Shown here in pieces: positions 1 to 64,000 of a stretch of DNA of 64,000 nt; position 1 is the stretch's first letter; every line of letters begins with the position of its first letter. The DNA comes from Carnobacterium funditum DSM 5970. GTDB lineage: Bacteria > Bacillota > Bacilli > Lactobacillales > Carnobacteriaceae. A model generated the notes under the pieces. It saw only the letters and a program-made list of their open reading frames with translations, did no database searches and was not told the DNA's origin. Where the stretch lies: positions 2,261,001 to 2,325,000 of the forward strand of contig NZ_JQLL01000001.1 of NCBI RefSeq assembly GCF_000744185.1, given 5' to 3'. The position numbers were made by a program, and so were the translations under genes.

Positions 1-24
1 CGCACTTAAAAGTAAGATATTCAA
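1..24 (-). CDS. 5' end of a leftward gene, cut by the window edge
   Basis: Only eight codons are visible, reading MNILLLSA from a TTG start at position 24. The start is supported by a strong Shine-Dalgarno GGAGGTGA (38-31 on the minus strand) with a six-base spacer. A short hydrophobic strand beginning NILLLSA resembles the first beta strand of a nucleotide-binding fold, for example ATP-grasp or glycosyltransferase proteins, but eight residues cannot identify a family. Confidence 0.5.
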
Positions 25-1157
25 ATTTATTCACCTCCTCTAAATTAGATTTCTCTATATAATAAATAGTAAAACAGGATAACATTTAGAAAGTCTTTTT
101 TAGCATCTCAGAAGTAAAAAGATTTAAAATAGATACAAGCAGTTTACCATTCCTATAAAGATTATGCACATCTTTAGATTTTTTTTTTGATAAAAAGATA
201 AAATGAGTAGTGAAGCTTTGATAAATAGCTTGATTCAGTCTCGTTGGTAAATCATTTGATGCATTTTTAGAGCCAATTGGATTTTAAGTAACTCGTCTGT
301 ATCTTTAAAATCAAGTAGATTAACAGGGCGGTTTTTCAATTTAATAAAGTAAGCCTTTGCGATGGATATAGAGTTATCTAGAGGTTTTGGTAATAGTAAA
401 TGGATTGTAAATCCTTCACTCAAGAGTCGCAATTAATGCATTATGAAACTTTTGTTATGGTCGTATAATGTACTCAATGTGTAGATGGAAATCTTTTGTC
501 TTTCTTTTTGAAGCACATCGTTCTTTTAAAAAGGGTGAATGATAAAATCATCAAAGACATAAAAGGGTGATTGGTTAAATTTTGTGTGATTTTCAAAGCA
601 ATTAACAGTTTCAAAAAGGAAAACTAATCTAGTGCATCTAGATTAGCCATAATAGTAACACTAGAAATTTTATTAACTAGCCTTTTAAAACGGGGAATAA
701 CGTTAGATTATTTGAATGGAGCTAATTGTAAAGATTATAGACCGTCAGCATAGTATAGTCTCCTCATCTTATCAGATAATAATAGAAATGAAACCGCTTG
801 CTATACGCATAGTATACCATTTTAATGAAGATAACCCTATATTTTTCATTCTATATAATGGCTAAATAGCTAAAAAATATAGAAAAATTTAATTTGGGTT
901 TGGATAGATATTATTTATAGCGTGTTTCTTCAATTGACATGGAGTTGATTGATTAAGAATTATTATTCTACGTTACTAATTTAGGTTTCTCACATTGTAA
1001 AAGCAGCTGATTCATTAAAAACCAAAGTGTTTAATTTTGTAGCGAGCAGGGATTATTTCTATGGTCCTATATGGATGCTCTTATGTAAATGTGCATTAGA
1101 TGCAGCAAATGGCATTGGAAAAATAGGGCAATGGTCCCTTTAGTTGGGAAGCAATGA

Positions 1158-1424
1158 ATGATTTTGAAAGAAATGCTAAAAATCATAACAATAGAAAATC
1201 CTAACGTTCCTATTCTAGTTTTAGAATTTAGGGGTGTGCTAACAAGAATCGACGTAAGAAAGATGATAGCAACTGGGAAAGGTCCAATTAGTAATATAAC
1301 TATTGCCCACAAAGATTTTGCTATCGCAGTGATTGGTGAAGGTATCCAGAATCCTCCATTTGAAACTTTCGAAAAAGCTACCAAAGCATTAAAAGAGACG
1401 AATCATCATAAAAAGATTAAATAA
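1158..1424 (+). CDS. short hypothetical ORF or gene remnant, not recognised
   Basis: An 88-residue open frame whose translation reads like a real protein segment: it has hydrophobic beta-like stretches (NVPILVLEFRG, FAIAVIGEG) and an amphipathic charged C-terminus ending in lysines. I do not recognise the family. There is no good Shine-Dalgarno before the ATG, and the flanks carry many stops, so it may be the 3' remnant of a longer gene whose front has decayed. It could also be a chance ORF. Confidence 0.3.
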   Translation: MILKEMLKIITIENPNVPILVLEFRGVLTRIDVRKMIATGKGPISNITIAHKDFAIAVIGEGIQNPPFETFEKATKALKETNHHKKIK

Positions 1425-1494
1425 GTTAATGGAAAATGAGAGAAAATGAAAATAAACTCAGAAACATTAGAAAAAATAAAAAATTTTCACTTTA

Positions 1495-1508
1495 AGAAAA
1501 CGTTGTCA
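1495..1508 (+). promoter_or_regulatory. cre-like CcpA site upstream of the glycogen operon
   Basis: AGAAAACGTTGTCA matches the catabolite-responsive consensus TGWAANCGNTNWCA at every position except the first. It lies about 180 bases before the chosen glgB start. Glycogen operons of Lactobacillales are commonly under carbon catabolite control, so CcpA binding here is a reasonable inference. I could not assign a convincing -35/-10 pair nearby, so the direction of the effect is open. Confidence 0.55.
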
Positions 1509-1686
1509 TTGCGGAGTTTTTTAACAATTAAACAGGAGAAAAATGTTGATAGAATTAGTGTTTGGGGAGGGTAACTAGTTAAATATGAGAGAAAATAGAT
1601 ATAGGGTGTCATTATGAAGGAAAAATGATAAAATAATGAGTGTAAGGTTTACTTATCATTCTTTTGTACAGAAAGGAGTCCGACAA

Positions 1687-3615
1687 TTGGTTAAACAAGT
1701 GAATAAAGAATCAAATCTAGAATTATTAGAAAAGGAAATGTATTTTTTCAATACAGGCCAACATTTTGATAGCTACTTGGCGTTAGGTTGTTCTTGTGAA
1801 ATTTACGAGGGAACTGAAGGTTTTCGATTTACTGTATGGGCACCTCATGCAAAAAAAGTTTCTCTGGTAGGAGATTTTTGTAGTTGGACTGATGGAATAG
1901 AAATGGAAAGAGTAGCCGAGACCGGTACGTGGACAGTTTTTACACCTGTTGCACAAGAAGGACAGTGTTATAAATATTTAATCGAACAAGCAAATGGAAA
2001 AATAAAATTAAAAATTGATCCTTATGCTTATGCGTTTGAAGTGCGTCCTAAAGACGCGTCAGTAGTAAAGGATTTGCCACAAAAGAAATGGAAAGATAGT
2101 TTATGGATGGCCAATAAAAAAAGATACAACAACACAACACGTCCGATGAACATCTACGAAGTTCATCTAAGTTCGTGGAAATGTCATGCCGATGGTTCGT
2201 GGTATAGCTTAGTAGAATTACAAGAAGAACTTATCCCATATGCAAAAGAAATGGGGTACACACATATAGAATTCATGCCGTTAATGGAACACCCTCTTGA
2301 TGCTTCATGGGGCTATCAATTAACTGGGTATTACGCTGTTTCATCTAAATATGGAACGATGGAAGAATTTCAAAACTTTGTAGAAGCAGCTCATCAAGCA
2401 CATTTAGGCGTCATTATGGATTGGGTTCCGGGTCATTTTAACCGCAATGATTATGGAATGGCTTATTTTGATGGGACGGCTCAATTTGAATACACAGATA
2501 CAAATAAAGCTCAAAACTTTAGATGGGGAACCATGAATTTTGACCTTGGAAAAGCGCAACTACACAGTTTCCTAATTTCTAATGCTTTATTCTGGCTCGA
2601 ACAATTTCATTTAGACGGATTACGAGTAGATGCCGTTTCAAGTATGTTGTACTTAGACTATGATGAAGGCCCTTGGACACCTAATGAAGATGGAAGCAAC
2701 CACAATCGTGAAGGTGTGGACTTTATAAAAAAACTAAATACGACTATTTTACATCGCCACCCTCAAACACTGATGATCGCCGAAGAAAGTACAGCGTGGT
2801 CTAATGTAACTAGCCCTGTCGATCAAGGCGGATTAGGTTTTAATTACAAGTGGAACATGGGATGGATGAACGACACCTTAAAATTCTTCGAATTAGAACC
2901 ACATCAAAGGAAATATCACTTCAACTTAATCACTTTTTCATTTATGTACGCTTTCAATGAACAATTTATTTTGCCTTTTTCTCATGATGAAGTTGTCCAT
3001 GGAAAGAAATCACTGATGCATAAAATGCCAGGGGATCGCTACAATCAATTTGCCGGTTTACGAGTGATGGAAGTTTATAAGATGACTCATCCAGGTAAAA
3101 AATTAGATTTTATGGGAAATGAATTTGGCCAATTTTTAGAATGGCGTGTTCATTCTGAATTAGAATGGACGAGCCTAGAAGATGAGATGAACAAAAAACA
3201 CCAGTATTTTACAAAAACGATCAATGAATTGTATAAAAAAGAACGAGCTTTATGGGAAATTGACCATGACTCATCAGGTATTGAAATTCTAGATGCTGAT
3301 AATGCAGAGCAAAGTATTTTGACCTTTATCAGAAAAGGCCAAAAAACACGTGACTTCTTAATTGTACTTTGCAACTTTATGCCGATTGAGCGGCCCAGAT
3401 TTAAAGTAGGGGTTCCTTATGAAGGAACGTACGAAGAGCTATTGAATACAGAAATGATTGAATTTGGAGGTGTATGGACAAAGAATCAAGGTCCTCTAAA
3501 AACAGTCAATGAGTCTTTTAACCGACAACAGAATCATGTTGAACTAATTCTTCCAGCTATGAGTGTAGTAATTCTAAGACCTAAAAGAATAAAAGGAGTT
3601 CCAAAAGCTAATTAG
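1687..3615 (+). CDS. glgB: 1,4-alpha-glucan branching enzyme
   Basis: Cuts alpha-1,4 glucan chains and re-attaches them through alpha-1,6 bonds, making the branch points of glycogen. The N-terminal third is a CBM48/isoamylase-type beta domain (the VWAPHAKKVSLVGDF region), followed by a GH13 catalytic barrel. The conserved catalytic elements are visible: DGLRVDAV with Asp near residue 315, the IAEEST Glu near 366, and SHDEVVHGK. I chose the TTG at 1687 because GAAAGGAG (1671-1678) sits eight bases before it; the in-frame ATG at 1636 has only a weak, distant AAGG. This gives 642 residues, normal for the family. It is first in the glgBCDAP operon and is followed 53 bases later by glgC. Confidence 0.95.
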   Translation: MVKQVNKESNLELLEKEMYFFNTGQHFDSYLALGCSCEIYEGTEGFRFTVWAPHAKKVSLVGDFCSWTDGIEMERVAETGTWTVFTPVAQEGQCYKYLIEQANGKIKLKIDPYAYAFEVRPKDASVVKDLPQKKWKDSLWMANKKRYNNTTRPMNIYEVHLSSWKCHADGSWYSLVELQEELIPYAKEMGYTHIEFMPLMEHPLDASWGYQLTGYYAVSSKYGTMEEFQNFVEAAHQAHLGVIMDWVPGHFNRNDYGMAYFDGTAQFEYTDTNKAQNFRWGTMNFDLGKAQLHSFLISNALFWLEQFHLDGLRVDAVSSMLYLDYDEGPWTPNEDGSNHNREGVDFIKKLNTTILHRHPQTLMIAEESTAWSNVTSPVDQGGLGFNYKWNMGWMNDTLKFFELEPHQRKYHFNLITFSFMYAFNEQFILPFSHDEVVHGKKSLMHKMPGDRYNQFAGLRVMEVYKMTHPGKKLDFMGNEFGQFLEWRVHSELEWTSLEDEMNKKHQYFTKTINELYKKERALWEIDHDSSGIEILDADNAEQSILTFIRKGQKTRDFLIVLCNFMPIERPRFKVGVPYEGTYEELLNTEMIEFGGVWTKNQGPLKTVNESFNRQQNHVELILPAMSVVILRPKRIKGVPKAN

Positions 3616-3620
3616 ACTTA

Positions 3621-3668
3621 AAAAGGAGGGTAGAGGAAGAGTAGTTTAAAAATACTCTTCCAAGTGAT
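3621..3668 (+). promoter_or_regulatory. glgC translation leader: SD separated from start by a hairpin
   Basis: A perfect Shine-Dalgarno AAAAGGAGGG (3621-3630) is 39 bases from the glgC ATG, too far for normal initiation. Between them is a perfect 9-bp hairpin, GGAAGAGTA (3635-3643) pairing with TACTCTTCC (3653-3661). Folding it leaves 12 unpaired bases between AAGGAGG and ATG, a workable spacing. No other good ribosome binding site is present next to the start. Confidence 0.6.
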
Positions 3669-4820
3669 ATGAGTAAAATTGAAACATTAGCGATGATTTT
3701 AGCAGGTGGGCAAGGTTCGCGTTTAGGAAAATTAACGAAAGAAATAGCCAAACCGGCAGTACCTTTTGGTGGAAAATATCGGATTATTGATTTTGCTTTA
3801 AGTAATTGTGTTAACTCAGGTATAAAAAATGTTGGGGTAGTTACACAATATCAACCCAGAGAGTTAAATAAACATGTAGGAAATGGTGCATCGTGGGGGT
3901 TAAATATTCATAATGGTGGAGCGACGATACTCCAACCTTATGCCAGTGTCGACGGTGAAAAATGGTTTAAAGGAACCGCTAATGCGATTTATCAAAATAT
4001 TAGTTTCATTGACCAACACAATCCTGATTATGTCTTAGTTCTTTCAGGAGACCATATTTATAAAATGGATTATCAAGAAATGCTGGACTTCCATAAACTA
4101 AAAAAAGCGGCTTTGACCGTTGGGGTAATACCTGTTCCTATTGAAGAAGCACCTCGCTTTGGGATTATGAATACGGATCAAACAGGTCGGATTATTGAGT
4201 TTGAAGAAAAACCAAAAGAACCAAAAAGTAATTTAGCTTCAATGGGTGTTTATATATTCGATTGGGCTTTATTGAAGAAATACCTCGTTGAAGATCAAGC
4301 AAAAAGAAGAGAATTAGAAGATTTTGGCAAAGACGTTATCCCAGCTTATTTAGGGAACGGTGAAAACATTTTTGCTTATGCCTTTACAGATTACTGGAAA
4401 GACGTTGGAACAATTGAAAGTCTATGGGAAGCTAATATGGAATTTCTAGATCCGACACATGCATTGAATATTCGAAATTCAGATTGGCGCATTTATTCTC
4501 AAAATCCATCAGCCCCACCTCAATTCCTGACAGAAACGTCAAAAGTAACGGATGCGATGATTGTTGATGGCTGTTATATAGCAGGAGAAATCACACATTC
4601 TATTTTGTCACATCATGTTAAAGTAGGAAAAGGATCGATTGTAGAAAATAGTATTGTTATGTCGGGTGTCACAATTGGAGAGAATGTTGTCATTAAATAT
4701 GCCATTGTTGGAGATAACGCTCAAATACATGATGGAGCTTATCTTGTTGGAAAAGAAAAAGAAATTATGGTTATCGGGTATAACGAAGAGATAGGAGGAC
4801 TAAAAGATGAAGAAGCATAA
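3669..4820 (+). CDS. glgC: glucose-1-phosphate adenylyltransferase, catalytic subunit
   Basis: Makes ADP-glucose from ATP and glucose-1-phosphate, the committed step of glycogen synthesis. The N-terminal nucleotidyltransferase signature [15 protein letters not shown] is intact, followed by [15 protein letters not shown]. The FEEKP and [16 protein letters not shown] motifs are also present, and a C-terminal left-handed beta-helix follows. Length (383 residues) is usual for Gram-positive GlgC. It probably pairs with GlgD, encoded next, as in Bacillus and related Firmicutes. Its start codon is fixed by homology to the family N-terminus, although the ribosome binding site is unusually far upstream behind a hairpin. 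Its 3' end overlaps glgD by 14 bases. Confidence 0.96.
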
Positions 4821-5982
4821 AATTAGTGCCATTTTAAATTTAAACGAGGATGATTTAAAACTGTTTCCTCTAACAGAAAAACGTTCAGTTGCATCCTTAC
4901 CTTTCGGCTGTCGTTACCGCCTGATAGACTTTCCTTTTACTAGTCTTCACAATGCTGCAATTGATTCTGCTGCATTTTTCATAGCAGGGAGTGGACGCTC
5001 GTTACATGATCATATCCGTAGTGGAGCTTCTTGGGGTTTGGATTCATCCATTGGTGGGGGCTTGTTTCCTCATACACAAATGACGATAAGAGAAGCTGTA
5101 GAGAGGGAAAAAGGGGGTGCAATCAATAGTTTTTACCATGATCAAATTCATTATGTGATGCGTTCAAAATCAGAGTATGTTGTGATGATGGGCAGTAAAA
5201 TGCTATGTAATATTGATATTCAGGCACTCTTACGCTACCATCAAGAAAAAGAAGCGGATATCACGGTTATGTACAAAAATATGAACTTACCTTCATACAT
5301 TGGAAGTGATGATGAAACCTATCTCTTATTTGAAAATCAGACGACCGATAGAATAACGGATGTGGTTTCTTTCGATAAGTTAGAATCAAATGTACAAAAA
5401 GTAGCTGTAAATATGGATGTTGTGATTATGGATGCTGAGAAGTTTATTGAATTAGCGATACAAGCTCGTAAAAGTAAACTGAATAGTGAGACCATGCTCC
5501 TTTTCAAAGACCACTTAAAGGATGTTAAAGTATTTGGATATGAGTATACCGGTTATTTGAAAAATATTAATAGCATCCAAAGTTACTTTGAGGCCAATAT
5601 GGACATGTTGAATGAGACAAATTACAACGCGTTATTAAACAGAGGAGATTCGATCATTACAAAAGTTAAAAACGGGGCTCCCACATTTTATTCTAAAGAT
5701 GCGCAAGTTAAAAACTCACAATTTGCTAGTGATTGCTTAATCGAGGGAGAAGTTGAGAATTCATTGATTTTCCGTAAAGTGACAATCGCTAAAGGTGCTA
5801 AAATAAATCATTCAATCGTTATGCAAGGAAGTCGAATCGGTAAAGGCTCTTCTCTAGAATACGTTATTCTAGATAAAGGCGTGAAAATAGGTGAAAATGT
5901 GCATTTAAAAGGGACGGCAGATAATATTAAAGTGATCAAGAAAAATACGGTCGTTGAACCTGAGAAAGGAGTTAAAGCGTAA
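4807..5982 (+). CDS. glgD: glucose-1-phosphate adenylyltransferase regulatory subunit
   Basis: A GlgC paralogue that forms the mixed ADP-glucose pyrophosphorylase with GlgC in Firmicutes. It keeps the fold and the C-terminal beta-helix repeats, but the N-terminal signature is replaced ([21 protein letters not shown] instead of AGGxGxRL), which fits a regulatory rather than catalytic role. The [15 protein letters not shown] motif is typical of GlgD. The start overlaps the end of glgC by 14 bases and has ATAGGAGGA upstream, so the two are translationally coupled. 391 residues, normal length. Confidence 0.95.
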
Positions 5983-7425
5983 ATGACAATGAAAGTACTT
6001 TTTGCAGCAGCAGAGTGCGCTCCTTTTTTTAAAACAGGGGGATTAGGAGACGTTGCTGGCGCTTTACCAAAAGAGCTCACCCAGCAAGGTGTTGATGTTC
6101 AAGTTGTTTTACCTTTCCATACTACAATGCCTCAAAAATTCAAAGATAAGCTAGAGGATGTATTGCAATTTGAAGTAAAAGTGGGTTGGCGAAATCAATT
6201 TTGTGGGTTAAAGCGCTTGGTTAAAGATAACGTAACCTATTACTTTATTGATAATCGTTATTATTTTGATCGTCCTAATCTATATGGATACGATGATGAT
6301 GGAGAGCGGTTTGCTTTCTTTTCTCAAGCCGTCTGCGAAATGATGGAAAAAATTAATTTTATACCAGATGTCCTTCATTTAAATGACTGGCATACAGCCA
6401 TCATTCCGGTGTTGTTAAAAGATAAATACCATTGGATAAAAGACTACCAAAAAATTAAAACCGTATTGACTATTCACAACCTTCAATTTCAAGGTATATA
6501 CAGTCAAGCAGTTTTATCCGATTGGTACGGCATTGGTTATAATGCTTATCACGAACAAGGTTTGAAGTATTATGAGGATTTGAATGTACTAAAAGGTGGA
6601 ATCTTCTTTGCAGACCAAGTAACAACTGTTAGCCCAACATATGCTGAGGAAATTCAAACACCGTATTTTGGTGAGAATTTAGATGGAGTCTTACGTCAAA
6701 ACAAGTATAAGTTGAGTGGAATCTTAAATGGCATCGACTATGATGAATTCAATCCTGAAACAGACAAAAAAATTCAACATCATTTTACTGTTAAAGATTT
6801 AAGTGGAAAATCAAAAGACAAAGCTCTTTTACAAGAAAAAGTTGGGTTGCCGGTTGATCCGGATGTGCCACTTATATCAATGGTTAGTCGTTTAACGGCT
6901 CAAAAAGGCTGTCATTTATTGCGTGAACAAATGGATGAATTGATGAAACGTGATGTGCAGTTGTTGATTTTAGGAACTGGTGAAAAAGAGTATGAGGACA
7001 GTTTCCGTTATTTTAATTGGCGGTATCCAGAAAAATTCAAAGCAATCATTGATTTTGACGTAACACTAGCACAACAAATATATGCTGGCAGTGACTTGTT
7101 TATTATGCCATCAGCCTTTGAGCCTTGTGGCTTATCACAGTTGTATTCTCTTAGATATGGGACATTACCGATTGTTCACGAAACAGGCGGTCTAAAAGAT
7201 ACAGTCATACCTTATAATGCCGTTATTGGAGAAGGAACGGGGTTTAGTTTTTATGATTACCGTAGCCATGTGATGCTAGAAACCATTGACCAATCTATCG
7301 CCGTTTATTACGATGAACCTAAACGGTGGAGGGCATTAATCAAACAAGCGATGAGTCAAGATTACAGTTGGAAAAAATCAACGAAAATTTACATTAAACA
7401 TTATCAATCATTAATAGAAAAATAA
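5983..7425 (+). CDS. glgA: glycogen synthase (ADP-glucose type)
   Basis: A GT5 glycosyltransferase that adds glucose from ADP-glucose to the growing alpha-1,4 chain. The signature FFKTGGLGDVAGALP is near the N-terminus (ADP-glucose binding Lys) and the C-terminal EPCGLSQLYSLRYGTLPIVH region holds the conserved catalytic Glu area. At 480 residues it has full length. The start ATG directly follows the glgD stop, with GAAAGGAG about 12 bases upstream; a second in-frame ATG two codons later could also be used. A stem-loop with T-run follows the gene, so glgP and the last gene may be expressed at a different level. Confidence 0.96.
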   Translation: MTMKVLFAAAECAPFFKTGGLGDVAGALPKELTQQGVDVQVVLPFHTTMPQKFKDKLEDVLQFEVKVGWRNQFCGLKRLVKDNVTYYFIDNRYYFDRPNLYGYDDDGERFAFFSQAVCEMMEKINFIPDVLHLNDWHTAIIPVLLKDKYHWIKDYQKIKTVLTIHNLQFQGIYSQAVLSDWYGIGYNAYHEQGLKYYEDLNVLKGGIFFADQVTTVSPTYAEEIQTPYFGENLDGVLRQNKYKLSGILNGIDYDEFNPETDKKIQHHFTVKDLSGKSKDKALLQEKVGLPVDPDVPLISMVSRLTAQKGCHLLREQMDELMKRDVQLLILGTGEKEYEDSFRYFNWRYPEKFKAIIDFDVTLAQQIYAGSDLFIMPSAFEPCGLSQLYSLRYGTLPIVHETGGLKDTVIPYNAVIGEGTGFSFYDYRSHVMLETIDQSIAVYYDEPKRWRALIKQAMSQDYSWKKSTKIYIKHYQSLIEK

Positions 7426-7480
7426 GGCTAAAAAATATAGGAGCTTATGAATTATATTGAATGACAGAGTATAAAAAGTT

Positions 7481-7540
7481 CTGATTTAATGAGTAGTTGT
7501 AAGAGAACTTGTGACTTTACTCTAAATCAGGATTTTTTTA
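7481..7540 (+). terminator. stem-loop between glgA and glgP
   Basis: CTGATTTA (7481-7488) pairs with TAAATCAG (7523-7530), extended by GAGTA/TACTC after a two-base bulge, and is followed by GATTTTTTTATT. This has the form of an intrinsic terminator in the middle of the operon. It could reduce read-through into glgP rather than end the operon, since no clear new promoter is seen before glgP. Confidence 0.6.
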
Positions 7541-7594
7541 TTCTAAAAAGAATAAACGAACCCGTTGACTGTTCAATGGAGATGGAGGATAGGA

Positions 7595-10030
7595 ATGGAC
7601 TTAACAATAAATCAGTTTAAACAAGAATTTAGTCAGACATTTGAAAATATGTATGCATTTGATCTTGCAAATTCATCTCCAATACAACAATACACAGCTT
7701 TAGGAAATTATTTAAGATTTTCTTATTCAGACGATTGGAATAAAACTAAGCAAAAATACTTGGGTGAACAAGTCAAACAAGTCTATTATTTTTCAATAGA
7801 ATTTTTACCAGGCCGTATGTTGAAAAGCAATTTACTAAACTTAGGTATTTTAGATACTGTACGAGACGGATTAAATGATATGGGTTTAAATTTTGAAGAA
7901 ATAGTAAAATCAGAAACTGATCCAGCTCTTGGAAACGGTGGTTTGGGGCGTTTAGCATCTTGTTTTATGGACTCAATTGCCTCGTTAGGCCTTCCAGGAA
8001 ACGGAAATGGTATTCGTTATCGCTATGGATTATTTCAACAAAAATTTGTTGACGGTTACCAAGTTGAATTACCAGATAACTGGTTAAGAAATGGAAATGT
8101 CTGGGAAGTACGTAAAGAAAATAAAGCAGTAATTGTTCGTTTTGGTGGCCAAGTTGGCTTAGTTGAAGGAGCCAATGGAAATCTAAAAGCAACTTATTTT
8201 AATACTCAAAATATTTTAGCAGTTCCTTACGACACGGGAATGGTCGGTTACCAAAACGATGTCGTAAACAATTTACGACTTTGGTCGGCTGAAATTCCGC
8301 CTGAAGAAGAAATCCACTACCATACAATAGCTGACAGAGAACAAGTGAGTCAGATTACGGAAGTATTATACCCAGATGATTCAAATCATGAAGGTCAAAT
8401 TCTTCGATTACGACAAGAGTACTTTTTTACATCAGCTGGAATTCAAAGTATTGTTTCGTATTATAAACAAACAGGTCTTTCATGGCAACACTTTCCAAAT
8501 AAAATAGCGATTCATATTAATGATACCCATCCATCATTGGCTATCCCAGAATTGATGAGAGTTCTTCTGGATGACGAAGACTTAAGTTGGGGACAAGCTT
8601 GGGAAATCACTAAAAAAACAATGAGTTATACCAATCATACCGTTTTACAAGAAGCTATGGAGAAATGGTCTATTGAGATGGTTAGAAAGTTATTGCCGCG
8701 TATTTATCAGATCATTGAAGAAATCAATCACAGACACATCGAAAAGAAATTGCCTTTGTATGGATCAGATTTGACGTACCGAACAGCGATCATCGCAGAC
8801 GGCTACGTTAAAATGGCGCACTTAGCCATTATTGGAAGTCATAGTGTAAATGGTGTAGCAAAACTGCACACCGAAATTTTAATGCATGATGTACTAAATG
8901 ATTTTTATCAAATGTATCCGGCCAAGTTTAACAATAAAACAAATGGCATCACGCAAAGACGCTGGTTGCATCTAGCTAATGAAGAATTAACAAAACTAAT
9001 TGATGATAAAATTGGAATAGATTGGAAAACGAATCCAGCAGAATTGAAACTCTTTAAAGCATTTATGACAAACCAAGAAACGTTGGACAAACTAGGAGCA
9101 ATTAAATTAAAGAATAAAGAGAAGTTTGCAGCTTACGTGAAAAAAGAAATGGACATTGAATTAAATCCCAACGCATTGTTTGATGTGCAAATTAAACGAT
9201 TGCACGCTTATAAAAGACAACTGTTGAATGTACTGCACATTATCAATCGGTATTTGCAGATCAAAGAAGATCCAATGGTAGCTATCCAACCGCGAGTTTT
9301 TATTTTTGGAGCAAAAGCAGCACCTAGTTATTCATATGCAAAACAAATAATAAAATTAATTAATGCCCTTGCTAACTTAGTGAATAACGATAAAACGATT
9401 GGCGATAAATTAAAAGTTGTATTTGTTGAAAACTATGGCGTTTCATTGGCTGAACTTATTATTCCGGCTGCTGAAGTCAGTGAACAGATTTCGTTAGCAG
9501 GTAAAGAAGCATCTGGTACAAGCAATATGAAATTGATGTTGAATGGGGCATTAACGATTGCAACCCTAGATGGAGCCAATGTAGAAATTCGAGATTTTGT
9601 GGGAAAAGACAATTTATTCTTGTTTGGCTTGAATGATCAAGAAGTTCAAGCTTTTAATGAAAATGGATCGTATCACCCAAGAGAAATATACGAGACCAAT
9701 CCACGATTAAAGCAAGTGTTAAATACGCTTATTGATGGAACCATTCCGGATATTGAAACGGAAGGACGCGCTATTTTTGACTCTCTCGTTTATCATAATG
9801 ATGAATATTTTTTATTGAAAGACTTTGATAGTTATATCCAAGCACAAGAAGAAATTGATCAGTTGTACCAAAATAAAAATAAATGGAACCAAAAATCACT
9901 AATGAATATTGCCAGTTCAGGACCGTTTTCAGCAGACTTTACGATTCAGCGGTATGCTGAAGAAATTTGGAAAATAGATTCTCCGTTGACGGATGCGCAT
10001 CAAAAATCATTTTTGACAGAACCCATTTAA
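7595..10030 (+). CDS. glgP: glycogen/maltodextrin phosphorylase
   Basis: Releases glucose-1-phosphate from alpha-1,4 glucan ends using phosphate and pyridoxal phosphate (GT35 family). The family motif EASGTSNMKLMLNGALTIAT, whose Lys (about residue 645) carries the cofactor, is intact, as are ALGNGGLGRLASCFMDS near the N-terminus and QIKRLHAYKRQLLN. The start at 7595 is chosen over the TTG at 7565 because GGAGGAT lies just before 7595 and the protein then begins MDLTINQFKQEF; this gives 811 residues, normal for the family. It lies after an intra-operon stem-loop and 25 bases before the GH13 gene. Confidence 0.95.
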   Translation: MDLTINQFKQEFSQTFENMYAFDLANSSPIQQYTALGNYLRFSYSDDWNKTKQKYLGEQVKQVYYFSIEFLPGRMLKSNLLNLGILDTVRDGLNDMGLNFEEIVKSETDPALGNGGLGRLASCFMDSIASLGLPGNGNGIRYRYGLFQQKFVDGYQVELPDNWLRNGNVWEVRKENKAVIVRFGGQVGLVEGANGNLKATYFNTQNILAVPYDTGMVGYQNDVVNNLRLWSAEIPPEEEIHYHTIADREQVSQITEVLYPDDSNHEGQILRLRQEYFFTSAGIQSIVSYYKQTGLSWQHFPNKIAIHINDTHPSLAIPELMRVLLDDEDLSWGQAWEITKKTMSYTNHTVLQEAMEKWSIEMVRKLLPRIYQIIEEINHRHIEKKLPLYGSDLTYRTAIIADGYVKMAHLAIIGSHSVNGVAKLHTEILMHDVLNDFYQMYPAKFNNKTNGITQRRWLHLANEELTKLIDDKIGIDWKTNPAELKLFKAFMTNQETLDKLGAIKLKNKEKFAAYVKKEMDIELNPNALFDVQIKRLHAYKRQLLNVLHIINRYLQIKEDPMVAIQPRVFIFGAKAAPSYSYAKQIIKLINALANLVNNDKTIGDKLKVVFVENYGVSLAELIIPAAEVSEQISLAGKEASGTSNMKLMLNGALTIATLDGANVEIRDFVGKDNLFLFGLNDQEVQAFNENGSYHPREIYETNPRLKQVLNTLIDGTIPDIETEGRAIFDSLVYHNDEYFLLKDFDSYIQAQEEIDQLYQNKNKWNQKSLMNIASSGPFSADFTIQRYAEEIWKIDSPLTDAHQKSFLTEPI

Positions 10031-10055
10031 TTAGTGTATAAGAAAGGGTTAAAAC

Positions 10056-11888
10056 GTGGAAAAAATATCCTATCACTCTTGGCAAAGTAAATATAAATCG
10101 CCATTTGGAGCGGTTAAAGTAGACAGCGAAATAACGTTTCATCTAGATTGTCAACTAGCTGATGTAAAATCTGTTTATTTGATGATTCATAAAGATTTTG
10201 GCGAGAGCTTTCAAATCGAAATGATAGCCATTAACCAAACACGGTACAAGGCTGTCTTTAAAGGATCAAATGATAGTGGGCTATATTTTTATCATTTTAA
10301 AATTGATTATCAAGAAAACCATCACGTAAGAACTATTTACTATGGAAATAACCAATACAACCTTGGTGGAGCGGGTACGATCTATTACGAAAAAGAAGAC
10401 ATAAAAAAATACCAATTAACAAGTTATCTTTTTGATGACCCAGCTCCAGAATGGTATAAAAAAGGTGTGGCCTATCAAATATTTGTGGATCGTTTTTATA
10501 ATGGAAATGAGAATGGAGAAATAACAGAACGAAAGAAAAATTCATTTATCTATGCTTCTCCAGAAGACTTGCCAATGTATATAAAAGATGAAGCAGGTAA
10601 AATTATCCGCTGGGAATTTTTTGGTGGAAACTTAACAGGTATTATTAAAAAATTACCGTATCTCGCTAAATTAGGGGTCACTATTTTATACCTTAATCCC
10701 ATCTTTGAAGCACGTAGCAACCATAAATATGATACAGGCGATTTTATGAAAATAGACCCAATGTTTGGAGATGAAGCAGTATTTAAAGAATTGATTGTGC
10801 AGTCTGAGTTAGTAGGGATGAAAGTTATTTTGGATGGTGTGTTTAATCATGTCGGTTCAGATAGTCGTTATTTTAACCAATACGACTCTTACAATAGTGT
10901 TGGCGCTTATCAATCTCTCGACAGTCCCTATAAGGATTGGTTTACATTTGATCACTTTCCAGATGGCTTCAATTCATGGTGGGGTATTAAAGACTTGCCA
11001 ACGCTAAATAAGGCAAATCAAAAAGTACAAGAATTTATTTATGGGAATGAAAATAGTGTGATCCAACATTGGTCAAAGATGGGGATTGGTGGCTGGAGAA
11101 TTGATGTAGCTGATGAACTAAATGACGATTTCTTGTTGGGAATCAGAAATAGGTTAGATCAAACAGCAGATGACTTAGTATTAATTGGCGAAGTGTGGGA
11201 AGATGCTACCAATAAAATTGCCTACAAAAAACGTCGGCATTATCTTGAAGGTGGAATATTGCATGGAGTAATGAATTATCCTTTCAGAGATATCATTATC
11301 GGATTGTTGGATAATCAACTGACGACCCAAGAAGCCGTTTTAATGTGCATGAACTTAAAAGAAAATTATCCACCAGAAGCCTTTAAGAATAATTTAAATA
11401 ATATTGGAAGCCATGATACAACCAGAATATTTACAGCTCTTCAATCGAACAGCGAAAAAGTGAAACAAGCATGGTTGTTGCTGTTTGTTCTTCCTGGCGT
11501 CCCTTGTATCTATTATGGTGATGAAGTTGGCTTAGAAGGGGATATGGATCCTGATAATAGACGGAATTATCCCTGGGGTAATGAAAATAAAGAGATTCAG
11601 TCATTTGTTACTCAGTTAATTAAACTAAGAAAAAATCAAAAAGCTATCTTAGAAGGAGAATTCTATACTTTTTCAACAGAATACATTTTTATAGTACTAC
11701 GGCATTTCTCAGATGAAGAGTATGTTCTTGTTTTGCTTAATTGTTCAGATAAAGAAAGAGCATTTAAGCCAAGTGAAATAGTGTCTAGCAGTTCTTTTGA
11801 ACAGGTTAACTTTTTTGCGAAGCAGGCTATTAAGCACCAGCAAATTCCAGCACAAGGTATAAAAATTATTACAAGTAGAGAAGAATGA
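10056..11888 (+). CDS. GH13 neopullulanase / amylopullulanase-type glucan hydrolase
   Basis: Last gene of the glycogen operon. The N-terminal 120 residues look like a CBM34-type beta domain (SITFHL-type strands, GLYFYHFKIDY). The GH13 barrel follows, with GVAYQIFVDRFYNG, the Asp of GGWRIDVADEL, the Glu of LIGEVWEDA and NIGSHDTTR. This combination is typical of the neopullulanase/maltogenic amylase/cyclomaltodextrinase group, which cuts alpha-1,4 and sometimes alpha-1,6 bonds. There is no signal peptide, so it should act in the cytoplasm on stored glycogen or imported maltodextrins. GTG start, preceded by GAAAGGG. Genes in this place are called apu or amy in lactobacilli; I leave the symbol empty. 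Confidence 0.88.
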   Translation: MEKISYHSWQSKYKSPFGAVKVDSEITFHLDCQLADVKSVYLMIHKDFGESFQIEMIAINQTRYKAVFKGSNDSGLYFYHFKIDYQENHHVRTIYYGNNQYNLGGAGTIYYEKEDIKKYQLTSYLFDDPAPEWYKKGVAYQIFVDRFYNGNENGEITERKKNSFIYASPEDLPMYIKDEAGKIIRWEFFGGNLTGIIKKLPYLAKLGVTILYLNPIFEARSNHKYDTGDFMKIDPMFGDEAVFKELIVQSELVGMKVILDGVFNHVGSDSRYFNQYDSYNSVGAYQSLDSPYKDWFTFDHFPDGFNSWWGIKDLPTLNKANQKVQEFIYGNENSVIQHWSKMGIGGWRIDVADELNDDFLLGIRNRLDQTADDLVLIGEVWEDATNKIAYKKRRHYLEGGILHGVMNYPFRDIIIGLLDNQLTTQEAVLMCMNLKENYPPEAFKNNLNNIGSHDTTRIFTALQSNSEKVKQAWLLLFVLPGVPCIYYGDEVGLEGDMDPDNRRNYPWGNENKEIQSFVTQLIKLRKNQKAILEGEFYTFSTEYIFIVLRHFSDEEYVLVLLNCSDKERAFKPSEIVSSSSFEQVNFFAKQAIKHQQIPAQGIKIITSREE

Positions 11889-11908
11889 AAAAGTCTTGAT
11901 AGAAAATA

Positions 11909-11947
11909 AGGTTGGGAAGCTTAACTAGCTTTCCAACCTTATTTTAG
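11909..11947 (+). terminator. terminator of the glycogen operon
   Basis: AAGGTTGGGAAGC (11909-11921) pairs with GCTTTCCAACCTT (11929-11941) across a seven-base loop with one G-T wobble, followed by ATTTTAG. It closes the glgB-to-GH13 operon. Confidence 0.8.
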
Positions 11948-12522
11948 TAGTTAAATTTGAAGCAGTTATAGTTTTTTTTGCAAAAATAGTTGAATCGTAA
12001 CTGAATAAATAGGATTTTAGAGAATGAAAGCATAAAATGTATTCTCGACTTCTCTTTTTTATTTGCTGTGACATTGAATTGACATGACGGTTACCTTATC
12101 GCTAACTTAGTCCGCTAAAAGAGCAAATTGTGAAGCGCTCTGTTTCTTATCTAAAAATAGGTTACAGAGCGGTTCTTCTTTAACAGAATAGCCGATGATT
12201 CTGCGGTAGAACGAGCAACCAGATGGAAATAAGTTGCTCAAGCAAGAAAATAGTATCAAGAAGTACAATAAAGCCATTCCTATTTTATCTGTAACGTGTG
12301 AACAAAAATCAAATGAAAAATAGTTTAGCAATAGCCATGTAACAGCTTTCATATAAAGTTATAAATTATCCAGGTTAAAGACTATTCTTTAAAAGAATTA
12401 AAAAAATGAGATAAAACTATTGCATTATGTGTTTTTTATGTGTATATTATTAGAAAGTTCTCATTTAAATAGAATCTAATTCTAATTTAATTGAACCAAA
12501 ACAAATAAAGGGGATTAGGTAT
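11948..12522. other. non-coding stretch with oppA promoter
   Basis: No supported gene. A leftward 81-codon ORF at 12107-12352 has no ribosome binding site and no recognisable content. Near the end is a good promoter for the next gene: TTGCAT (12420-12425), a 17-base spacer and TATATT (12443-12448), about 75 bases before the oppA start. The rest is AT-rich and featureless to me. Confidence 0.5.
12420..12448 (+). promoter_or_regulatory. promoter of the oppA-like gene
   Basis: TTGCAT, 17 bases, TATATT: a near-consensus sigma-A promoter in the right place for the lipoprotein gene at 12523. Confidence 0.55.
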
Positions 12523-14202
12523 ATGAAAAAGAAATGGTGGTATGCAGGTGCAGTTTTATTAACGGCTAGCTTATTAACAGCTTGCGGAAATGATGAGGAC
12601 AAAGGTGCAGCAGAAAGCTCAAAAAGCTCAAAAGATTCAAATTTAGCAGATGAACAAATATTAAATTTAGTTGAAATTGCTGAATTACCTACAGGAGATA
12701 CCGCTCTTGCGACGGATACCGTCAGTTTTACTGTATTTAACCAAATAAATGAAGGTCTTTATCGTTTAGATGAAGACAGTCAACCGATTCCAGCCCTTGC
12801 TTCCCAAGAAGTTCAAGTTAGTGATGATGGACTGGAATATAACTTTAAATTACAAGAAGATGCAAAATGGTCTAATGGAGATCCTGTAACAGCTCAAGAT
12901 TTTGTTTATGCATGGCAACGAGTAGTTGACCCTGATACTGCAGCACCGTATTCTTATTTATTTGATGGAATTAAAAATGCAGCAGCAATCATGGAGGGAG
13001 AAGCTGATAAAGACACATTAGGAGTAGAAGCAGTAGGGGATAATGAATTTAAAGTAACAATGGAAAAACCTGTTCCATACTTTATTTCACTGATGGCATT
13101 CCCGACGTTCTTTCCACAAAATCAAGAGTTTGTAGAACAACAAGATTCTAAATACGGGACTTCTGCAGAGACGATGATTTTTAACGGACCCTTTACATTT
13201 AGTGAATGGGATGGAACAAACTTAAATTGGTCATACGAAAAAAATGATGATTATTGGGATGCTGAGAATGTTATTTTAGATAAAATTAATGTTCAAGTTA
13301 TCAAAGAAACATCGACAGCCTTAAACTTGTATGATTCTGGACAACTCGATCGTGTGAATTTAACAGGTGAATTTGCAAAACAATTCCAAGCAAACGATGA
13401 TTATGTCATCGAAACAGAAGCTAGATCATCTTATCTTCAGTTTAACCAAGAAAAGAATGGTGAAAAGACTCCTTTAGCAAATGAAAGTTTACGTAAAGCT
13501 ATTGCTACATCTTACAATCAAGAACTACTAGCTGATGAAATTTTAGCAAATGGTTCTCAAGTATTAGGAGGATTGGTTCCAGCTGAATTAGCTGCAAATC
13601 TAAATTCACAAAACGATTTCCGTGAAGAATCTGGTGACTACTTGTCTTACGATAAAGAAGCTGCTTTAGAAAATTGGGAAAAAGCAAAAACTGAATTAGG
13701 TGTTGATAGTGTAGAATTAGAACTACTTGGAGACGATGATGAATCAAATAAAAAAATTTCAGCTTACATGAAAGATCAAATTGAAACGACTCTACCAGGT
13801 CTTAAAATTACAGTTAAAAACGTTCCATTTAAAGTTCGTTTAGAATTACAGACGAAGCAAAATTATGACTTCGCTTTAGGTGGATGGGGTGCAGACTTTG
13901 CAGATCCAGTAAACTTTATTGATTTATTAACAACAGAAAGTCCTTATAACAGATCTAGTTATAGCAATGCAGAATTTGATAAGTTAGTTGAAATGTCTAA
14001 AGGTGAAAATGCTACAGACGTAGACGCACGTTGGACGAACTTATTAGATGCAGAAAAAATTCTATTAGATGAAGCAGGAGTTGCACCTCTCTTCCAAAGA
14101 GCAGCAGCAACACTTCAAAAACCACATGTTAAAGGCATCTACAATCACCAAGTAGGAGCGAAATACACATACAAAAATGCTTATATCGAAGCACACGAAT
14201 AA
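12523..14202 (+). CDS. oligopeptide ABC transporter substrate-binding lipoprotein
   Basis: An OppA-family (SBP_bac_5) solute-binding protein of 559 residues. It has a lipoprotein signal peptide with lipobox LTAC (Cys at residue 21) and then a Ser/Lys-rich linker. The fold contains the family sequence AKWSNGDPVTAQDFVYAWQR and a C-terminal ANLYD-type region with GGWGADFADP. It should be anchored outside the membrane and deliver peptides to an Opp permease. No permease or ATPase genes are adjacent; it has its own promoter and terminator, so it is an orphan binding protein that may serve a transporter encoded elsewhere or act as a pheromone receptor. Ribosome binding site AAAGGGGA is well placed. 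Confidence 0.92.
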   Translation: MKKKWWYAGAVLLTASLLTACGNDEDKGAAESSKSSKDSNLADEQILNLVEIAELPTGDTALATDTVSFTVFNQINEGLYRLDEDSQPIPALASQEVQVSDDGLEYNFKLQEDAKWSNGDPVTAQDFVYAWQRVVDPDTAAPYSYLFDGIKNAAAIMEGEADKDTLGVEAVGDNEFKVTMEKPVPYFISLMAFPTFFPQNQEFVEQQDSKYGTSAETMIFNGPFTFSEWDGTNLNWSYEKNDDYWDAENVILDKINVQVIKETSTALNLYDSGQLDRVNLTGEFAKQFQANDDYVIETEARSSYLQFNQEKNGEKTPLANESLRKAIATSYNQELLADEILANGSQVLGGLVPAELAANLNSQNDFREESGDYLSYDKEAALENWEKAKTELGVDSVELELLGDDDESNKKISAYMKDQIETTLPGLKITVKNVPFKVRLELQTKQNYDFALGGWGADFADPVNFIDLLTTESPYNRSSYSNAEFDKLVEMSKGENATDVDARWTNLLDAEKILLDEAGVAPLFQRAAATLQKPHVKGIYNHQVGAKYTYKNAYIEAHE

Positions 14203-14209
14203 ATAAAAT

Positions 14210-14260
14210 AAGAACCGAAGCCACAATCATTACAACTGTGGCTAGGTTCTTATTTTTTTT
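14210..14260 (+). terminator. terminator after the OppA-like gene
   Basis: AAGAACC GAAGCCACA (14210-14225) pairs with TGTGGCT AGGTTCTT (14237-14251), followed by ATTTTTTTT. A strong intrinsic terminator. Confidence 0.85.
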
Positions 14261-14292
14261 AAAGATTAAACGATTACTATTTATAAATACAC

Positions 14293-14667
14293 TTAGTATA
14301 ATAGCTCAGTTTCTCGAATGAGTTGATAATTTTTTTCATCTGCTTCATCAAAGAGATTTAGTGTAGTTGATGAAAGCTTAGTGACGACTAATTCATAGCC
14401 AAAATGATCTTTAAAAATTAATTTATCGTTTTTAATAGAGACTAATTGACCGTTTATCAGCTGTTTGTTTAGATAAACTTGTCGATCTTCTTCTATTTGA
14501 ATAGACATTTCAACAGGTATATCTGGCTCTGAGATATGCCAATTGCCAATAAAAAAGGTTAAGGGATCTATTTTTGAATGAGATTTCCGAGTATTTTTAA
14601 TGATACAAAACAGTTTGCTTACAACAGTAAAACTAATGAATGTATTGATAATAAATTTTCGTTGCAT
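14293..14667 (-). CDS. DUF4828-type small protein
   Basis: A 124-residue protein with a short N-terminal hydrophobic stretch (FIINTFISFTVVSKLFCII) and then a small beta-rich domain containing FFIGNWHISEP, LIFKDHFGYELVV and NLFDEADEKNYQL. This pattern matches what I recall of the DUF4828 family found in lactic acid bacteria; its function is unknown. I use the ATG at 14667 because AAAAGGAGAT precedes it on the minus strand; an in-frame ATG 12 codons upstream would put that ribosome site inside the gene. It is monocistronic and converges with the OppA-like gene. Confidence 0.7.
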   Translation of the reverse strand: MQRKFIINTFISFTVVSKLFCIIKNTRKSHSKIDPLTFFIGNWHISEPDIPVEMSIQIEEDRQVYLNKQLINGQLVSIKNDKLIFKDHFGYELVVTKLSSTTLNLFDEADEKNYQLIRETELLY

Positions 14668-14842
14668 ATTTCTATCTCCTTTTTGAAATAAGCGACTTTC
14701 CAAAGTACTGTGTGGGTGTATTTATCTACCAGGAAGTCGATTAGCGCTGCTTCTATTATAGCGCTATTTTAACTAGATACATAGAGACTAAAGTTGCAAT
14801 TTGATGACTATAAGCAAAAAAATAGGAATAAAGTGGGATTTA

Positions 14843-14876
14843 TTTTTTTGAAAAACTTGCTTCTTTTTCAAAAAAA
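14843..14876. repeat. 13-bp AT-rich inverted repeat upstream of lysC
   Basis: TTTTTTTGAAAAA (14843-14855) and TTTTTCAAAAAAA (14864-14876) form a perfect inverted repeat with an eight-base loop about 45 bases before the aspartate kinase start. It may be an operator or a leader hairpin. I see no lysine riboswitch consensus here. Confidence 0.45.
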
Positions 14877-14921
14877 AGAGAAAATAGAAAAATAATTTAA
14901 GAAAAGAAAGAAGTGTGTTTG

Positions 14922-16271
14922 ATGAATGTTATAAAATTCGGAGGAAGTTCTCTAGCTTCAGGAGAACAATTGAAAAAGGTACTTCAAATTATTAAAGATG
15001 ATCCAAATCGTAAAATAGTAGTTGTTTCAGCCCCGGGCAAACGTTCATCTGAAGATGAAAAGGTAACGGACTTATTAATAAATTTAGGAACAGCAGCATT
15101 AGAAGGACAAGACTTACAAAGGGATATGGAAAAAGTTTTATCTCGCTATCGTACGATTGCTGAAGAACTAAATTTAGATTTAGCGATAATAGATGAAATT
15201 AAAGCTAATTTATTGATGTTTACAGCAGGTAATAAAAAAACTCCAGATTATTATTTAGATGCATTTAAGGCAAGTGGAGAAGACAATAATGCAAAGCTTA
15301 TAGCTGCTTATTTTAATAAAGAGGGTGTGCCAGCTCGTTACATTAATCCAAAAGAAGCAGGATTATTTGTAACGAACGAGCCAGGTAATGCTCAGATTTT
15401 AACTGAATCTTACTCTAATTTGTACCCGTTACGAGAAACAGAAGAAGTCATTATCTTCCCAGGTTTTTTTGGCTATACCAAAACGGGAAAGATATGTACT
15501 TTCTCTCGTGGAGGATCAGATATTACAGGGGCTATTTTGGCAAATGGTGTGCAAGCTTCTGTATATGAAAATTTTACGGATGTAGATGCGATTTATGTTG
15601 CTAATCCAACAGTTGTAATGAACCCTTGTGGGATTAAAGAACTCACTTATCGAGAAATGCGGGAATTATCTTATGCTGGATTTTCAGTATTGCATGATGA
15701 AGCACTTTACCCAGCGTTTAAACAAGGAATTCCAGTTCAAATAAAAAATACGAACAATCCAAAAGCACCTGGAACAAGCATCTTGAAAAAGCGGCAATTA
15801 GCAGATCAAGATGTTGTTGGAATTGCAAGTTCCACAGGATTTTGCAGCATTTATATCGAAAAATACTTAATGAATCGTGAAATAGGATTCGGTCGTCGTG
15901 TACTAGAAATTTTAGAAGATCAAAAACTGAGTTACGAACATATGCCATCAGGAATTGATGATTTGACAATTATTTTGAGAGACAATCAACTGTCTAAAGA
16001 AGGAGAAAAAGTGTTATTAAATAGATTGAAAAATGAACTTTGTGCTGACAGTGTCGTAGTTGAACGGGACTTAGCTTTGATAATGATTGTAGGTGAAGGG
16101 ATGCGCCGAAAAATTGGGACTATGTCTAAAGCGGCGACAGCATTTGCCGAAAATCATATCAATATTGAGATGATTAACCAAGGTGCATCTGAAGTTAGTG
16201 TGATGTTTGGCGTCTCTGCAGCTCAAGAACAACTAGCCGTTAAAGCTCTTTACCATGCGTTTTTTGAGTGA
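14922..16271 (+). CDS. aspartate kinase
   Basis: Phosphorylates L-aspartate, the first step towards lysine, threonine, methionine and diaminopimelate for peptidoglycan. The N-terminal KFGGSSLA motif binds ATP; FSRGGSDITGA and NFTDVDAIY are typical substrate-site motifs; two C-terminal ACT domains follow (QKLSYEHMPSGIDDLTI and NIEMINQGASEVSVMFGV). The length (449 residues) fits a monofunctional, ACT-regulated aspartokinase III-like enzyme; which amino acid inhibits it cannot be told. I prefer ATG 14922 over GTG 14913 because it starts at the conserved MNVIKFGGSSLA. It is monocistronic with a terminator behind it. Confidence 0.93.
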   Translation: MNVIKFGGSSLASGEQLKKVLQIIKDDPNRKIVVVSAPGKRSSEDEKVTDLLINLGTAALEGQDLQRDMEKVLSRYRTIAEELNLDLAIIDEIKANLLMFTAGNKKTPDYYLDAFKASGEDNNAKLIAAYFNKEGVPARYINPKEAGLFVTNEPGNAQILTESYSNLYPLRETEEVIIFPGFFGYTKTGKICTFSRGGSDITGAILANGVQASVYENFTDVDAIYVANPTVVMNPCGIKELTYREMRELSYAGFSVLHDEALYPAFKQGIPVQIKNTNNPKAPGTSILKKRQLADQDVVGIASSTGFCSIYIEKYLMNREIGFGRRVLEILEDQKLSYEHMPSGIDDLTIILRDNQLSKEGEKVLLNRLKNELCADSVVVERDLALIMIVGEGMRRKIGTMSKAATAFAENHINIEMINQGASEVSVMFGVSAAQEQLAVKALYHAFFE

Positions 16272-16341
16272 GTTTATCTTTTTAAATAGGTAGTTGCAGA
16301 TGCAAGCAAGAGGTGGATACAACAAACCTTTGAAAACAACG

Positions 16342-16400
16342 CACTCCCAGAACTAATGGATTATTTACTCATTAGTTGTGAGAGTGTATTTTTCTTTATT
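16342..16400 (+). terminator. terminator after the aspartate kinase
   Basis: CACTCCCAGAACTAATG pairs with CATTAGTTGTGAGAGTG (ending 16386) with two internal mismatches, followed by TATTTTTCTTTATTT. Confidence 0.8.
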
Positions 16401-16458
16401 TCTATTTAACTTTAAAGAAATGGGTTGATTTAAAAAAGCGATTATTTCGCTGACTTCG

Positions 16459-18354
16459 TTATTTTTCTTTTGTATCAAGTGAAGCAGAAGATGATTTTAA
16501 TAATCTCAACCCATTTAAAATAACTAAGATAGTGCTTCCTTCATGACCAACAACGCCTAAAGGCAAAGTGATGACTTGAAATAGATTGCTGACGATTAAA
16601 ATGAGAATGACGCTAATAGCAAAAATGATATTTTGAATGGTTATTTTTTTAAGACGATTTGACAACTGATAACTATAAGCTAACTGAGCCAAATCATTCT
16701 TCATTAGGACCACATCGGCCACGTCCATAGCAATATCTGTCCCGGCCCCCATTGCGATACCAATAGACGCATTTGCTAGAGCAGGTGCATCATTAATACC
16801 ATCACCGACCATTGCAATTGAACCATATTCTATTTCTAGACTTTTGATTATTTCAGCTTTTTCATCTGGGAGGCAATTTGCCTTGACGTCATCAACACCA
16901 ACAATGTTCCCAACCGTTACTGCCGTAGCAGCATTATCGCCAGTTAGCATGACGGTATGAACACCTTGGGATTTAAAATAATCAACCATTTTTTTAGCTT
17001 CATCTTTAGGCGCATCTAGTAAGCCAAAATAAGCTACGACTTGGTCATCTTTGCTCACATAAATAACTGTTTTTCCTTCTTTTTGAAGAATTTCAGCGTT
17101 GTTGATAAAATCAGATTCGTTTTCTGCAACAGCATAGTCTTCTTTACCAATCTTCCATACACTGTCATAAGCACTGCCAGATAACCCGTGGCCCGTCAAA
17201 TCTTTCATATTATCGACGACAAAATTATGATGACTAGTCTCACTAAAAGCAGTGACGATAGCACGAGCAATTGGGTGTGTAGAGGTTTTTTCCATAGCAA
17301 CACAGACATTGATAATCGCTTGTTCATCTTCTCCCGATTTAAAATAAGATTCTGTTACTACTGGTTTTCCTTCTGTCAAGGTTCCTGTTTTATCAAAAAT
17401 AATGGCACGAATTTGTCCAAAATTTTCGAGATAAGAACCACCTTTAAATAAAATACCTTTACGTGCGCTGTTTGAAATAGCGGATAGTGTAGCTGGAGCA
17501 GCAGATGCAACTAGCGCACAAGGAGAGGCAACTGTAAGCAACACCATTCCACGATAAAATGACTCATTCCAACCCCAATTCAACATAAAATAAAAAACAG
17601 CAATCATTAAAGGAACAAAAACTAAAACAGTTAGAACATATTTATTTTCAATCGCTTCAATCATTGTTGCTGTTTTAGATGGTGTACTGTGTGCTTCATC
17701 AACCATCCGTAAAATTTTAGCGAATAAAGTGTCTGAGCTATCTTTAGATACTTGGATAGTAATAGCTTCCTCTAAATTTATTGTTCCCCCGATGACTTCT
17801 TCACCAGCTATTTTTTCAGATGGGATAGATTCTCCTGAAATTGCGGATTCATCAATTAATCCATTTGCACTTAATAAAACACTATCGATAGGAATACTAG
17901 TTCCTTTGGCAACCATTAATTTATCCCCGATAGACAAAGAGGCAGTAGGGACTTCTTTAATTGATCCATCTGATTGAATCAACATAGCACGTTCAGGGGT
18001 TAAGTTCATCAACTCTGTGATAGCTTTAGTACTTTTATTTGTAGCATAGACTTCAAGTGATCCACTAAGAGAAAAAATAAAAATTAATAAAGCACCTTCC
18101 ATCCAATAACCAATAGCTGAGGCTCCTAGAGCAGCTAAAACCATTAATATATCAACGTTTAATTTTTTGTTTTGAATGGTATCTTGTAGGCCTTCTTTTG
18201 CTTGATGAAAACCACCAATAATAAAAGAAGAGATATAAATTAATGCTGCTATAGTATGGTAGTCAGCGAATGTGAAAAAAAGTCCAATAGTTATTAACAA
18301 TCCGCTGATCACGGTTGCGACCATAGGCTTATTATCTTTAAATAGTGTGTTCAT
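16459..18354 (-). CDS. P1B-4 type metal-exporting ATPase (PfeT/FrvA-like, probably iron efflux)
   Basis: A heavy-metal P-type ATPase of 631 residues: phosphorylation motif DKTGTLTEG (Asp near 321), actuator-domain SGESIPSEK, TGDNAATAV and GDGINDAPALA hinge motifs. The membrane metal site carries SPC (Cys about 279) and HEGST near the C-terminus, the signature of the P1B-4 subgroup that moves Fe2+/Co2+ rather than Cu+ or Cd2+. There is no N-terminal metal-binding domain. Known relatives are Bacillus PfeT and Listeria FrvA, PerR/Fur-regulated iron exporters. The promoter carries PerR-like and Fur-like boxes, supporting this role. The start at 18354 follows AAAGGAGCAAATAAG; an ORF extension upstream covers the ribosome site. 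Confidence 0.88.
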   Translation of the reverse strand: MNTLFKDNKPMVATVISGLLITIGLFFTFADYHTIAALIYISSFIIGGFHQAKEGLQDTIQNKKLNVDILMVLAALGASAIGYWMEGALLIFIFSLSGSLEVYATNKSTKAITELMNLTPERAMLIQSDGSIKEVPTASLSIGDKLMVAKGTSIPIDSVLLSANGLIDESAISGESIPSEKIAGEEVIGGTINLEEAITIQVSKDSSDTLFAKILRMVDEAHSTPSKTATMIEAIENKYVLTVLVFVPLMIAVFYFMLNWGWNESFYRGMVLLTVASPCALVASAAPATLSAISNSARKGILFKGGSYLENFGQIRAIIFDKTGTLTEGKPVVTESYFKSGEDEQAIINVCVAMEKTSTHPIARAIVTAFSETSHHNFVVDNMKDLTGHGLSGSAYDSVWKIGKEDYAVAENESDFINNAEILQKEGKTVIYVSKDDQVVAYFGLLDAPKDEAKKMVDYFKSQGVHTVMLTGDNAATAVTVGNIVGVDDVKANCLPDEKAEIIKSLEIEYGSIAMVGDGINDAPALANASIGIAMGAGTDIAMDVADVVLMKNDLAQLAYSYQLSNRLKKITIQNIIFAISVILILIVSNLFQVITLPLGVVGHEGSTILVILNGLRLLKSSSASLDTKEK

Positions 18355-18393
18355 CTTATTTGCTCCTTTTTCGTTGTAGCTATGTTTAAATAC

Positions 18394-18457
18394 ATCATAG
18401 CACAAATCACTCCTAGATTGTAATGATTATAAACAGTTGAGAATGATTATCGTTATC
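18394..18457 (-). promoter_or_regulatory. pfeT-like promoter with PerR-like and Fur-like boxes
   Basis: Read on the minus strand, the promoter is TTACAA (18423-18418), 18 bases, TATGAT (18399-18394). TTGTAATGATTATAA at 18418-18432 (plus strand) differs from the PerR box TTATAATNATTATAA at one base and overlaps the -35. Just upstream, GAGAATGATTATCGTTATC (18439-18457) differs from the 19-bp Fur consensus at two positions. The combination is what is known for pfeT/frvA genes. Confidence 0.7.
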
Positions 18458-18630
18458 AGTACAAATAATTAAGTGTTTTTGTTTATTTAGTTAGATTAAG
18501 TTAGATTTAAAAAAAGCTGAATTTCAAAAAAATAAACAAGCCCTTTTTAGAGTTAATTATTCAGCTAAAGATTTAGCGGTAAATAGAGTAGCCACAAATT
18601 ACTTAGTTAAATTTAAATACGATGCTTTAT

Positions 18631-18645
18631 TGAAATTTTATTTCA
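18631..18645. promoter_or_regulatory. upstream palindrome, candidate operator of the MurR-like regulator
   Basis: TGAAATTTTATTTCA is a perfect palindrome with six-base arms. Fifteen bases (ATTGAAATTTTATTT) recur exactly at 18799-18813, over the mupG promoter. A further half site, TGAAATAAAA, lies at 18695. RpiR-family sites have this kind of AT-rich dyad. Confidence 0.5.
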
Positions 18646-18799
18646 TATAAATCTAAAAAAGAGGGTTGTAACTTTTTGTATTCTTTAGATTTAAATGAAA
18701 TAAAAAAATAAAAAAATAAATAATCAAAGGAATGAAGCTTAAAATATAGTGTTATGCGTAAATGTGAAACCAGTTTTTTGTTTTAAATGAAAAAATAAA

Positions 18800-18851
18800 T
18801 TGAAATTTTATTTTAAAGTGTTATGATGAACTTGTAAATAAAACGATTACA
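18800..18851 (+). promoter_or_regulatory. mupG operon promoter with operator and cre-like site
   Basis: TTGAAA (18800-18805), 16 bases, TATGAT (18822-18827) forms the promoter. The -35 is embedded in TGAAATTTTATTTTA (18801-18815), a copy of the palindrome at 18631 with one arm base changed. ATAAAACGATTACA (18838-18851) matches the cre consensus except at its first two bases and would lie just after the transcription start, a repressing position for CcpA. Confidence 0.6.
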
Positions 18852-18866
18852 TCGAGGTGGGGTTTT

Positions 18867-19930
18867 GTGCTAGGAACTTCAATTTTTCTTGGAGAGAATC
18901 TTAATGGAACGGTTAAAGAAAGTTTGCTTTCAATGAAAAAGCATGGGTTTACAGGTATTTTTTCATCTTTGCATATTCCAGAAGATGAAAGCGCACACTA
19001 CTTTAAACGAATGAAAATCTTAGGAGAGTGGGCAACTGAATTAGAAATGGAAGTCATGATGGATATTTCTGGCTCTGCATTACCAAAAGTCGGTTTATCT
19101 TTTGATAAACCACAAGAAATCCTGGCAATAGGCATATCAGGACTTAGAATAGATTATGGTATCAGTAACGAAATAATTATTAACTTATCACACGTTATGA
19201 AAGTTTCTTTGAACGCTAGCACTCTTACAGAAAAAGATCTAACTGAATTAAAAGCAGGAGGGGCAAATTTTAACCATTTAGAAGCTTGGCATAATTATTA
19301 TCCCAGACCGGAGACAGCTTTAGATAAAGAGAACTTTACAAAAAAAATCAATGGTTAAAGCAGGTTGGTTTTCGTGTTGTAGCTTTTGTTCCTGGCGATG
19401 ACCTATTAAGAGGTCCTCTTTTTGAAGGACTGCCTTCTCTTGAAAAACATCGTTATAGTCATCCATTGGCTGCGGCTATTGAATTGTTGACTGATTGTTT
19501 AGTGGATGATATTTATATTGGTGATCCAGGTTTAAAAAAGAAAACACAAAAGCAGTTCGAATCCTATTTTGAAAAAGATAAGATGCTTTTATTCGCTGAA
19601 CCAGAACAACAATCCGTTTATGCCCCTTCAGTAGCTGGCTTGCACCAGAATAGATGGGATGCAGCAAGAGACGTCATCCGTAGCGCCAACGCAAGATTTA
19701 AAAAGATTGATGAAATTATTCCAGAATCCCCCTTAAGTCGAAATAAAGGGAGTATCACGATTGACAACCAATACTATGGTCGTTACATGGGCGAAATTCA
19801 GATTTGCTTATCTGATTTGCCAACAGATAAAAAAGTGAATGTTGTCGCTCAAATAGTTCCAGAAGACCTTTCATTATTGAAATGGTGCAAAGGCGGACAG
19901 TCGTTTGAAATCACATTAACTAAACAGTAA
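18867..19930 (+). pseudogene. mupG: 6-phospho-N-acetylmuramidase (DUF871), frameshifted
   Basis: MupG hydrolyses MurNAc-6-phosphate-GlcNAc taken up by MurP, giving MurNAc-6P for MurQ. The first frame (GTG 18867 with GAGGTGGGG before it; MLGTSIFLGE start) runs to a stop at 19358. The rest, from about residue 165 on (VGFRVVAFVPGDDLLRGPLFEGLPSL...), continues in the -1 frame to 19930. The join is at an eight-A run, 19340-19347; nine A would give one 354-residue protein, close to the usual MupG length. In the reading frame the run presents A AAA AAA, a classic -1 slippage heptamer, so some full-length product might still form. It could also be a true mutation or a read error. Confidence 0.85.
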
Positions 19931-19946
19931 AAGAGGAGTTTATCAA

Positions 19947-20834
19947 ATGAATTTAGAAAAATTAGCTACAGAAACAAGAAATAAACAAACCATGCACTTA
20001 GATGAATTATCCGTATTAGAAATGATGCAACTTATGAATAAAGAAGATCAAACAGTGGCAGAAAAAGTCGCAGATGAAATCCCACAGATTACTAAAGTTG
20101 TAGAAGCAATTATAAAATCATTTAATCAAGAAGGACGTTTAATTTATATGGGTGCCGGTACAAGCGGTCGTTTGGGAGTATTAGATGCAGCTGAATGTGT
20201 GCCTACATTTAGTGTAGATCCCAGTATGGTGCAAGGATTAATTGCCGGTGGGATGAAAGCGATGACAGTTGCAGTAGAGGGAGCTGAGGATTCAAAAGAA
20301 CTTGGTGAAGAAGATTTGAAAAAAATTGACTTATCTGAAAAAGATACCGTTATTGGGATTGCAGCGAGTGGTCGTACTCCTTATGTAATCGGCGGTTTAG
20401 AATACGCTAAAGAAATTGGAGCGATGACAGCTACTATATCATGTAATAAAGATGCTGAAATCAGCCAGTACGCACAACTTCCAATTGAGGTAGAAGTAGG
20501 TCCAGAAGTATTAACAGGATCAACAAGATTAAAATCAGGTACAGCTCAAAAATTAGTTTTAAATATGTTGTCTACAGGCGCAATGATTGGTGTCGGGAAA
20601 GTGTATCAAAACTTAATGGTTGATGTAAAGCCATCCAATAAAAAGTTAGAAGAACGTTCGAAACGAATTATTATGGAAGCAACAGCGTGTTCTTATGAAG
20701 AAGCAAGCAAAGCTTTCAAAAAAGCAGATCAGCAGGTGAAATTAGCTATCGTAATGATATTGACTGGTTTATCTAAAGAAGCGTCAGAAAAAAAATTAAC
20801 AAAAGCAAAAGGATTTATCCGTAAAACAATTTAA
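19947..20834 (+). CDS. murQ: N-acetylmuramic acid 6-phosphate etherase
   Basis: Cleaves the lactyl ether of MurNAc-6-phosphate to give GlcNAc-6-phosphate and D-lactate during cell-wall recycling. The SIS-domain sugar-phosphate site ([22 protein letters not shown]) and the family motif [19 protein letters not shown] are intact; 295 residues, normal. It has a good AGAGGAG ribosome site 16 bases after the mupG frame ends. It is the middle gene of the recycling operon and is intact, unlike its two neighbours, so it could still process MurNAc-6P from another route. Confidence 0.96.
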
Positions 20835-20868
20835 TGTAATGAAAGATAAAACTTAGGAGGGTTTAAAA

Positions 20869-22349
20869 ATGGCTGAAAACAAAGAACAACGCTTAGCTAG
20901 AGAAATATACGCACAAGTAGGCGGGATGGGAAATGTAAATAAAGTTATTCATTGTATGACACGAGTTCGGATGGATATTAAAGATACTACGTTAGTTGAT
21001 ATGGTAGGTTTAAAGAAAATTGATGGAGTTTTGGGTATCGTTGAAGAAGAAACGCTTCAAGTAGTTTTAGGTCCCGGTATCGTAAACAAAGTAGCCAAAG
21101 AAATGGTGAAAATGGGAGGTGTAGGACTAGGAGAAATAATACCAGTTCAAGCTTCAACACAAAGCAACTCATCAAATGGTTCAGTAAACGGACGAGAAGA
21201 AGCTGAACGCAAGACAGCCATCACAAAAGCAGAACAAAAGAAAAAAATAACACGCCATTTAAACGTGCATTAAAATCAATTGCTAATATTTTCGTTCCAT
21301 TAATTCCTGCATTTGTAGGAGCCGGTATTATTGGCGGAATCTCTTCAGTCTTACAAAACTTGTTAACCGCAGGGGAAATTTCTGCAGATTATTGGGTTAC
21401 GATTGTTCTTGTATTAAATATCATTAAAAATGGATTATTTGCTTTCTTAAATATTTATGTTGGGATAAACGCAGCAAAAGTCTTTGGTGCTACTGAAGGG
21501 TTAGGTGGAGTTGTTGCAGGAATTGTTTACTTAACTGGAATGACACCTGAAATGCCTTTGCCAAACATATTCACCGGTGGAGATTTAATAGCTGGACAAG
21601 GTGGTATTATAGGTGTTGTTTTTGCAGTATACCTATTATCTCTAGTAGAGAAAGCATTGCGTAAAGTAATTCCTGACTCATTAGACGTCATTATAACCCC
21701 AACGGTATCACTGTTGGTTATTGGATTAAGTACAATTTTCTTTATTATGCCTCTAGCTGGTGTTATTTCAGCAAGTTTAGTTGGAACGATTACTTGGGTT
21801 TTGAACGTTGGAGGAGCATTTTCCGGTTTTGTTCTCGGTTTGACATTCTTGCCAATGGTCATGTTTGGCTTGCATCAAGTCTTGACACCCATTCATATTG
21901 AAATGATTGCTTCACAAGGTATGACACTACTGTTACCAATTTTAGCTATGGCAGGTGGCGGACAAGTCGGTGCAGCTTTAGCTCTTTGGGCAAAATGTCG
22001 TAAAAACAAACAATTAACAAATATGATTAAAGGTTCTTTACCAGTTGGAATATTAGGAATTGGAGAACCGCTAATTTACGCAGTTACATTGCCACTAGGA
22101 CGTCCATTTATTACGGCTTGTATTGGTGGCGGTATTGGGGGAGCAGTTATCGGTGGTATTGGTGGCATCGGGGCTACTGCAATCGGACCTTCAGGAGTTG
22201 CATTGATTCCATTAATTTTTGGTAATTTATGGTGGGGTTATGTGTTAGGCTTATTAGCAGCTTACATCGGAGGATTTGTTGTTACTTATTTATTCGGTGT
22301 ACCAAAAGAAGCTATGGAACCAACTGAACTACCATCAATTGAGAAATAA
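20869..22349 (+). pseudogene. murP: PTS MurNAc/MurNAc-GlcNAc transporter EIIBC, frameshifted
   Basis: MurP imports and phosphorylates muropeptide sugars. The first frame holds the EIIB domain with its phosphocysteine in VIHCMTRVR (about residue 28) and stops at 21273. The EIIC membrane domain ([20 protein letters not shown], then multiple membrane segments and [18 protein letters not shown]) continues in the -1 frame to 22349. The join is a seven-A run at 21241-21247; one more A restores a continuous protein of about 493 residues. AGGAGGG precedes the start. No EIIA is fused; the IIA would have to come from a separate gene, possibly the one at 24554. With mupG it is the second one-A loss in this operon. 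Confidence 0.85.
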
Positions 22350-22401
22350 TAAGATTGACCTAATTGAAATAGATGCTGTAGAATAAATAAGTTGAATGAA
22401 T

Positions 22402-22450
22402 GAACAAAAGTCCTCTGAAGTTATTCATTTAGAGGACTTTTGTTCTTCTT
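22402..22450 (+). terminator. terminator between murP and the regulator gene
   Basis: GAACAAAAGTCCTCT (22402-22416) pairs perfectly with AGAGGACTTTTGTTC (22431-22445), followed by TTCTT. The short T-tract may allow read-through into the regulator gene, whose own promoter is not evident. Confidence 0.7.
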
Positions 22451-22467
22451 AGGAAAGGAGTTTGTCT

Positions 22468-23337
22468 ATGCAAAGCAATCTATTATTTTTAATTCAAGAA
22501 CAACTGAATGATTTGCCCGAATCGGAAAAAAAAATAGCAAAAAAAATTCTAGAAGATCCGGCTGCGGTGATTCAAATGAATGCTACTAGTTTAGCAGCAA
22601 AAGCTGGTTCTAGTTCGGCAGCTGTTATTCGATTTTGTCATTCGATTGGCTTAGCAGGATTCACTCAATTAAAATTAAATTTATCAGCGGATTCTCAAAG
22701 TATCCAAGAAAAACTTTACAGTGAAATTCAGCAGGATGAAGATTTAGAGCAAATTAAAAAAAAATTTTTATTACAGACTCATCATGTATTTAAAGAAACA
22801 AACCAAAGTTTGTCATCTAAAGATGTATCAAAAGCATCCGATTGCTTTAATGAAAGTACGACAATTTATACCTATGGTTTGGGAGCCTCTCATTTGGTAG
22901 CAATGGATTTACAACAAAAATTCAGCCGACTTGGGAAATCAGTTATCTGTTCACAAGATCAGCATCTTCTAGCTACCTCCATGTCAGTAGCCAAAAAAAA
23001 AGCGGTGTTTTTTGCAGTATCTAATAGTGGAGAAAAACAGGAAGTGATAGCCTTAATGAAAATAGCGAAAAATCTTGGAATAAAAACTATTTCATTGACG
23101 AAAGAATCAGATAATTCGTTAAGTCAACTTGCAGATATTTCTCTGAAAACAGCCAATACACATGAAGCACCATTAAGAAGCGGAGCAACGGCTTCTTTAT
23201 TGGTTCAAATGTATGCTATTGATTTATTGTTTTATGACTTTGCTACAAAAAATTATCAAAAAACGATAGAAAATTTGGAGAAATCAAAAGATGCCATTCG
23301 AAATTTAACTCAGTACCTTGAAAAAGAAAACAAGTAA
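22468..23337 (+). CDS. RpiR-family regulator, probably of MurNAc use (MurR-like)
   Basis: 289 residues with an N-terminal RpiR-type helix-turn-helix (NATSLAAKAGSSSAAVIRFCHSIG) and a C-terminal SIS domain (IYTYGLGASHLVAMDLQQKFSRLG, VFFAVSNSGEKQEV) that senses phosphosugars. Position directly after mupG-murQ-murP suggests it controls that operon with MurNAc-6P as effector, through the TGAAAT-type palindromes upstream. That link is inference. ATG 22468 is used because GGAAAGGAG lies before it; a TTG two codons earlier is too close to the ribosome site. It lies behind a terminator, so it may be expressed mostly by read-through. Confidence 0.88.
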   Translation: MQSNLLFLIQEQLNDLPESEKKIAKKILEDPAAVIQMNATSLAAKAGSSSAAVIRFCHSIGLAGFTQLKLNLSADSQSIQEKLYSEIQQDEDLEQIKKKFLLQTHHVFKETNQSLSSKDVSKASDCFNESTTIYTYGLGASHLVAMDLQQKFSRLGKSVICSQDQHLLATSMSVAKKKAVFFAVSNSGEKQEVIALMKIAKNLGIKTISLTKESDNSLSQLADISLKTANTHEAPLRSGATASLLVQMYAIDLLFYDFATKNYQKTIENLEKSKDAIRNLTQYLEKENK

Positions 23338-23386
23338 CAAAAAGAGAATTTGCCATAAAGTATTTAGACCCAAATTTCTTCACAAA

Positions 23387-23425
23387 AAAAAGCGTAAAGC
23401 AGCCAGAGACTATTTTATGCTTTTT
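23387..23425. terminator. bidirectional terminator, murR-like gene and uppP
   Basis: AAAAAGCGTAAA (23387-23398) pairs with TTTATGCTTTTT (23414-23425) with one wobble. It separates two convergent genes and has A and T flanks usable in both directions. Confidence 0.65.
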
Positions 23426-23448
23426 CCATTTATTGACCTAGTATTTTA

Positions 23449-24273
23449 TTAATTAAACAAAACAAAATAACCGATTACGATTATACCTAAGATAATGCGA
23501 TACCAACCAAAAGCTTTGAAGTCATTATTTTTGATGTAGCCTAACAAGAACTTAATAGCGACTACTGAGACCATGAAAGCTACAATCATACCCGTTAGCA
23601 AAGTCGCAATCTCCATACCAGTAAAGTCAAAGCCAAATTTAACTAATTTTAAAGCGCTGGCTCCAAACATGACAGGAATAGATAAAAAGAATGAGTACTC
23701 TGCTGCAATATAACGAGAAGAGCCAAGTAAGATGGCACCTAAGATTGTTGCACCTGAGCGGGAGGTACCTGGAATCAATGAAAGAACTTGGAACATACCA
23801 ATTAGAAAGGCTGTTTTATAAGTCAAATCACTAAAAGATTGAATGGATCCTTTATGATTTTTATTGCGGTTCTCAATAATGATAAATAAAATACCATAGA
23901 CAATTAATGTAATAGCCACCGTAATGTAATTGTAAAGATGATCATTCAACCAATCATCAAACAGTAATCCTAAAACTGCAGCTGGCAGGACACCAACGAT
24001 TACTTTGTACCAAATAGACATGGTTTCTTTTTTCTCAGCGTTTGTTTTTTTAGGAGAAAAAGGGTTTAGTTTATGGAAAAAAAGAAGAACAACGGCAAGT
24101 ATTGCTCCAAGTTGAATCACAACAAAAAACATTTCTTTGAATGCGGCAGATGCGTCCAATTGAATGAATTCTTCAACTAAAATCATATGCCCGGTACTGC
24201 TGATTGGCAGCCATTCTGTAATACCTTCAACGACTCCAAGAAAAATTGCTTTTAATAATTCAATAAAAATCAT
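23449..24273 (-). CDS. uppP: undecaprenyl-diphosphatase
   Basis: An integral membrane phosphatase (BacA family) that converts undecaprenyl diphosphate to the monophosphate for reuse in wall synthesis; it also gives bacitracin tolerance. Conserved motifs [15 protein letters not shown] near the N-terminus and [13 protein letters not shown] in the middle are intact, with about eight hydrophobic segments. 274 residues. Ribosome site AAAAGGGG lies before the start. It is monocistronic and convergent with the regulator gene. Confidence 0.95.
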
Positions 24274-24451
24274 GTTAAACCCCTTTTAATTTCATTTTAG
24301 TAACACGTAAAAATAAGTATACCTGATTTTAAGCAAACATCCAAATAAAAATTTAGCTGAATGACGTTTTCATTACTAATAAAAAAATAAATGGATTTAA
24401 ATACGACTGTTTTAAAATAACGTTTATTGTATAAATTGAGACCGGTTTATC

Positions 24452-24480
24452 TTCAAAAAAAAAATGATGTATGGTATTAT
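24452..24480 (+). promoter_or_regulatory. promoter of the PTS IIA gene
   Basis: TTCAAA, 17 bases, TATTAT, ending 73 bases before the start codon at 24554. A plausible sigma-A promoter. Confidence 0.45.
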
Positions 24481-24553
24481 AGAGTAGAGTTCTAGTTTTT
24501 GCTAAACTAACTGAATGAAAAGATAACAAACAATTTAAGGGAGATGGACAGAA

Positions 24554-25063
24554 ATGGGATTATTTGATTTTTTAAAGAAAAAAGATGAAACACCTGAAAA
24601 TAATTCAATTAAACTATATGCACCAGCTAATGGGAAGTTAGTTTCAATTGATGAAGTTTCAGATCCAGTATTTTCTCAAAAAATGATGGGAGATGGCTTT
24701 GCGGTTATTCCAACTGACGGAAAAATTACTTCACCAGTAGCTGGAAAAGTATTAAGTGTCTTTCCAACACAGCATGCGGTGGGTATTTTACTTGAGAATG
24801 GAGTAGAAATTTTACTTCATATGGGTCTTGATACAGTGGAGTTGAATGGTGGACCTTTTGAAACAGCTGTTAAAGAAGGCGACGAAGTGAATGAAAATAC
24901 AGTTGTTTCAACAGTTGATTTAGCAGCTCTTGAAGCAGCAGGAAAAGACAATGCTATTGTTGTTGTATTCACTAACATGGATAAAGTTGCTGACTTTAAA
25001 TTAGACACAACAGGAACGATTTCTGCAAAAGCAGAAATCGGATCTATCTCAGCTAACGCATAA
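24554..25063 (+). CDS. PTS glucose-family EIIA, stand-alone
   Basis: A free-standing glucose-type IIA domain (PF00358) of 169 residues: IKLYAPANGKLVSIDEV, PVAGKVLSVFPTQHAVGI with one active-site His, and EILLHMGLDTVELNG with the phosphorylated His. It passes phosphate from HPr to an EIIB domain. As a single-domain protein it can serve several permeases that lack their own IIA, such as glucose/maltose or MurNAc transporters; the murP product two genes away has only IIB and IIC. GGGAGATGG precedes the ATG. Confidence 0.92.
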   Translation: MGLFDFLKKKDETPENNSIKLYAPANGKLVSIDEVSDPVFSQKMMGDGFAVIPTDGKITSPVAGKVLSVFPTQHAVGILLENGVEILLHMGLDTVELNGGPFETAVKEGDEVNENTVVSTVDLAALEAAGKDNAIVVVFTNMDKVADFKLDTTGTISAKAEIGSISANA

Positions 25064-25072
25064 ATAATTGTA

Positions 25073-25111
25073 AAAAAAGAACTTTCCTATTAAAGGAAAG
25101 TTCTTTTTTTG
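25073..25111. terminator. bidirectional terminator, PTS IIA and lactonase genes
   Basis: AAAAAAAGAACTTTCCT pairs with AGGAAAGTTCTTTTTTT across a five-base loop; the A and T tracts make it work for both convergent genes. Confidence 0.88.
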
Positions 25112-25164
25112 ATGAGAACCATTTTTAAAACATGAAAAAAGTAAGTTAGAGTTCTTATTTAGTA

Positions 25165-26199
25165 TTATCTGAAATGGACACAAACACATTCAGGAGCATA
25201 TACGTCTTTTTGAAGTAGGGATAATTTTCCAGTATCTTGATTTCGTTCAAATAAGGTTAAATTATCCGAATCTTGGTGAGCTACAACGACAAACTTTCCA
25301 GTAGGATCAAGGTCAAAATCGCGAGGGATCTTTCCTTCAGAATGTACAATTTCTACTAGTTTCAATAATTGGTCTTTTGATGAAACCTTAAAAACAGCAA
25401 TTGAATCGTGTCCTCGGTTTGACGCATAAACAAATTTTCCATCTTGCGAAATCCGAATAGCTGCACCGCCATTGAAGCTAATATGTTCAGTTGGAATCGT
25501 AGGAGTTGTTTGAACAGGAGTAAACACTCCTGTGTTCAGATCATAATGTAAGGTTATTATTTCACTGCTTAACTCTCCAAACAGATAAGCTGTTTTTTGG
25601 TTTGGATGAAAGACTAGATGTCGAGGGCCAGTACCAGGAGTAACATCTAAGCAATTTACTTCGGATAATTGCCCGTTATTATCGACAGAATAAGTATAAA
25701 CAGCATCTGTACCAAGGTCACAGGCTATTACATAACGACCATCCGGTGAGAGATCAAAATAATGAGCATGTGGAATTTTTTGATTTTCATGGATACTAGA
25801 ACCTGAATGCTTAACAGTATCTAGCAGAGTCAAATGCCCTTCTTTATCTGTTTTAAAAACAGACACTTCACCTTTATGGTAATTCGCCGTATAAACAAAA
25901 GAGCGGACTTTATCATAGCTTACATAACAAGGAGGAGCTCCTTCAGCAGAAACGATACCAGATTGAATGATTTCATTTGATTCATTTCTTTTAAAGGCAA
26001 CAAGAGCACCATCGCCATTTTCTTTTGAAATAGAATACAACCTATCTTTATCGTCTGATAAAGTTAAGTATGTTGGATTGTCTGCTCTAACAAGAAATGA
26101 ACTTTCTGTTAGTTTTTTCTTATCTGTATCTAATTGAATTTTATAGATACCTTTACTTTCTTTTTTAGTATAGGTGCCTAAATAAATAGTTTCGTTCAT
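25165..26199 (-). CDS. lactonase family beta-propeller protein (6-phosphogluconolactonase-like)
   Basis: A seven-bladed beta-propeller of the Pgl/YkgB lactonase family (PF10282), 344 residues: begins NETIYLGTYTKKESKGIY and has the repeated blade pattern SPDGRYV, GPRHLVFHPNQKTAY, SQDGKFVYASNRGHDSIAVF and LDPTGKFVVVAHQDSDN. The last histidine-rich strand matches the family. Members hydrolyse 6-phosphogluconolactone in the pentose phosphate pathway, but others have different substrates, so the exact reaction is inferred. AGGGGGAA precedes the ATG on the minus strand. No operon partner. Confidence 0.88.
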   Translation of the reverse strand: MNETIYLGTYTKKESKGIYKIQLDTDKKKLTESSFLVRADNPTYLTLSDDKDRLYSISKENGDGALVAFKRNESNEIIQSGIVSAEGAPPCYVSYDKVRSFVYTANYHKGEVSVFKTDKEGHLTLLDTVKHSGSSIHENQKIPHAHYFDLSPDGRYVIACDLGTDAVYTYSVDNNGQLSEVNCLDVTPGTGPRHLVFHPNQKTAYLFGELSSEIITLHYDLNTGVFTPVQTTPTIPTEHISFNGGAAIRISQDGKFVYASNRGHDSIAVFKVSSKDQLLKLVEIVHSEGKIPRDFDLDPTGKFVVVAHQDSDNLTLFERNQDTGKLSLLQKDVYAPECVCVHFR

Positions 26200-26300
26200 T
26201 GACAGTTCCCCCTACAAATTCGTATTCAAACCCAAATTTAGTATAGCATAGAAAAAAAAATAAAAAAATATTCAGAGTAGAAAGAAAAAATTCTTGGAAA

Positions 26301-26339
26301 GTTAAAAGTGCTGGGACAAAATGTCCCAGCACTTTTAAC
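26301..26339 (-). terminator. 18-bp perfect hairpin after the CDP-glycerol transferase-like gene
   Basis: GTTAAAAGTGCTGGGACA (26301-26318) and TGTCCCAGCACTTTTAAC (26322-26339) are perfectly complementary with a three-base loop. It lies seven bases past the stop of the leftward gene. The downstream T-tract on the minus strand is interrupted, but the stem is very strong. Confidence 0.75.
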
Positions 26340-26345
26340 TTCATA

Positions 26346-28460
26346 TTATTTTTTTTTTGATAATAGATCGCTAACGGCCTCATAAATTCGCTGACTTGAA
26401 TCGACATCTTTGTATTCAAGTAAAGCATCAGCTTTTTGACGATTTTTACGACTCATTTTAAACTCGTTTTGACCGATTTGATTGAATAGATAAATCAAAT
26501 CCTCCTCATTAGATGTGATTTCTCCAGGTAATTCATTGGAATACAGGTCATTAACCGATTGTGTGGCTTCATTATCTGGTCCTTGGACATCCGGTTGAAA
26601 AAAACAAACGGGTTTAGTTAAAAAACTAAAATCAAAAGCAAGCGGATCGTAATCTGTAATAAATACCTTGCTTTCTTTGAGTAACTGAAGAACATCTGCT
26701 TGCTCTTGTAAGATGACGTTGCAGCCTAATTCAACAAATTGATTGAAATAACGAATCATAGCATGTGGTAGAGCAAACGTGATAGTTAACTTATAGGTTG
26801 TAAGAAAGGTCTTGAAATCATCGTGTTCTATTACAGAAATGAATCGTTCAGCTGTTCGATCAATGGACTCAGTCTGGTAATGCAACCCTATTTCTTGATC
26901 GGCTGGGAAAAATAACAACTGATTATTAGGTTCAAGTTGAGCTTGGGTATCTAGTAGTCTATCGAAACGTGCTAGCCCAGACAAAATGACTTGTTGTTCT
27001 GGATAGCCAAGGGTATCAATTGCGTATCGTTTTTCATGTTTTGAACTGACTAAAAATAAGTCTGTTTTAAATAATTTGGTTGAAAAACCATAAGACTGCT
27101 TTGAAGGTTGTAAACCTAATACATTGTTTTGTAACAAAACTCGTTTTGCCCCAATGAGGTCAATCCATAAAGGATTACGAGTTGGATAGATATGATAAGG
27201 AGCTTGCGTTGTTAAAATAACTTTGGCCTTTAATAAAAATTGAATGTATTTTTTCGACTTGAATAATAAAATACGCTCACTATCAAACGAGATAGCTTTT
27301 TCATAATCTATAGAAGCTTTATCTAAAACATAAAAGACATTTATTTCAGGATGGTTTTTACGCAAATAGCAAAAAAAGAGCCAACCGTTATTACGAGCTT
27401 CTAATGGTTTTTCACCAATAATCCAACTATCTTGTTCAGAAACAAAAGGCTTGATGAGGCGAGAGAATGGTCGTATTTCTTTATAATACTCATAAACCTC
27501 TTTATCATACTTTGTTGCTGCTAAAGAAAGACCGTTGTATTGTTCAGTAAAATTCGGTGAGAAAAGATAAACAGATTTCCCGTAAGCAACATCTTGATCT
27601 TTAAATAATTTACGAGATTTCAAATCATGTGGACCGGCAACTCTCACAACAGTAGGTTCAAATAAACCATTTAAATAGACTTCAAAATAAAAATCGAAAT
27701 CATCATCGCCATTATTACGAATAAATAATTCTTTAGCAAGTAAGTTCAAATCAACAGATATCGTGTAATGATAATGATAAAGATGGGTCCCATGTTCTAA
27801 TTCTTCTAATTGATGATTTGAATGCAGGACGAGTTTATAATCTGATTTACGTCCAACCATAATGGTATCAATTCGATTAATAGCAATAGCAGTGGTGATT
27901 AATTTCCCATTAATCACTAAGGTATTGTTTTTTTGAGGCTCAATATGTTCGATTTGGCTTGAATGAATATAACGAATACTACGTACTGGAATATTTACTG
28001 TAAAACAAAATCCATTTGTTTTTCGACTAAAATAGGGATAGATATCATTTTCTTGGTCTTTAAATTGCGATAACCCAATAGAATCGAATTGATCGAATAA
28101 ATCTAGTGAAAGTGCTTCGTCTTTTTTAATCCAATCAGAATCTTGCAAGTAATGTACGCTAAAATAAAATTCAAAATGAGCTTTTGGGTTTTCGTGAGTA
28201 TGTTGACGAATAAAATCACGAATGCTTAGCGTAAAACTGTATGTAGATTCATTTTTTTTCTCAGCTAGAAAAGGATAACGTTCTCCTGTTTCTCGATGCA
28301 AAATATAAAATTCATCTAGCTTGGCCGATTGAGGTGTTGAGAGAGTTAATGTAGTTGTGATGGTATCTTCAATTTTTTGAATGGTAAAAGATGGATGCTT
28401 TACATTTTCTTGTGGTTGGTTAGTTTCTTCTTCAGTTTGAATGTCTTTGCTGGATGACAT
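26346..28460 (-). CDS. CDP-glycerol glycerophosphotransferase family protein
   Basis: A 704-residue protein without signal peptide or membrane segments. The C-terminal 380 residues match the CDP-glycerol:poly(glycerophosphate) transferase fold of TagB/TagF/TarL enzymes: WIIGEKPLEARNNGWLFFCYLRKNHPEINVFYVLD, then KVILTTQAPYHI and a SKVFITDYDPLAFDFSFLTKPVCFFQPD region near the end. That is the site that normally contains SDYSSxxFD, and here it reads TDYDPLAFD. The first 300 residues are beta-rich and of unknown role, perhaps an accessory domain. It probably builds a teichoic-acid-like or polysaccharide glycerol-phosphate decoration at the inner face of the membrane. GGAGG before the ATG supports the start. 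No other tag/tar genes are nearby. Confidence 0.82.
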   Translation of the reverse strand: MSSSKDIQTEEETNQPQENVKHPSFTIQKIEDTITTTLTLSTPQSAKLDEFYILHRETGERYPFLAEKKNESTYSFTLSIRDFIRQHTHENPKAHFEFYFSVHYLQDSDWIKKDEALSLDLFDQFDSIGLSQFKDQENDIYPYFSRKTNGFCFTVNIPVRSIRYIHSSQIEHIEPQKNNTLVINGKLITTAIAINRIDTIMVGRKSDYKLVLHSNHQLEELEHGTHLYHYHYTISVDLNLLAKELFIRNNGDDDFDFYFEVYLNGLFEPTVVRVAGPHDLKSRKLFKDQDVAYGKSVYLFSPNFTEQYNGLSLAATKYDKEVYEYYKEIRPFSRLIKPFVSEQDSWIIGEKPLEARNNGWLFFCYLRKNHPEINVFYVLDKASIDYEKAISFDSERILLFKSKKYIQFLLKAKVILTTQAPYHIYPTRNPLWIDLIGAKRVLLQNNVLGLQPSKQSYGFSTKLFKTDLFLVSSKHEKRYAIDTLGYPEQQVILSGLARFDRLLDTQAQLEPNNQLLFFPADQEIGLHYQTESIDRTAERFISVIEHDDFKTFLTTYKLTITFALPHAMIRYFNQFVELGCNVILQEQADVLQLLKESKVFITDYDPLAFDFSFLTKPVCFFQPDVQGPDNEATQSVNDLYSNELPGEITSNEEDLIYLFNQIGQNEFKMSRKNRQKADALLEYKDVDSSQRIYEAVSDLLSKKK

Positions 28461-28701
28461 AAAATCGTACCTCCATTATCGCGTATTTTACGCTCTTTCA
28501 TTTGCTTTATCATACCAGTCTGTTCATAAGTAGGCAAACGATTTTCGTTAAATGATAAGGACTTTTAAACAGAAGAGCTTAAAATCGATTTAGTCACAAA
28601 AGAACAAGTGCAAAATAAGGTTTTCTTTACCATTATAATGATGGATATGCTAAAATAAAAGAGCGGCAATAAAACGATGATTAGAGGAAGGAATGAAACA
28701 A

Positions 28702-29061
28702 ATGTTAGTTGGAAAAGTAAAAGCTATTGGAGAACATGCTATTTCTAAGAAAGACCCTATCATTATATTATTCGGAGAACAAGCAACGGAGGATCTTCGT
28801 TCCGTTTCAATTATCCAATCCTTTAAAGAGGATCAAAGTAGAGTAGAGTTGAAACCAGGATATTCAGTTTTCTTTGATGATCAAGAATATACGATTTTAG
28901 AAGTTGGCAGCTTAGCGAATGAAAATTTAAATACCATAGGACACGTAACATTAGATTTTTCAGAAGTACCTAGTGAAGATAGATTAGCTAGTGGTGTTTA
29001 CTTAAAGCCTTTTAAATTGCCAAAAATAGAAATCGGAACAATCATCCATTATGCAAAATAA
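28702..29061 (+). CDS. orphan PTS glucitol/sorbitol-type EIIA
   Basis: A small beta protein of 119 residues resembling PF03829 (PTSIIA_gutA): GKVKAIGEHAI at the start, DQEYTILEVGSLANENLNTIGHVTLDF in the middle with the likely phosphohistidine in GHV. Sorbitol IIA normally occurs with IIB/IIC genes, but none is here, so it may have a regulatory or unrelated role. ATG 28702 is favoured because AGAGGAAGGA ends right before the alternative ATG at 28693. It is followed 39 bases later by the AI-2E permease gene, perhaps in one transcript. Confidence 0.75.
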   Translation: MLVGKVKAIGEHAISKKDPIIILFGEQATEDLRSVSIIQSFKEDQSRVELKPGYSVFFDDQEYTILEVGSLANENLNTIGHVTLDFSEVPSEDRLASGVYLKPFKLPKIEIGTIIHYAK

Positions 29062-29100
29062 CTAGATTTTATTTTTTAGTCATTAAAGGGGGTGAGACGG

Positions 29101-30318
29101 ATGAAACAAGAGGAATCAGTCACCGTAAAACATGCAACTACTTGGTTTTGGAAATGGATTTTAAACAATAAAGTTGTATCTATTTTACTTATATCATTGT
29201 TGATATTATTAAATGTATTGGCATTTTCAAAGATTTCTTACATTTTTAATCCGTTAAGAGATTTTATCAGTGTTGTAGGTTTGCCAATTTTAATGGCCGG
29301 GATAATTTATTATTTAGTAAATCCTCTTATAGAGTGGATGGAAACTAAAAAAGTCCCTCGTATGGCAGCCATTTTTCTTATCTTTATCATTATTATGGCT
29401 CTTATTGTATGGGGAGCAACGACACTGATTCCGATTATTAGAGAACAAACGATGAGTATAATAAAGAATTGGCCGACTTATTGGGATACCTTAGTATCTC
29501 AAGCTGGTAGTTTGTTGAGAAGTGACATTCTTTCTCAATTTCAACAACAAGTAAATGAAATCACTCAAACCGTTATGTCTTCTGTTTCAAAACAATCATC
29601 AAATTTGTTTAATACGACAGTTTCTGGAATAGGGAATGTAGTTGGAGCAGTCACCAACATTTTTGTGGCTTTAGTTACGATGCCGTTTATTCTGTTTTAT
29701 CTCTTAAAAGATGGCGAAAATTTGCCTTATCATATTATGAAAGTTGTACCAACAAAATTGAGAATGCCTACCTATAAATTATTGGGAGAAATTAATAATA
29801 AAATTAGTCAATATGTACGTGGGCAACTCGTGGTGGCATTCTTTGTAGCGTTGATGTTCTGGCTTGGTTTTGCAATTGTTGGATTAGAATATGCGGTAAC
29901 GCTAGGTGTTCTGGCAGGGTTCTTAAATTTAATCCCTTATTTGGGATCCTTTATAGCGATGGTTCCTGTTCTTATTATAGCGTTTGTTACTTCACCAGCC
30001 ATGTTGATAAAAGTTCTAATCGTTTTTGGAATTGAACAAACGATTGAAGGAAGAGTTATCCAACCTCAAATTCTCGGGAGTAATTTAGATATTCATCCTA
30101 TTACGATTATTATTGTTTTATTAACAGCTGGGAGATTATTTGGAATACCTGGCGTCATCTTAGGCATTCCTGGATATGCAGTTTTAAAAGTTATCATCGA
30201 GTATGTTTTTTCTTGGTATAAAAACGTTTCAGGGTTGTATGAAGGTAACTTTAATCCAGCGTATGAACCAAGCGTAGCAAATAAAAAGAAAGTAAAAAAT
30301 AAGGAAAAAATGAAATAA
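29101..30318 (+). CDS. AI-2E family membrane transporter
   Basis: A 405-residue protein of the AI-2E/UPF0118 permease family (PF01594). It has an N-terminal pair of membrane helices, a central soluble part rich in Gln/Ser, and a C-terminal membrane bundle with the typical IPYLGSFIAMVPVLIIAF and EGRVIQPQILGSNLDIHPI motifs. Family members transport varied substrates (AI-2, Na+/H+ exchange, others), so the substrate is not known. The start at 29101 is chosen because the GTG at 29092 lies inside the AAAGGGGGTGAG ribosome site. The C-terminus is lysine-rich. Confidence 0.9.
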   Translation: MKQEESVTVKHATTWFWKWILNNKVVSILLISLLILLNVLAFSKISYIFNPLRDFISVVGLPILMAGIIYYLVNPLIEWMETKKVPRMAAIFLIFIIIMALIVWGATTLIPIIREQTMSIIKNWPTYWDTLVSQAGSLLRSDILSQFQQQVNEITQTVMSSVSKQSSNLFNTTVSGIGNVVGAVTNIFVALVTMPFILFYLLKDGENLPYHIMKVVPTKLRMPTYKLLGEINNKISQYVRGQLVVAFFVALMFWLGFAIVGLEYAVTLGVLAGFLNLIPYLGSFIAMVPVLIIAFVTSPAMLIKVLIVFGIEQTIEGRVIQPQILGSNLDIHPITIIIVLLTAGRLFGIPGVILGIPGYAVLKVIIEYVFSWYKNVSGLYEGNFNPAYEPSVANKKKVKNKEKMK

Positions 30319-30361
30319 GAAAAAGGAGTTGAGGCAGAGTGCTTCAATTCCTTTTTTTTAT
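30319..30361 (+). terminator. terminator after the AI-2E permease gene
   Basis: AAAAAGGAGTTGAGGC pairs with GCTTCAATTCCTTTTT with small mismatches, followed by T residues. Its reverse can also act for the azoreductase remnant. Confidence 0.75.
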
Positions 30362-30381
30362 TTCACTTTTTCTTATTTCAA

Positions 30382-30749
30382 TTAAAAAAATTTTTCTAAA
30401 GTAACAGCTTCTTTCATTGCATCAGCCATAATTTGAGAAGCAGATTCAGGAGCATAATCCATCTCTTCAGCAAATAGCTCATGAAAGTCAGATACTCTAA
30501 TAAAGGTAAAGATTGTTTTGATGTAGATACTAGCAGGACCTTTCCTTGCATATGCTCCACCACTCAATTGGATAGGAAGAACTTTTTTATCAGTAACGAA
30601 ACCAATTGGTTGACCTAATTCATCAAAAGGGCACCCTCTCCTAAAGATTTCCAAGCACTAAGCAAATGACAATCAATCTCAGGAACCGCCATCGAACGTC
30701 AAAATTTTCCTGTAAAGGGATGTGCTAGAACAACTAACAATTTAGTCAT
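30382..30749 (-). pseudogene. FMN-dependent NADH-azoreductase remnant
   Basis: The minus strand begins with a good N-terminus, MTKLLVVLAHPFTG at 30749, typical of flavodoxin-like azoreductases, then meets a stop after about 16 codons. A segment resembling the family C-terminus (KKVLPIQLSGGAYARKGPASIYIKTIFTF, then MDYAPESASQIMADAMKEA) follows to 30382. The whole stretch is 368 bp instead of roughly 620, so about 80-90 codons of the middle are missing. This looks like an internal deletion plus frame damage. Azoreductases reduce quinones and azo compounds; this copy cannot be functional. Confidence 0.7.
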
Positions 30750-30898
30750 AGTTAAAATTCTACTTTCTTTAGGTTGTTTTGTTATGTAAAAAGCTCTAAT
30801 TTGTAATATGTATGATTTATTTATTTTACTAATAATAAGTGTGTTTTTCAATATTATTTTTGCAGAAAAAATTCATACGAATTAAGGAGCAAAAATGC

Positions 30899-30955
30899 TT
30901 GATTTTATATTTTCCATCCCCTATAATGACAAAGTGTCACTATGACAACTTGTCA
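30899..30955 (+). promoter_or_regulatory. promoter with tandem TetR-type operators
   Basis: TTGATT (30899-30904), 17 bases, TATAAT (30922-30927) is a near-perfect promoter. Two palindromes with the same arms, TGACAAAGTGTCA (30927-30939) and TGACAACTTGTCA (30943-30955), start 16 bases apart and cover the transcription start region. They are the natural binding sites for the TetR protein encoded 28 bases downstream. Confidence 0.75.
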
Positions 30956-30982
30956 CTTTTAGAGCTGGAAGGAATGAAAAAG

Positions 30983-31612
30983 ATGCCGACTAAAACATTT
31001 TTTAACTTGTCAAAAGAAAAACAAAGTAGATTAATTGCAGCAGCAGCAGAAGAATTCTCTCGAGTTTCTTTAAACGAAGCATCTATTAATAATATTATAA
31101 AAAAAGCTGAAATTTCACGGGGCAGTTTTTATCAATATTTTGAAGATAAAGAAGATTTATACTATTATTATTTAGGCTTACTTAAAAGGGATACTCAAGT
31201 GATGCTATTAAACAGTTTTAAAAAAGCTGATGGCGATTTATTTGAAGGATTTAAAATTTTTTTCCCGAAAATTCTTGGTTTGATCATGCATAAAGAAAAT
31301 AGTGCTTTTTTTAAGCATTTATTCTTGCACATGGATTATCGGACAGGTACGGAAGTAGCTCCTGATACGATTAAACACTGCGGATCAAAAAAAGAATCAA
31401 AAGATAGGTTGAGAGAATACATTAATATGGAAAAATTAAATTTAGTAGAACCAGAAGATTTTCCTATCTTGATTAAATTTATGATGTCGACATTATTTGG
31501 TACAGTAGGTGAGGGATTTAAGGAAAAAAAATCACAAAAAGAAATTATTTCAAGATTTAATAAAAAACTGAAATGGATTGAATATGGTGTCAAAAAAGAC
31601 CCATCCAAATAG
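30983..31612 (+). CDS. TetR-family transcriptional regulator of the ABC exporter operon
   Basis: A 209-residue repressor: N-terminal TetR helix-turn-helix (LIAAAAEEFSRVSLNEASINNIIKKAEISRGSFYQYFEDKEDLYYYY) and a variable ligand-binding C-terminal domain. Start at 30983 follows GGAAGGA with a nine-base gap; an open frame reaching back to 30839 runs through the promoter and operators and is not the real start. It overlaps neither neighbour; the first ABC gene starts 14 bases after its stop, so it is autoregulated with the exporter. The ligand is unknown, likely a drug or lipid exported by the pair. Confidence 0.88.
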   Translation: MPTKTFFNLSKEKQSRLIAAAAEEFSRVSLNEASINNIIKKAEISRGSFYQYFEDKEDLYYYYLGLLKRDTQVMLLNSFKKADGDLFEGFKIFFPKILGLIMHKENSAFFKHLFLHMDYRTGTEVAPDTIKHCGSKKESKDRLREYINMEKLNLVEPEDFPILIKFMMSTLFGTVGEGFKEKKSQKEIISRFNKKLKWIEYGVKKDPSK

Positions 31613-31626
31613 GAGGAAACACTAGT

Positions 31627-33348
31627 ATGATTAAATTAGCTAAACGGATGAATGGCTTAGCAGTAATGGGGGCAATCATATTTATGATTATTCAAGTGGT
31701 CAGTGATCTATACTTACCAAACCTAACTGCAGACATTATAGATAACGGAATAGCAACAGGAGATATTGATTATATCATCTCAGTAGGGTTCAAAATGCTT
31801 GGTTTTTCTTTATTGAGTGTAGCTGCAGCGACAGGAAACGTATATTTAGCATCACAGCAATCACAATTATTAGGAAAGAATATTCGAAGTAGTGTTTTTA
31901 AAAAAGTATCTTATTTTTCAAATGATGCGATTGATGAAATTGGGACTTCTTCGCTTATTACAAGAACAACTAATGATGTCGTACAAATTCAAATGGTTGT
32001 TATGATGGCTTTAAGAATGATGATACAAGCACCCATTATGTTGGTTGGAGCAGGAATAATGGCTTATACTAGAGAACCAAAGTTAGCTAGTATTTTCTTA
32101 TATGTTCTTCCAGTTTTGGCTATTTTTATGATTACAATTATGTATTTTGCAGTACCTTACTTCAAAAAAATGCAAAAGAAAACAGACCGTTTAAACTTAG
32201 TTTTTCGTGAAGGTTTAACAGGGATACGTGTCATTCGAGCATTTAATCGAAATGAATCAGAAACAAAAAAGTTTGATGAAGCCAATAAAGATTTTGCAAA
32301 CAACTCTATTAAAGCCAATACAATAATGAGCTTTATGTTGCCTGTTATGACACTAATCATCAGCGCAACCAATATTTCAATTATTTGGTTTGGTGGTCAA
32401 TATATTGGTGATGGTCTGATGGAAGTAGGTAACCTGATTACCTTTATGACTTATGCATTCCAAATTTTGATAAGCTTTATGATGCTTGCTATGATCTTTG
32501 TTTTTATCCCAAGAGCACAAGTATCTGCTGCTCGTGTCAATAAAGTTCTAGCGACACAGAGTGTGGTTAAAGATCCAGAAAAACCGACTAAAGTAAATAG
32601 GGTAGATAAAGGAACATTAGAATTTGAACATGTTGATTTTCGTTATACTGGAGCTGAACAGTTAGCTCTTGAAAATATTGCTTTTAAGAGTACTAAAGGA
32701 GAAATGGTAGCTGTTATTGGTGGGACGGGTTCCGGTAAATCAACTTTAGCTAACTTAATTGCACGCTTTTATGACGTTGAGTCGGGCAGTGTTAAAATTA
32801 ATGGCGTAGATATTCGAGATATAAATCAAAAAGAATTGCGCAATATGATGGGTTATGCTCCTCAAAAAGCAGTTCTGTTTACTGGAACGATTCGCTCAAA
32901 TATACAATACGGGAAATCTAATGCAACAGATGAAGAAATTTGGCATGCATTAGAAGTAGCGCAAGCTAAAGATTTTGTTTCAGAATTACCAAAAGGGTTA
33001 GATAGTCACGTAGAACAAGGCGGCGGAAATTTCTCTGGTGGTCAAAAACAACGATTAAGTATCGCTCGTGCATTAGTTTCTAAAGGCGATATATTAATTT
33101 TTGATGATTCTTTTTCTGCTTTAGATTTTAAAACAGATGCAACATTAAGAAAAGCATTGATTGAAGAAGCAAAAGATTCAGTTGTCGTTATTATTGCACA
33201 AAGAATTAGCACTGTAATGAACGCTGATGCAATCTTGGTAATGGAAGCTGGCCGAGTTGTTGGAAAAGGCACACATGAAGAATTAAAAGAAACGAATGTA
33301 ACCTATCAAGAAATCATGAACTCTCAAATGAGAGAGGAGGAACGTTAA
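31627..33348 (+). CDS. ABC exporter half-transporter, degenerate-site subunit (EfrA/BmrC-like)
   Basis: 573 residues: six-helix ABC membrane domain then an ATPase domain. Walker A GGTGSGKST (near 365), Q-loop PQKAV, signature FSGGQKQRLSIARAL. Walker B reads LIFDDSFSALD: the catalytic Glu is Asp, and the switch His is Gln (IIAQRIST). These changes are typical of the partner with the inactive ATP site in heterodimeric multidrug exporters such as EfrAB and BmrCD. The next gene, overlapping by one base, has the intact catalytic residues. AGGAGGAAA ribosome site. Probable export of drugs, dyes or lipids; substrate not predictable. Confidence 0.92.
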   Translation: MIKLAKRMNGLAVMGAIIFMIIQVVSDLYLPNLTADIIDNGIATGDIDYIISVGFKMLGFSLLSVAAATGNVYLASQQSQLLGKNIRSSVFKKVSYFSNDAIDEIGTSSLITRTTNDVVQIQMVVMMALRMMIQAPIMLVGAGIMAYTREPKLASIFLYVLPVLAIFMITIMYFAVPYFKKMQKKTDRLNLVFREGLTGIRVIRAFNRNESETKKFDEANKDFANNSIKANTIMSFMLPVMTLIISATNISIIWFGGQYIGDGLMEVGNLITFMTYAFQILISFMMLAMIFVFIPRAQVSAARVNKVLATQSVVKDPEKPTKVNRVDKGTLEFEHVDFRYTGAEQLALENIAFKSTKGEMVAVIGGTGSGKSTLANLIARFYDVESGSVKINGVDIRDINQKELRNMMGYAPQKAVLFTGTIRSNIQYGKSNATDEEIWHALEVAQAKDFVSELPKGLDSHVEQGGGNFSGGQKQRLSIARALVSKGDILIFDDSFSALDFKTDATLRKALIEEAKDSVVVIIAQRISTVMNADAILVMEAGRVVGKGTHEELKETNVTYQEIMNSQMREEER

Positions 33349-35195
33349 TGAGAAATGCAGGACCAAAAGGTGAAATACGTAAAGCTAAAAATTTCTGGGG
33401 CACATTGAAAAGATTGCTTGGTTATATGTCTAGTCGCATGCTTGCGATAGTTTTGGTCTTTATCCTGGCTATCATAGGAACAGTATTACAAACGAGAACA
33501 CCAAAAATTTTAGGAGAAGCAACTACAGAAATTTTTAAAGGTGTGATGTCAGGCATGAAAATGAAAGAAGCTGGCCAAGTTGTTGGGAAATTACCTATTG
33601 ATTTTGATATTATCGAAAATGTATTGATTACTGTGGCTATCTTATATGTCGTATCTGCTATTTTTCAATATTTCCAGCAATTTACAATGACACGTGTAGC
33701 TCAAAAAACCGTATATGATTTACGAAAAGAATTAAAAGATAAAATGAATAAAGTTCCAATGAGCTATTACGATACCCATTCCAACGGAGATATCATGTCG
33801 CGTGCGGTCAACGATATGGACAATATTGCGAATACGCTGCAACAAACGTTAACTCAATTCGTGAACAGCTTTGTTTTGTTTTTTGCTGTATTGTATATGA
33901 TGTTAAGCATCGACTTACAAATGACGCTAATTGCTTTTGTGACAGTTCCATTGAGTGTGCTAGTTATCAGTTTAATCGCACCGAGGTCACAAAAATTATT
34001 TGCCGCGCAACAAAAAAAACTAGGTTTATTAAACAACCAAGTTGAAGAGACATATGCGGGTCATGTCATTGTTAAAATTTACAACCGTGAAGAAGCGGAA
34101 ATTGAATTATTTGAACAGCAAAATGAGGAACTGTATCAATCATCATGGAAAGCTCAATTCTTTTCTGGCTTTGTCATGCCCATGATGAATTTTATTAAGA
34201 ATGTTGGATACCTATCGGTAGCTGTTGTTGGAGGAATTAAGGTAGCAAATGGAACAATGACCTTAGGGAATGTCCAAGCATTTTTACAATATACAAACCA
34301 ATTTAGCCAACCCATGAGCCAAATGGCAAATTTAGTTAATACGATTCAGGCAACCATTGCTTCAGCTGAACGAGTATTTGAAGTGTTGGATGAAGAAGAA
34401 ATGATAGAAGAAAAATCAAATGTCACACCGATTCCAAATTCACCATACAAAGTTTCATTTGACCATGTTCAATTTGGCTATGGAGACGACGATGAAGAAT
34501 TATTGATGAATGACTTTAACTTAAACGTCAAAGAAGGACAGATGATTGCCATTGTCGGTCCAACTGGTGCGGGTAAATCAACGTTAATCAATTTATTAGA
34601 ACGATTTTACGATGTTAAAGATGGAAGCATTAAACTAGATGGTGTGGATACAAGAGATAGGACTCGTGATGAATTGCGTTCACACTTCAGTATGGTGTTA
34701 CAAGATACTTGGTTATTTAATGGAACTATTTTGGATAATATCAAGTACGGTAGTGAGAAATATGGTCAAGATGAAGAACGTGTCTCAGCCGCTTCTAAAG
34801 CCGCCCATGTAGATGATTTTGTTCATACTTTACCAGATGGTTATGATACTGTTTTAAATGAAGAAGGCAGCAATATTTCTCTTGGTCAGCGTCAATTAAT
34901 TACGATAGCCAGAGCCTTTTTGGTTGATCCAGAAGTCTTGATTCTAGATGAAGCGACCTCAAGTGTAGATACCAGAACAGAAGTTTTGATTCAAAAAGCC
35001 ATGCGTAAACTGTTACAAGGTAGAACAAGTTTCGTAGTTGCTCATAGACTGTCAACGATTCGTGATGCGGATAACATTATCGTTATGAACGAAGGAGATG
35101 TAATGGAAACCGGAACACATGATGAATTAATGGCACAAGAGGGGTTCTATGCTGATTTATATAATAGTCAATTTGCTGAGAAACCAGCTGTATAG
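33348..35195 (+). CDS. ABC exporter half-transporter, catalytic subunit (EfrB/BmrD-like)
   Basis: 615 residues, ABC membrane domain followed by an ATPase domain with Walker A GPTGAGKST (near 404), Walker B VLILDEATSSVD with the catalytic Glu, and switch His in VVAHRLST. Its signature is ISLGQRQ instead of LSGGQ, so it completes the degenerate site made with the first subunit's Walker motifs, while its own Walker motifs pair with the first subunit's good signature. The start overlaps the previous stop (TAATG). An inserted 25-residue stretch between the first two membrane helices is rich in Met and Lys. A strong terminator follows. Confidence 0.92.
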   Translation: MRNAGPKGEIRKAKNFWGTLKRLLGYMSSRMLAIVLVFILAIIGTVLQTRTPKILGEATTEIFKGVMSGMKMKEAGQVVGKLPIDFDIIENVLITVAILYVVSAIFQYFQQFTMTRVAQKTVYDLRKELKDKMNKVPMSYYDTHSNGDIMSRAVNDMDNIANTLQQTLTQFVNSFVLFFAVLYMMLSIDLQMTLIAFVTVPLSVLVISLIAPRSQKLFAAQQKKLGLLNNQVEETYAGHVIVKIYNREEAEIELFEQQNEELYQSSWKAQFFSGFVMPMMNFIKNVGYLSVAVVGGIKVANGTMTLGNVQAFLQYTNQFSQPMSQMANLVNTIQATIASAERVFEVLDEEEMIEEKSNVTPIPNSPYKVSFDHVQFGYGDDDEELLMNDFNLNVKEGQMIAIVGPTGAGKSTLINLLERFYDVKDGSIKLDGVDTRDRTRDELRSHFSMVLQDTWLFNGTILDNIKYGSEKYGQDEERVSAASKAAHVDDFVHTLPDGYDTVLNEEGSNISLGQRQLITIARAFLVDPEVLILDEATSSVDTRTEVLIQKAMRKLLQGRTSFVVAHRLSTIRDADNIIVMNEGDVMETGTHDELMAQEGFYADLYNSQFAEKPAV

Positions 35196-35216
35196 AAAAT
35201 GGTTTAACGAATCCCA

Positions 35217-35257
35217 CCCTCTACACATAGTCTTTATATGTGTAGAGGGATTTTTTG
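35217..35257 (+). terminator. terminator of the tetR-ABC operon
   Basis: CCCTCTACACATA (35217-35229) pairs perfectly with TATGTGTAGAGGG (35237-35249), followed by ATTTTTTG. Confidence 0.9.
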
Positions 35258-35386
35258 TTAGCTTATTTTAAAAAAAATCAACTATCAAAAATTAGCAAAA
35301 AATGTAAAGGGGAATAAAAATTCACGGATATTAGGGAGTATGTTAAACTAAAAGAAAAAGACAAAGTAAGGAAATGAGGGAAATAA

Positions 35387-36580
35387 ATGACTGAATACAA
35401 AACAATGCAGTTTGAACAGTACAAAGAGATGTTAGATTTAGCAAACTATGCATTTAATAAAGATAAAACAGCAAGTCGTGAAAAAAAATTTAAGCAACTT
35501 TGCTTAAATTCAGACTGTTATGGTGCTTTTAAAAATAATACCTTACTGAGCCAACTGATTGTACGCCCAATGGAAGTTTATTTACATGGACAAACCTTTA
35601 AAATGGGAGGGATTGGATACGTTTCCAGTTATCCTGAAAATAGAGGTGGAGGAGATATTGCTCAGTTAATGGCGTTATCTTTAAAAAAAATGAATGAACA
35701 AGGGCAAACATTGTCTTACTTGGATCCATTTTCTTATTCTTTTTATCGCAGATATGGTTATGAACAGTGTTTTGACGAGCTAAACTATACGATTGATGTA
35801 AATGAATTGCCAAAAATACAAAAAACTATTGGATCTATTCGACGGGTTAAATGGGAAGATGCAAAAGCAAGTCTCAAAGAAATTTATAAAAATCGTTACC
35901 GAACAAGTGTAGGACCTTTAAAACGTAGTGAGTGGGATTGGGAATTTTTGATGTTATCAAGAGAAGACTCTTCTATTGCTTTATATTATGATGAAAAAGG
36001 AAAAGCTCAAGGTTATTTGATTTATTCTTTCAAAGGACAAACAGAAGGAACGTTTGTCTTACAAGAGATGGTTTACCTATCACAATCAGCTTTTAAAGAG
36101 TTATGGAACTTTGTTTCATCACATAAAGCGAGCTTTCATACCTTTATTTATAAAACAGGAGAACATGAAAAGATAGCTTATCTATTTGACAACCCAAGAA
36201 TCAAACAAGAATTCATTCCTTCTATGATGGCTCGAATCGTGAATGTTGAACAATTTTTATTAGCTTATCCTTTCAAAAAACAAGCTCCTCAAACCTTTTA
36301 TTTGAAAGTTAAAGATGAACAAGCTGATTGGAATGCAGGGCTTTGGAAAGTAGAATTGCATTTGACAGATAGAAAAGTGACTCTAATAACAAGAGAGGAA
36401 GAAATTCTCCAAGAGTCTATATTGACTGGAACAATTCAAACTTGGACTCAAGTTTTTATGAACTATCGAACAATTAAAGAATTACACTTTTTCGAGCAAA
36501 TTGAAGGGGATAAACAATTAGTTGCTGAGATTGCAGAATACATTCCAGAAGGCACTCCAGTTTTATATGATTATTTTTAA
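35387..36580 (+). CDS. GNAT acetyltransferase, Eis-like
   Basis: A 397-residue protein of the enhanced-intracellular-survival type: an N-terminal GNAT domain (FKMGGIGYVSSYPENRGGGDIAQLM, the acetyl-CoA loop), a second degenerate GNAT domain (SIALYYDEKGKAQGYLIYSF), and a C-terminal sterol-carrier-like domain ending in the free carboxylate PVLYDYF, which Eis proteins use as catalytic base. Eis enzymes acetylate amines on aminoglycosides or proteins; the substrate here is unknown. It is monocistronic, with a possible promoter TTCACG, 17 bases, TAAACT at 35321-35349. Confidence 0.85.
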   Translation: MTEYKTMQFEQYKEMLDLANYAFNKDKTASREKKFKQLCLNSDCYGAFKNNTLLSQLIVRPMEVYLHGQTFKMGGIGYVSSYPENRGGGDIAQLMALSLKKMNEQGQTLSYLDPFSYSFYRRYGYEQCFDELNYTIDVNELPKIQKTIGSIRRVKWEDAKASLKEIYKNRYRTSVGPLKRSEWDWEFLMLSREDSSIALYYDEKGKAQGYLIYSFKGQTEGTFVLQEMVYLSQSAFKELWNFVSSHKASFHTFIYKTGEHEKIAYLFDNPRIKQEFIPSMMARIVNVEQFLLAYPFKKQAPQTFYLKVKDEQADWNAGLWKVELHLTDRKVTLITREEEILQESILTGTIQTWTQVFMNYRTIKELHFFEQIEGDKQLVAEIAEYIPEGTPVLYDYF

Positions 36581-36834
36581 TTGAAATAGGTCACCAATTC
36601 TTCGTGCACATGAATCATTTTTTATCAAACTTATAAAAGTATGTGGATAAGAAGGGTGAAGTAAAGGAAATTAAAAAAGAAATTGAAAAAGGGATAAATT
36701 TAAATAAAAACACACCTATTTAAGGAGTAGTTTTAACTATTGAAAATCTAAAGGATATGAAATGATTCTAGTGGTATTGCACGCTACACAAGTAAAAGGC
36801 AGCAAAGTTCTTTTACAAATTTTTTTTAACAGGA

Positions 36835-37074
36835 TTGTATCATTTAGTCTTATTGTTGCCTACTCGAAAAAATTTAGGTGAGAGGTTGAAACCTATCTTT
36901 GTTTCTGATTATCTATTAACAGGTAATAGGAATCATGGCTATAGCGAAGCCTTTTATTTAGATGGTCCAAAAAAATTAGAAGGTAAACAATATGTTTATC
37001 AATTGGACAAAACACCGCATGTCCTTTCATTGAAGAGTACTAACGGAAGTGGAGTAAAAACCGTACAAGAATAA
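36835..37074 (+). pseudogene. unrecognised 3' remnant of a gene
   Basis: 79 codons from a TTG with no ribosome site. The translation looks protein-like (SDYLLTGNRNHGYSEAFYLDG, KKLEGKQYVYQLDKTPHVLSL), so it is likely the tail of a lost gene, but I do not recognise the family. Its stop codon lies inside the left arm of the hairpin at 37070. Confidence 0.3.
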
Positions 37075-37131
37075 TTCAAATAATAGACCTTAAAAGGCAG
37101 TATTCTTTTATGGTCTATTATTTGAATTATT
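37070..37131. terminator. 20-bp perfect inverted repeat, terminator-like
   Basis: AATAATTCAAATAATAGACC (37070-37089) and GGTCTATTATTTGAATTATT (37112-37131) are exact complements with a 22-base loop. There is no long T-tract after it. It may be the old terminator of the remnant gene, or the ends of a small non-autonomous element. Confidence 0.6.
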
Positions 37132-37400
37132 CTCTAGCCGATAGAAGATAAAAATGCTATCTCTATTGAAAACACCTATGTTCCATTTTTTTTAAAACGA
37201 TTTCTATGCTACTATTAAACTGAGGACAGAAAAGGCTAGATTATAATTAAAAAGGTGGTTATCACAAAAGGAAAACGCCTACTTATACAGAGGAAATCAT
37301 ACTTAATGACTGAATCAGAAAAAGAATAATCGGTAGAATTTTTCTGGAAAATAGGACCAAGTATGCAATGAAAGTAAACCGTTCTCTTGAAAAATGAGAG

Positions 37401-37430
37401 AAGATAAAGATAAAGATAAAGATAAAGATA
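37401..37430 (+). repeat. AAGATA hexamer repeat in the nagB leader
   Basis: Five tandem copies of AAGATA occupy 37401-37430, directly before the ribosome site AAAAGGAG of nagB. Copy number changes by strand slippage would alter the leader length in six-base steps without touching the coding frame. Confidence 0.75.
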
Positions 37431-37449
37431 AATAAAAGGAGAAAATAAA

Positions 37450-38187
37450 ATGGACGTTATTCAAACAAAAAACTATGCAGAGCTATCTCAAGCTGCTTAC
37501 AAAGTAATAGAAGAGACAATTAAAAAAAATAATGGAGCCGTTATTAATACAACAACTGGTGCAAGTTATGATGGCACATTTGAATTGCTTGTTGAAGCAA
37601 TAAACGAAGACAAATTAGCCATTGATCAAGCGATTTTCACAAATTTAGATGAATATGTTGCAGAACGGGATAAACCATTTACTGTCTATACGTATATGCA
37701 TGAAAAGTTTTATGATTTAATTAAAACACAACCTAAATATAGTGGCTTGCTAGATGGCAGTACAAAAAATTTACAGGCTGAGATTAACCAGTATAATGAA
37801 CTGTTGAAAAAATACTCTAGAGATTTACAGATTGTTGGTTTAGGTGTTAACGGACATTTAGCTGCCAATGAACCAGGGACACCCTTTGACTCTCGTCTGT
37901 TTATAGCAGACAGCGATGAATCAACCATTCAGAGCACGATTGCCTATCAAAAGTTAACTTCTGAAGAAGCACCCACTCAAATGTTGACAATGGGTTTAGC
38001 AGACATTATGGAAGCTAAGCACATATTGGTAGCTTCATCTGGGATACGAAAAGCTCAAGCAGTTAAAGATACACTAGAAGGCCCTATTAGTGAAGATTGC
38101 CCAGCATCTATTTTGCAAACCCATCCAAATGTGACATTCATTATGGATGAAGACGCAGCATCATTGCTAGAAAAAAACTACCGCTAA
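37450..38187 (+). CDS. nagB: glucosamine-6-phosphate deaminase family protein
   Basis: Converts glucosamine-6-phosphate to fructose-6-phosphate and ammonia, linking amino-sugar use to glycolysis. 245 residues. The family motifs TNLDEYVAE (catalytic Asp) and GLGVNGHLAANEPG (Asn-Gly-His loop as in Gram-positive NagB) are present, as is the C-terminal TMGLADIMEAKHILVASSG. The N-terminal phosphate loop reads TTGASYDGTFELL rather than the usual TGSTP, so the enzyme is somewhat diverged and the symbol is by best fit. It would use GlcNAc-6P-derived glucosamine-6P, including product from MurQ. Strong ribosome site, terminator behind it. Confidence 0.85.
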   Translation: MDVIQTKNYAELSQAAYKVIEETIKKNNGAVINTTTGASYDGTFELLVEAINEDKLAIDQAIFTNLDEYVAERDKPFTVYTYMHEKFYDLIKTQPKYSGLLDGSTKNLQAEINQYNELLKKYSRDLQIVGLGVNGHLAANEPGTPFDSRLFIADSDESTIQSTIAYQKLTSEEAPTQMLTMGLADIMEAKHILVASSGIRKAQAVKDTLEGPISEDCPASILQTHPNVTFIMDEDAASLLEKNYR

Positions 38188-38202
38188 ATTAGTGAGATAG
38201 TT

Positions 38203-38236
38203 AAGCTTATGGAAAAGATACCCATAAGCTTTTTTG
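38203..38236 (+). terminator. terminator after nagB
   Basis: AAGCTTATGG (38203-38212) pairs perfectly with CCATAAGCTT (38222-38231), followed by a T-tract to 38235. Confidence 0.88.
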
Positions 38237-38281
38237 ATTCATTCATTCATAATAAGATATGCGTATCTGGTAATAGAAAGG

Positions 38282-39304
38282 ATGACAGGAGTGTACCCTA
38301 AAACAAGAACAGCGGTTAAAAAATTAATTAAAGATACAATCATACCTGGGGCAAGCTATGCATTTATTAAAAATGGCCAACAGGAAAGTTACCGAGAAGG
38401 ACTAGCAGCAATTTATCCAAAAGAAGAACGCATTCAAAAAAATCAGCAATACGATGTGGCGTCTTTGACAAAAGTGATGCTGACAACAACGGTCATCTTA
38501 CAATTGTTGGAAAATGAAAAAATAACCTTAGAAGATTCGGTGTATAACTATTTGCCAAGCTTTAAATCAGATGAAATAACGATTCGTCACTTGTTAACCC
38601 ATACTTCCGCACTAAACGGATTTATCCCCAATCGAGATAATCTATCAGCTAGTGAATTGAAATTAGCGCTTTTATCTTTAACACCAGATACCACTTTAGG
38701 AAAAAAGGTTAAATATGCGGATATTAATATGATTTTATTAGGATACATCATAGAATTTATCGAAAAGGATGCACTATATTCTGTTTTTGAAAAGAAAATT
38801 CTTAATCCATTGGGATTAACCAATTCTACTTATCACCCCAGTAATCCAGTTCAATGTGCACCAACTCAAAATCATCCTCAACGAGGCATAATTAGAGGAG
38901 AGGTTCATGATCCTAAGGCACGGGTACTTGGCGATCACTGTGGCAGTGCCGGTTTATTTTCTACACTCGATGATGTCACTCGTTTTAGTCAGATGATGCT
39001 TCAAAAAGGTGAATTAGAGGGCACTCGGATACTAGCAGAAGCAACGATTTCTAACTTGACAAAGGATAGAACACCCAATGGGAAATTAAGTCGTTCTTTA
39101 GGTTGGGATTTAATACTAAGAAAAGAAGAGAGCTTTCTTTTTCATACTGGCTTTACAGGAACATTTATTATTCTAAATATAAAACAACAAGAAGCTTTTA
39201 TCTTTTTGTCCAATAGAGTTCACCCTACTAGTGATAAGGAAATTTATCTAGCAAACAGGAATCACCTAATAGAGACGTACCTTTGGGAAAGTGAAACAAA
39301 ATAG
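38282..39304 (+). CDS. beta-lactamase-fold serine hydrolase
   Basis: A serine hydrolase of the beta-lactamase/penicillin-binding-protein-like group (PF00144). SxxK is present as SLTK in YDVASLTKVMLTT, the second motif appears as YAD in KYADINMILLGYIIEF, and HTG as HTGFTGT near the C-terminus. No signal peptide is visible, so it is probably cytoplasmic; family roles include peptide or ester hydrolysis. The start is uncertain: the open frame extends to a TTG at 38234 that lies in the nagB terminator, so I use ATG 38282, although GAAAGG directly abuts it. About 340 residues. Confidence 0.75.
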   Translation: MTGVYPKTRTAVKKLIKDTIIPGASYAFIKNGQQESYREGLAAIYPKEERIQKNQQYDVASLTKVMLTTTVILQLLENEKITLEDSVYNYLPSFKSDEITIRHLLTHTSALNGFIPNRDNLSASELKLALLSLTPDTTLGKKVKYADINMILLGYIIEFIEKDALYSVFEKKILNPLGLTNSTYHPSNPVQCAPTQNHPQRGIIRGEVHDPKARVLGDHCGSAGLFSTLDDVTRFSQMMLQKGELEGTRILAEATISNLTKDRTPNGKLSRSLGWDLILRKEESFLFHTGFTGTFIILNIKQQEAFIFLSNRVHPTSDKEIYLANRNHLIETYLWESETK

Positions 39305-39392
39305 AAAGCCTATTTGTAATGAAAGCAATATAAAATCGTTTTCAACTGTGGTAAGATAAATAAGAAGTATGCATATGGGAGGAATTTTAAAA

Positions 39393-40349
39393 ATGACTGA
39401 ACCTTTGTTTTTAGAAGCCGTTTTACAAGAAAGAATTTGGGGCGGGACGAAATTACACGACGTATTTGGCTATGATTTGTCTAGTGATAAAGTAGGAGAA
39501 TGCTGGGCAATTAGTGCACATCCTAATGGTCCAAGCACAATACAAAATGGACAATATAAAGGAATGACTCTAGAACAACTTTGGGAAAAGCAGCGCGCTG
39601 TTTTTGGGAATGCTAAGGGAGAGGTTTTCCCGTTATTAACGAAGATATTAGATGCAAACGATGACTTATCTGTACAAGTTCACCCAGATGATGCTTACGG
39701 ATTAGAGCATGAAGGCGAACTGGGTAAAACAGAGTGTTGGTATATTATCGATGCTGATGAAGGAGCAGAAATTATTTATGGACATCATGCTAAAACTAAA
39801 AAAGAACTAGAAAAAATGATTCGTGAAGGCAAATGGGATGAGTTATTGCAACGGATTAAAGTAAAAAAAGGTGATTTTTTCTTTGTACCAAGTGGGACCA
39901 TTCATGCTATTGGAGCAGGTATTCTGATTTTAGAAACACAACAATCTAGTGATACGACTTATCGTCTTTATGATTACGACCGCAAAGATGATGCAGGAAA
40001 ATTGAGAGAACTGCACATCCAACAATCGATTGATGTGACAACAGTTCCACACGTAGATGCAACAAAAGAAAGCAAGATAGAAAAATTAGAGAATGTTGAC
40101 ATCACAACATATGCAAAAACAGACTTCTTCAATGTTTATCAATGGGAGATTAAAGGGAAAGCAGCCTTTGAAGCTAGTGCTCCATATACATTGGTGAGTG
40201 TATTAGAAGGAGAAGGGATGCTTTCTGTTGAATCGGGTGATTATTCATTAAATAAAGGAACAAGCTTTATTTTACCCAATGATATTGAGAACTGGTCTAT
40301 TGACGGCAGACTACAAGTCATCGCTTCAACACCAGGAATAAAACTTTAA
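39393..40349 (+). CDS. manA: mannose-6-phosphate isomerase, class I
   Basis: Interconverts mannose-6-phosphate and fructose-6-phosphate. A cupin-fold zinc enzyme of 318 residues: LQERIWGGTKLHDVF at the start, VQVHPDDAYGLEHEGELGKTECWYIID with the zinc His and Glu ligands, and VPSGTIHAIGAGILILETQQSSDTTYRLYDYDR. This is the short Gram-positive type. ATG 39393 is chosen because TGGGAGGA lies 11 bases before it and the protein then starts MTEPLFLEAV. It is a single gene with its own terminator. Confidence 0.94.
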   Translation: MTEPLFLEAVLQERIWGGTKLHDVFGYDLSSDKVGECWAISAHPNGPSTIQNGQYKGMTLEQLWEKQRAVFGNAKGEVFPLLTKILDANDDLSVQVHPDDAYGLEHEGELGKTECWYIIDADEGAEIIYGHHAKTKKELEKMIREGKWDELLQRIKVKKGDFFFVPSGTIHAIGAGILILETQQSSDTTYRLYDYDRKDDAGKLRELHIQQSIDVTTVPHVDATKESKIEKLENVDITTYAKTDFFNVYQWEIKGKAAFEASAPYTLVSVLEGEGMLSVESGDYSLNKGTSFILPNDIENWSIDGRLQVIASTPGIKL

Positions 40350-40355
40350 TAGATC

Positions 40356-40398
40356 AAAAAAGGATTCAGACAATTTATTTTGTCTGAATCCTTTTTTT
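40356..40398. terminator. bidirectional terminator, manA and gatD
   Basis: AAAAAAGGATTCAGACA (40356-40372) pairs perfectly with TGTCTGAATCCTTTTTT (40381-40397). The gatD stop codon, on the other strand, lies inside its T-tract. Confidence 0.9.
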
Positions 40399-41074
40399 AA
40401 GCGAATAACTCTTCAGCTTCTTGAGGGAAACGTTTTTTAACGGCTTCTTTTAAAATTCGATCGGTCAGTGTAACATTTTGAACTAAGAGTGGCCCGTGAA
40501 GATAAGAACAATAAGTTTGTTTGTAATGGGCCCCTTCAGTTTTGTCTTCACCATTGTTACCTTGACCTTTTTCGACGATTCCTAGTGGTTTAACGTGATC
40601 GCCTAAAAAAGTTCGACCATTGTGATTTTCAAAACCCTTATAGGTTTCATCAAACTCGTCATTTTTGATAACAATATCTCCAATAAAACGACTATGATCT
40701 TGATTAAGTGTGTAACAATCAATTGCGCCAGCGCCATTAATTTTTGTTCCAGCAGCGTCAACATAATAATGCCCCAGTAATTGGAACCCACCACAAATGC
40801 CAACCATTACTCCATCATTTTCAATGTAAGATGAGATATCCGTTTTTTTTGTTTGCAAATCCTTGGAAACGATACGCTGTTCGAAATCTTGTCCTCCTCC
40901 AAAAAAAACTAAATCATATTTAGAGGGATCAAACGTTTGATTTAAGCTGATAATTTCAACATCAAATAAAATACCCTGCTGTTTAGCACGATGCTTAAGC
41001 ATCAATAGGTTGCCATTATCCCCATACGTATTTAATAAATTACCATAAAGGTGGCAGACATTTAATTCAATCAC
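40397..41074 (-). CDS. gatD: lipid II isoglutaminyl synthase, glutaminase subunit
   Basis: A class I glutamine amidotransferase-like protein (225 residues) that supplies ammonia to MurT for amidation of the D-Glu residue of lipid II, needed for efficient peptidoglycan cross-linking and for resistance to some antimicrobials. The nucleophile Cys is in GICGGFQLLGHYY and the catalytic His in SYLHGPLL. GTG start, with AAAGGAGG located at the end of murT; the two genes are separated by one base, so they are coupled. Confidence 0.93.
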   Translation of the reverse strand: MIELNVCHLYGNLLNTYGDNGNLLMLKHRAKQQGILFDVEIISLNQTFDPSKYDLVFFGGGQDFEQRIVSKDLQTKKTDISSYIENDGVMVGICGGFQLLGHYYVDAAGTKINGAGAIDCYTLNQDHSRFIGDIVIKNDEFDETYKGFENHNGRTFLGDHVKPLGIVEKGQGNNGEDKTEGAHYKQTYCSYLHGPLLVQNVTLTDRILKEAVKKRFPQEAEELFA

Positions 41075-41075
41075 G

Positions 41076-42425
41076 TTACATGCCTCCTTTAATATAGTGC
41101 TGATTAGCTAGCTCTTTTCGTAACTGTAAAACAGCTGTATAGGTCGCCAAAATGTGGACTTTTTTAGTAGGAGCTTGTTTGAAACTCTTGATTAAATCAC
41201 TAATATCGGGAATGACTTGCAAGTCATCCGGTAAAATACCAGCAACTTCCAAACGAGTCTTGATATCCGTTACCCGTTCGCCACTGACGGTAACTTGTTT
41301 GATGTCCATCTCAGAAATACTTTCATAATCGGCATCCCAAATCCAACTGATATCTGTTCCATCAGCTGCGTTGGCATTTAAAATAGAAACTAAAGAGAAT
41401 GGCTCTGGATCTCGACCAATCATATCTAGAACTTGATTTAGTCCCACAGGATTTTTGACAAGATTAACAGTAATTTCTTTATCTTCAATTTGGATAACTT
41501 CCTGACGGCCAAAAACGCGCTTAGAAGATTGGAAACCCGCACGAATTTGATCAGCTGAAACGTCAAAAATCCTGCCAATGCTGTAAGCAGCTAAAGCGTT
41601 ATAAATATTGTATTGTCCGCCAATGGTGATTTCAAACGTCTCACCATCGATAACAAAATGAGAAGATTGGTGATCCATTTTAAGAATATCCGTCATACGA
41701 TAGGTTAATTCAGGACGATTAAAGCCGCATTCAGGACAATAATATTTACCTAAATTACTATAAGAAATAAATTTATAGTGTAAAATGTTGTGGCAATGAG
41801 GACAAAGTACGCCATCCGTATTATAATGAGCCTGCGTTTCACCATCCGGTAAATGATCAAACCCAAAGTAAACTCGTTTATTCACAGTTTCTTTTGAATT
41901 AAAAATGGGAGCATCTCCATTGCTAACGATTAAAGCATCAGGTGCCAAGGCCGCTCCATCTAGCATAAGTTGATAAGTGGTGTAAATTTCACCATAACGG
42001 TCCATTTGATCGCGAAAGACATTCGTAAAGACGATAGCTTTTGGTTTCACATATTTTGTTACATGAACCAAGCTGGCTTCATCGACTTCTAAAATAGCTA
42101 CTTTTTTCTTAGATGTCGTTTTATAAGAATGGTGTTCTAAAAAAGTTGAAATAATGCCTTGTAACATATTTGCGCCTGTTGGGTTTGTAATAATGTCTGG
42201 GTATTTTTGTTTTAAGACTTGATAAGTTAAAGCTGTAGTTAAAGTCTTTCCGTTTGTTCCGGTCACAATAACCACTTCATAATCTTTAGATAGAGCTCCT
42301 AAGACGGTTGGGTCTAATTTTTGGGTTAACATTCCAGGATAGCTGCTTCCACCTTTAAAAAAAGTGTGAAGTCCCCAGCGGGTTGTTTTTCCTACCATTG
42401 TGGCAAAAGTGTTACGTATACTCAA
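41076..42425 (-). CDS. murT: lipid II isoglutaminyl synthase, Mur-ligase-like subunit
   Basis: The ATP-dependent subunit of the MurT/GatD complex at the cytoplasmic face of the membrane. It has a Mur ligase ATPase core (VVIVTGTNGKTLTTALTYQ P-loop, NPTGANMLQG, EVDEASL), an embedded zinc ribbon with CPHC and CPEC pairs near residues 205-235, and a C-terminal DUF1727-type domain. 449 residues. TTG start at 42425 is preferred because GGAGG is eight bases before it; the frame extends five codons further into the ribosome site. Confidence 0.93.
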   Translation of the reverse strand: MSIRNTFATMVGKTTRWGLHTFFKGGSSYPGMLTQKLDPTVLGALSKDYEVVIVTGTNGKTLTTALTYQVLKQKYPDIITNPTGANMLQGIISTFLEHHSYKTTSKKKVAILEVDEASLVHVTKYVKPKAIVFTNVFRDQMDRYGEIYTTYQLMLDGAALAPDALIVSNGDAPIFNSKETVNKRVYFGFDHLPDGETQAHYNTDGVLCPHCHNILHYKFISYSNLGKYYCPECGFNRPELTYRMTDILKMDHQSSHFVIDGETFEITIGGQYNIYNALAAYSIGRIFDVSADQIRAGFQSSKRVFGRQEVIQIEDKEITVNLVKNPVGLNQVLDMIGRDPEPFSLVSILNANAADGTDISWIWDADYESISEMDIKQVTVSGERVTDIKTRLEVAGILPDDLQVIPDISDLIKSFKQAPTKKVHILATYTAVLQLRKELANQHYIKGGM

Positions 42426-43045
42426 TTGAGTTTCCTCCAATAATAAATAAAATGGTTTACTAATACTATTAGCTATTCTAGCATAATTTTTTTGATAAGC
42501 TATTAAAATTCCTTAACATGTTCTATTATACCTGAAAAATGTATCTATGTTCTTGAAATCTACTAAATGTCTCAAGGGTCATGTTAAAACATGCTCCTCT
42601 CAAAGGAATTCTGGCGGCTAAAATTTAAAATATTGGTAGCGTACGCTTTAAAATGGACAAGTTAGAGATAAGAATGGACGAGTGAAGAAGAAAATGTTGA
42701 AAACTTGTCTATTTTCGTGAATAAGATACGACAATTGATAGTATCAATTTGAAGTTGTCGCAAAGAAGAAAGGTTAATCTGGCATTGTATGATTGTGTAA
42801 TAGGAAGTTATATTTCTTTACTAGTACTAAAAGTAGTTCTGTAAAAAATAGTAGAAACAATTTAGAATAGATAAATTGTTTTGCTAAATCCTAAAATCAA
42901 AGTAGAAACAAAAAAACAAAAGAAGGTTTAGTTTATAATGGAAATCAGACTCATTCTATTTTTCTTTTACAAATTTAATGCATTATCCCTAAAACTACCG
43001 TATAATTCAAAGAGATTCCCTATGAAAGAAAAGAGGATATAAACT
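42426..43045. other. non-coding stretch between murT and tdk
   Basis: No ORF is supported. It contains a nested dyad at 42729-42760: CGACAA and TTGTCG enclosing the palindrome TTGATAGTATCAA (42735-42747). A TATAAT at 43001-43006 is placed to serve tdk, though its -35 is poor. Otherwise AT-rich with stops in all frames. Confidence 0.45.
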
Positions 43046-43615
43046 ATGGCTCAGCTTTTTTTTAAATATGGTGCAATGAATAGTGGCAAAACGATTGAGA
43101 TACTTAAAGTTGCCTATAACTACGAAGAACAAAATAAACCTGTTGTAATCATGACAAGCGGATTAGATGACCGGGATGAAGTTGGAATGGTTTCGAGTCG
43201 AATTGGGTTACGTCGTGAAGGTATATCTATTTTTGATGATACAGATATCTTTGAAATAGTTCAAGAACTTGATTTTACTCCTGCTTGTGTTTTAATAGAC
43301 GAAGCGCAATTCCTGAAAAAAGCGCATATTTTACAACTAGCCAAAATTGTTGATGACCTAGATATTCCAGTAATGGCATTTGGCCTAAAAAATGATTTCA
43401 AAAACGAATTATTTGAAGGGTCTGAGTATTTACTTTTGTACGCTGATAAAATCGAAGAGATGAAAACGATTTGTTGGTACTGTCACAGAAAAGCAATTAT
43501 GAATATGCGTTTAATTGATGGGAAGCCCGTATATGCAGGCGAACAGATTCAAATAGGTGGGAACGAAAGTTATTTCCCGGTTTGCCGTAAGCACTACTTC
43601 AATCCACCATTATAG
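43046..43615 (+). CDS. tdk: thymidine kinase
   Basis: Phosphorylates thymidine for salvage (type II thymidine kinase, 189 residues). Walker A is GAMNSGKT at the start; LIDEAQFL carries the Walker B/catalytic Glu region; the C-terminal zinc site is CWYC plus CRKH; the lasso substrate loop is near [22 protein letters not shown]. Ribosome site AAAGAGGA. It leads the conserved tdk-prfA-prmC-sua5-glyA block. Confidence 0.96.
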
Positions 43616-43729
43616 TAAATAAGGTGACGGTACGAATAAACAAAAGAGTAAAAAACGATTGTATTTCTGTCCGGAAATTTAAGGATAAATAAATACGAAA
43701 TACAACGAAAAATAAAGGAGAAATTCAGT

Positions 43730-44806
43730 ATGTTTGATAGACTAGCAAGCGTCGAAGGACGTTATGAAGAACTAAACGAATTGTTAAGCGATCCTGATGT
43801 GGTTAGCGATACAAAACGTTTAATGAAATTAACAAAAGAAGAAGCCAGTCTGCGCGAGACGGTAAAAAATTACCGTCGTTATAAAGAAGTCGAAGCGGAT
43901 ATCGAAGACACCTTAGAGATGTTATCAGAAACGTCTGATCCAGAAATGACTGAAATGGCAAAAGAAGAGCTATCAGATTTGAAAAAAGAAAAAACAGAAA
44001 TTGAAGAAAAAATGAAAGTCTTAATGCTACCTAAAGATGAAAATGATGATCGTAATATCATCATGGAAATTAGAGGAGCTGCTGGTGGAGATGAAGCAGC
44101 GTTATTTGCTGGTGATTTATTCGGAATGTACCAAAAATATGCAGATGCTCAAGGTTGGAAAACAGAAGTATTGGATGCAAATATCACTGGAATTGGTGGC
44201 TATAAAGAAGTAACCATCATGATTACAGGAGAAAATGTGTTTTCAAAATTAAAGTATGAGAACGGGGCACACCGTGTTCAACGCGTCCCTTCTACTGAAT
44301 CACAAGGGCGTATTCACACGTCAACTGCAACGGTTGTCGTGATGCCAGAAGCAGAAGAAGTGGAATTAAATCTTGCTGACAAAGATATCCGTGTAGATAT
44401 TTATCATGCGAGTGGAGCTGGTGGACAGCACGTAAATAAAACAGCATCTGCTGTAAGATTGACTCATTTACCGACAGGCATCACAGTGGCTATGCAAGAT
44501 GGTCGCTCACAAATTCAAAACCGGGAAAAAGCGATGAAAGTTCTACGAGCTCGTGTGTACGACCATATTCAAACAGCAGCTCAAGATGCTATTGATACAG
44601 AGCGTAAATCTGCAGTTGGTACTGGAGATCGTTCAGAACGCATTAGAACCTATAATTTCCCTCAAAGTAGAGTAACCGATCATAGAATTGGTTTAACTAT
44701 TCAAAAATTAGAACAAATTTTGGGTGGTAAACTGGATGAGATTGTAGACGCATTGATCCTTCATGACCAAACAGAAAAAATGGAGCAATTGAAGAATGAA
44801 GATTAA
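43730..44806 (+). CDS. prfA: peptide chain release factor 1
   Basis: Ends translation at UAA and UAG codons. It has the PxT-type anticodon-like loop in domain 2 ([22 protein letters not shown]), the GGQ loop in [10 protein letters not shown] that triggers peptide release, and the basic domain after it. 358 residues, full length. The glutamine of GGQ is the target of PrmC, encoded next with an 11-base overlap. Ribosome site AAAGGAG. Confidence 0.97.
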
Positions 44807-45638
44807 TGAAACATATAGAGAAGTCCTAAAATGGGCTTCTTCTTTTTTAGAAGAAGCTGGACAAGACAGCTTAGCGGCTGAGATGTTAGTGAGAGAAAGA
44901 CTTAACTGGTCTAAAACGGATTTTATTGTTCATTTAGATCATTGCATTACTCCAGAAATAAAACAACAATGGGTAGTTGATGTTAAACAACACAGCACAG
45001 GTATTCCAATTCAATATTTATTAGGATATGAATGGTTTTTTGATAATAAGTTTAAGGTGACTTCGGACACATTGATTCCTCGTCCTGAAACAGAAGAAAT
45101 AGTCGATAAATTTTTAAAAGAAGCACCAAAAAAACCTTTAAAGATAGTGGATATTGGAACAGGTACTGGAGTTATTGCTATTACGATAAAAAAAAAGCGC
45201 CCAGAAGATGATGTAACAGCAATCGATTTATCTGAAAAGGCTTTATTAGTTGCTAAAGAAAATGGCAAAAACCTTCAAGTAGAAGTACGATTTCTTTTGG
45301 GAGATTTAACTGAGCCTGTGGAAAAAGAACAATTCGATGTTATTATTTCTAACCCGCCTTACATTGGTGTGGATGAAAAAAAATACATGGATGATTCAGT
45401 TTTAAACTACGAACCCGAATTGGCTTTATTTGCTGAAAATGAAGGTTTAGCCGTTTATCAAAGATTAGCAAAAGAAATGCCAGTCATTCTAAAACCGGAT
45501 GGACAAGTATTTCTAGAAATCGGATTTAAACAAGGACCTGCAGTAAAAGCTATCTTCCAAGAGGCTTTCCCCACAGCAGATGTAACAATTGAAAAGGATA
45601 TGGGTGGTCAAGACCGACTGCTTAAAGTGAAGTTGTGA
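44796..45638 (+). CDS. prmC: release factor glutamine methyltransferase
   Basis: Methylates the Gln of the GGQ motif in release factors using S-adenosylmethionine. It has an N-terminal helical domain, then a Rossmann fold with [13 protein letters not shown]-like SAM motif ([16 protein letters not shown]) and the NPPY catalytic motif ([10 protein letters not shown]). 280 residues. Its start overlaps the end of prfA, a conserved pairing. Confidence 0.96.
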
Positions 45639-45717
45639 TAAAAAATCACATACCTTTGAATAAATAAGAGTATAATAAAATAATTAGCAACGAAATATAA
45701 AAGATGGAGGTGGTTTT

Positions 45718-46740
45718 GTGAACACCAAACTATTTCAACTAGATGAAATAGAACAAGCAGCGCAATTACTAAAAGAAGGAGAACTAATTTCTTTCCCAAC
45801 AGAAACCGTTTATGGACTTGGAGCGAATGCTATGGATGAAGCAGCAGTCAAAAAAGTTTATGCAGCCAAAGGAAGACCAAGTGATAATCCTTTAATTGTT
45901 CATGTAGCTTCTGTTGAAGAAGTAGCTAATTATGTTGAAGAAATTTCAGCACAATCAAAAGAGTTAATGGCTAAGTTTTGGCCAGGCCCTTTAACGTTGA
46001 TTTTTAAAACAAAACCAGGCGTATTTTCTGAGATCGTAACTGGAGGTTTAACTAGTGTAGGGATACGCATGCCAGATAACCGTGCAACACTAGCTTTAAT
46101 TCATTATGCAGGAGTACCTTTAGTTGGACCAAGCGCAAATACGTCAGGTAAACCTAGTCCAACAACGGCAGCTCACGTTTACCATGATTTGAACGGGAAA
46201 ATTGCCGGTATATTAGATGGTGGTGAAACAGGTGTAGGATTGGAATCAACTGTTTTAGATATGACAAATCCTGAAAAGCCGACCATTTTAAGGCCAGGAG
46301 CTTTGACAAAAGAAGAATTGGAATCTGTTGTAAAAAAAGTTTATCTAGATCAACACCTTATTACTAAAGAAGAAAGTCCCAAAGCACCTGGGATGAAATA
46401 CACCCATTATGCGCCTAATGAAACCGTAGTTATTGTGAATGGTGCAGATGAGCAGTGGCAAGAAGCGATTACTTACTATCAAAGCCAAGGCGAAAAAATA
46501 GGGTTATTAGCTAATGAAAACCGAATAAACCAATATAAATCAACCGTAACAGCCGTGTTTTCTTTAGGAGATAAAAACGATGCAACAGCAGCAGCTAAGT
46601 TACTCTATGCGGGCTTGCGTTTTTTTGAAAAAACAGCAGTCACATTAATATTAGCCGAGTCTTATGAGAATAAAGGTATAGGTGGAGCGTATATGAACCG
46701 TCTAGAAAAAGCAGCAGGAAATCGTTTTTTTAGAAAATAG
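45718..46740 (+). CDS. L-threonylcarbamoyladenylate synthase
   Basis: A Sua5/YwlC protein that makes threonylcarbamoyl-AMP for the t6A37 modification of ANN-decoding tRNAs. The YrdC domain is clear (SFPTETVYGLGANAMDEAAVKKVYAAKGRPSDNPLIVHV, GPSANTSGKPSPT), followed by a linker with KAPGMKYTHYAP and the C-terminal Sua5 domain. 340 residues, the long form. GTG start with GGAGGTGG upstream. Confidence 0.94.
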   Translation: MNTKLFQLDEIEQAAQLLKEGELISFPTETVYGLGANAMDEAAVKKVYAAKGRPSDNPLIVHVASVEEVANYVEEISAQSKELMAKFWPGPLTLIFKTKPGVFSEIVTGGLTSVGIRMPDNRATLALIHYAGVPLVGPSANTSGKPSPTTAAHVYHDLNGKIAGILDGGETGVGLESTVLDMTNPEKPTILRPGALTKEELESVVKKVYLDQHLITKEESPKAPGMKYTHYAPNETVVIVNGADEQWQEAITYYQSQGEKIGLLANENRINQYKSTVTAVFSLGDKNDATAAAKLLYAGLRFFEKTAVTLILAESYENKGIGGAYMNRLEKAAGNRFFRK

Positions 46741-46805
46741 TCCTAAAACGTAGTTAAAACATAGTGTTATACTAAAATGAACTTATTAGAGGATGTGGGT
46801 TAAAA

Positions 46806-48035
46806 ATGGAGTTTAGAGAATTTGATAAAGAAGTATTTGACGCAATTGACCAAGAAAAAAAACGCCAGGAACAAAATATTGAATTAATTGCATCAGAAAA
46901 CTTTGTTTCAAAAGGAGTACTTGCCGCACAAGGTAGTATTCTAACAAACAAATACGCCGAAGGGTACCCAGGAAAGCGGTATTACGGTGGGTGTGAATAC
47001 ATTGATGTTATTGAAAATTTAGCAATTGAGCGTGCTAAAGAACTTTTTGGAGCTGAATACGCAAACGTCCAACCCCATTCTGGTTCAGGAGCTAATATGG
47101 CTGTTTTTAATGCCTTTTTAGAGCCCGGAGATACTGTGTTAGGAATGGATTTGACACATGGAGGACATTTAACACATGGTTCGCCAGTTAACTTTAGCGG
47201 AAAAACATATAATTTTGTTGGCTATGGAGTCGACAAAGAAAACGAGTTACTTGATTATGATGAAGTAAGAAGGCAAACATTAAAACATAAACCAAAAATG
47301 ATTATTGCCGGCGGAAGTGCTTATGCAAGAAAAATTGATTTTTCTTTATTTAGAGAGATAGCAGATGAAGTTGGAGCTTATTTAATGGTAGACATGGCGC
47401 ATATTGCAGGTCTAATCGCTGCTGGATTGCACCAAAATCCCATTCCGTATGCTGATGTTGTAACGTCAACAACTCATAAAACATTAAGAGGGCCTCGCGG
47501 GGGATTGATTTTGGCAAAAGAACAATACGGCAAAGCAATTAATAGCGCAATTTTCCCAGGTATTCAAGGTGGACCATTAGAACACGTAATAGCTGGAAAA
47601 GCTGTTGCTTTTAAAGAAGCATTAATGCCAGAATTTAAAGATTACGCAGCACAAATTATAAAAAATGCCAAAGCGATGGAAAATATTTTCAATGCATCAG
47701 CTGGACATTTAGTCAGCAAAGGCACAGATAATCATTTGCTATTATTAGAAGTAACGCAATTTGGATTAAATGGAAAAGAAGCAGAAAATCTGTTAGATGA
47801 AGTAGGCATCACAGTAAATAAAAATACCATTCCATTTGAAACATTGAGTCCATTCAAAACAAGTGGTATCCGAATCGGAACACCCGCGATCACGACACGT
47901 GGATTTAATGAAGACGATTCAAAAAAAGTAGCAGAACTAATTGTAGCAACTCTAAAAACAAAAGACCGACCAGAAAAACGTCCAGCCATAAAACAAGAAG
48001 TACTAAAACTAACCCAAAAAAACCCACTGTACTAA
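46806..48035 (+). CDS. glyA: serine hydroxymethyltransferase
   Basis: Interconverts serine and glycine, charging tetrahydrofolate with one-carbon units; a PLP enzyme. The PLP lysine lies in [20 protein letters not shown], with [15 protein letters not shown] and [15 protein letters not shown] nearby. 409 residues, normal. A TATACT -10-like element lies near 46770. The stop codon is directly joined to the first unit of the repeat array. Confidence 0.97.
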
Positions 48036-48574
48036 CAAGATGTGGAGGACTCTGCTCAGTCATGAAAGAAAAATAGGAAATGGCAAAGAGGATGTTTTTT
48101 ATCCTCACAGGCATTTATCTTTTTTCCGAATGACTAGAGTACGCAACTCAATTAAAACAAGATGTGGAGTGCCGCTTGGTAGTTTTGATTCAAAATTAGG
48201 AATCTTGCCGGAAATGTTGCATTTCCAAAAAGAGTATCTATTTTGACGAGAAACTGCGGTACGCAACTCAATTAAAACAAGATGTGGAGGACTCTGCTCA
48301 GTCATGAAAGAAAAATAGGAAATGGCAAAGAGGATGTTTTTTATCCTCACAGGCATTTATCTTTTTTCCGAATGACTAGAGTACGCAACTCAATTAAAAC
48401 AAGATGTGGAGTGCCGCTTGGTAGTTTTGATTCAAAATTAGGAATCTTGCCGGAAATGTTGCATTTCCAAAAAGAGTATCTATTTTGACGAGAAACTGCG
48501 GCACGCAACTCAATTAAAACAAGATGTGGAGGACTCTGCTCAGTCATGAAAGAAAAATAGAAAATGGCAAAGAG
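48035..48574. repeat. A-B-A-B-A' array of stem-loop units, period 242 bp
   Basis: Two unit types alternate: A (122 bp) at 48035-48156 and 48277-48398, B (120 bp) at 48157-48276 and 48399-48518, then a truncated A' at 48519-48574. Every unit starts ACAAGATGTGGAG and ends with CAACTCAATTAAA. The two A copies look identical; B copies differ at 48260/48502 (t/c); A' differs at 48561 (a for g). Each A folds back: ACTCT..AGTCAT with ATGACTAGAGT outside, GAGGAT (48088-48093) with ATCCTC (48101-48106) inside. B has GGAAATG/CATTTCC. No protein is supported. Confidence 0.9.
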
Positions 48575-48735
48575 CTAACTTTCCCCTCTCAATCAGAGAA
48601 AGATGAGGTTAATAGCCTATAACTTCTGCATTGAAAAATTAAAACGAATAGAAATGGTAAAACTTCTAGCCTTTAAACAGAATTTCCTTTACAATAGAAT
48701 TGTTTGAAATCTAAAGAAAATGAGGGCTGAAGATT

Positions 48736-49365
48736 ATGGGAAAATTTCATGTAATAAACCATCCATTGATTCAACACAAGGTTACAATTCTTCGCGACAA
48801 GAATACAGGAACGAAAGATTTTAGAGAAGCCGTGAATGAAATTGCACGTTTAATGGCATATGAAGTTTCAAGAGATATGCCTTTGCAAGATGTTGAGATC
48901 GAAACGCCTTTAGTTAAAACGACTCAAAAACAATTAGCAGGTAAAAAAGTCGCTATTATACCTATCCTAAGAGCTGGTTTAGGAATGGTTGATGGTACCT
49001 TAGATTTAATCCCAACAGCTAAAGTTGGACACGTCGGAATGTACCGAGATCATGAAACATTAGAAGCAGTAGAATACTTTATTAAATTACCTTCAGATAT
49101 TAAAGATCGTCAATTACTAGTAGTTGATCCAATGTTAGCAACAGGTGCTTCAGCTATTGCAGCAATTGATGCATTAAAAAAACGTGGCGCAAGCTCCATT
49201 AAATTTGTTTGTATCGTAGCAGCACCTGAAGGGGTAAAAGCATTAAAAGAAGCACATCCAGATATTGATATTTATACAGCAGCACTTGATGAAAAGTTGA
49301 ACGAAAATGGCTATATCTTACCTGGCTTAGGTGACGCAGGCGATCGCCTATTTGGGACCCTGTAA
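48736..49365 (+). CDS. upp: uracil phosphoribosyltransferase
   Basis: Salvages uracil to UMP using PRPP. 209 residues with the PRPP loop [19 protein letters not shown], the PILRAGLGM segment, and the C-terminal uracil-binding [16 protein letters not shown]. Ribosome site GAGGGCTGA. It sits between the repeat array and a single diverged copy of the array's A unit. Placement before the atp operon is usual in this group. Confidence 0.97.
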
Positions 49366-49369
49366 AAAA

Positions 49370-49484
49370 AGATGTGAAGAGCTCTGTCTAGATAGGACAA
49401 AAAAACAGGAAATGGCAAAGAGGGTGGTTTTATCCTCATAGCTATTTTCTGTTTTTTTGTCAAAATCTACTGAATACAGCTAAG
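49370..49484 (+). repeat. diverged single copy of array unit A, acting as upp terminator
   Basis: Begins GATGTGAAGAGCTCTG and carries GGAAATGGCAAAGAGG, both closely like unit A of the array 800 bp upstream. GACAAAAAAACAG (49396-49408) and CTGTTTTTTTGTC (49449-49461) are exact complements, with further pairing inside (GAAAT/ATTTT, AGG/CCT), making a 66-base hairpin. It starts five bases after the upp stop, so it is well placed to end that transcript. Confidence 0.75.
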
Positions 49485-49612
49485 ACACTAGGGTCTGACA
49501 AGGCGGAAACAAATTTTTTGAACTTGTCCATTTCCATATAGACGATCAGTTAATCAGTATAATCAAATCGTCATAGTATATAAGCAGGGAAGAAAGGTTA
49601 AACAGATAGTGT

Positions 49613-49750
49613 ATGAATGAACATTCCAAAACCTCACTTTTTACTAATTCTGATAAAAATATCTCTATAGAGAAGTATATAAATAATTCAGGTATTAGTT
49701 ACCTTGTTAATATTAATCAAACATATAAGGACTGTAAAAAAAATTCCTAG
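49613..49750 (+). CDS. 45-codon small ORF, not recognised
   Basis: An ATG ORF (MNEHSKTSLF... ending CKKNS), polar and Asn/Lys/Ser-rich, with one Cys and no signal or membrane segment. AGAAAGG lies 14 bases upstream, a loose ribosome site, and TATAAT at 49558-49563 could be a -10. Its TAG is inside the left arm of the strong terminator at 49746. It could be a small expressed peptide, a leader peptide for an attenuator, or chance. Confidence 0.35.
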   Translation: MNEHSKTSLFTNSDKNISIEKYINNSGISYLVNINQTYKDCKKNS

Positions 49751-49790
49751 AATAAAATGATGATTATTTTATTCTAGGGGTTATTTTTTA
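49746..49790 (+). terminator. strong terminator after the small ORF
   Basis: CCTAGAATAAAAT (49746-49758) pairs perfectly with ATTTTATTCTAGG (49766-49778), followed by GGTTATTTTTTATT. The presence of a good terminator 280 bases past the upp terminator implies a separate short transcript here. Confidence 0.85.
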
Positions 49791-50873
<1,083 letters not shown>

Positions 50874-50914
50874 AAAATAAAAAAAAGTAAGTTAAAAATA
50901 AGGAGGAAATTAGT

Positions 50915-51133
50915 ATGGGTTTAGGTTTAATAGGAGCAGCAATTGCAATAGCGGGAGCAGCAATGGGTGCAGCATATGGTTCAAGTAAAGTAATTTCAAA
51001 AACAATCGAATCTATTGCACGTCAACCAGAAATGAAAAGTGAATTACAAACATTAATGTACATTGGTGTAGGTTTAGTAGAAGCCATTCCAATCATGGCA
51101 GTTGTTATCGCCTTTATTCTAGTATTCAGCTAA
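50915..51133 (+). CDS. atpE: F1Fo ATP synthase subunit c
   Basis: The ring-forming hairpin of 72 residues: glycine-rich first helix ([16 protein letters not shown]), polar loop ARQPEMK, and second helix with the ion-carrying Glu in [11 protein letters not shown]. Ala after the Glu rather than Ser/Thr points to protons, not sodium. AAGGAGGAA ribosome site. The 115-base gap to atpF holds a weak stem with T-run near 51188-51217. Confidence 0.96.
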
Positions 51134-51187
51134 TAAAGCGAATTAAAATTCCAATTGATATTAGCTAAAAAATAAAAAAGTAAGAGG

Positions 51188-51217
51188 TAGAGGTAGCAAA
51201 GGCGTCTCTGCTTTTTT
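51188..51217 (+). promoter_or_regulatory. weak stem with T-run between atpE and atpF
   Basis: GTAGAG pairs with CTCTGC just before TTTTTT in the gap after the subunit c gene. Such elements often trim or partly end the transcript so that subunit c mRNA is in excess; the stem is short and the role uncertain. Confidence 0.35.
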
Positions 51218-51257
51218 CGTGGTAGGTTAATCTGAATAGGATAAGGAAGTGAAATTA

Positions 51258-51773
51258 ATGTTCAAACAGTTAGTTTTAGGAGCAACAACTGCAGGAGATA
51301 CAATTGTTGTACTAGTATCGTTTTTATTATTGATGGTTTTGTTAAAGAAATTTGCATGGAAACCGTTGATGAATATTATGAATCAACGTGAGGAAAATAT
51401 TGCAAGTAACATAGAAAATGCTGAAATTGCAAAAAACGAAGCTGAACGCCTAGCTGCAGAACGTCAAGAGAAATTAGATAAGACAAGAGCCGAATCGGCT
51501 AGTGTTTTAAATAGAGCTAAAGTCTCTGCTGAAAGCGCAGAAAAAGAATTGTTGGATGCAGCCAGACATGAAGCTATACGATTAAAAAAAGATGCAAAAA
51601 AAGAAATCGAGAACGAACGTCAAATGGCAATGGCAAGTGTTCGTAATGATGTAAGTTTGCTGTCTATCCAGATTGCTGAGAAACTAATTAGCAAGGAATT
51701 AACAAATGAAGGACATGCGGAACTAATCGATAAGTACCTTGAAAGGCTGGCAGATACGAATGAGATTAAATAG
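51258..51773 (+). CDS. atpF: F1Fo ATP synthase subunit b
   Basis: The peripheral stalk: one N-terminal membrane helix (DTIVVLVSFLLLMVLLKKFAW) followed by a long charged coiled coil. 171 residues. ATG 51258 is used because GTG 51249 overlaps the AAGGAAGTGA ribosome site. The end overlaps atpH by 14 bases. Confidence 0.94.
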   Translation: MFKQLVLGATTAGDTIVVLVSFLLLMVLLKKFAWKPLMNIMNQREENIASNIENAEIAKNEAERLAAERQEKLDKTRAESASVLNRAKVSAESAEKELLDAARHEAIRLKKDAKKEIENERQMAMASVRNDVSLLSIQIAEKLISKELTNEGHAELIDKYLERLADTNEIK

Positions 51774-52302
51774 AAATATGAATCCATGCCAATTAGCTAA
51801 AGCTTTTTATTATGATGCAATTGAAAAGAATACGGAAGATATTGTTTTTGATAACTTAATGGATATCCGTCAAATATATTACGGCAACCAAAATTTGAGT
51901 GATTTTTTTAATAATCGTGATGTCGTACAAACGGACAAAGAGAAGATTTTATCAGAAATCACAGAATATTTTATTCCTGATGTCAAACAATTTATTCAAA
52001 CGATTTATGATTTCCGGAAAATGGATAATATGTTATCCATTATTCATGAGTATGAAATACTACATGATCATGAAAATCGTACAATAGTGGCTAAAGTAAC
52101 TACAGCTGTCCCGCTTCAAAAAGAACAAGAAGAAAGAATAAAAAAAGTATTCAGCAAAAGATTTAATGCTAAAAAGATATTATTGAATAAAGTTCAAGAC
52201 AGTGAAGTTATAGGCGGAGTTGTAGTAGAAGTTGAAAATACGGTTTTTGATGGCAGTATCCGTACTAAATTAGACAAACTAAGAAAACAAATGATGAAAT
52301 AG
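51760..52302 (+). CDS. atpH: F1Fo ATP synthase subunit delta
   Basis: Connects the b-dimer to the top of the F1 head. 180 residues, with the N-terminal helical bundle (QLAKAFYYDAIEKN) and the C-terminal KVTTAVPLQKEQEERIKKVFSKRF and GGVVVEVENTVFDGSIRTKLDKLR motif. ATG 51760 is chosen; the frame reaches back to a TTG at 51739. GAAAGG is 13 bases upstream, a little far, but coupling with atpF overlap should help. Confidence 0.93.
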   Translation: MRLNRNMNPCQLAKAFYYDAIEKNTEDIVFDNLMDIRQIYYGNQNLSDFFNNRDVVQTDKEKILSEITEYFIPDVKQFIQTIYDFRKMDNMLSIIHEYEILHDHENRTIVAKVTTAVPLQKEQEERIKKVFSKRFNAKKILLNKVQDSEVIGGVVVEVENTVFDGSIRTKLDKLRKQMMK

Positions 52303-52329
52303 CTCAAAAAGAAAAAGTTGAAGAGGTGA

Positions 52330-53883
<1,554 letters not shown>

Positions 53884-53898
53884 AGGCGGTGAATAGGA

Positions 53899-56270
<2,372 letters not shown>

Positions 56271-56288
56271 TAGAGGAGGACAACTATA

Positions 56289-56708
56289 ATGGCGGAATTA
56301 CAAGTACAGATTGTGACCCCAGCTGGTATTGTTTATGATCATCGCGCAAGTCGTGTGATCGTTAGATCTATCGATGGACAATTAGGTATCCTTCCAGGCC
56401 ATACACCCATCATTGTTCCTTTAGCAATTGATAGTGTCCGAATTGAACGTGTATCGGTTGATGAAGAAAACTTAATTGCAGTAAATGGTGGGATAATGGA
56501 AATGCGTGATAATGTTTGTTCGATTATTGCTGATAGTGCCGAAAGAGCGAGAGACATTGATGTTGAACGTGCCTTTGCAGCTAAGCAACGAGCAGAAGAG
56601 ATAATAAGGAAATCAGAAGCTGTTCATAATAATAAACAACATAGAAGAGCAGAAATTTCATTGCGCAAAGCCATTAACCGTATTTCTGTTTCCAAACACA
56701 AAAAGTAG
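56289..56708 (+). CDS. atpC: F1Fo ATP synthase subunit epsilon
   Basis: Regulatory subunit, 139 residues, with an N-terminal beta barrel (LQVQIVTPAGIVYDHRASRVIVRSIDGQLGILPGHTPI) and a C-terminal helical hairpin that inhibits ATP hydrolysis. AGAGGAGGA ribosome site. Last gene of the atp operon. Confidence 0.96.
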   Translation: MAELQVQIVTPAGIVYDHRASRVIVRSIDGQLGILPGHTPIIVPLAIDSVRIERVSVDEENLIAVNGGIMEMRDNVCSIIADSAERARDIDVERAFAAKQRAEEIIRKSEAVHNNKQHRRAEISLRKAINRISVSKHKK

Positions 56709-56714
56709 CAAAAT

Positions 56715-56752
56715 AAGAAACTTTTAGCGAAAGCTGTGAGTTTCTTATTTTT
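56715..56752 (+). terminator. terminator of the atp operon
   Basis: AAGAAACT (56715-56722) pairs with AGTTTCTT (56739-56746) with an inner AGC/GCT pairing, then ATTTTTATTT. Confidence 0.75.
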
Positions 56753-56846
56753 ATTTGCTGGAAAAAAGAAATGAAAATAAAAAAGCACTCGAAAATTTCT
56801 TTTAGAATAGGACTATGTTAAGATAATGACAAGAGGAGCAAAAAGA

Positions 56847-57077
56847 ATGAATTTTATAGGCACGCAGGCTTTAATAAGTCTTATTTCGCATATTTCGTTT
56901 ACATTATTAACTTTTTGGGCATTAAGAGGATTGATGATTGAAAAATGGATTAGAAAAAATCATGTCAAACAAGCTCGTTTGCTCTATTTATTTTTATCCA
57001 TTGCAATTGGTTATTTAGTGAGCTCATTTATGATTGAATTTATACTAATGTCCAGAAATTTGATTTTTTTGTTTTGA
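56847..57077 (+). CDS. DUF1146 small membrane protein
   Basis: 76 residues, two membrane helices joined by a basic loop (EKWIRKNHVKQAR); the pattern and place between atpC and murA match the DUF1146/YwzB family of Firmicutes. Function unknown. ATG 56847 follows AAGAGGAG; an earlier in-frame ATG contains that site. Confidence 0.85.
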   Translation: MNFIGTQALISLISHISFTLLTFWALRGLMIEKWIRKNHVKQARLLYLFLSIAIGYLVSSFMIEFILMSRNLIFLF

Positions 57078-57100
57078 GAACAATCTAATTAATATAGGGT

Positions 57101-57130
57101 TTGGAAATGATAAAGCATGTGTGCTATAAT
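57101..57130 (+). promoter_or_regulatory. murA promoter
   Basis: TTGGAA (57101-57106), 18 bases, TATAAT (57125-57130). It lies 75 bases upstream of the start codon. Confidence 0.6.
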
Positions 57131-57204
57131 ATCAAAGATTGCTGTAAATTTTTAGAGCAACGAGCAAAGGTTGTTGGCAACAGAAATTTCGGAGGGATAT
57201 AATC

Positions 57205-58515
57205 ATGGAAAAAATGATTGTTCGTGGCGGTAAACGTCTCGAAGGAACAGTAAAAGTAGAGGGCGCAAAAAATGCTGTTTTACCCATTTTAGCAGCAACC
57301 ATCCTGGCAAGTAAAGGTAAAAGCAAGTTAAGCAATGTACCTATTTTATCAGATGTTTTTACAATAAATGAAGTATTACGTCACTTAAATTTAACCGTAG
57401 ACTTTAATGAAACCGACAAAGAGATCACACTAGACGCTTCAGGAGAGCTAAATTTCGAAGCACCGTTTGAATACGTTAGCAAAATGAGGGCATCCATTGT
57501 TGTAATGGGTCCGTTATTGGCACGTTTAGGACATGCGAAAATAGCCTTACCTGGAGGTTGCGCAATTGGAACACGACCAATCGAGTTACACTTAAAAGGT
57601 TTTGAAGCAATGGGAGCCGTAGTATATATCGAAAATGGCTACATTGAAGCCTTTGCAGATAAATTATTAGGAGCTCATATCTACTTGGACTTCCCAAGCG
57701 TAGGAGCAACCCAAAACATTATGATGGCTGCTACATTAGCAGAAGGAACGACTACCATTGAAAACGTAGCAAGAGAGCCTGAAATTGTTGATTTGGCTAA
57801 TTTCTTAAATCGTATGGGAGCTAAAGTTATTGGAGCCGGTACGGAATCCATTCGAATAGAAGGAGTGAAAGAATTAGTTGGAATAGATCATGGTATTATT
57901 CCAGACCGCATTGAAGCTGGTACGTTTATGGTAGCAGCAGCAGTTACCAATGGAAATGTTTTTATCGAAGATGCTGTCTCTGAACATAATAAACCATTAA
58001 TTTCAAAATTAAAAGAAATGGGCGTTACTTTTATTGCAGAAAAACATGGTTTACGAGTAATTGGTCCAGACAAATTAAAAGCCACAGATATTAAAACAAT
58101 GCCTCATCCTGGTTTTCCAACTGACATGCAAGCACAAATTACCATAGCACAAGCTGTGGCTGAAGGTACGAGCACCATGAAGGAAACGGTATTTGAAAAT
58201 CGATTCATGCATATGGAAGAAATGCGTCGGATGAACAGCGAGTTCACTATCGAAAATCAGACTCTTGTTATATATGGTCCAGCTAAATTGCAAGGATCCG
58301 AAGTAGCTGCAACGGATTTAAGAGCAGCCGCTGCTTTGATTATTGCAGGTCTGGTTGCAGAAGGGTTCACTCGTGTAACACACTTAGAACATCTTGATCG
58401 TGGTTATTATCACTTTCATCAAAAATTACAAGCATTAGGTGCTGATATTGAACGAATCAATGAATCAAAAAATGCTATTTTACAAGATAAAGAATTAGGT
58501 ATTTTATTTAAGTGA
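57205..58515 (+). CDS. murA: UDP-N-acetylglucosamine 1-carboxyvinyltransferase
   Basis: First committed step of peptidoglycan synthesis: adds enolpyruvate to UDP-GlcNAc; the fosfomycin target. 436 residues. [17 protein letters not shown] near the N-terminus, and the Cys of [24 protein letters not shown] for catalysis and fosfomycin binding. The FPTDMQAQ and [12 protein letters not shown] motifs are intact. CGGAGGGA ribosome site. Many Firmicutes have two copies; only one is in this window. Confidence 0.96.
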
Positions 58516-58522
58516 TGATTAT

Positions 58523-58570
58523 AAAGCTAGAGTATAATTCCTTAACAGGTTTTTTATTCTAGCTTTTTTT
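58523..58570 (+). terminator. terminator after murA
   Basis: AAAGCTAGA pairs with TCTAGCTTT, with a 26-base loop, and a T-tract to 58570. Confidence 0.7.
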
Positions 58571-58626
58571 AAAGTGAATTTGGTCAATGAATCAAAATTA
58601 AGCAGAAAAAATGTTTTTAAAAAATC

Positions 58627-58658
58627 AACGTTTCCGATTAACCGTAAACGTGCTATAA
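58627..58658 (+). promoter_or_regulatory. mbl promoter with an inverted repeat
   Basis: TATAAT at 58653-58658 is the -10; the -35 is weak (TTTCCG, 58630-58635). ACGTTT (58627-58632) and AAACGT (58645-58650) form a dyad across the promoter spacer. Confidence 0.5.
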
Positions 58659-58729
58659 TCATAAGTTAGAGAGATAAAACTAGGAAATTGTACTAGTTTG
58701 GGACAAGAGTTTGAGAGGGGAACAGAATA

Positions 58730-59722
58730 ATGGCTAAAGACATAGGAATAGATTTAGGCACTGCTAATGTATTGATTCATGTAAAAGGAAAAGGAATTGT
58801 TTTAAATGAACCTTCAGTAGTGGCAATAGACACTACAACGAATCGCGTTTTAGCGGTGGGTGAAGAAGCTTACTTAATGGTTGGGCGTACGCCGGGCAAT
58901 ATTCGCGCTATTCGTCCTTTAGATGGAGGAGTAATTGCTGACTTTGATATTACAGAAGCCATGTTAACTCACTTTATCAATAAATTAAATGTAAAAGGAT
59001 TTCTATCAAAACCTAATATTTTAATTTGCTGTCCTACAAATATTACAAAAATTGAACAAAAAGCAATTATCGAAGCCGCTGAAAAAAGTGGTGGGAAAAA
59101 TGTGTATCTTGAAGAAGAGCCAAAAGTAGCTGCTATTGGAGCAGGGATGGATATATTTCAACCAAGTGGAAACATGGTTATCGATATAGGTGGAGGTACT
59201 ACAGACATTGCGGTTCTTTCAATGGGTGGAATTGTAACAAGTCGCTCGTTAAAAATAGCTGGAGACCGAATGGATATTGAAATTACGCAATACATTAAGA
59301 AAAAGTATAAATTAATGATCGGTGAAAGAACGGCTGAGTCAATTAAAATGGAAATAGGAACTGTTTTCCCTGGCCGTCGAGAAGACACAATGGATGTCAG
59401 AGGTCGTGATATGGTAAGTGGTTTGCCGAGGACAATTGTTATTAATTCAAGTGAAGTATTAGAAGCAACAGCTGAATCAATGGCTATGCTTGTTCAACAG
59501 GCAAAAGACGTGCTTGAACAAACACCACCTGAATTATCAGCGGATATCATCGATCGCGGCATTATTTTGACTGGTGGAGGAGCAATGCTAGATGGCATTG
59601 ATCAACTCTTTGCTGAACAACTAAAAGTTCCAGTATTTATTGCAGAACAACCTTTGGACTCTGTGGCATTAGGAACAGGTATTTTATTAGAAAATATGAC
59701 AAAGAAAAAATTTAGTTTTTAA
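58730..59722 (+). CDS. mbl: MreB-family cell shape protein
   Basis: A bacterial actin homologue (330 residues) that guides lateral wall synthesis. Actin ATP-site motifs: DIGIDLGTANVLIHVKGKGI, MVIDIGGGTTDIAVLSMGGIV, and ILTGGGAMLDGI. Position after murA with a small membrane protein behind it matches mbl in Firmicutes; mreB is the alternative symbol. GAGGGGAAC ribosome site. Confidence 0.92.
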   Translation: MAKDIGIDLGTANVLIHVKGKGIVLNEPSVVAIDTTTNRVLAVGEEAYLMVGRTPGNIRAIRPLDGGVIADFDITEAMLTHFINKLNVKGFLSKPNILICCPTNITKIEQKAIIEAAEKSGGKNVYLEEEPKVAAIGAGMDIFQPSGNMVIDIGGGTTDIAVLSMGGIVTSRSLKIAGDRMDIEITQYIKKKYKLMIGERTAESIKMEIGTVFPGRREDTMDVRGRDMVSGLPRTIVINSSEVLEATAESMAMLVQQAKDVLEQTPPELSADIIDRGIILTGGGAMLDGIDQLFAEQLKVPVFIAEQPLDSVALGTGILLENMTKKKFSF

Positions 59723-59749
59723 AGGAATCTATAAAAATGAGGTGACACG

Positions 59750-59956
59750 ATGACAAAAGGGAAAATTGCCGCACAAATGGGGACGTTTACACTAAAAATT
59801 TTATTGGTCATTGTTGTAGTTATTATTGCCCTAATTCTTGGAACAATGGTAGGGTATGGAATCGTTGGAGATGGAAATCCTTTTGCCATATTTGATATGT
59901 CAACATGGGGTCACATTTTCAGTTACTTTACAAAACCAACTATCGTCAATGGATAA
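59750..59956 (+). CDS. EpuA-type small membrane protein
   Basis: 68 residues, one membrane helix (LLVIVVVIIALILGTMVGYGIVG) and a short tail (FAIFDMSTWGHIFSYF). The pattern GxGNPFxxF...WxHIxxF is that of PF11772 (EpuA), often misnamed RNA polymerase subunit beta in databases. Located right behind mbl with ATGAGGTGA as ribosome site. Role unknown. Confidence 0.8.
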   Translation: MTKGKIAAQMGTFTLKILLVIVVVIIALILGTMVGYGIVGDGNPFAIFDMSTWGHIFSYFTKPTIVNG

Positions 59957-59967
59957 AGGTTACGTAC

Positions 59968-60014
59968 AAAAAAGAGTGGGGAAGGTTAAAACCTTTTTCA
60001 TTCTTTTTTATTTT
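59968..60014 (+). terminator. terminator of the mbl operon
   Basis: AAAAAGAGTG...AAGGTT pairs with AACCTT...CATTCTTTTT, then TATTTTG. Confidence 0.8.
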
Positions 60015-60148
60015 GTTATATTAGTTAGATCCTCCTGTTACTAGCAAATAGATAAAGTGAATTTATGTCATTCAATCTAAAAAAACGGAAATAGTTCTAT
60101 TTAGCAGATAATTAAAGTGATTAAAATAAATAAAAAGGGGATGAAAAA

Positions 60149-60514
60149 ATGAATCAACTAAATTTAGTAGGCCGAATCGTTAGAGAGATTGATATTAAAG
60201 AACTAGGTGATGGAAAAGTTGTTTTAAACAACACTCTAGCGGTTAAAAGAAAGTTTAAAAATGAAAAAGGACAGCCAGCTGATTTTATTCCCATAGTTGC
60301 ATGGGGGCAAGTAGCTAAATTAATTCAGATATATTGTGAAAAAGGAGACTTAGTTGGATTGACTGGGCATATTCAATCAAGGTCTTATCAAAACAAAGAA
60401 GAAGAAACGGTTTTTGTAGTAGAAATGTTAGTAAATGAAGTCGATTTTTTACAAGGAAGAAGAAGCACACCTAGCTCTTCTATTGAAGAGATGGAACAAA
60501 GCACATTATATTAA
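60149..60514 (+). CDS. short single-stranded DNA-binding protein
   Basis: 121 residues, OB-fold SSB: MNQLNLVGRIVREIDIKELGDGK, FIPIVAWGQVAKLIQIYCEKGDLVGLTGHIQSRSY. The tail is short and lacks the acidic DDDIPF-type end that recruits other replication proteins, so this resembles the competence-linked SsbB paralogue rather than the main SSB. It has its own terminator. AAAAGGGGATG ribosome site. Confidence 0.85.
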   Translation: MNQLNLVGRIVREIDIKELGDGKVVLNNTLAVKRKFKNEKGQPADFIPIVAWGQVAKLIQIYCEKGDLVGLTGHIQSRSYQNKEEETVFVVEMLVNEVDFLQGRRSTPSSSIEEMEQSTLY

Positions 60515-60537
60515 ATCATAGTAAGTTAGTTCAAGTA

Positions 60538-60573
60538 GAAGATTGTGGGGTTTTCCCCAATCTTCTTTTTTTG
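60538..60573 (+). terminator. terminator after the ssb gene
   Basis: GAAGATTGTGGGG pairs with CCCCAATCTTC (one bulge), then TTTTTTT. Confidence 0.88.
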
Positions 60574-60689
60574 TCTTAATTTTTAAATAATTCTAGTTAC
60601 CCCTTTTATAAGAACAAGCTAACTATTCAGTTGTGCTAAAAAAAGTGTATACTAAACTAAAGAGAAAAGTGAAAGAAAAGAGGGTCAGT

Positions 60690-61400
60690 ATGAAAATAAT
60701 AATGATCGAAGATAACCCATCAGTTTGTGAGATGATGGAAATGTTTTTTCAAAAAGAACAATGGGAATCGGTGTTTATTCAAGATGGGAAAGAGGGTTTA
60801 GATACTTTCCTTGAAGATAAAAAACAATGGGATTTAGTTATTCTTGATTTGAATTTACCAAGTATGGATGGTATGCAAATTTGTCGCGAAATACGTAAAA
60901 TATGTAAAAAAATTCCGATTATTATGTTAACCGCAAAAGATTCAGAAAGTGATCAAGTCATTGGATTAGAGATAGGCGCAGACGACTATGTCACAAAACC
61001 TTTTAGTCCTTTAACATTAATTGCACGTATCAAAGCTTTAAAGAGACGTGCTAATTTGACTTTAGAAGAATCTGACTCAACAGAAAAAGCTTACGAAATA
61101 ACAACAAAACATTTGAAAATAAATAAAAAAACCCGCGAAGCCTTGTTATACAATCAAGAAATTGAAGGACTTACTCCAAAAGAATTCGAATTATTATATA
61201 CGTTATCTAAAAATCCTAAGCAAGTTTTTTCAAGGGAACAATTGCTAACGATGATCTGGAATTATGAGTATTTTGGAGATGAGCGAACAGTAGATGCACA
61301 TATAAAGAAACTAAGACAAAAAATTGACAAAACAGGACCACAAGTTATTCAGACAGTTTGGGGAGTTGGATATAAATTTGATGATACCGAGGTTGAATAA
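60690..61400 (+). CDS. OmpR-family response regulator
   Basis: 236 residues: receiver domain (MKIIMIEDNPSVCEMM; phospho-Asp 53 in VILDLNLPSMDG; Lys in YVTKPFSP) and a winged-helix DNA-binding domain (LTPKEFELLYTLSKNPKQVFSREQLLTMIW, VDAHIKKLRQKI, TVWGVGYKF). Start 60690 follows AAGAGGGT; the frame continues back to 60633 without a start signal. It is co-transcribed with the kinase that starts right after its stop. Regulated genes unknown. Confidence 0.94.
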   Translation: MKIIMIEDNPSVCEMMEMFFQKEQWESVFIQDGKEGLDTFLEDKKQWDLVILDLNLPSMDGMQICREIRKICKKIPIIMLTAKDSESDQVIGLEIGADDYVTKPFSPLTLIARIKALKRRANLTLEESDSTEKAYEITTKHLKINKKTREALLYNQEIEGLTPKEFELLYTLSKNPKQVFSREQLLTMIWNYEYFGDERTVDAHIKKLRQKIDKTGPQVIQTVWGVGYKFDDTEVE

Positions 61401-62822
61401 ATGATGAAGTTTAAGTATTTCTATCAACAAATGCTAGCTTTTTTTATGGTAATCATGACGATGTTGATTATTATGGGATTTTCTTTTTTACAGTTTTCTA
61501 AAAATACAACATATAATAATACAGAAGAACAATTGTACGGATACGCAGCGGCATTGGTATCTGGAGATTTACAAAAAAGCCAATTAGATAATGGCCAGTT
61601 AATTTTAAAAAATCAAGAAGTTACGCTTACAGTATTTGATAACAACGATTTGATGATTTATCCAGAAACGGTTAAAAATTATGCTAGTGGGATTTCAAAA
61701 GAGGATTTTAAAAAGTTAGAAAAAGGACAACGGATATCACTAAAGATTCGTCAAACCGATTTTTATGGTAATGATCGTCAACTTGCCATCGTTTATTTGC
61801 CTTTCTTTACGCAAGATAGCAATACTTTTTCAGGTTTTGTAGCTGTCAGTTCACCTATTAGCGGAATCGAAGCAACCTTAACAGCGTTAAGAAATAATTT
61901 GTTTGCGGCATTTTTATTTTCTTCACTAGGCGCAGTAATTTTAAGTTTATTGTTTGCTAAATATCAAGTAAATAGAATTAACCGTTTGAGAAGTGCTACT
62001 CATACAGTTGCAGAGGGTAACTTCGATATTCATTTAAAAAATAACAATAAGGATGAATTCGATGATTTAGCGGGAGATTTTAACCTAATGGCGGAATCTT
62101 TAAAGGCTTCACAAAAAGAAATTGAACATCAAGAAAATCGTAGAAGACAATTTATGGCAGACGTTGCCCATGAAATGCGTACACCTCTGACGACAATAAA
62201 TGGCTTGTTAGAAGGTCTAGAATATGACATGATTCCAAGTAACCAAAAAAAGCGAAGTATTGAATTAATGCATAACGAAACTAGAAGATTGATTCGCCTT
62301 GTTAATGAGAACCTAGATTATGAAAAAATTCGCTCCAATCAAATTTTTTTGCATAAACAACATTTTAATGCAAAAGAGACACTAGAAATGGTTGTAGAAC
62401 AGCTTTCATTAAAAGCAGAATCTGCAAAAAATGTCTTAAAGATAGATTGCCCTTCAGATGTGGAGATATATGCTGACTATGACCGTTTTGTACAAATAAT
62501 AGTCAATCTTACGCAAAATGCTATTCAGTTTACTCAAGAGGGTGAAATCAAACTAATAGGACGAATGGAAGATGGTCGCAGTATGATTAAAGTTGAAGAT
62601 ACAGGTATTGGGATAGATACCAAAGAAGTTCAAAATATTTGGGAACGTTACTACAAAGCGGATGTATCTAGAAAAAACACCGTATATGGAGAATCTGGTT
62701 TAGGTTTGGCCATTGTTCAACAATTAGTGAATCTACATGGAGCAACGATTTCAGTGGACAGTATTCTAGGGAAAGGGACGATTTTTACACTAATTTTTCC
62801 TTTCGAAAATAAACGTAAATAA
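61401..62822 (+). CDS. sensor histidine kinase
   Basis: 473 residues: membrane helix 1 (about 12-32), an outside sensor domain, helix 2 (about 165-187), HAMP, HisKA with His about 257 in FMADVAHEMRTPLTTINGLLEGL, and HATPase (NLTQNAIQFTQEG, VEDTGIGI, GESGLGLAIVQQL). The start codon directly follows the response regulator stop. The sensor domain of about 130 residues gives no clear ligand; domain order is like PhoR/HssS-type kinases. Confidence 0.94.
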   Translation: MMKFKYFYQQMLAFFMVIMTMLIIMGFSFLQFSKNTTYNNTEEQLYGYAAALVSGDLQKSQLDNGQLILKNQEVTLTVFDNNDLMIYPETVKNYASGISKEDFKKLEKGQRISLKIRQTDFYGNDRQLAIVYLPFFTQDSNTFSGFVAVSSPISGIEATLTALRNNLFAAFLFSSLGAVILSLLFAKYQVNRINRLRSATHTVAEGNFDIHLKNNNKDEFDDLAGDFNLMAESLKASQKEIEHQENRRRQFMADVAHEMRTPLTTINGLLEGLEYDMIPSNQKKRSIELMHNETRRLIRLVNENLDYEKIRSNQIFLHKQHFNAKETLEMVVEQLSLKAESAKNVLKIDCPSDVEIYADYDRFVQIIVNLTQNAIQFTQEGEIKLIGRMEDGRSMIKVEDTGIGIDTKEVQNIWERYYKADVSRKNTVYGESGLGLAIVQQLVNLHGATISVDSILGKGTIFTLIFPFENKRK

Positions 62823-62831
62823 ATAAAATAG

Positions 62832-62873
62832 GCACAACATCAACCCTAAAGTCGATGTTGTGCTTATTTTTTT
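62832..62873. terminator. bidirectional terminator, kinase gene and ltaS-type gene
   Basis: GCACAACATC (62832-62841) pairs perfectly with GATGTTGTGC (62854-62863), followed by TTATTTTTTT on the plus strand; the minus side is A-flanked. Confidence 0.8.
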
Positions 62874-62879
62874 GTTCTT

Positions 62880-64000
62880 TTATTCGGTTATTTCGATTTT
62901 GGTCTCGGCATCTGTTTCTTTCATCAACTCTGGAGCATTTGTTTTATATAGATCCGTCGTTGAACGGTTGCCATTTTGAGAATAGAGACTAGTTGCTTTG
63001 TCTCCTAAATCGCGATTAATTTTAGTCATTCTTTCGAACTGGTTTTGATAACGATAAGAAGATGGGTCAATCTCATTAAGGCCTTCTGGAGTATAGAATC
63101 GCAATAAATCACTATGCAAAATGCTATCAGATAAACTTAATTGAGTGGCAACAGCTTCTTTTAATTGATCTTGTTCTAAAAGAACTTCTTCTGAAGGTTC
63201 TTCAATGAGCTGTCCAGTAGCCGTATCATAAATATCAGAACCATTAAGCGTGTAGTTAGGTGTGACAACATTACCGTTACGGAATGCAACTGTTTGATCA
63301 TGATCAGCTGAGAATAAATCTGTTCCTAACATGACCTTATCTTTTGTTTCGATACCCAGCAAATGCATCATAGTAGGAAGCATATCAACTTGCCCACCAA
63401 ACTGTTCATTTATTTTTCCATTCGTTGTTCCTGGAATATGATACATCAACGGAATGCGTTGCATCATATCATCATTGTAACTGTTCCAAGTTTCTGGGTC
63501 TTCTCCAAGCAATGGAGCTAATGCTTGGTTTCTTGAATTAGAGATACCATAATGATCACCATAAAGAATAACCATTGAATTATCATATAAACCAGAGGCT
63601 TTCAAATAATTAAAGAATTCTTCTACGGCTTGATCCAGATAATGAGCAGTTACAAAATAATTGTTGATAGTTTCATCTGATGTTTGAGCCGGTTTAAAAT
63701 CAACATTCGCTTCATCTAAAGGATAAGGGAAGTGATTTGAAACAGAAATCATTTTTGTATAAAACGGTTGAGGCAACTGTTCCAAATACTTTGCAGACTC
63801 ATTAAAGAATAATTTATCTTTCAAGCCATATTCCAAAGTATTGTCCCCAGATAAATCATAGGAAGAAGAATCAAAGAAATAATCAACACCCATTTGTTTA
63901 TAGGTGTTATCACGATTCCAAAATGAACCAACATTTCCATGCATGACAGCACTCGTATAACCTTTTTCGGATTCTAAGATATTATAAGAAGATTCGAAAG
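62880..64000 (-). CDS. ltaS: lipoteichoic acid synthase-type phosphoglycerol transferase, 3' part
   Basis: Polymerises glycerol phosphate from phosphatidylglycerol into lipoteichoic acid on the outer side of the membrane. Visible is the extracellular alkaline-phosphatase-like catalytic domain: SEKGYTSAVMHGN, FWNRDNTYKQMGVDYFFD, SNHFPYPLD, VILYGDHYGISNS with the metal Asp/His, and a C-terminal tail. The frame stays open through position 64000, so the membrane domain and start lie outside; the internal ATG at 63944 is not the real start. ltaS paralogues exist, so the symbol may be one of several. Confidence 0.9.
   Translation of the reverse strand, partial: FESSYNILESEKGYTSAVMHGNVGSFWNRDNTYKQMGVDYFFDSSSYDLSGDNTLEYGLKDKLFFNESAKYLEQLPQPFYTKMISVSNHFPYPLDEANVDFKPAQTSDETINNYFVTAHYLDQAVEEFFNYLKASGLYDNSMVILYGDHYGISNSRNQALAPLLGEDPETWNSYNDDMMQRIPLMYHIPGTTNGKINEQFGGQVDMLPTMMHLLGIETKDKVMLGTDLFSADHDQTVAFRNGNVVTPNYTLNGSDIYDTATGQLIEEPSEEVLLEQDQLKEAVATQLSLSDSILHSDLLRFYTPEGLNEIDPSSYRYQNQFERMTKINRDLGDKATSLYSQNGNRSTTDLYKTNAPELMKETDAETKIEITE

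Follow-up and report, generated by a model that had tools for sequence, protein, structure and literature searches.

In S. aureus, mupG, murQ, murP and murR form one operon, in which MurP takes up MurNAc-GlcNAc and phosphorylates it, and MupG cleaves the resulting compound; in rich medium, mupG mutants of this species are only slightly impaired in stationary phase, and its murP mutants accumulate MurNAc-GlcNAc outside the cell in that phase (PMC6262408). Reading frames broken at homopolymer runs have been described in other settings: Blochmannia and Buchnera provide documented cases in which transcriptional slippage rescues poly-A frameshifts (PMC3017870), and among the errors that typically persist in long-read assemblies are run indels that break reading frames (PMC12007338).

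The MurNAc-GlcNAc locus and its relatives

We analysed a stretch of 64,000 nucleotides from Carnobacterium funditum DSM 5970 (C1:2261001-2325000; hereafter the window), in which mupG, murQ, murP and murR follow one another on one strand in the order expected of the operon. As listed in Table 1, murQ and murR are full length and the other two genes are each divided into two pieces, such that MurP is not readable as a single IIBC protein, nor MupG as a single protein. The original prediction placed a frame loss of murP at an A7 run in the linker between the IIB and IIC domains. The coordinates proved exact, with PF00367 (IIB, residues 11-44 of the first piece) and PF02378 flanking the break, and the top NCBIfam match of this first piece is PRK09586, MurNAc PTS IIBC. 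The mupG break, by comparison, lies inside the N-terminal domain, and the piece upstream of it aligns with residues 1-172 of the unbroken MupG of the nearest relative, G004. The gene flanked by the two broken ones, murQ, has an A8 run of its own at 20788-20795, which is unbroken.

Table 1. Features of the mupG-murQ-murP-murR locus (positions are those of the window)
Feature	Position	Strand	Remarks
mupG, first piece	18867..19358	+	MupG_N, PF19200, E 1.6e-46; broken at profile position 162 of 237
mupG, frame-loss site, A8 run	19340..19347	+	A9 in G004
mupG, second piece	19349..19930	+	rest of MupG_N + MupG_C; frame open; first usable start TTG 19466
murQ, MurNAc 6-phosphate etherase, full length	19947..20834	+	TIGR00274 above cut-off
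murP, first piece	20869..21273	+	IIB + linker + short out-of-frame tail; stop TAA 21271-21273
murP, frame-loss site, A7 run in IIB-IIC linker	21241..21247	+	A8 in G004 and G002
murP, second piece, IIC	21249..22349	+	PF02378 from about 21285; open to natural stop
murR, RpiR-family regulator, full length	22462..23337	+	frame open

The operon DNA is 86% and 81% identical to that of the two closest relatives. In the alignments, both downstream pieces match the unbroken G004 proteins once the frame is changed, the window being one base short in each gene, and each of the two runs is one A shorter than its G004 counterpart. The losses are thus of the same sign and size with murQ unbroken between them, as had been proposed, and the suggested comparison of run lengths in close relatives bore this out, the nearest relatives having longer (Table 1) or interrupted runs and all of the G004 and G002 copies being in frame. 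MurP and MupG are also single-frame in 14 of the 14 other MurP-bearing genomes of the family. A MurP match was absent from 3 of 18 family genomes, which indicates that the pathway is dispensable in this group. In a wider sample of the order, a MurP-like match was obtained in 133 of 246 genomes (for some, identity was as low as about 40-45%, and these may be paralogues); the gene was split only here and single-frame in the other 132, among which no conserved split was found. A Virgibacillus draft (L078) seemed to have a break in the linker too; as this fell past the linker run and the genome belongs to a different order, it was set aside.

At the linker site, this genome has a pure A-run in common only with G002 and G004, both A8, and in most other relatives the same residues are encoded by lysine codons interrupted by G or C. 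Judged by the sequences compared, neither the split nor the A-run is a conserved feature.

Age of the breaks and one-base losses elsewhere in the genome

We compared the pieces with G004 and G002, keeping each in its own frame, and counted lineage changes with G002 as the outgroup. The dN/dS of the mupG and murP pieces fell within the range of 315 other orthologues. In total, 27 amino-acid and 78 silent changes had accrued in these pieces on this lineage, compared with 46 and 90 on that of G004; no sign of relaxed constraint or of accelerated amino-acid change was seen in them on this lineage. Even if all the amino-acid changes postdated the loss, the neutral share of the branch would be at most about 10-19%. 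The lack of acceleration implies that the breaks are either very recent or not real, and old shared decay of mupG and murP was rejected on the lineage counts. Disabled by a mutation but otherwise hardly decayed, if at all, and with orthologues that are intact, the two genes have the features of recent pseudogenes.

As a background for these losses, we set 1.02 Mb of this genome against the corresponding part of G004 and found about 600 genes intact. In this sample, clean one-base A-run losses in this genome were found only in mupG, murP and gdpP. The last of these, encoding a c-di-AMP phosphodiesterase (C1:1564787-1566768), is split by one lost A and is elsewhere about 94% identical to G004; its split is either a real loss or a base-calling error, and such events are not confined to the MurNAc-GlcNAc pathway. 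A gene of peptidase family C69 (C1:1715676-1717147) is split by a two-base difference and is otherwise 95% identical. Among genes named by eye, an azlC/azlD-like pair (C1:2152570-2153578) is an old pseudogene with multiple stops and gaps, a murE-like ligase copy (C1:1939894-1941337) is decayed, with a one-base loss, a 17-base gap and a two-base gap, and an mscL-like gene of the 1.02-Mb sample is an older wreck with several lesions. The presence of older pseudogenes indicates that this genome does lose genes.

Competing readings of the two breaks

The reading that we favour, by a modest balance of the evidence, is that mupG and murP carry two very recent loss-of-function mutations that arose by replication slippage in the sequenced strain. 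Slippage would have deleted one A from the long A-run of mupG and one from that of murP, leaving living cells without these bases. As MurP and MupG act in series, loss of one would remove selection on the other, and under this relaxed selection the second mutation would be tolerated after the first, although we only infer the order of the two. The original prediction had called the pair of losses an unusual coincidence and had offered three readings of it. Of these, a joint loss of the uptake and cleavage of MurNAc-GlcNAc has the strongest support, and the other two, a switch and separate chains, did not hold up (see below). The coincidence stands insofar as the pairing exceeds chance: if losses were random, the chance of a second one hitting the same operon would be about 1-2%. 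It is tempered by the fact that long A-runs are common frameshift targets; given that A-runs are the fastest sites of loss and that the two proteins act serially, two same-sign one-base losses are to be expected rather than striking.

The breaks may, alternatively, be base-calling errors, our basis being one assembly of one strain. Both runs would then be one A short in the assembly only, with the genes intact in the cell, and we regard this as a substantial possibility, though not the likelier one. Such indels are the error type expected of long-read assemblies, and neither mupG nor murP is decayed, which would equally be expected if the genes were in fact intact. The third one-base A-run loss, in the otherwise well-conserved gdpP, points the same way. 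Moreover, one-base losses interrupt conserved genes at about ten places in the G004 assembly (C2:506033-507426 and some nine more), and tilS, usually considered an essential gene, is among those affected; this hints at errors in the G004 assembly, and assemblies of the group may carry such errors. Against this reading, a 624-kb subsample of this genome contained 113 coding A/T runs of at least 8 (8-10) in intact genes, and runs of that length are commoner here than in G004. Under-calling of long runs is therefore not general, and an overall compression of runs in this assembly was rejected on these counts. Furthermore, two of the three one-base A-run losses fall in one operon, whereas eight errors in the genome would give only about 0.05 expected same-operon pairs. 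This clustering, which was noticed post hoc, leans towards biology and is also compatible with two base-calling errors.

A third reading accepts the frameshifts and supposes that mupG and murP are nevertheless partly used, through stuttering of RNA polymerase or a -1 slip of the ribosome at the A-runs. Residual slippage would then lower cell-wall sugar recycling without abolishing it, which would explain why neither gene has decayed, and the rescue documented in Blochmannia and Buchnera provides a precedent. The mupG site, ACA AAA AAA ATC, holds an A_AAA_AAA slip heptamer at which -1 re-pairing of both tRNAs fits. In contrast, at the murP site, AAG AAA AAA ATA, the AAG before the run permits re-pairing of one tRNA only. 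A stimulatory RNA fold was sought downstream of both runs and rejected (z -1.0 and -0.7, not notable), so that the mupG A8 run has the heptamer without marked structure and the murP A7 run has neither. The runs are also short: the bacterial RNA polymerase tested in one study needed 7 T or more, and a still longer run of A (PMC6260861), and selection against runs is typically visible at nine (PMC1088944), against A7 and A8 here. Finally, a frameshift at these sites occurs in no relative, all others being single-frame, so the break is not conserved as a programmed site might be. Low-level frame rescue is possible, and we consider it unlikely to account for these genes.

Less credible still is a reversible contingency switch, in which both runs would vary in length within the population and toggle uptake. 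Both are homopolymers, so back-mutation is conceivable in principle, yet the pure linker run extends no further than two close relatives, where, compared between species, it is A8 in both and hence not a conserved tract of variable length. The off state was seen in no other genome of the family or of the order sample, and runs of such modest length are nothing unusual in this genome (the ORFs of the 624-kb sample contain 134 A/T runs of 8); we judge a switch very improbable. That IIB and IIC work as separate chains, as they do in some PTS families, can practically be dismissed: the IIB piece retains its domain, but in the IIC frame, stop-free from 21207 to 22346, no ATG, GTG or TTG precedes the TTG at 21360, so that no start codon lies ahead of the first membrane segment, and the TTG as an internal start would drop the first 37 profile positions of the domain, and the split form occurs in 0 of the 132 other order-sample genomes with a MurP-like match.

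If the slippage losses are real, this strain cannot import or cleave MurNAc-GlcNAc via MurP and MupG, while its close relatives can, and the locus would offer a clean snapshot of the first step in the loss of a pathway, taken by slippage in A-runs. The genome also encodes a second, intact MupG-family protein (C1:83607-84683), 30% identical to MupG and adjoining another PTS IIC gene, which might overlap MupG in function. The case calls for caution in a more general sense, as one-base A-run losses should not be taken as evidence of split-gene biology.

Comparison with described systems

The locus matches the S. aureus mupG-murQ-murP-murR operon (PMC6262408) in its four genes, their order and their domains, and differs from it in that mupG and murP are each one base out of frame. 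As in the poly-A tract genes of Blochmannia and Buchnera (PMC3017870), a one-base indel in an A-run interrupts a gene that is otherwise undecayed; the tracts considered in that work are of nine or more, whereas the runs here are A7 and A8, and rescue is only hypothetical. The likeness to long-read homopolymer errors (PMC12007338) is that a small run loss fragments an otherwise intact gene. Two points set the present case apart from such errors: the losses cluster in a single pathway, and the long runs of this genome mostly fall within intact genes.
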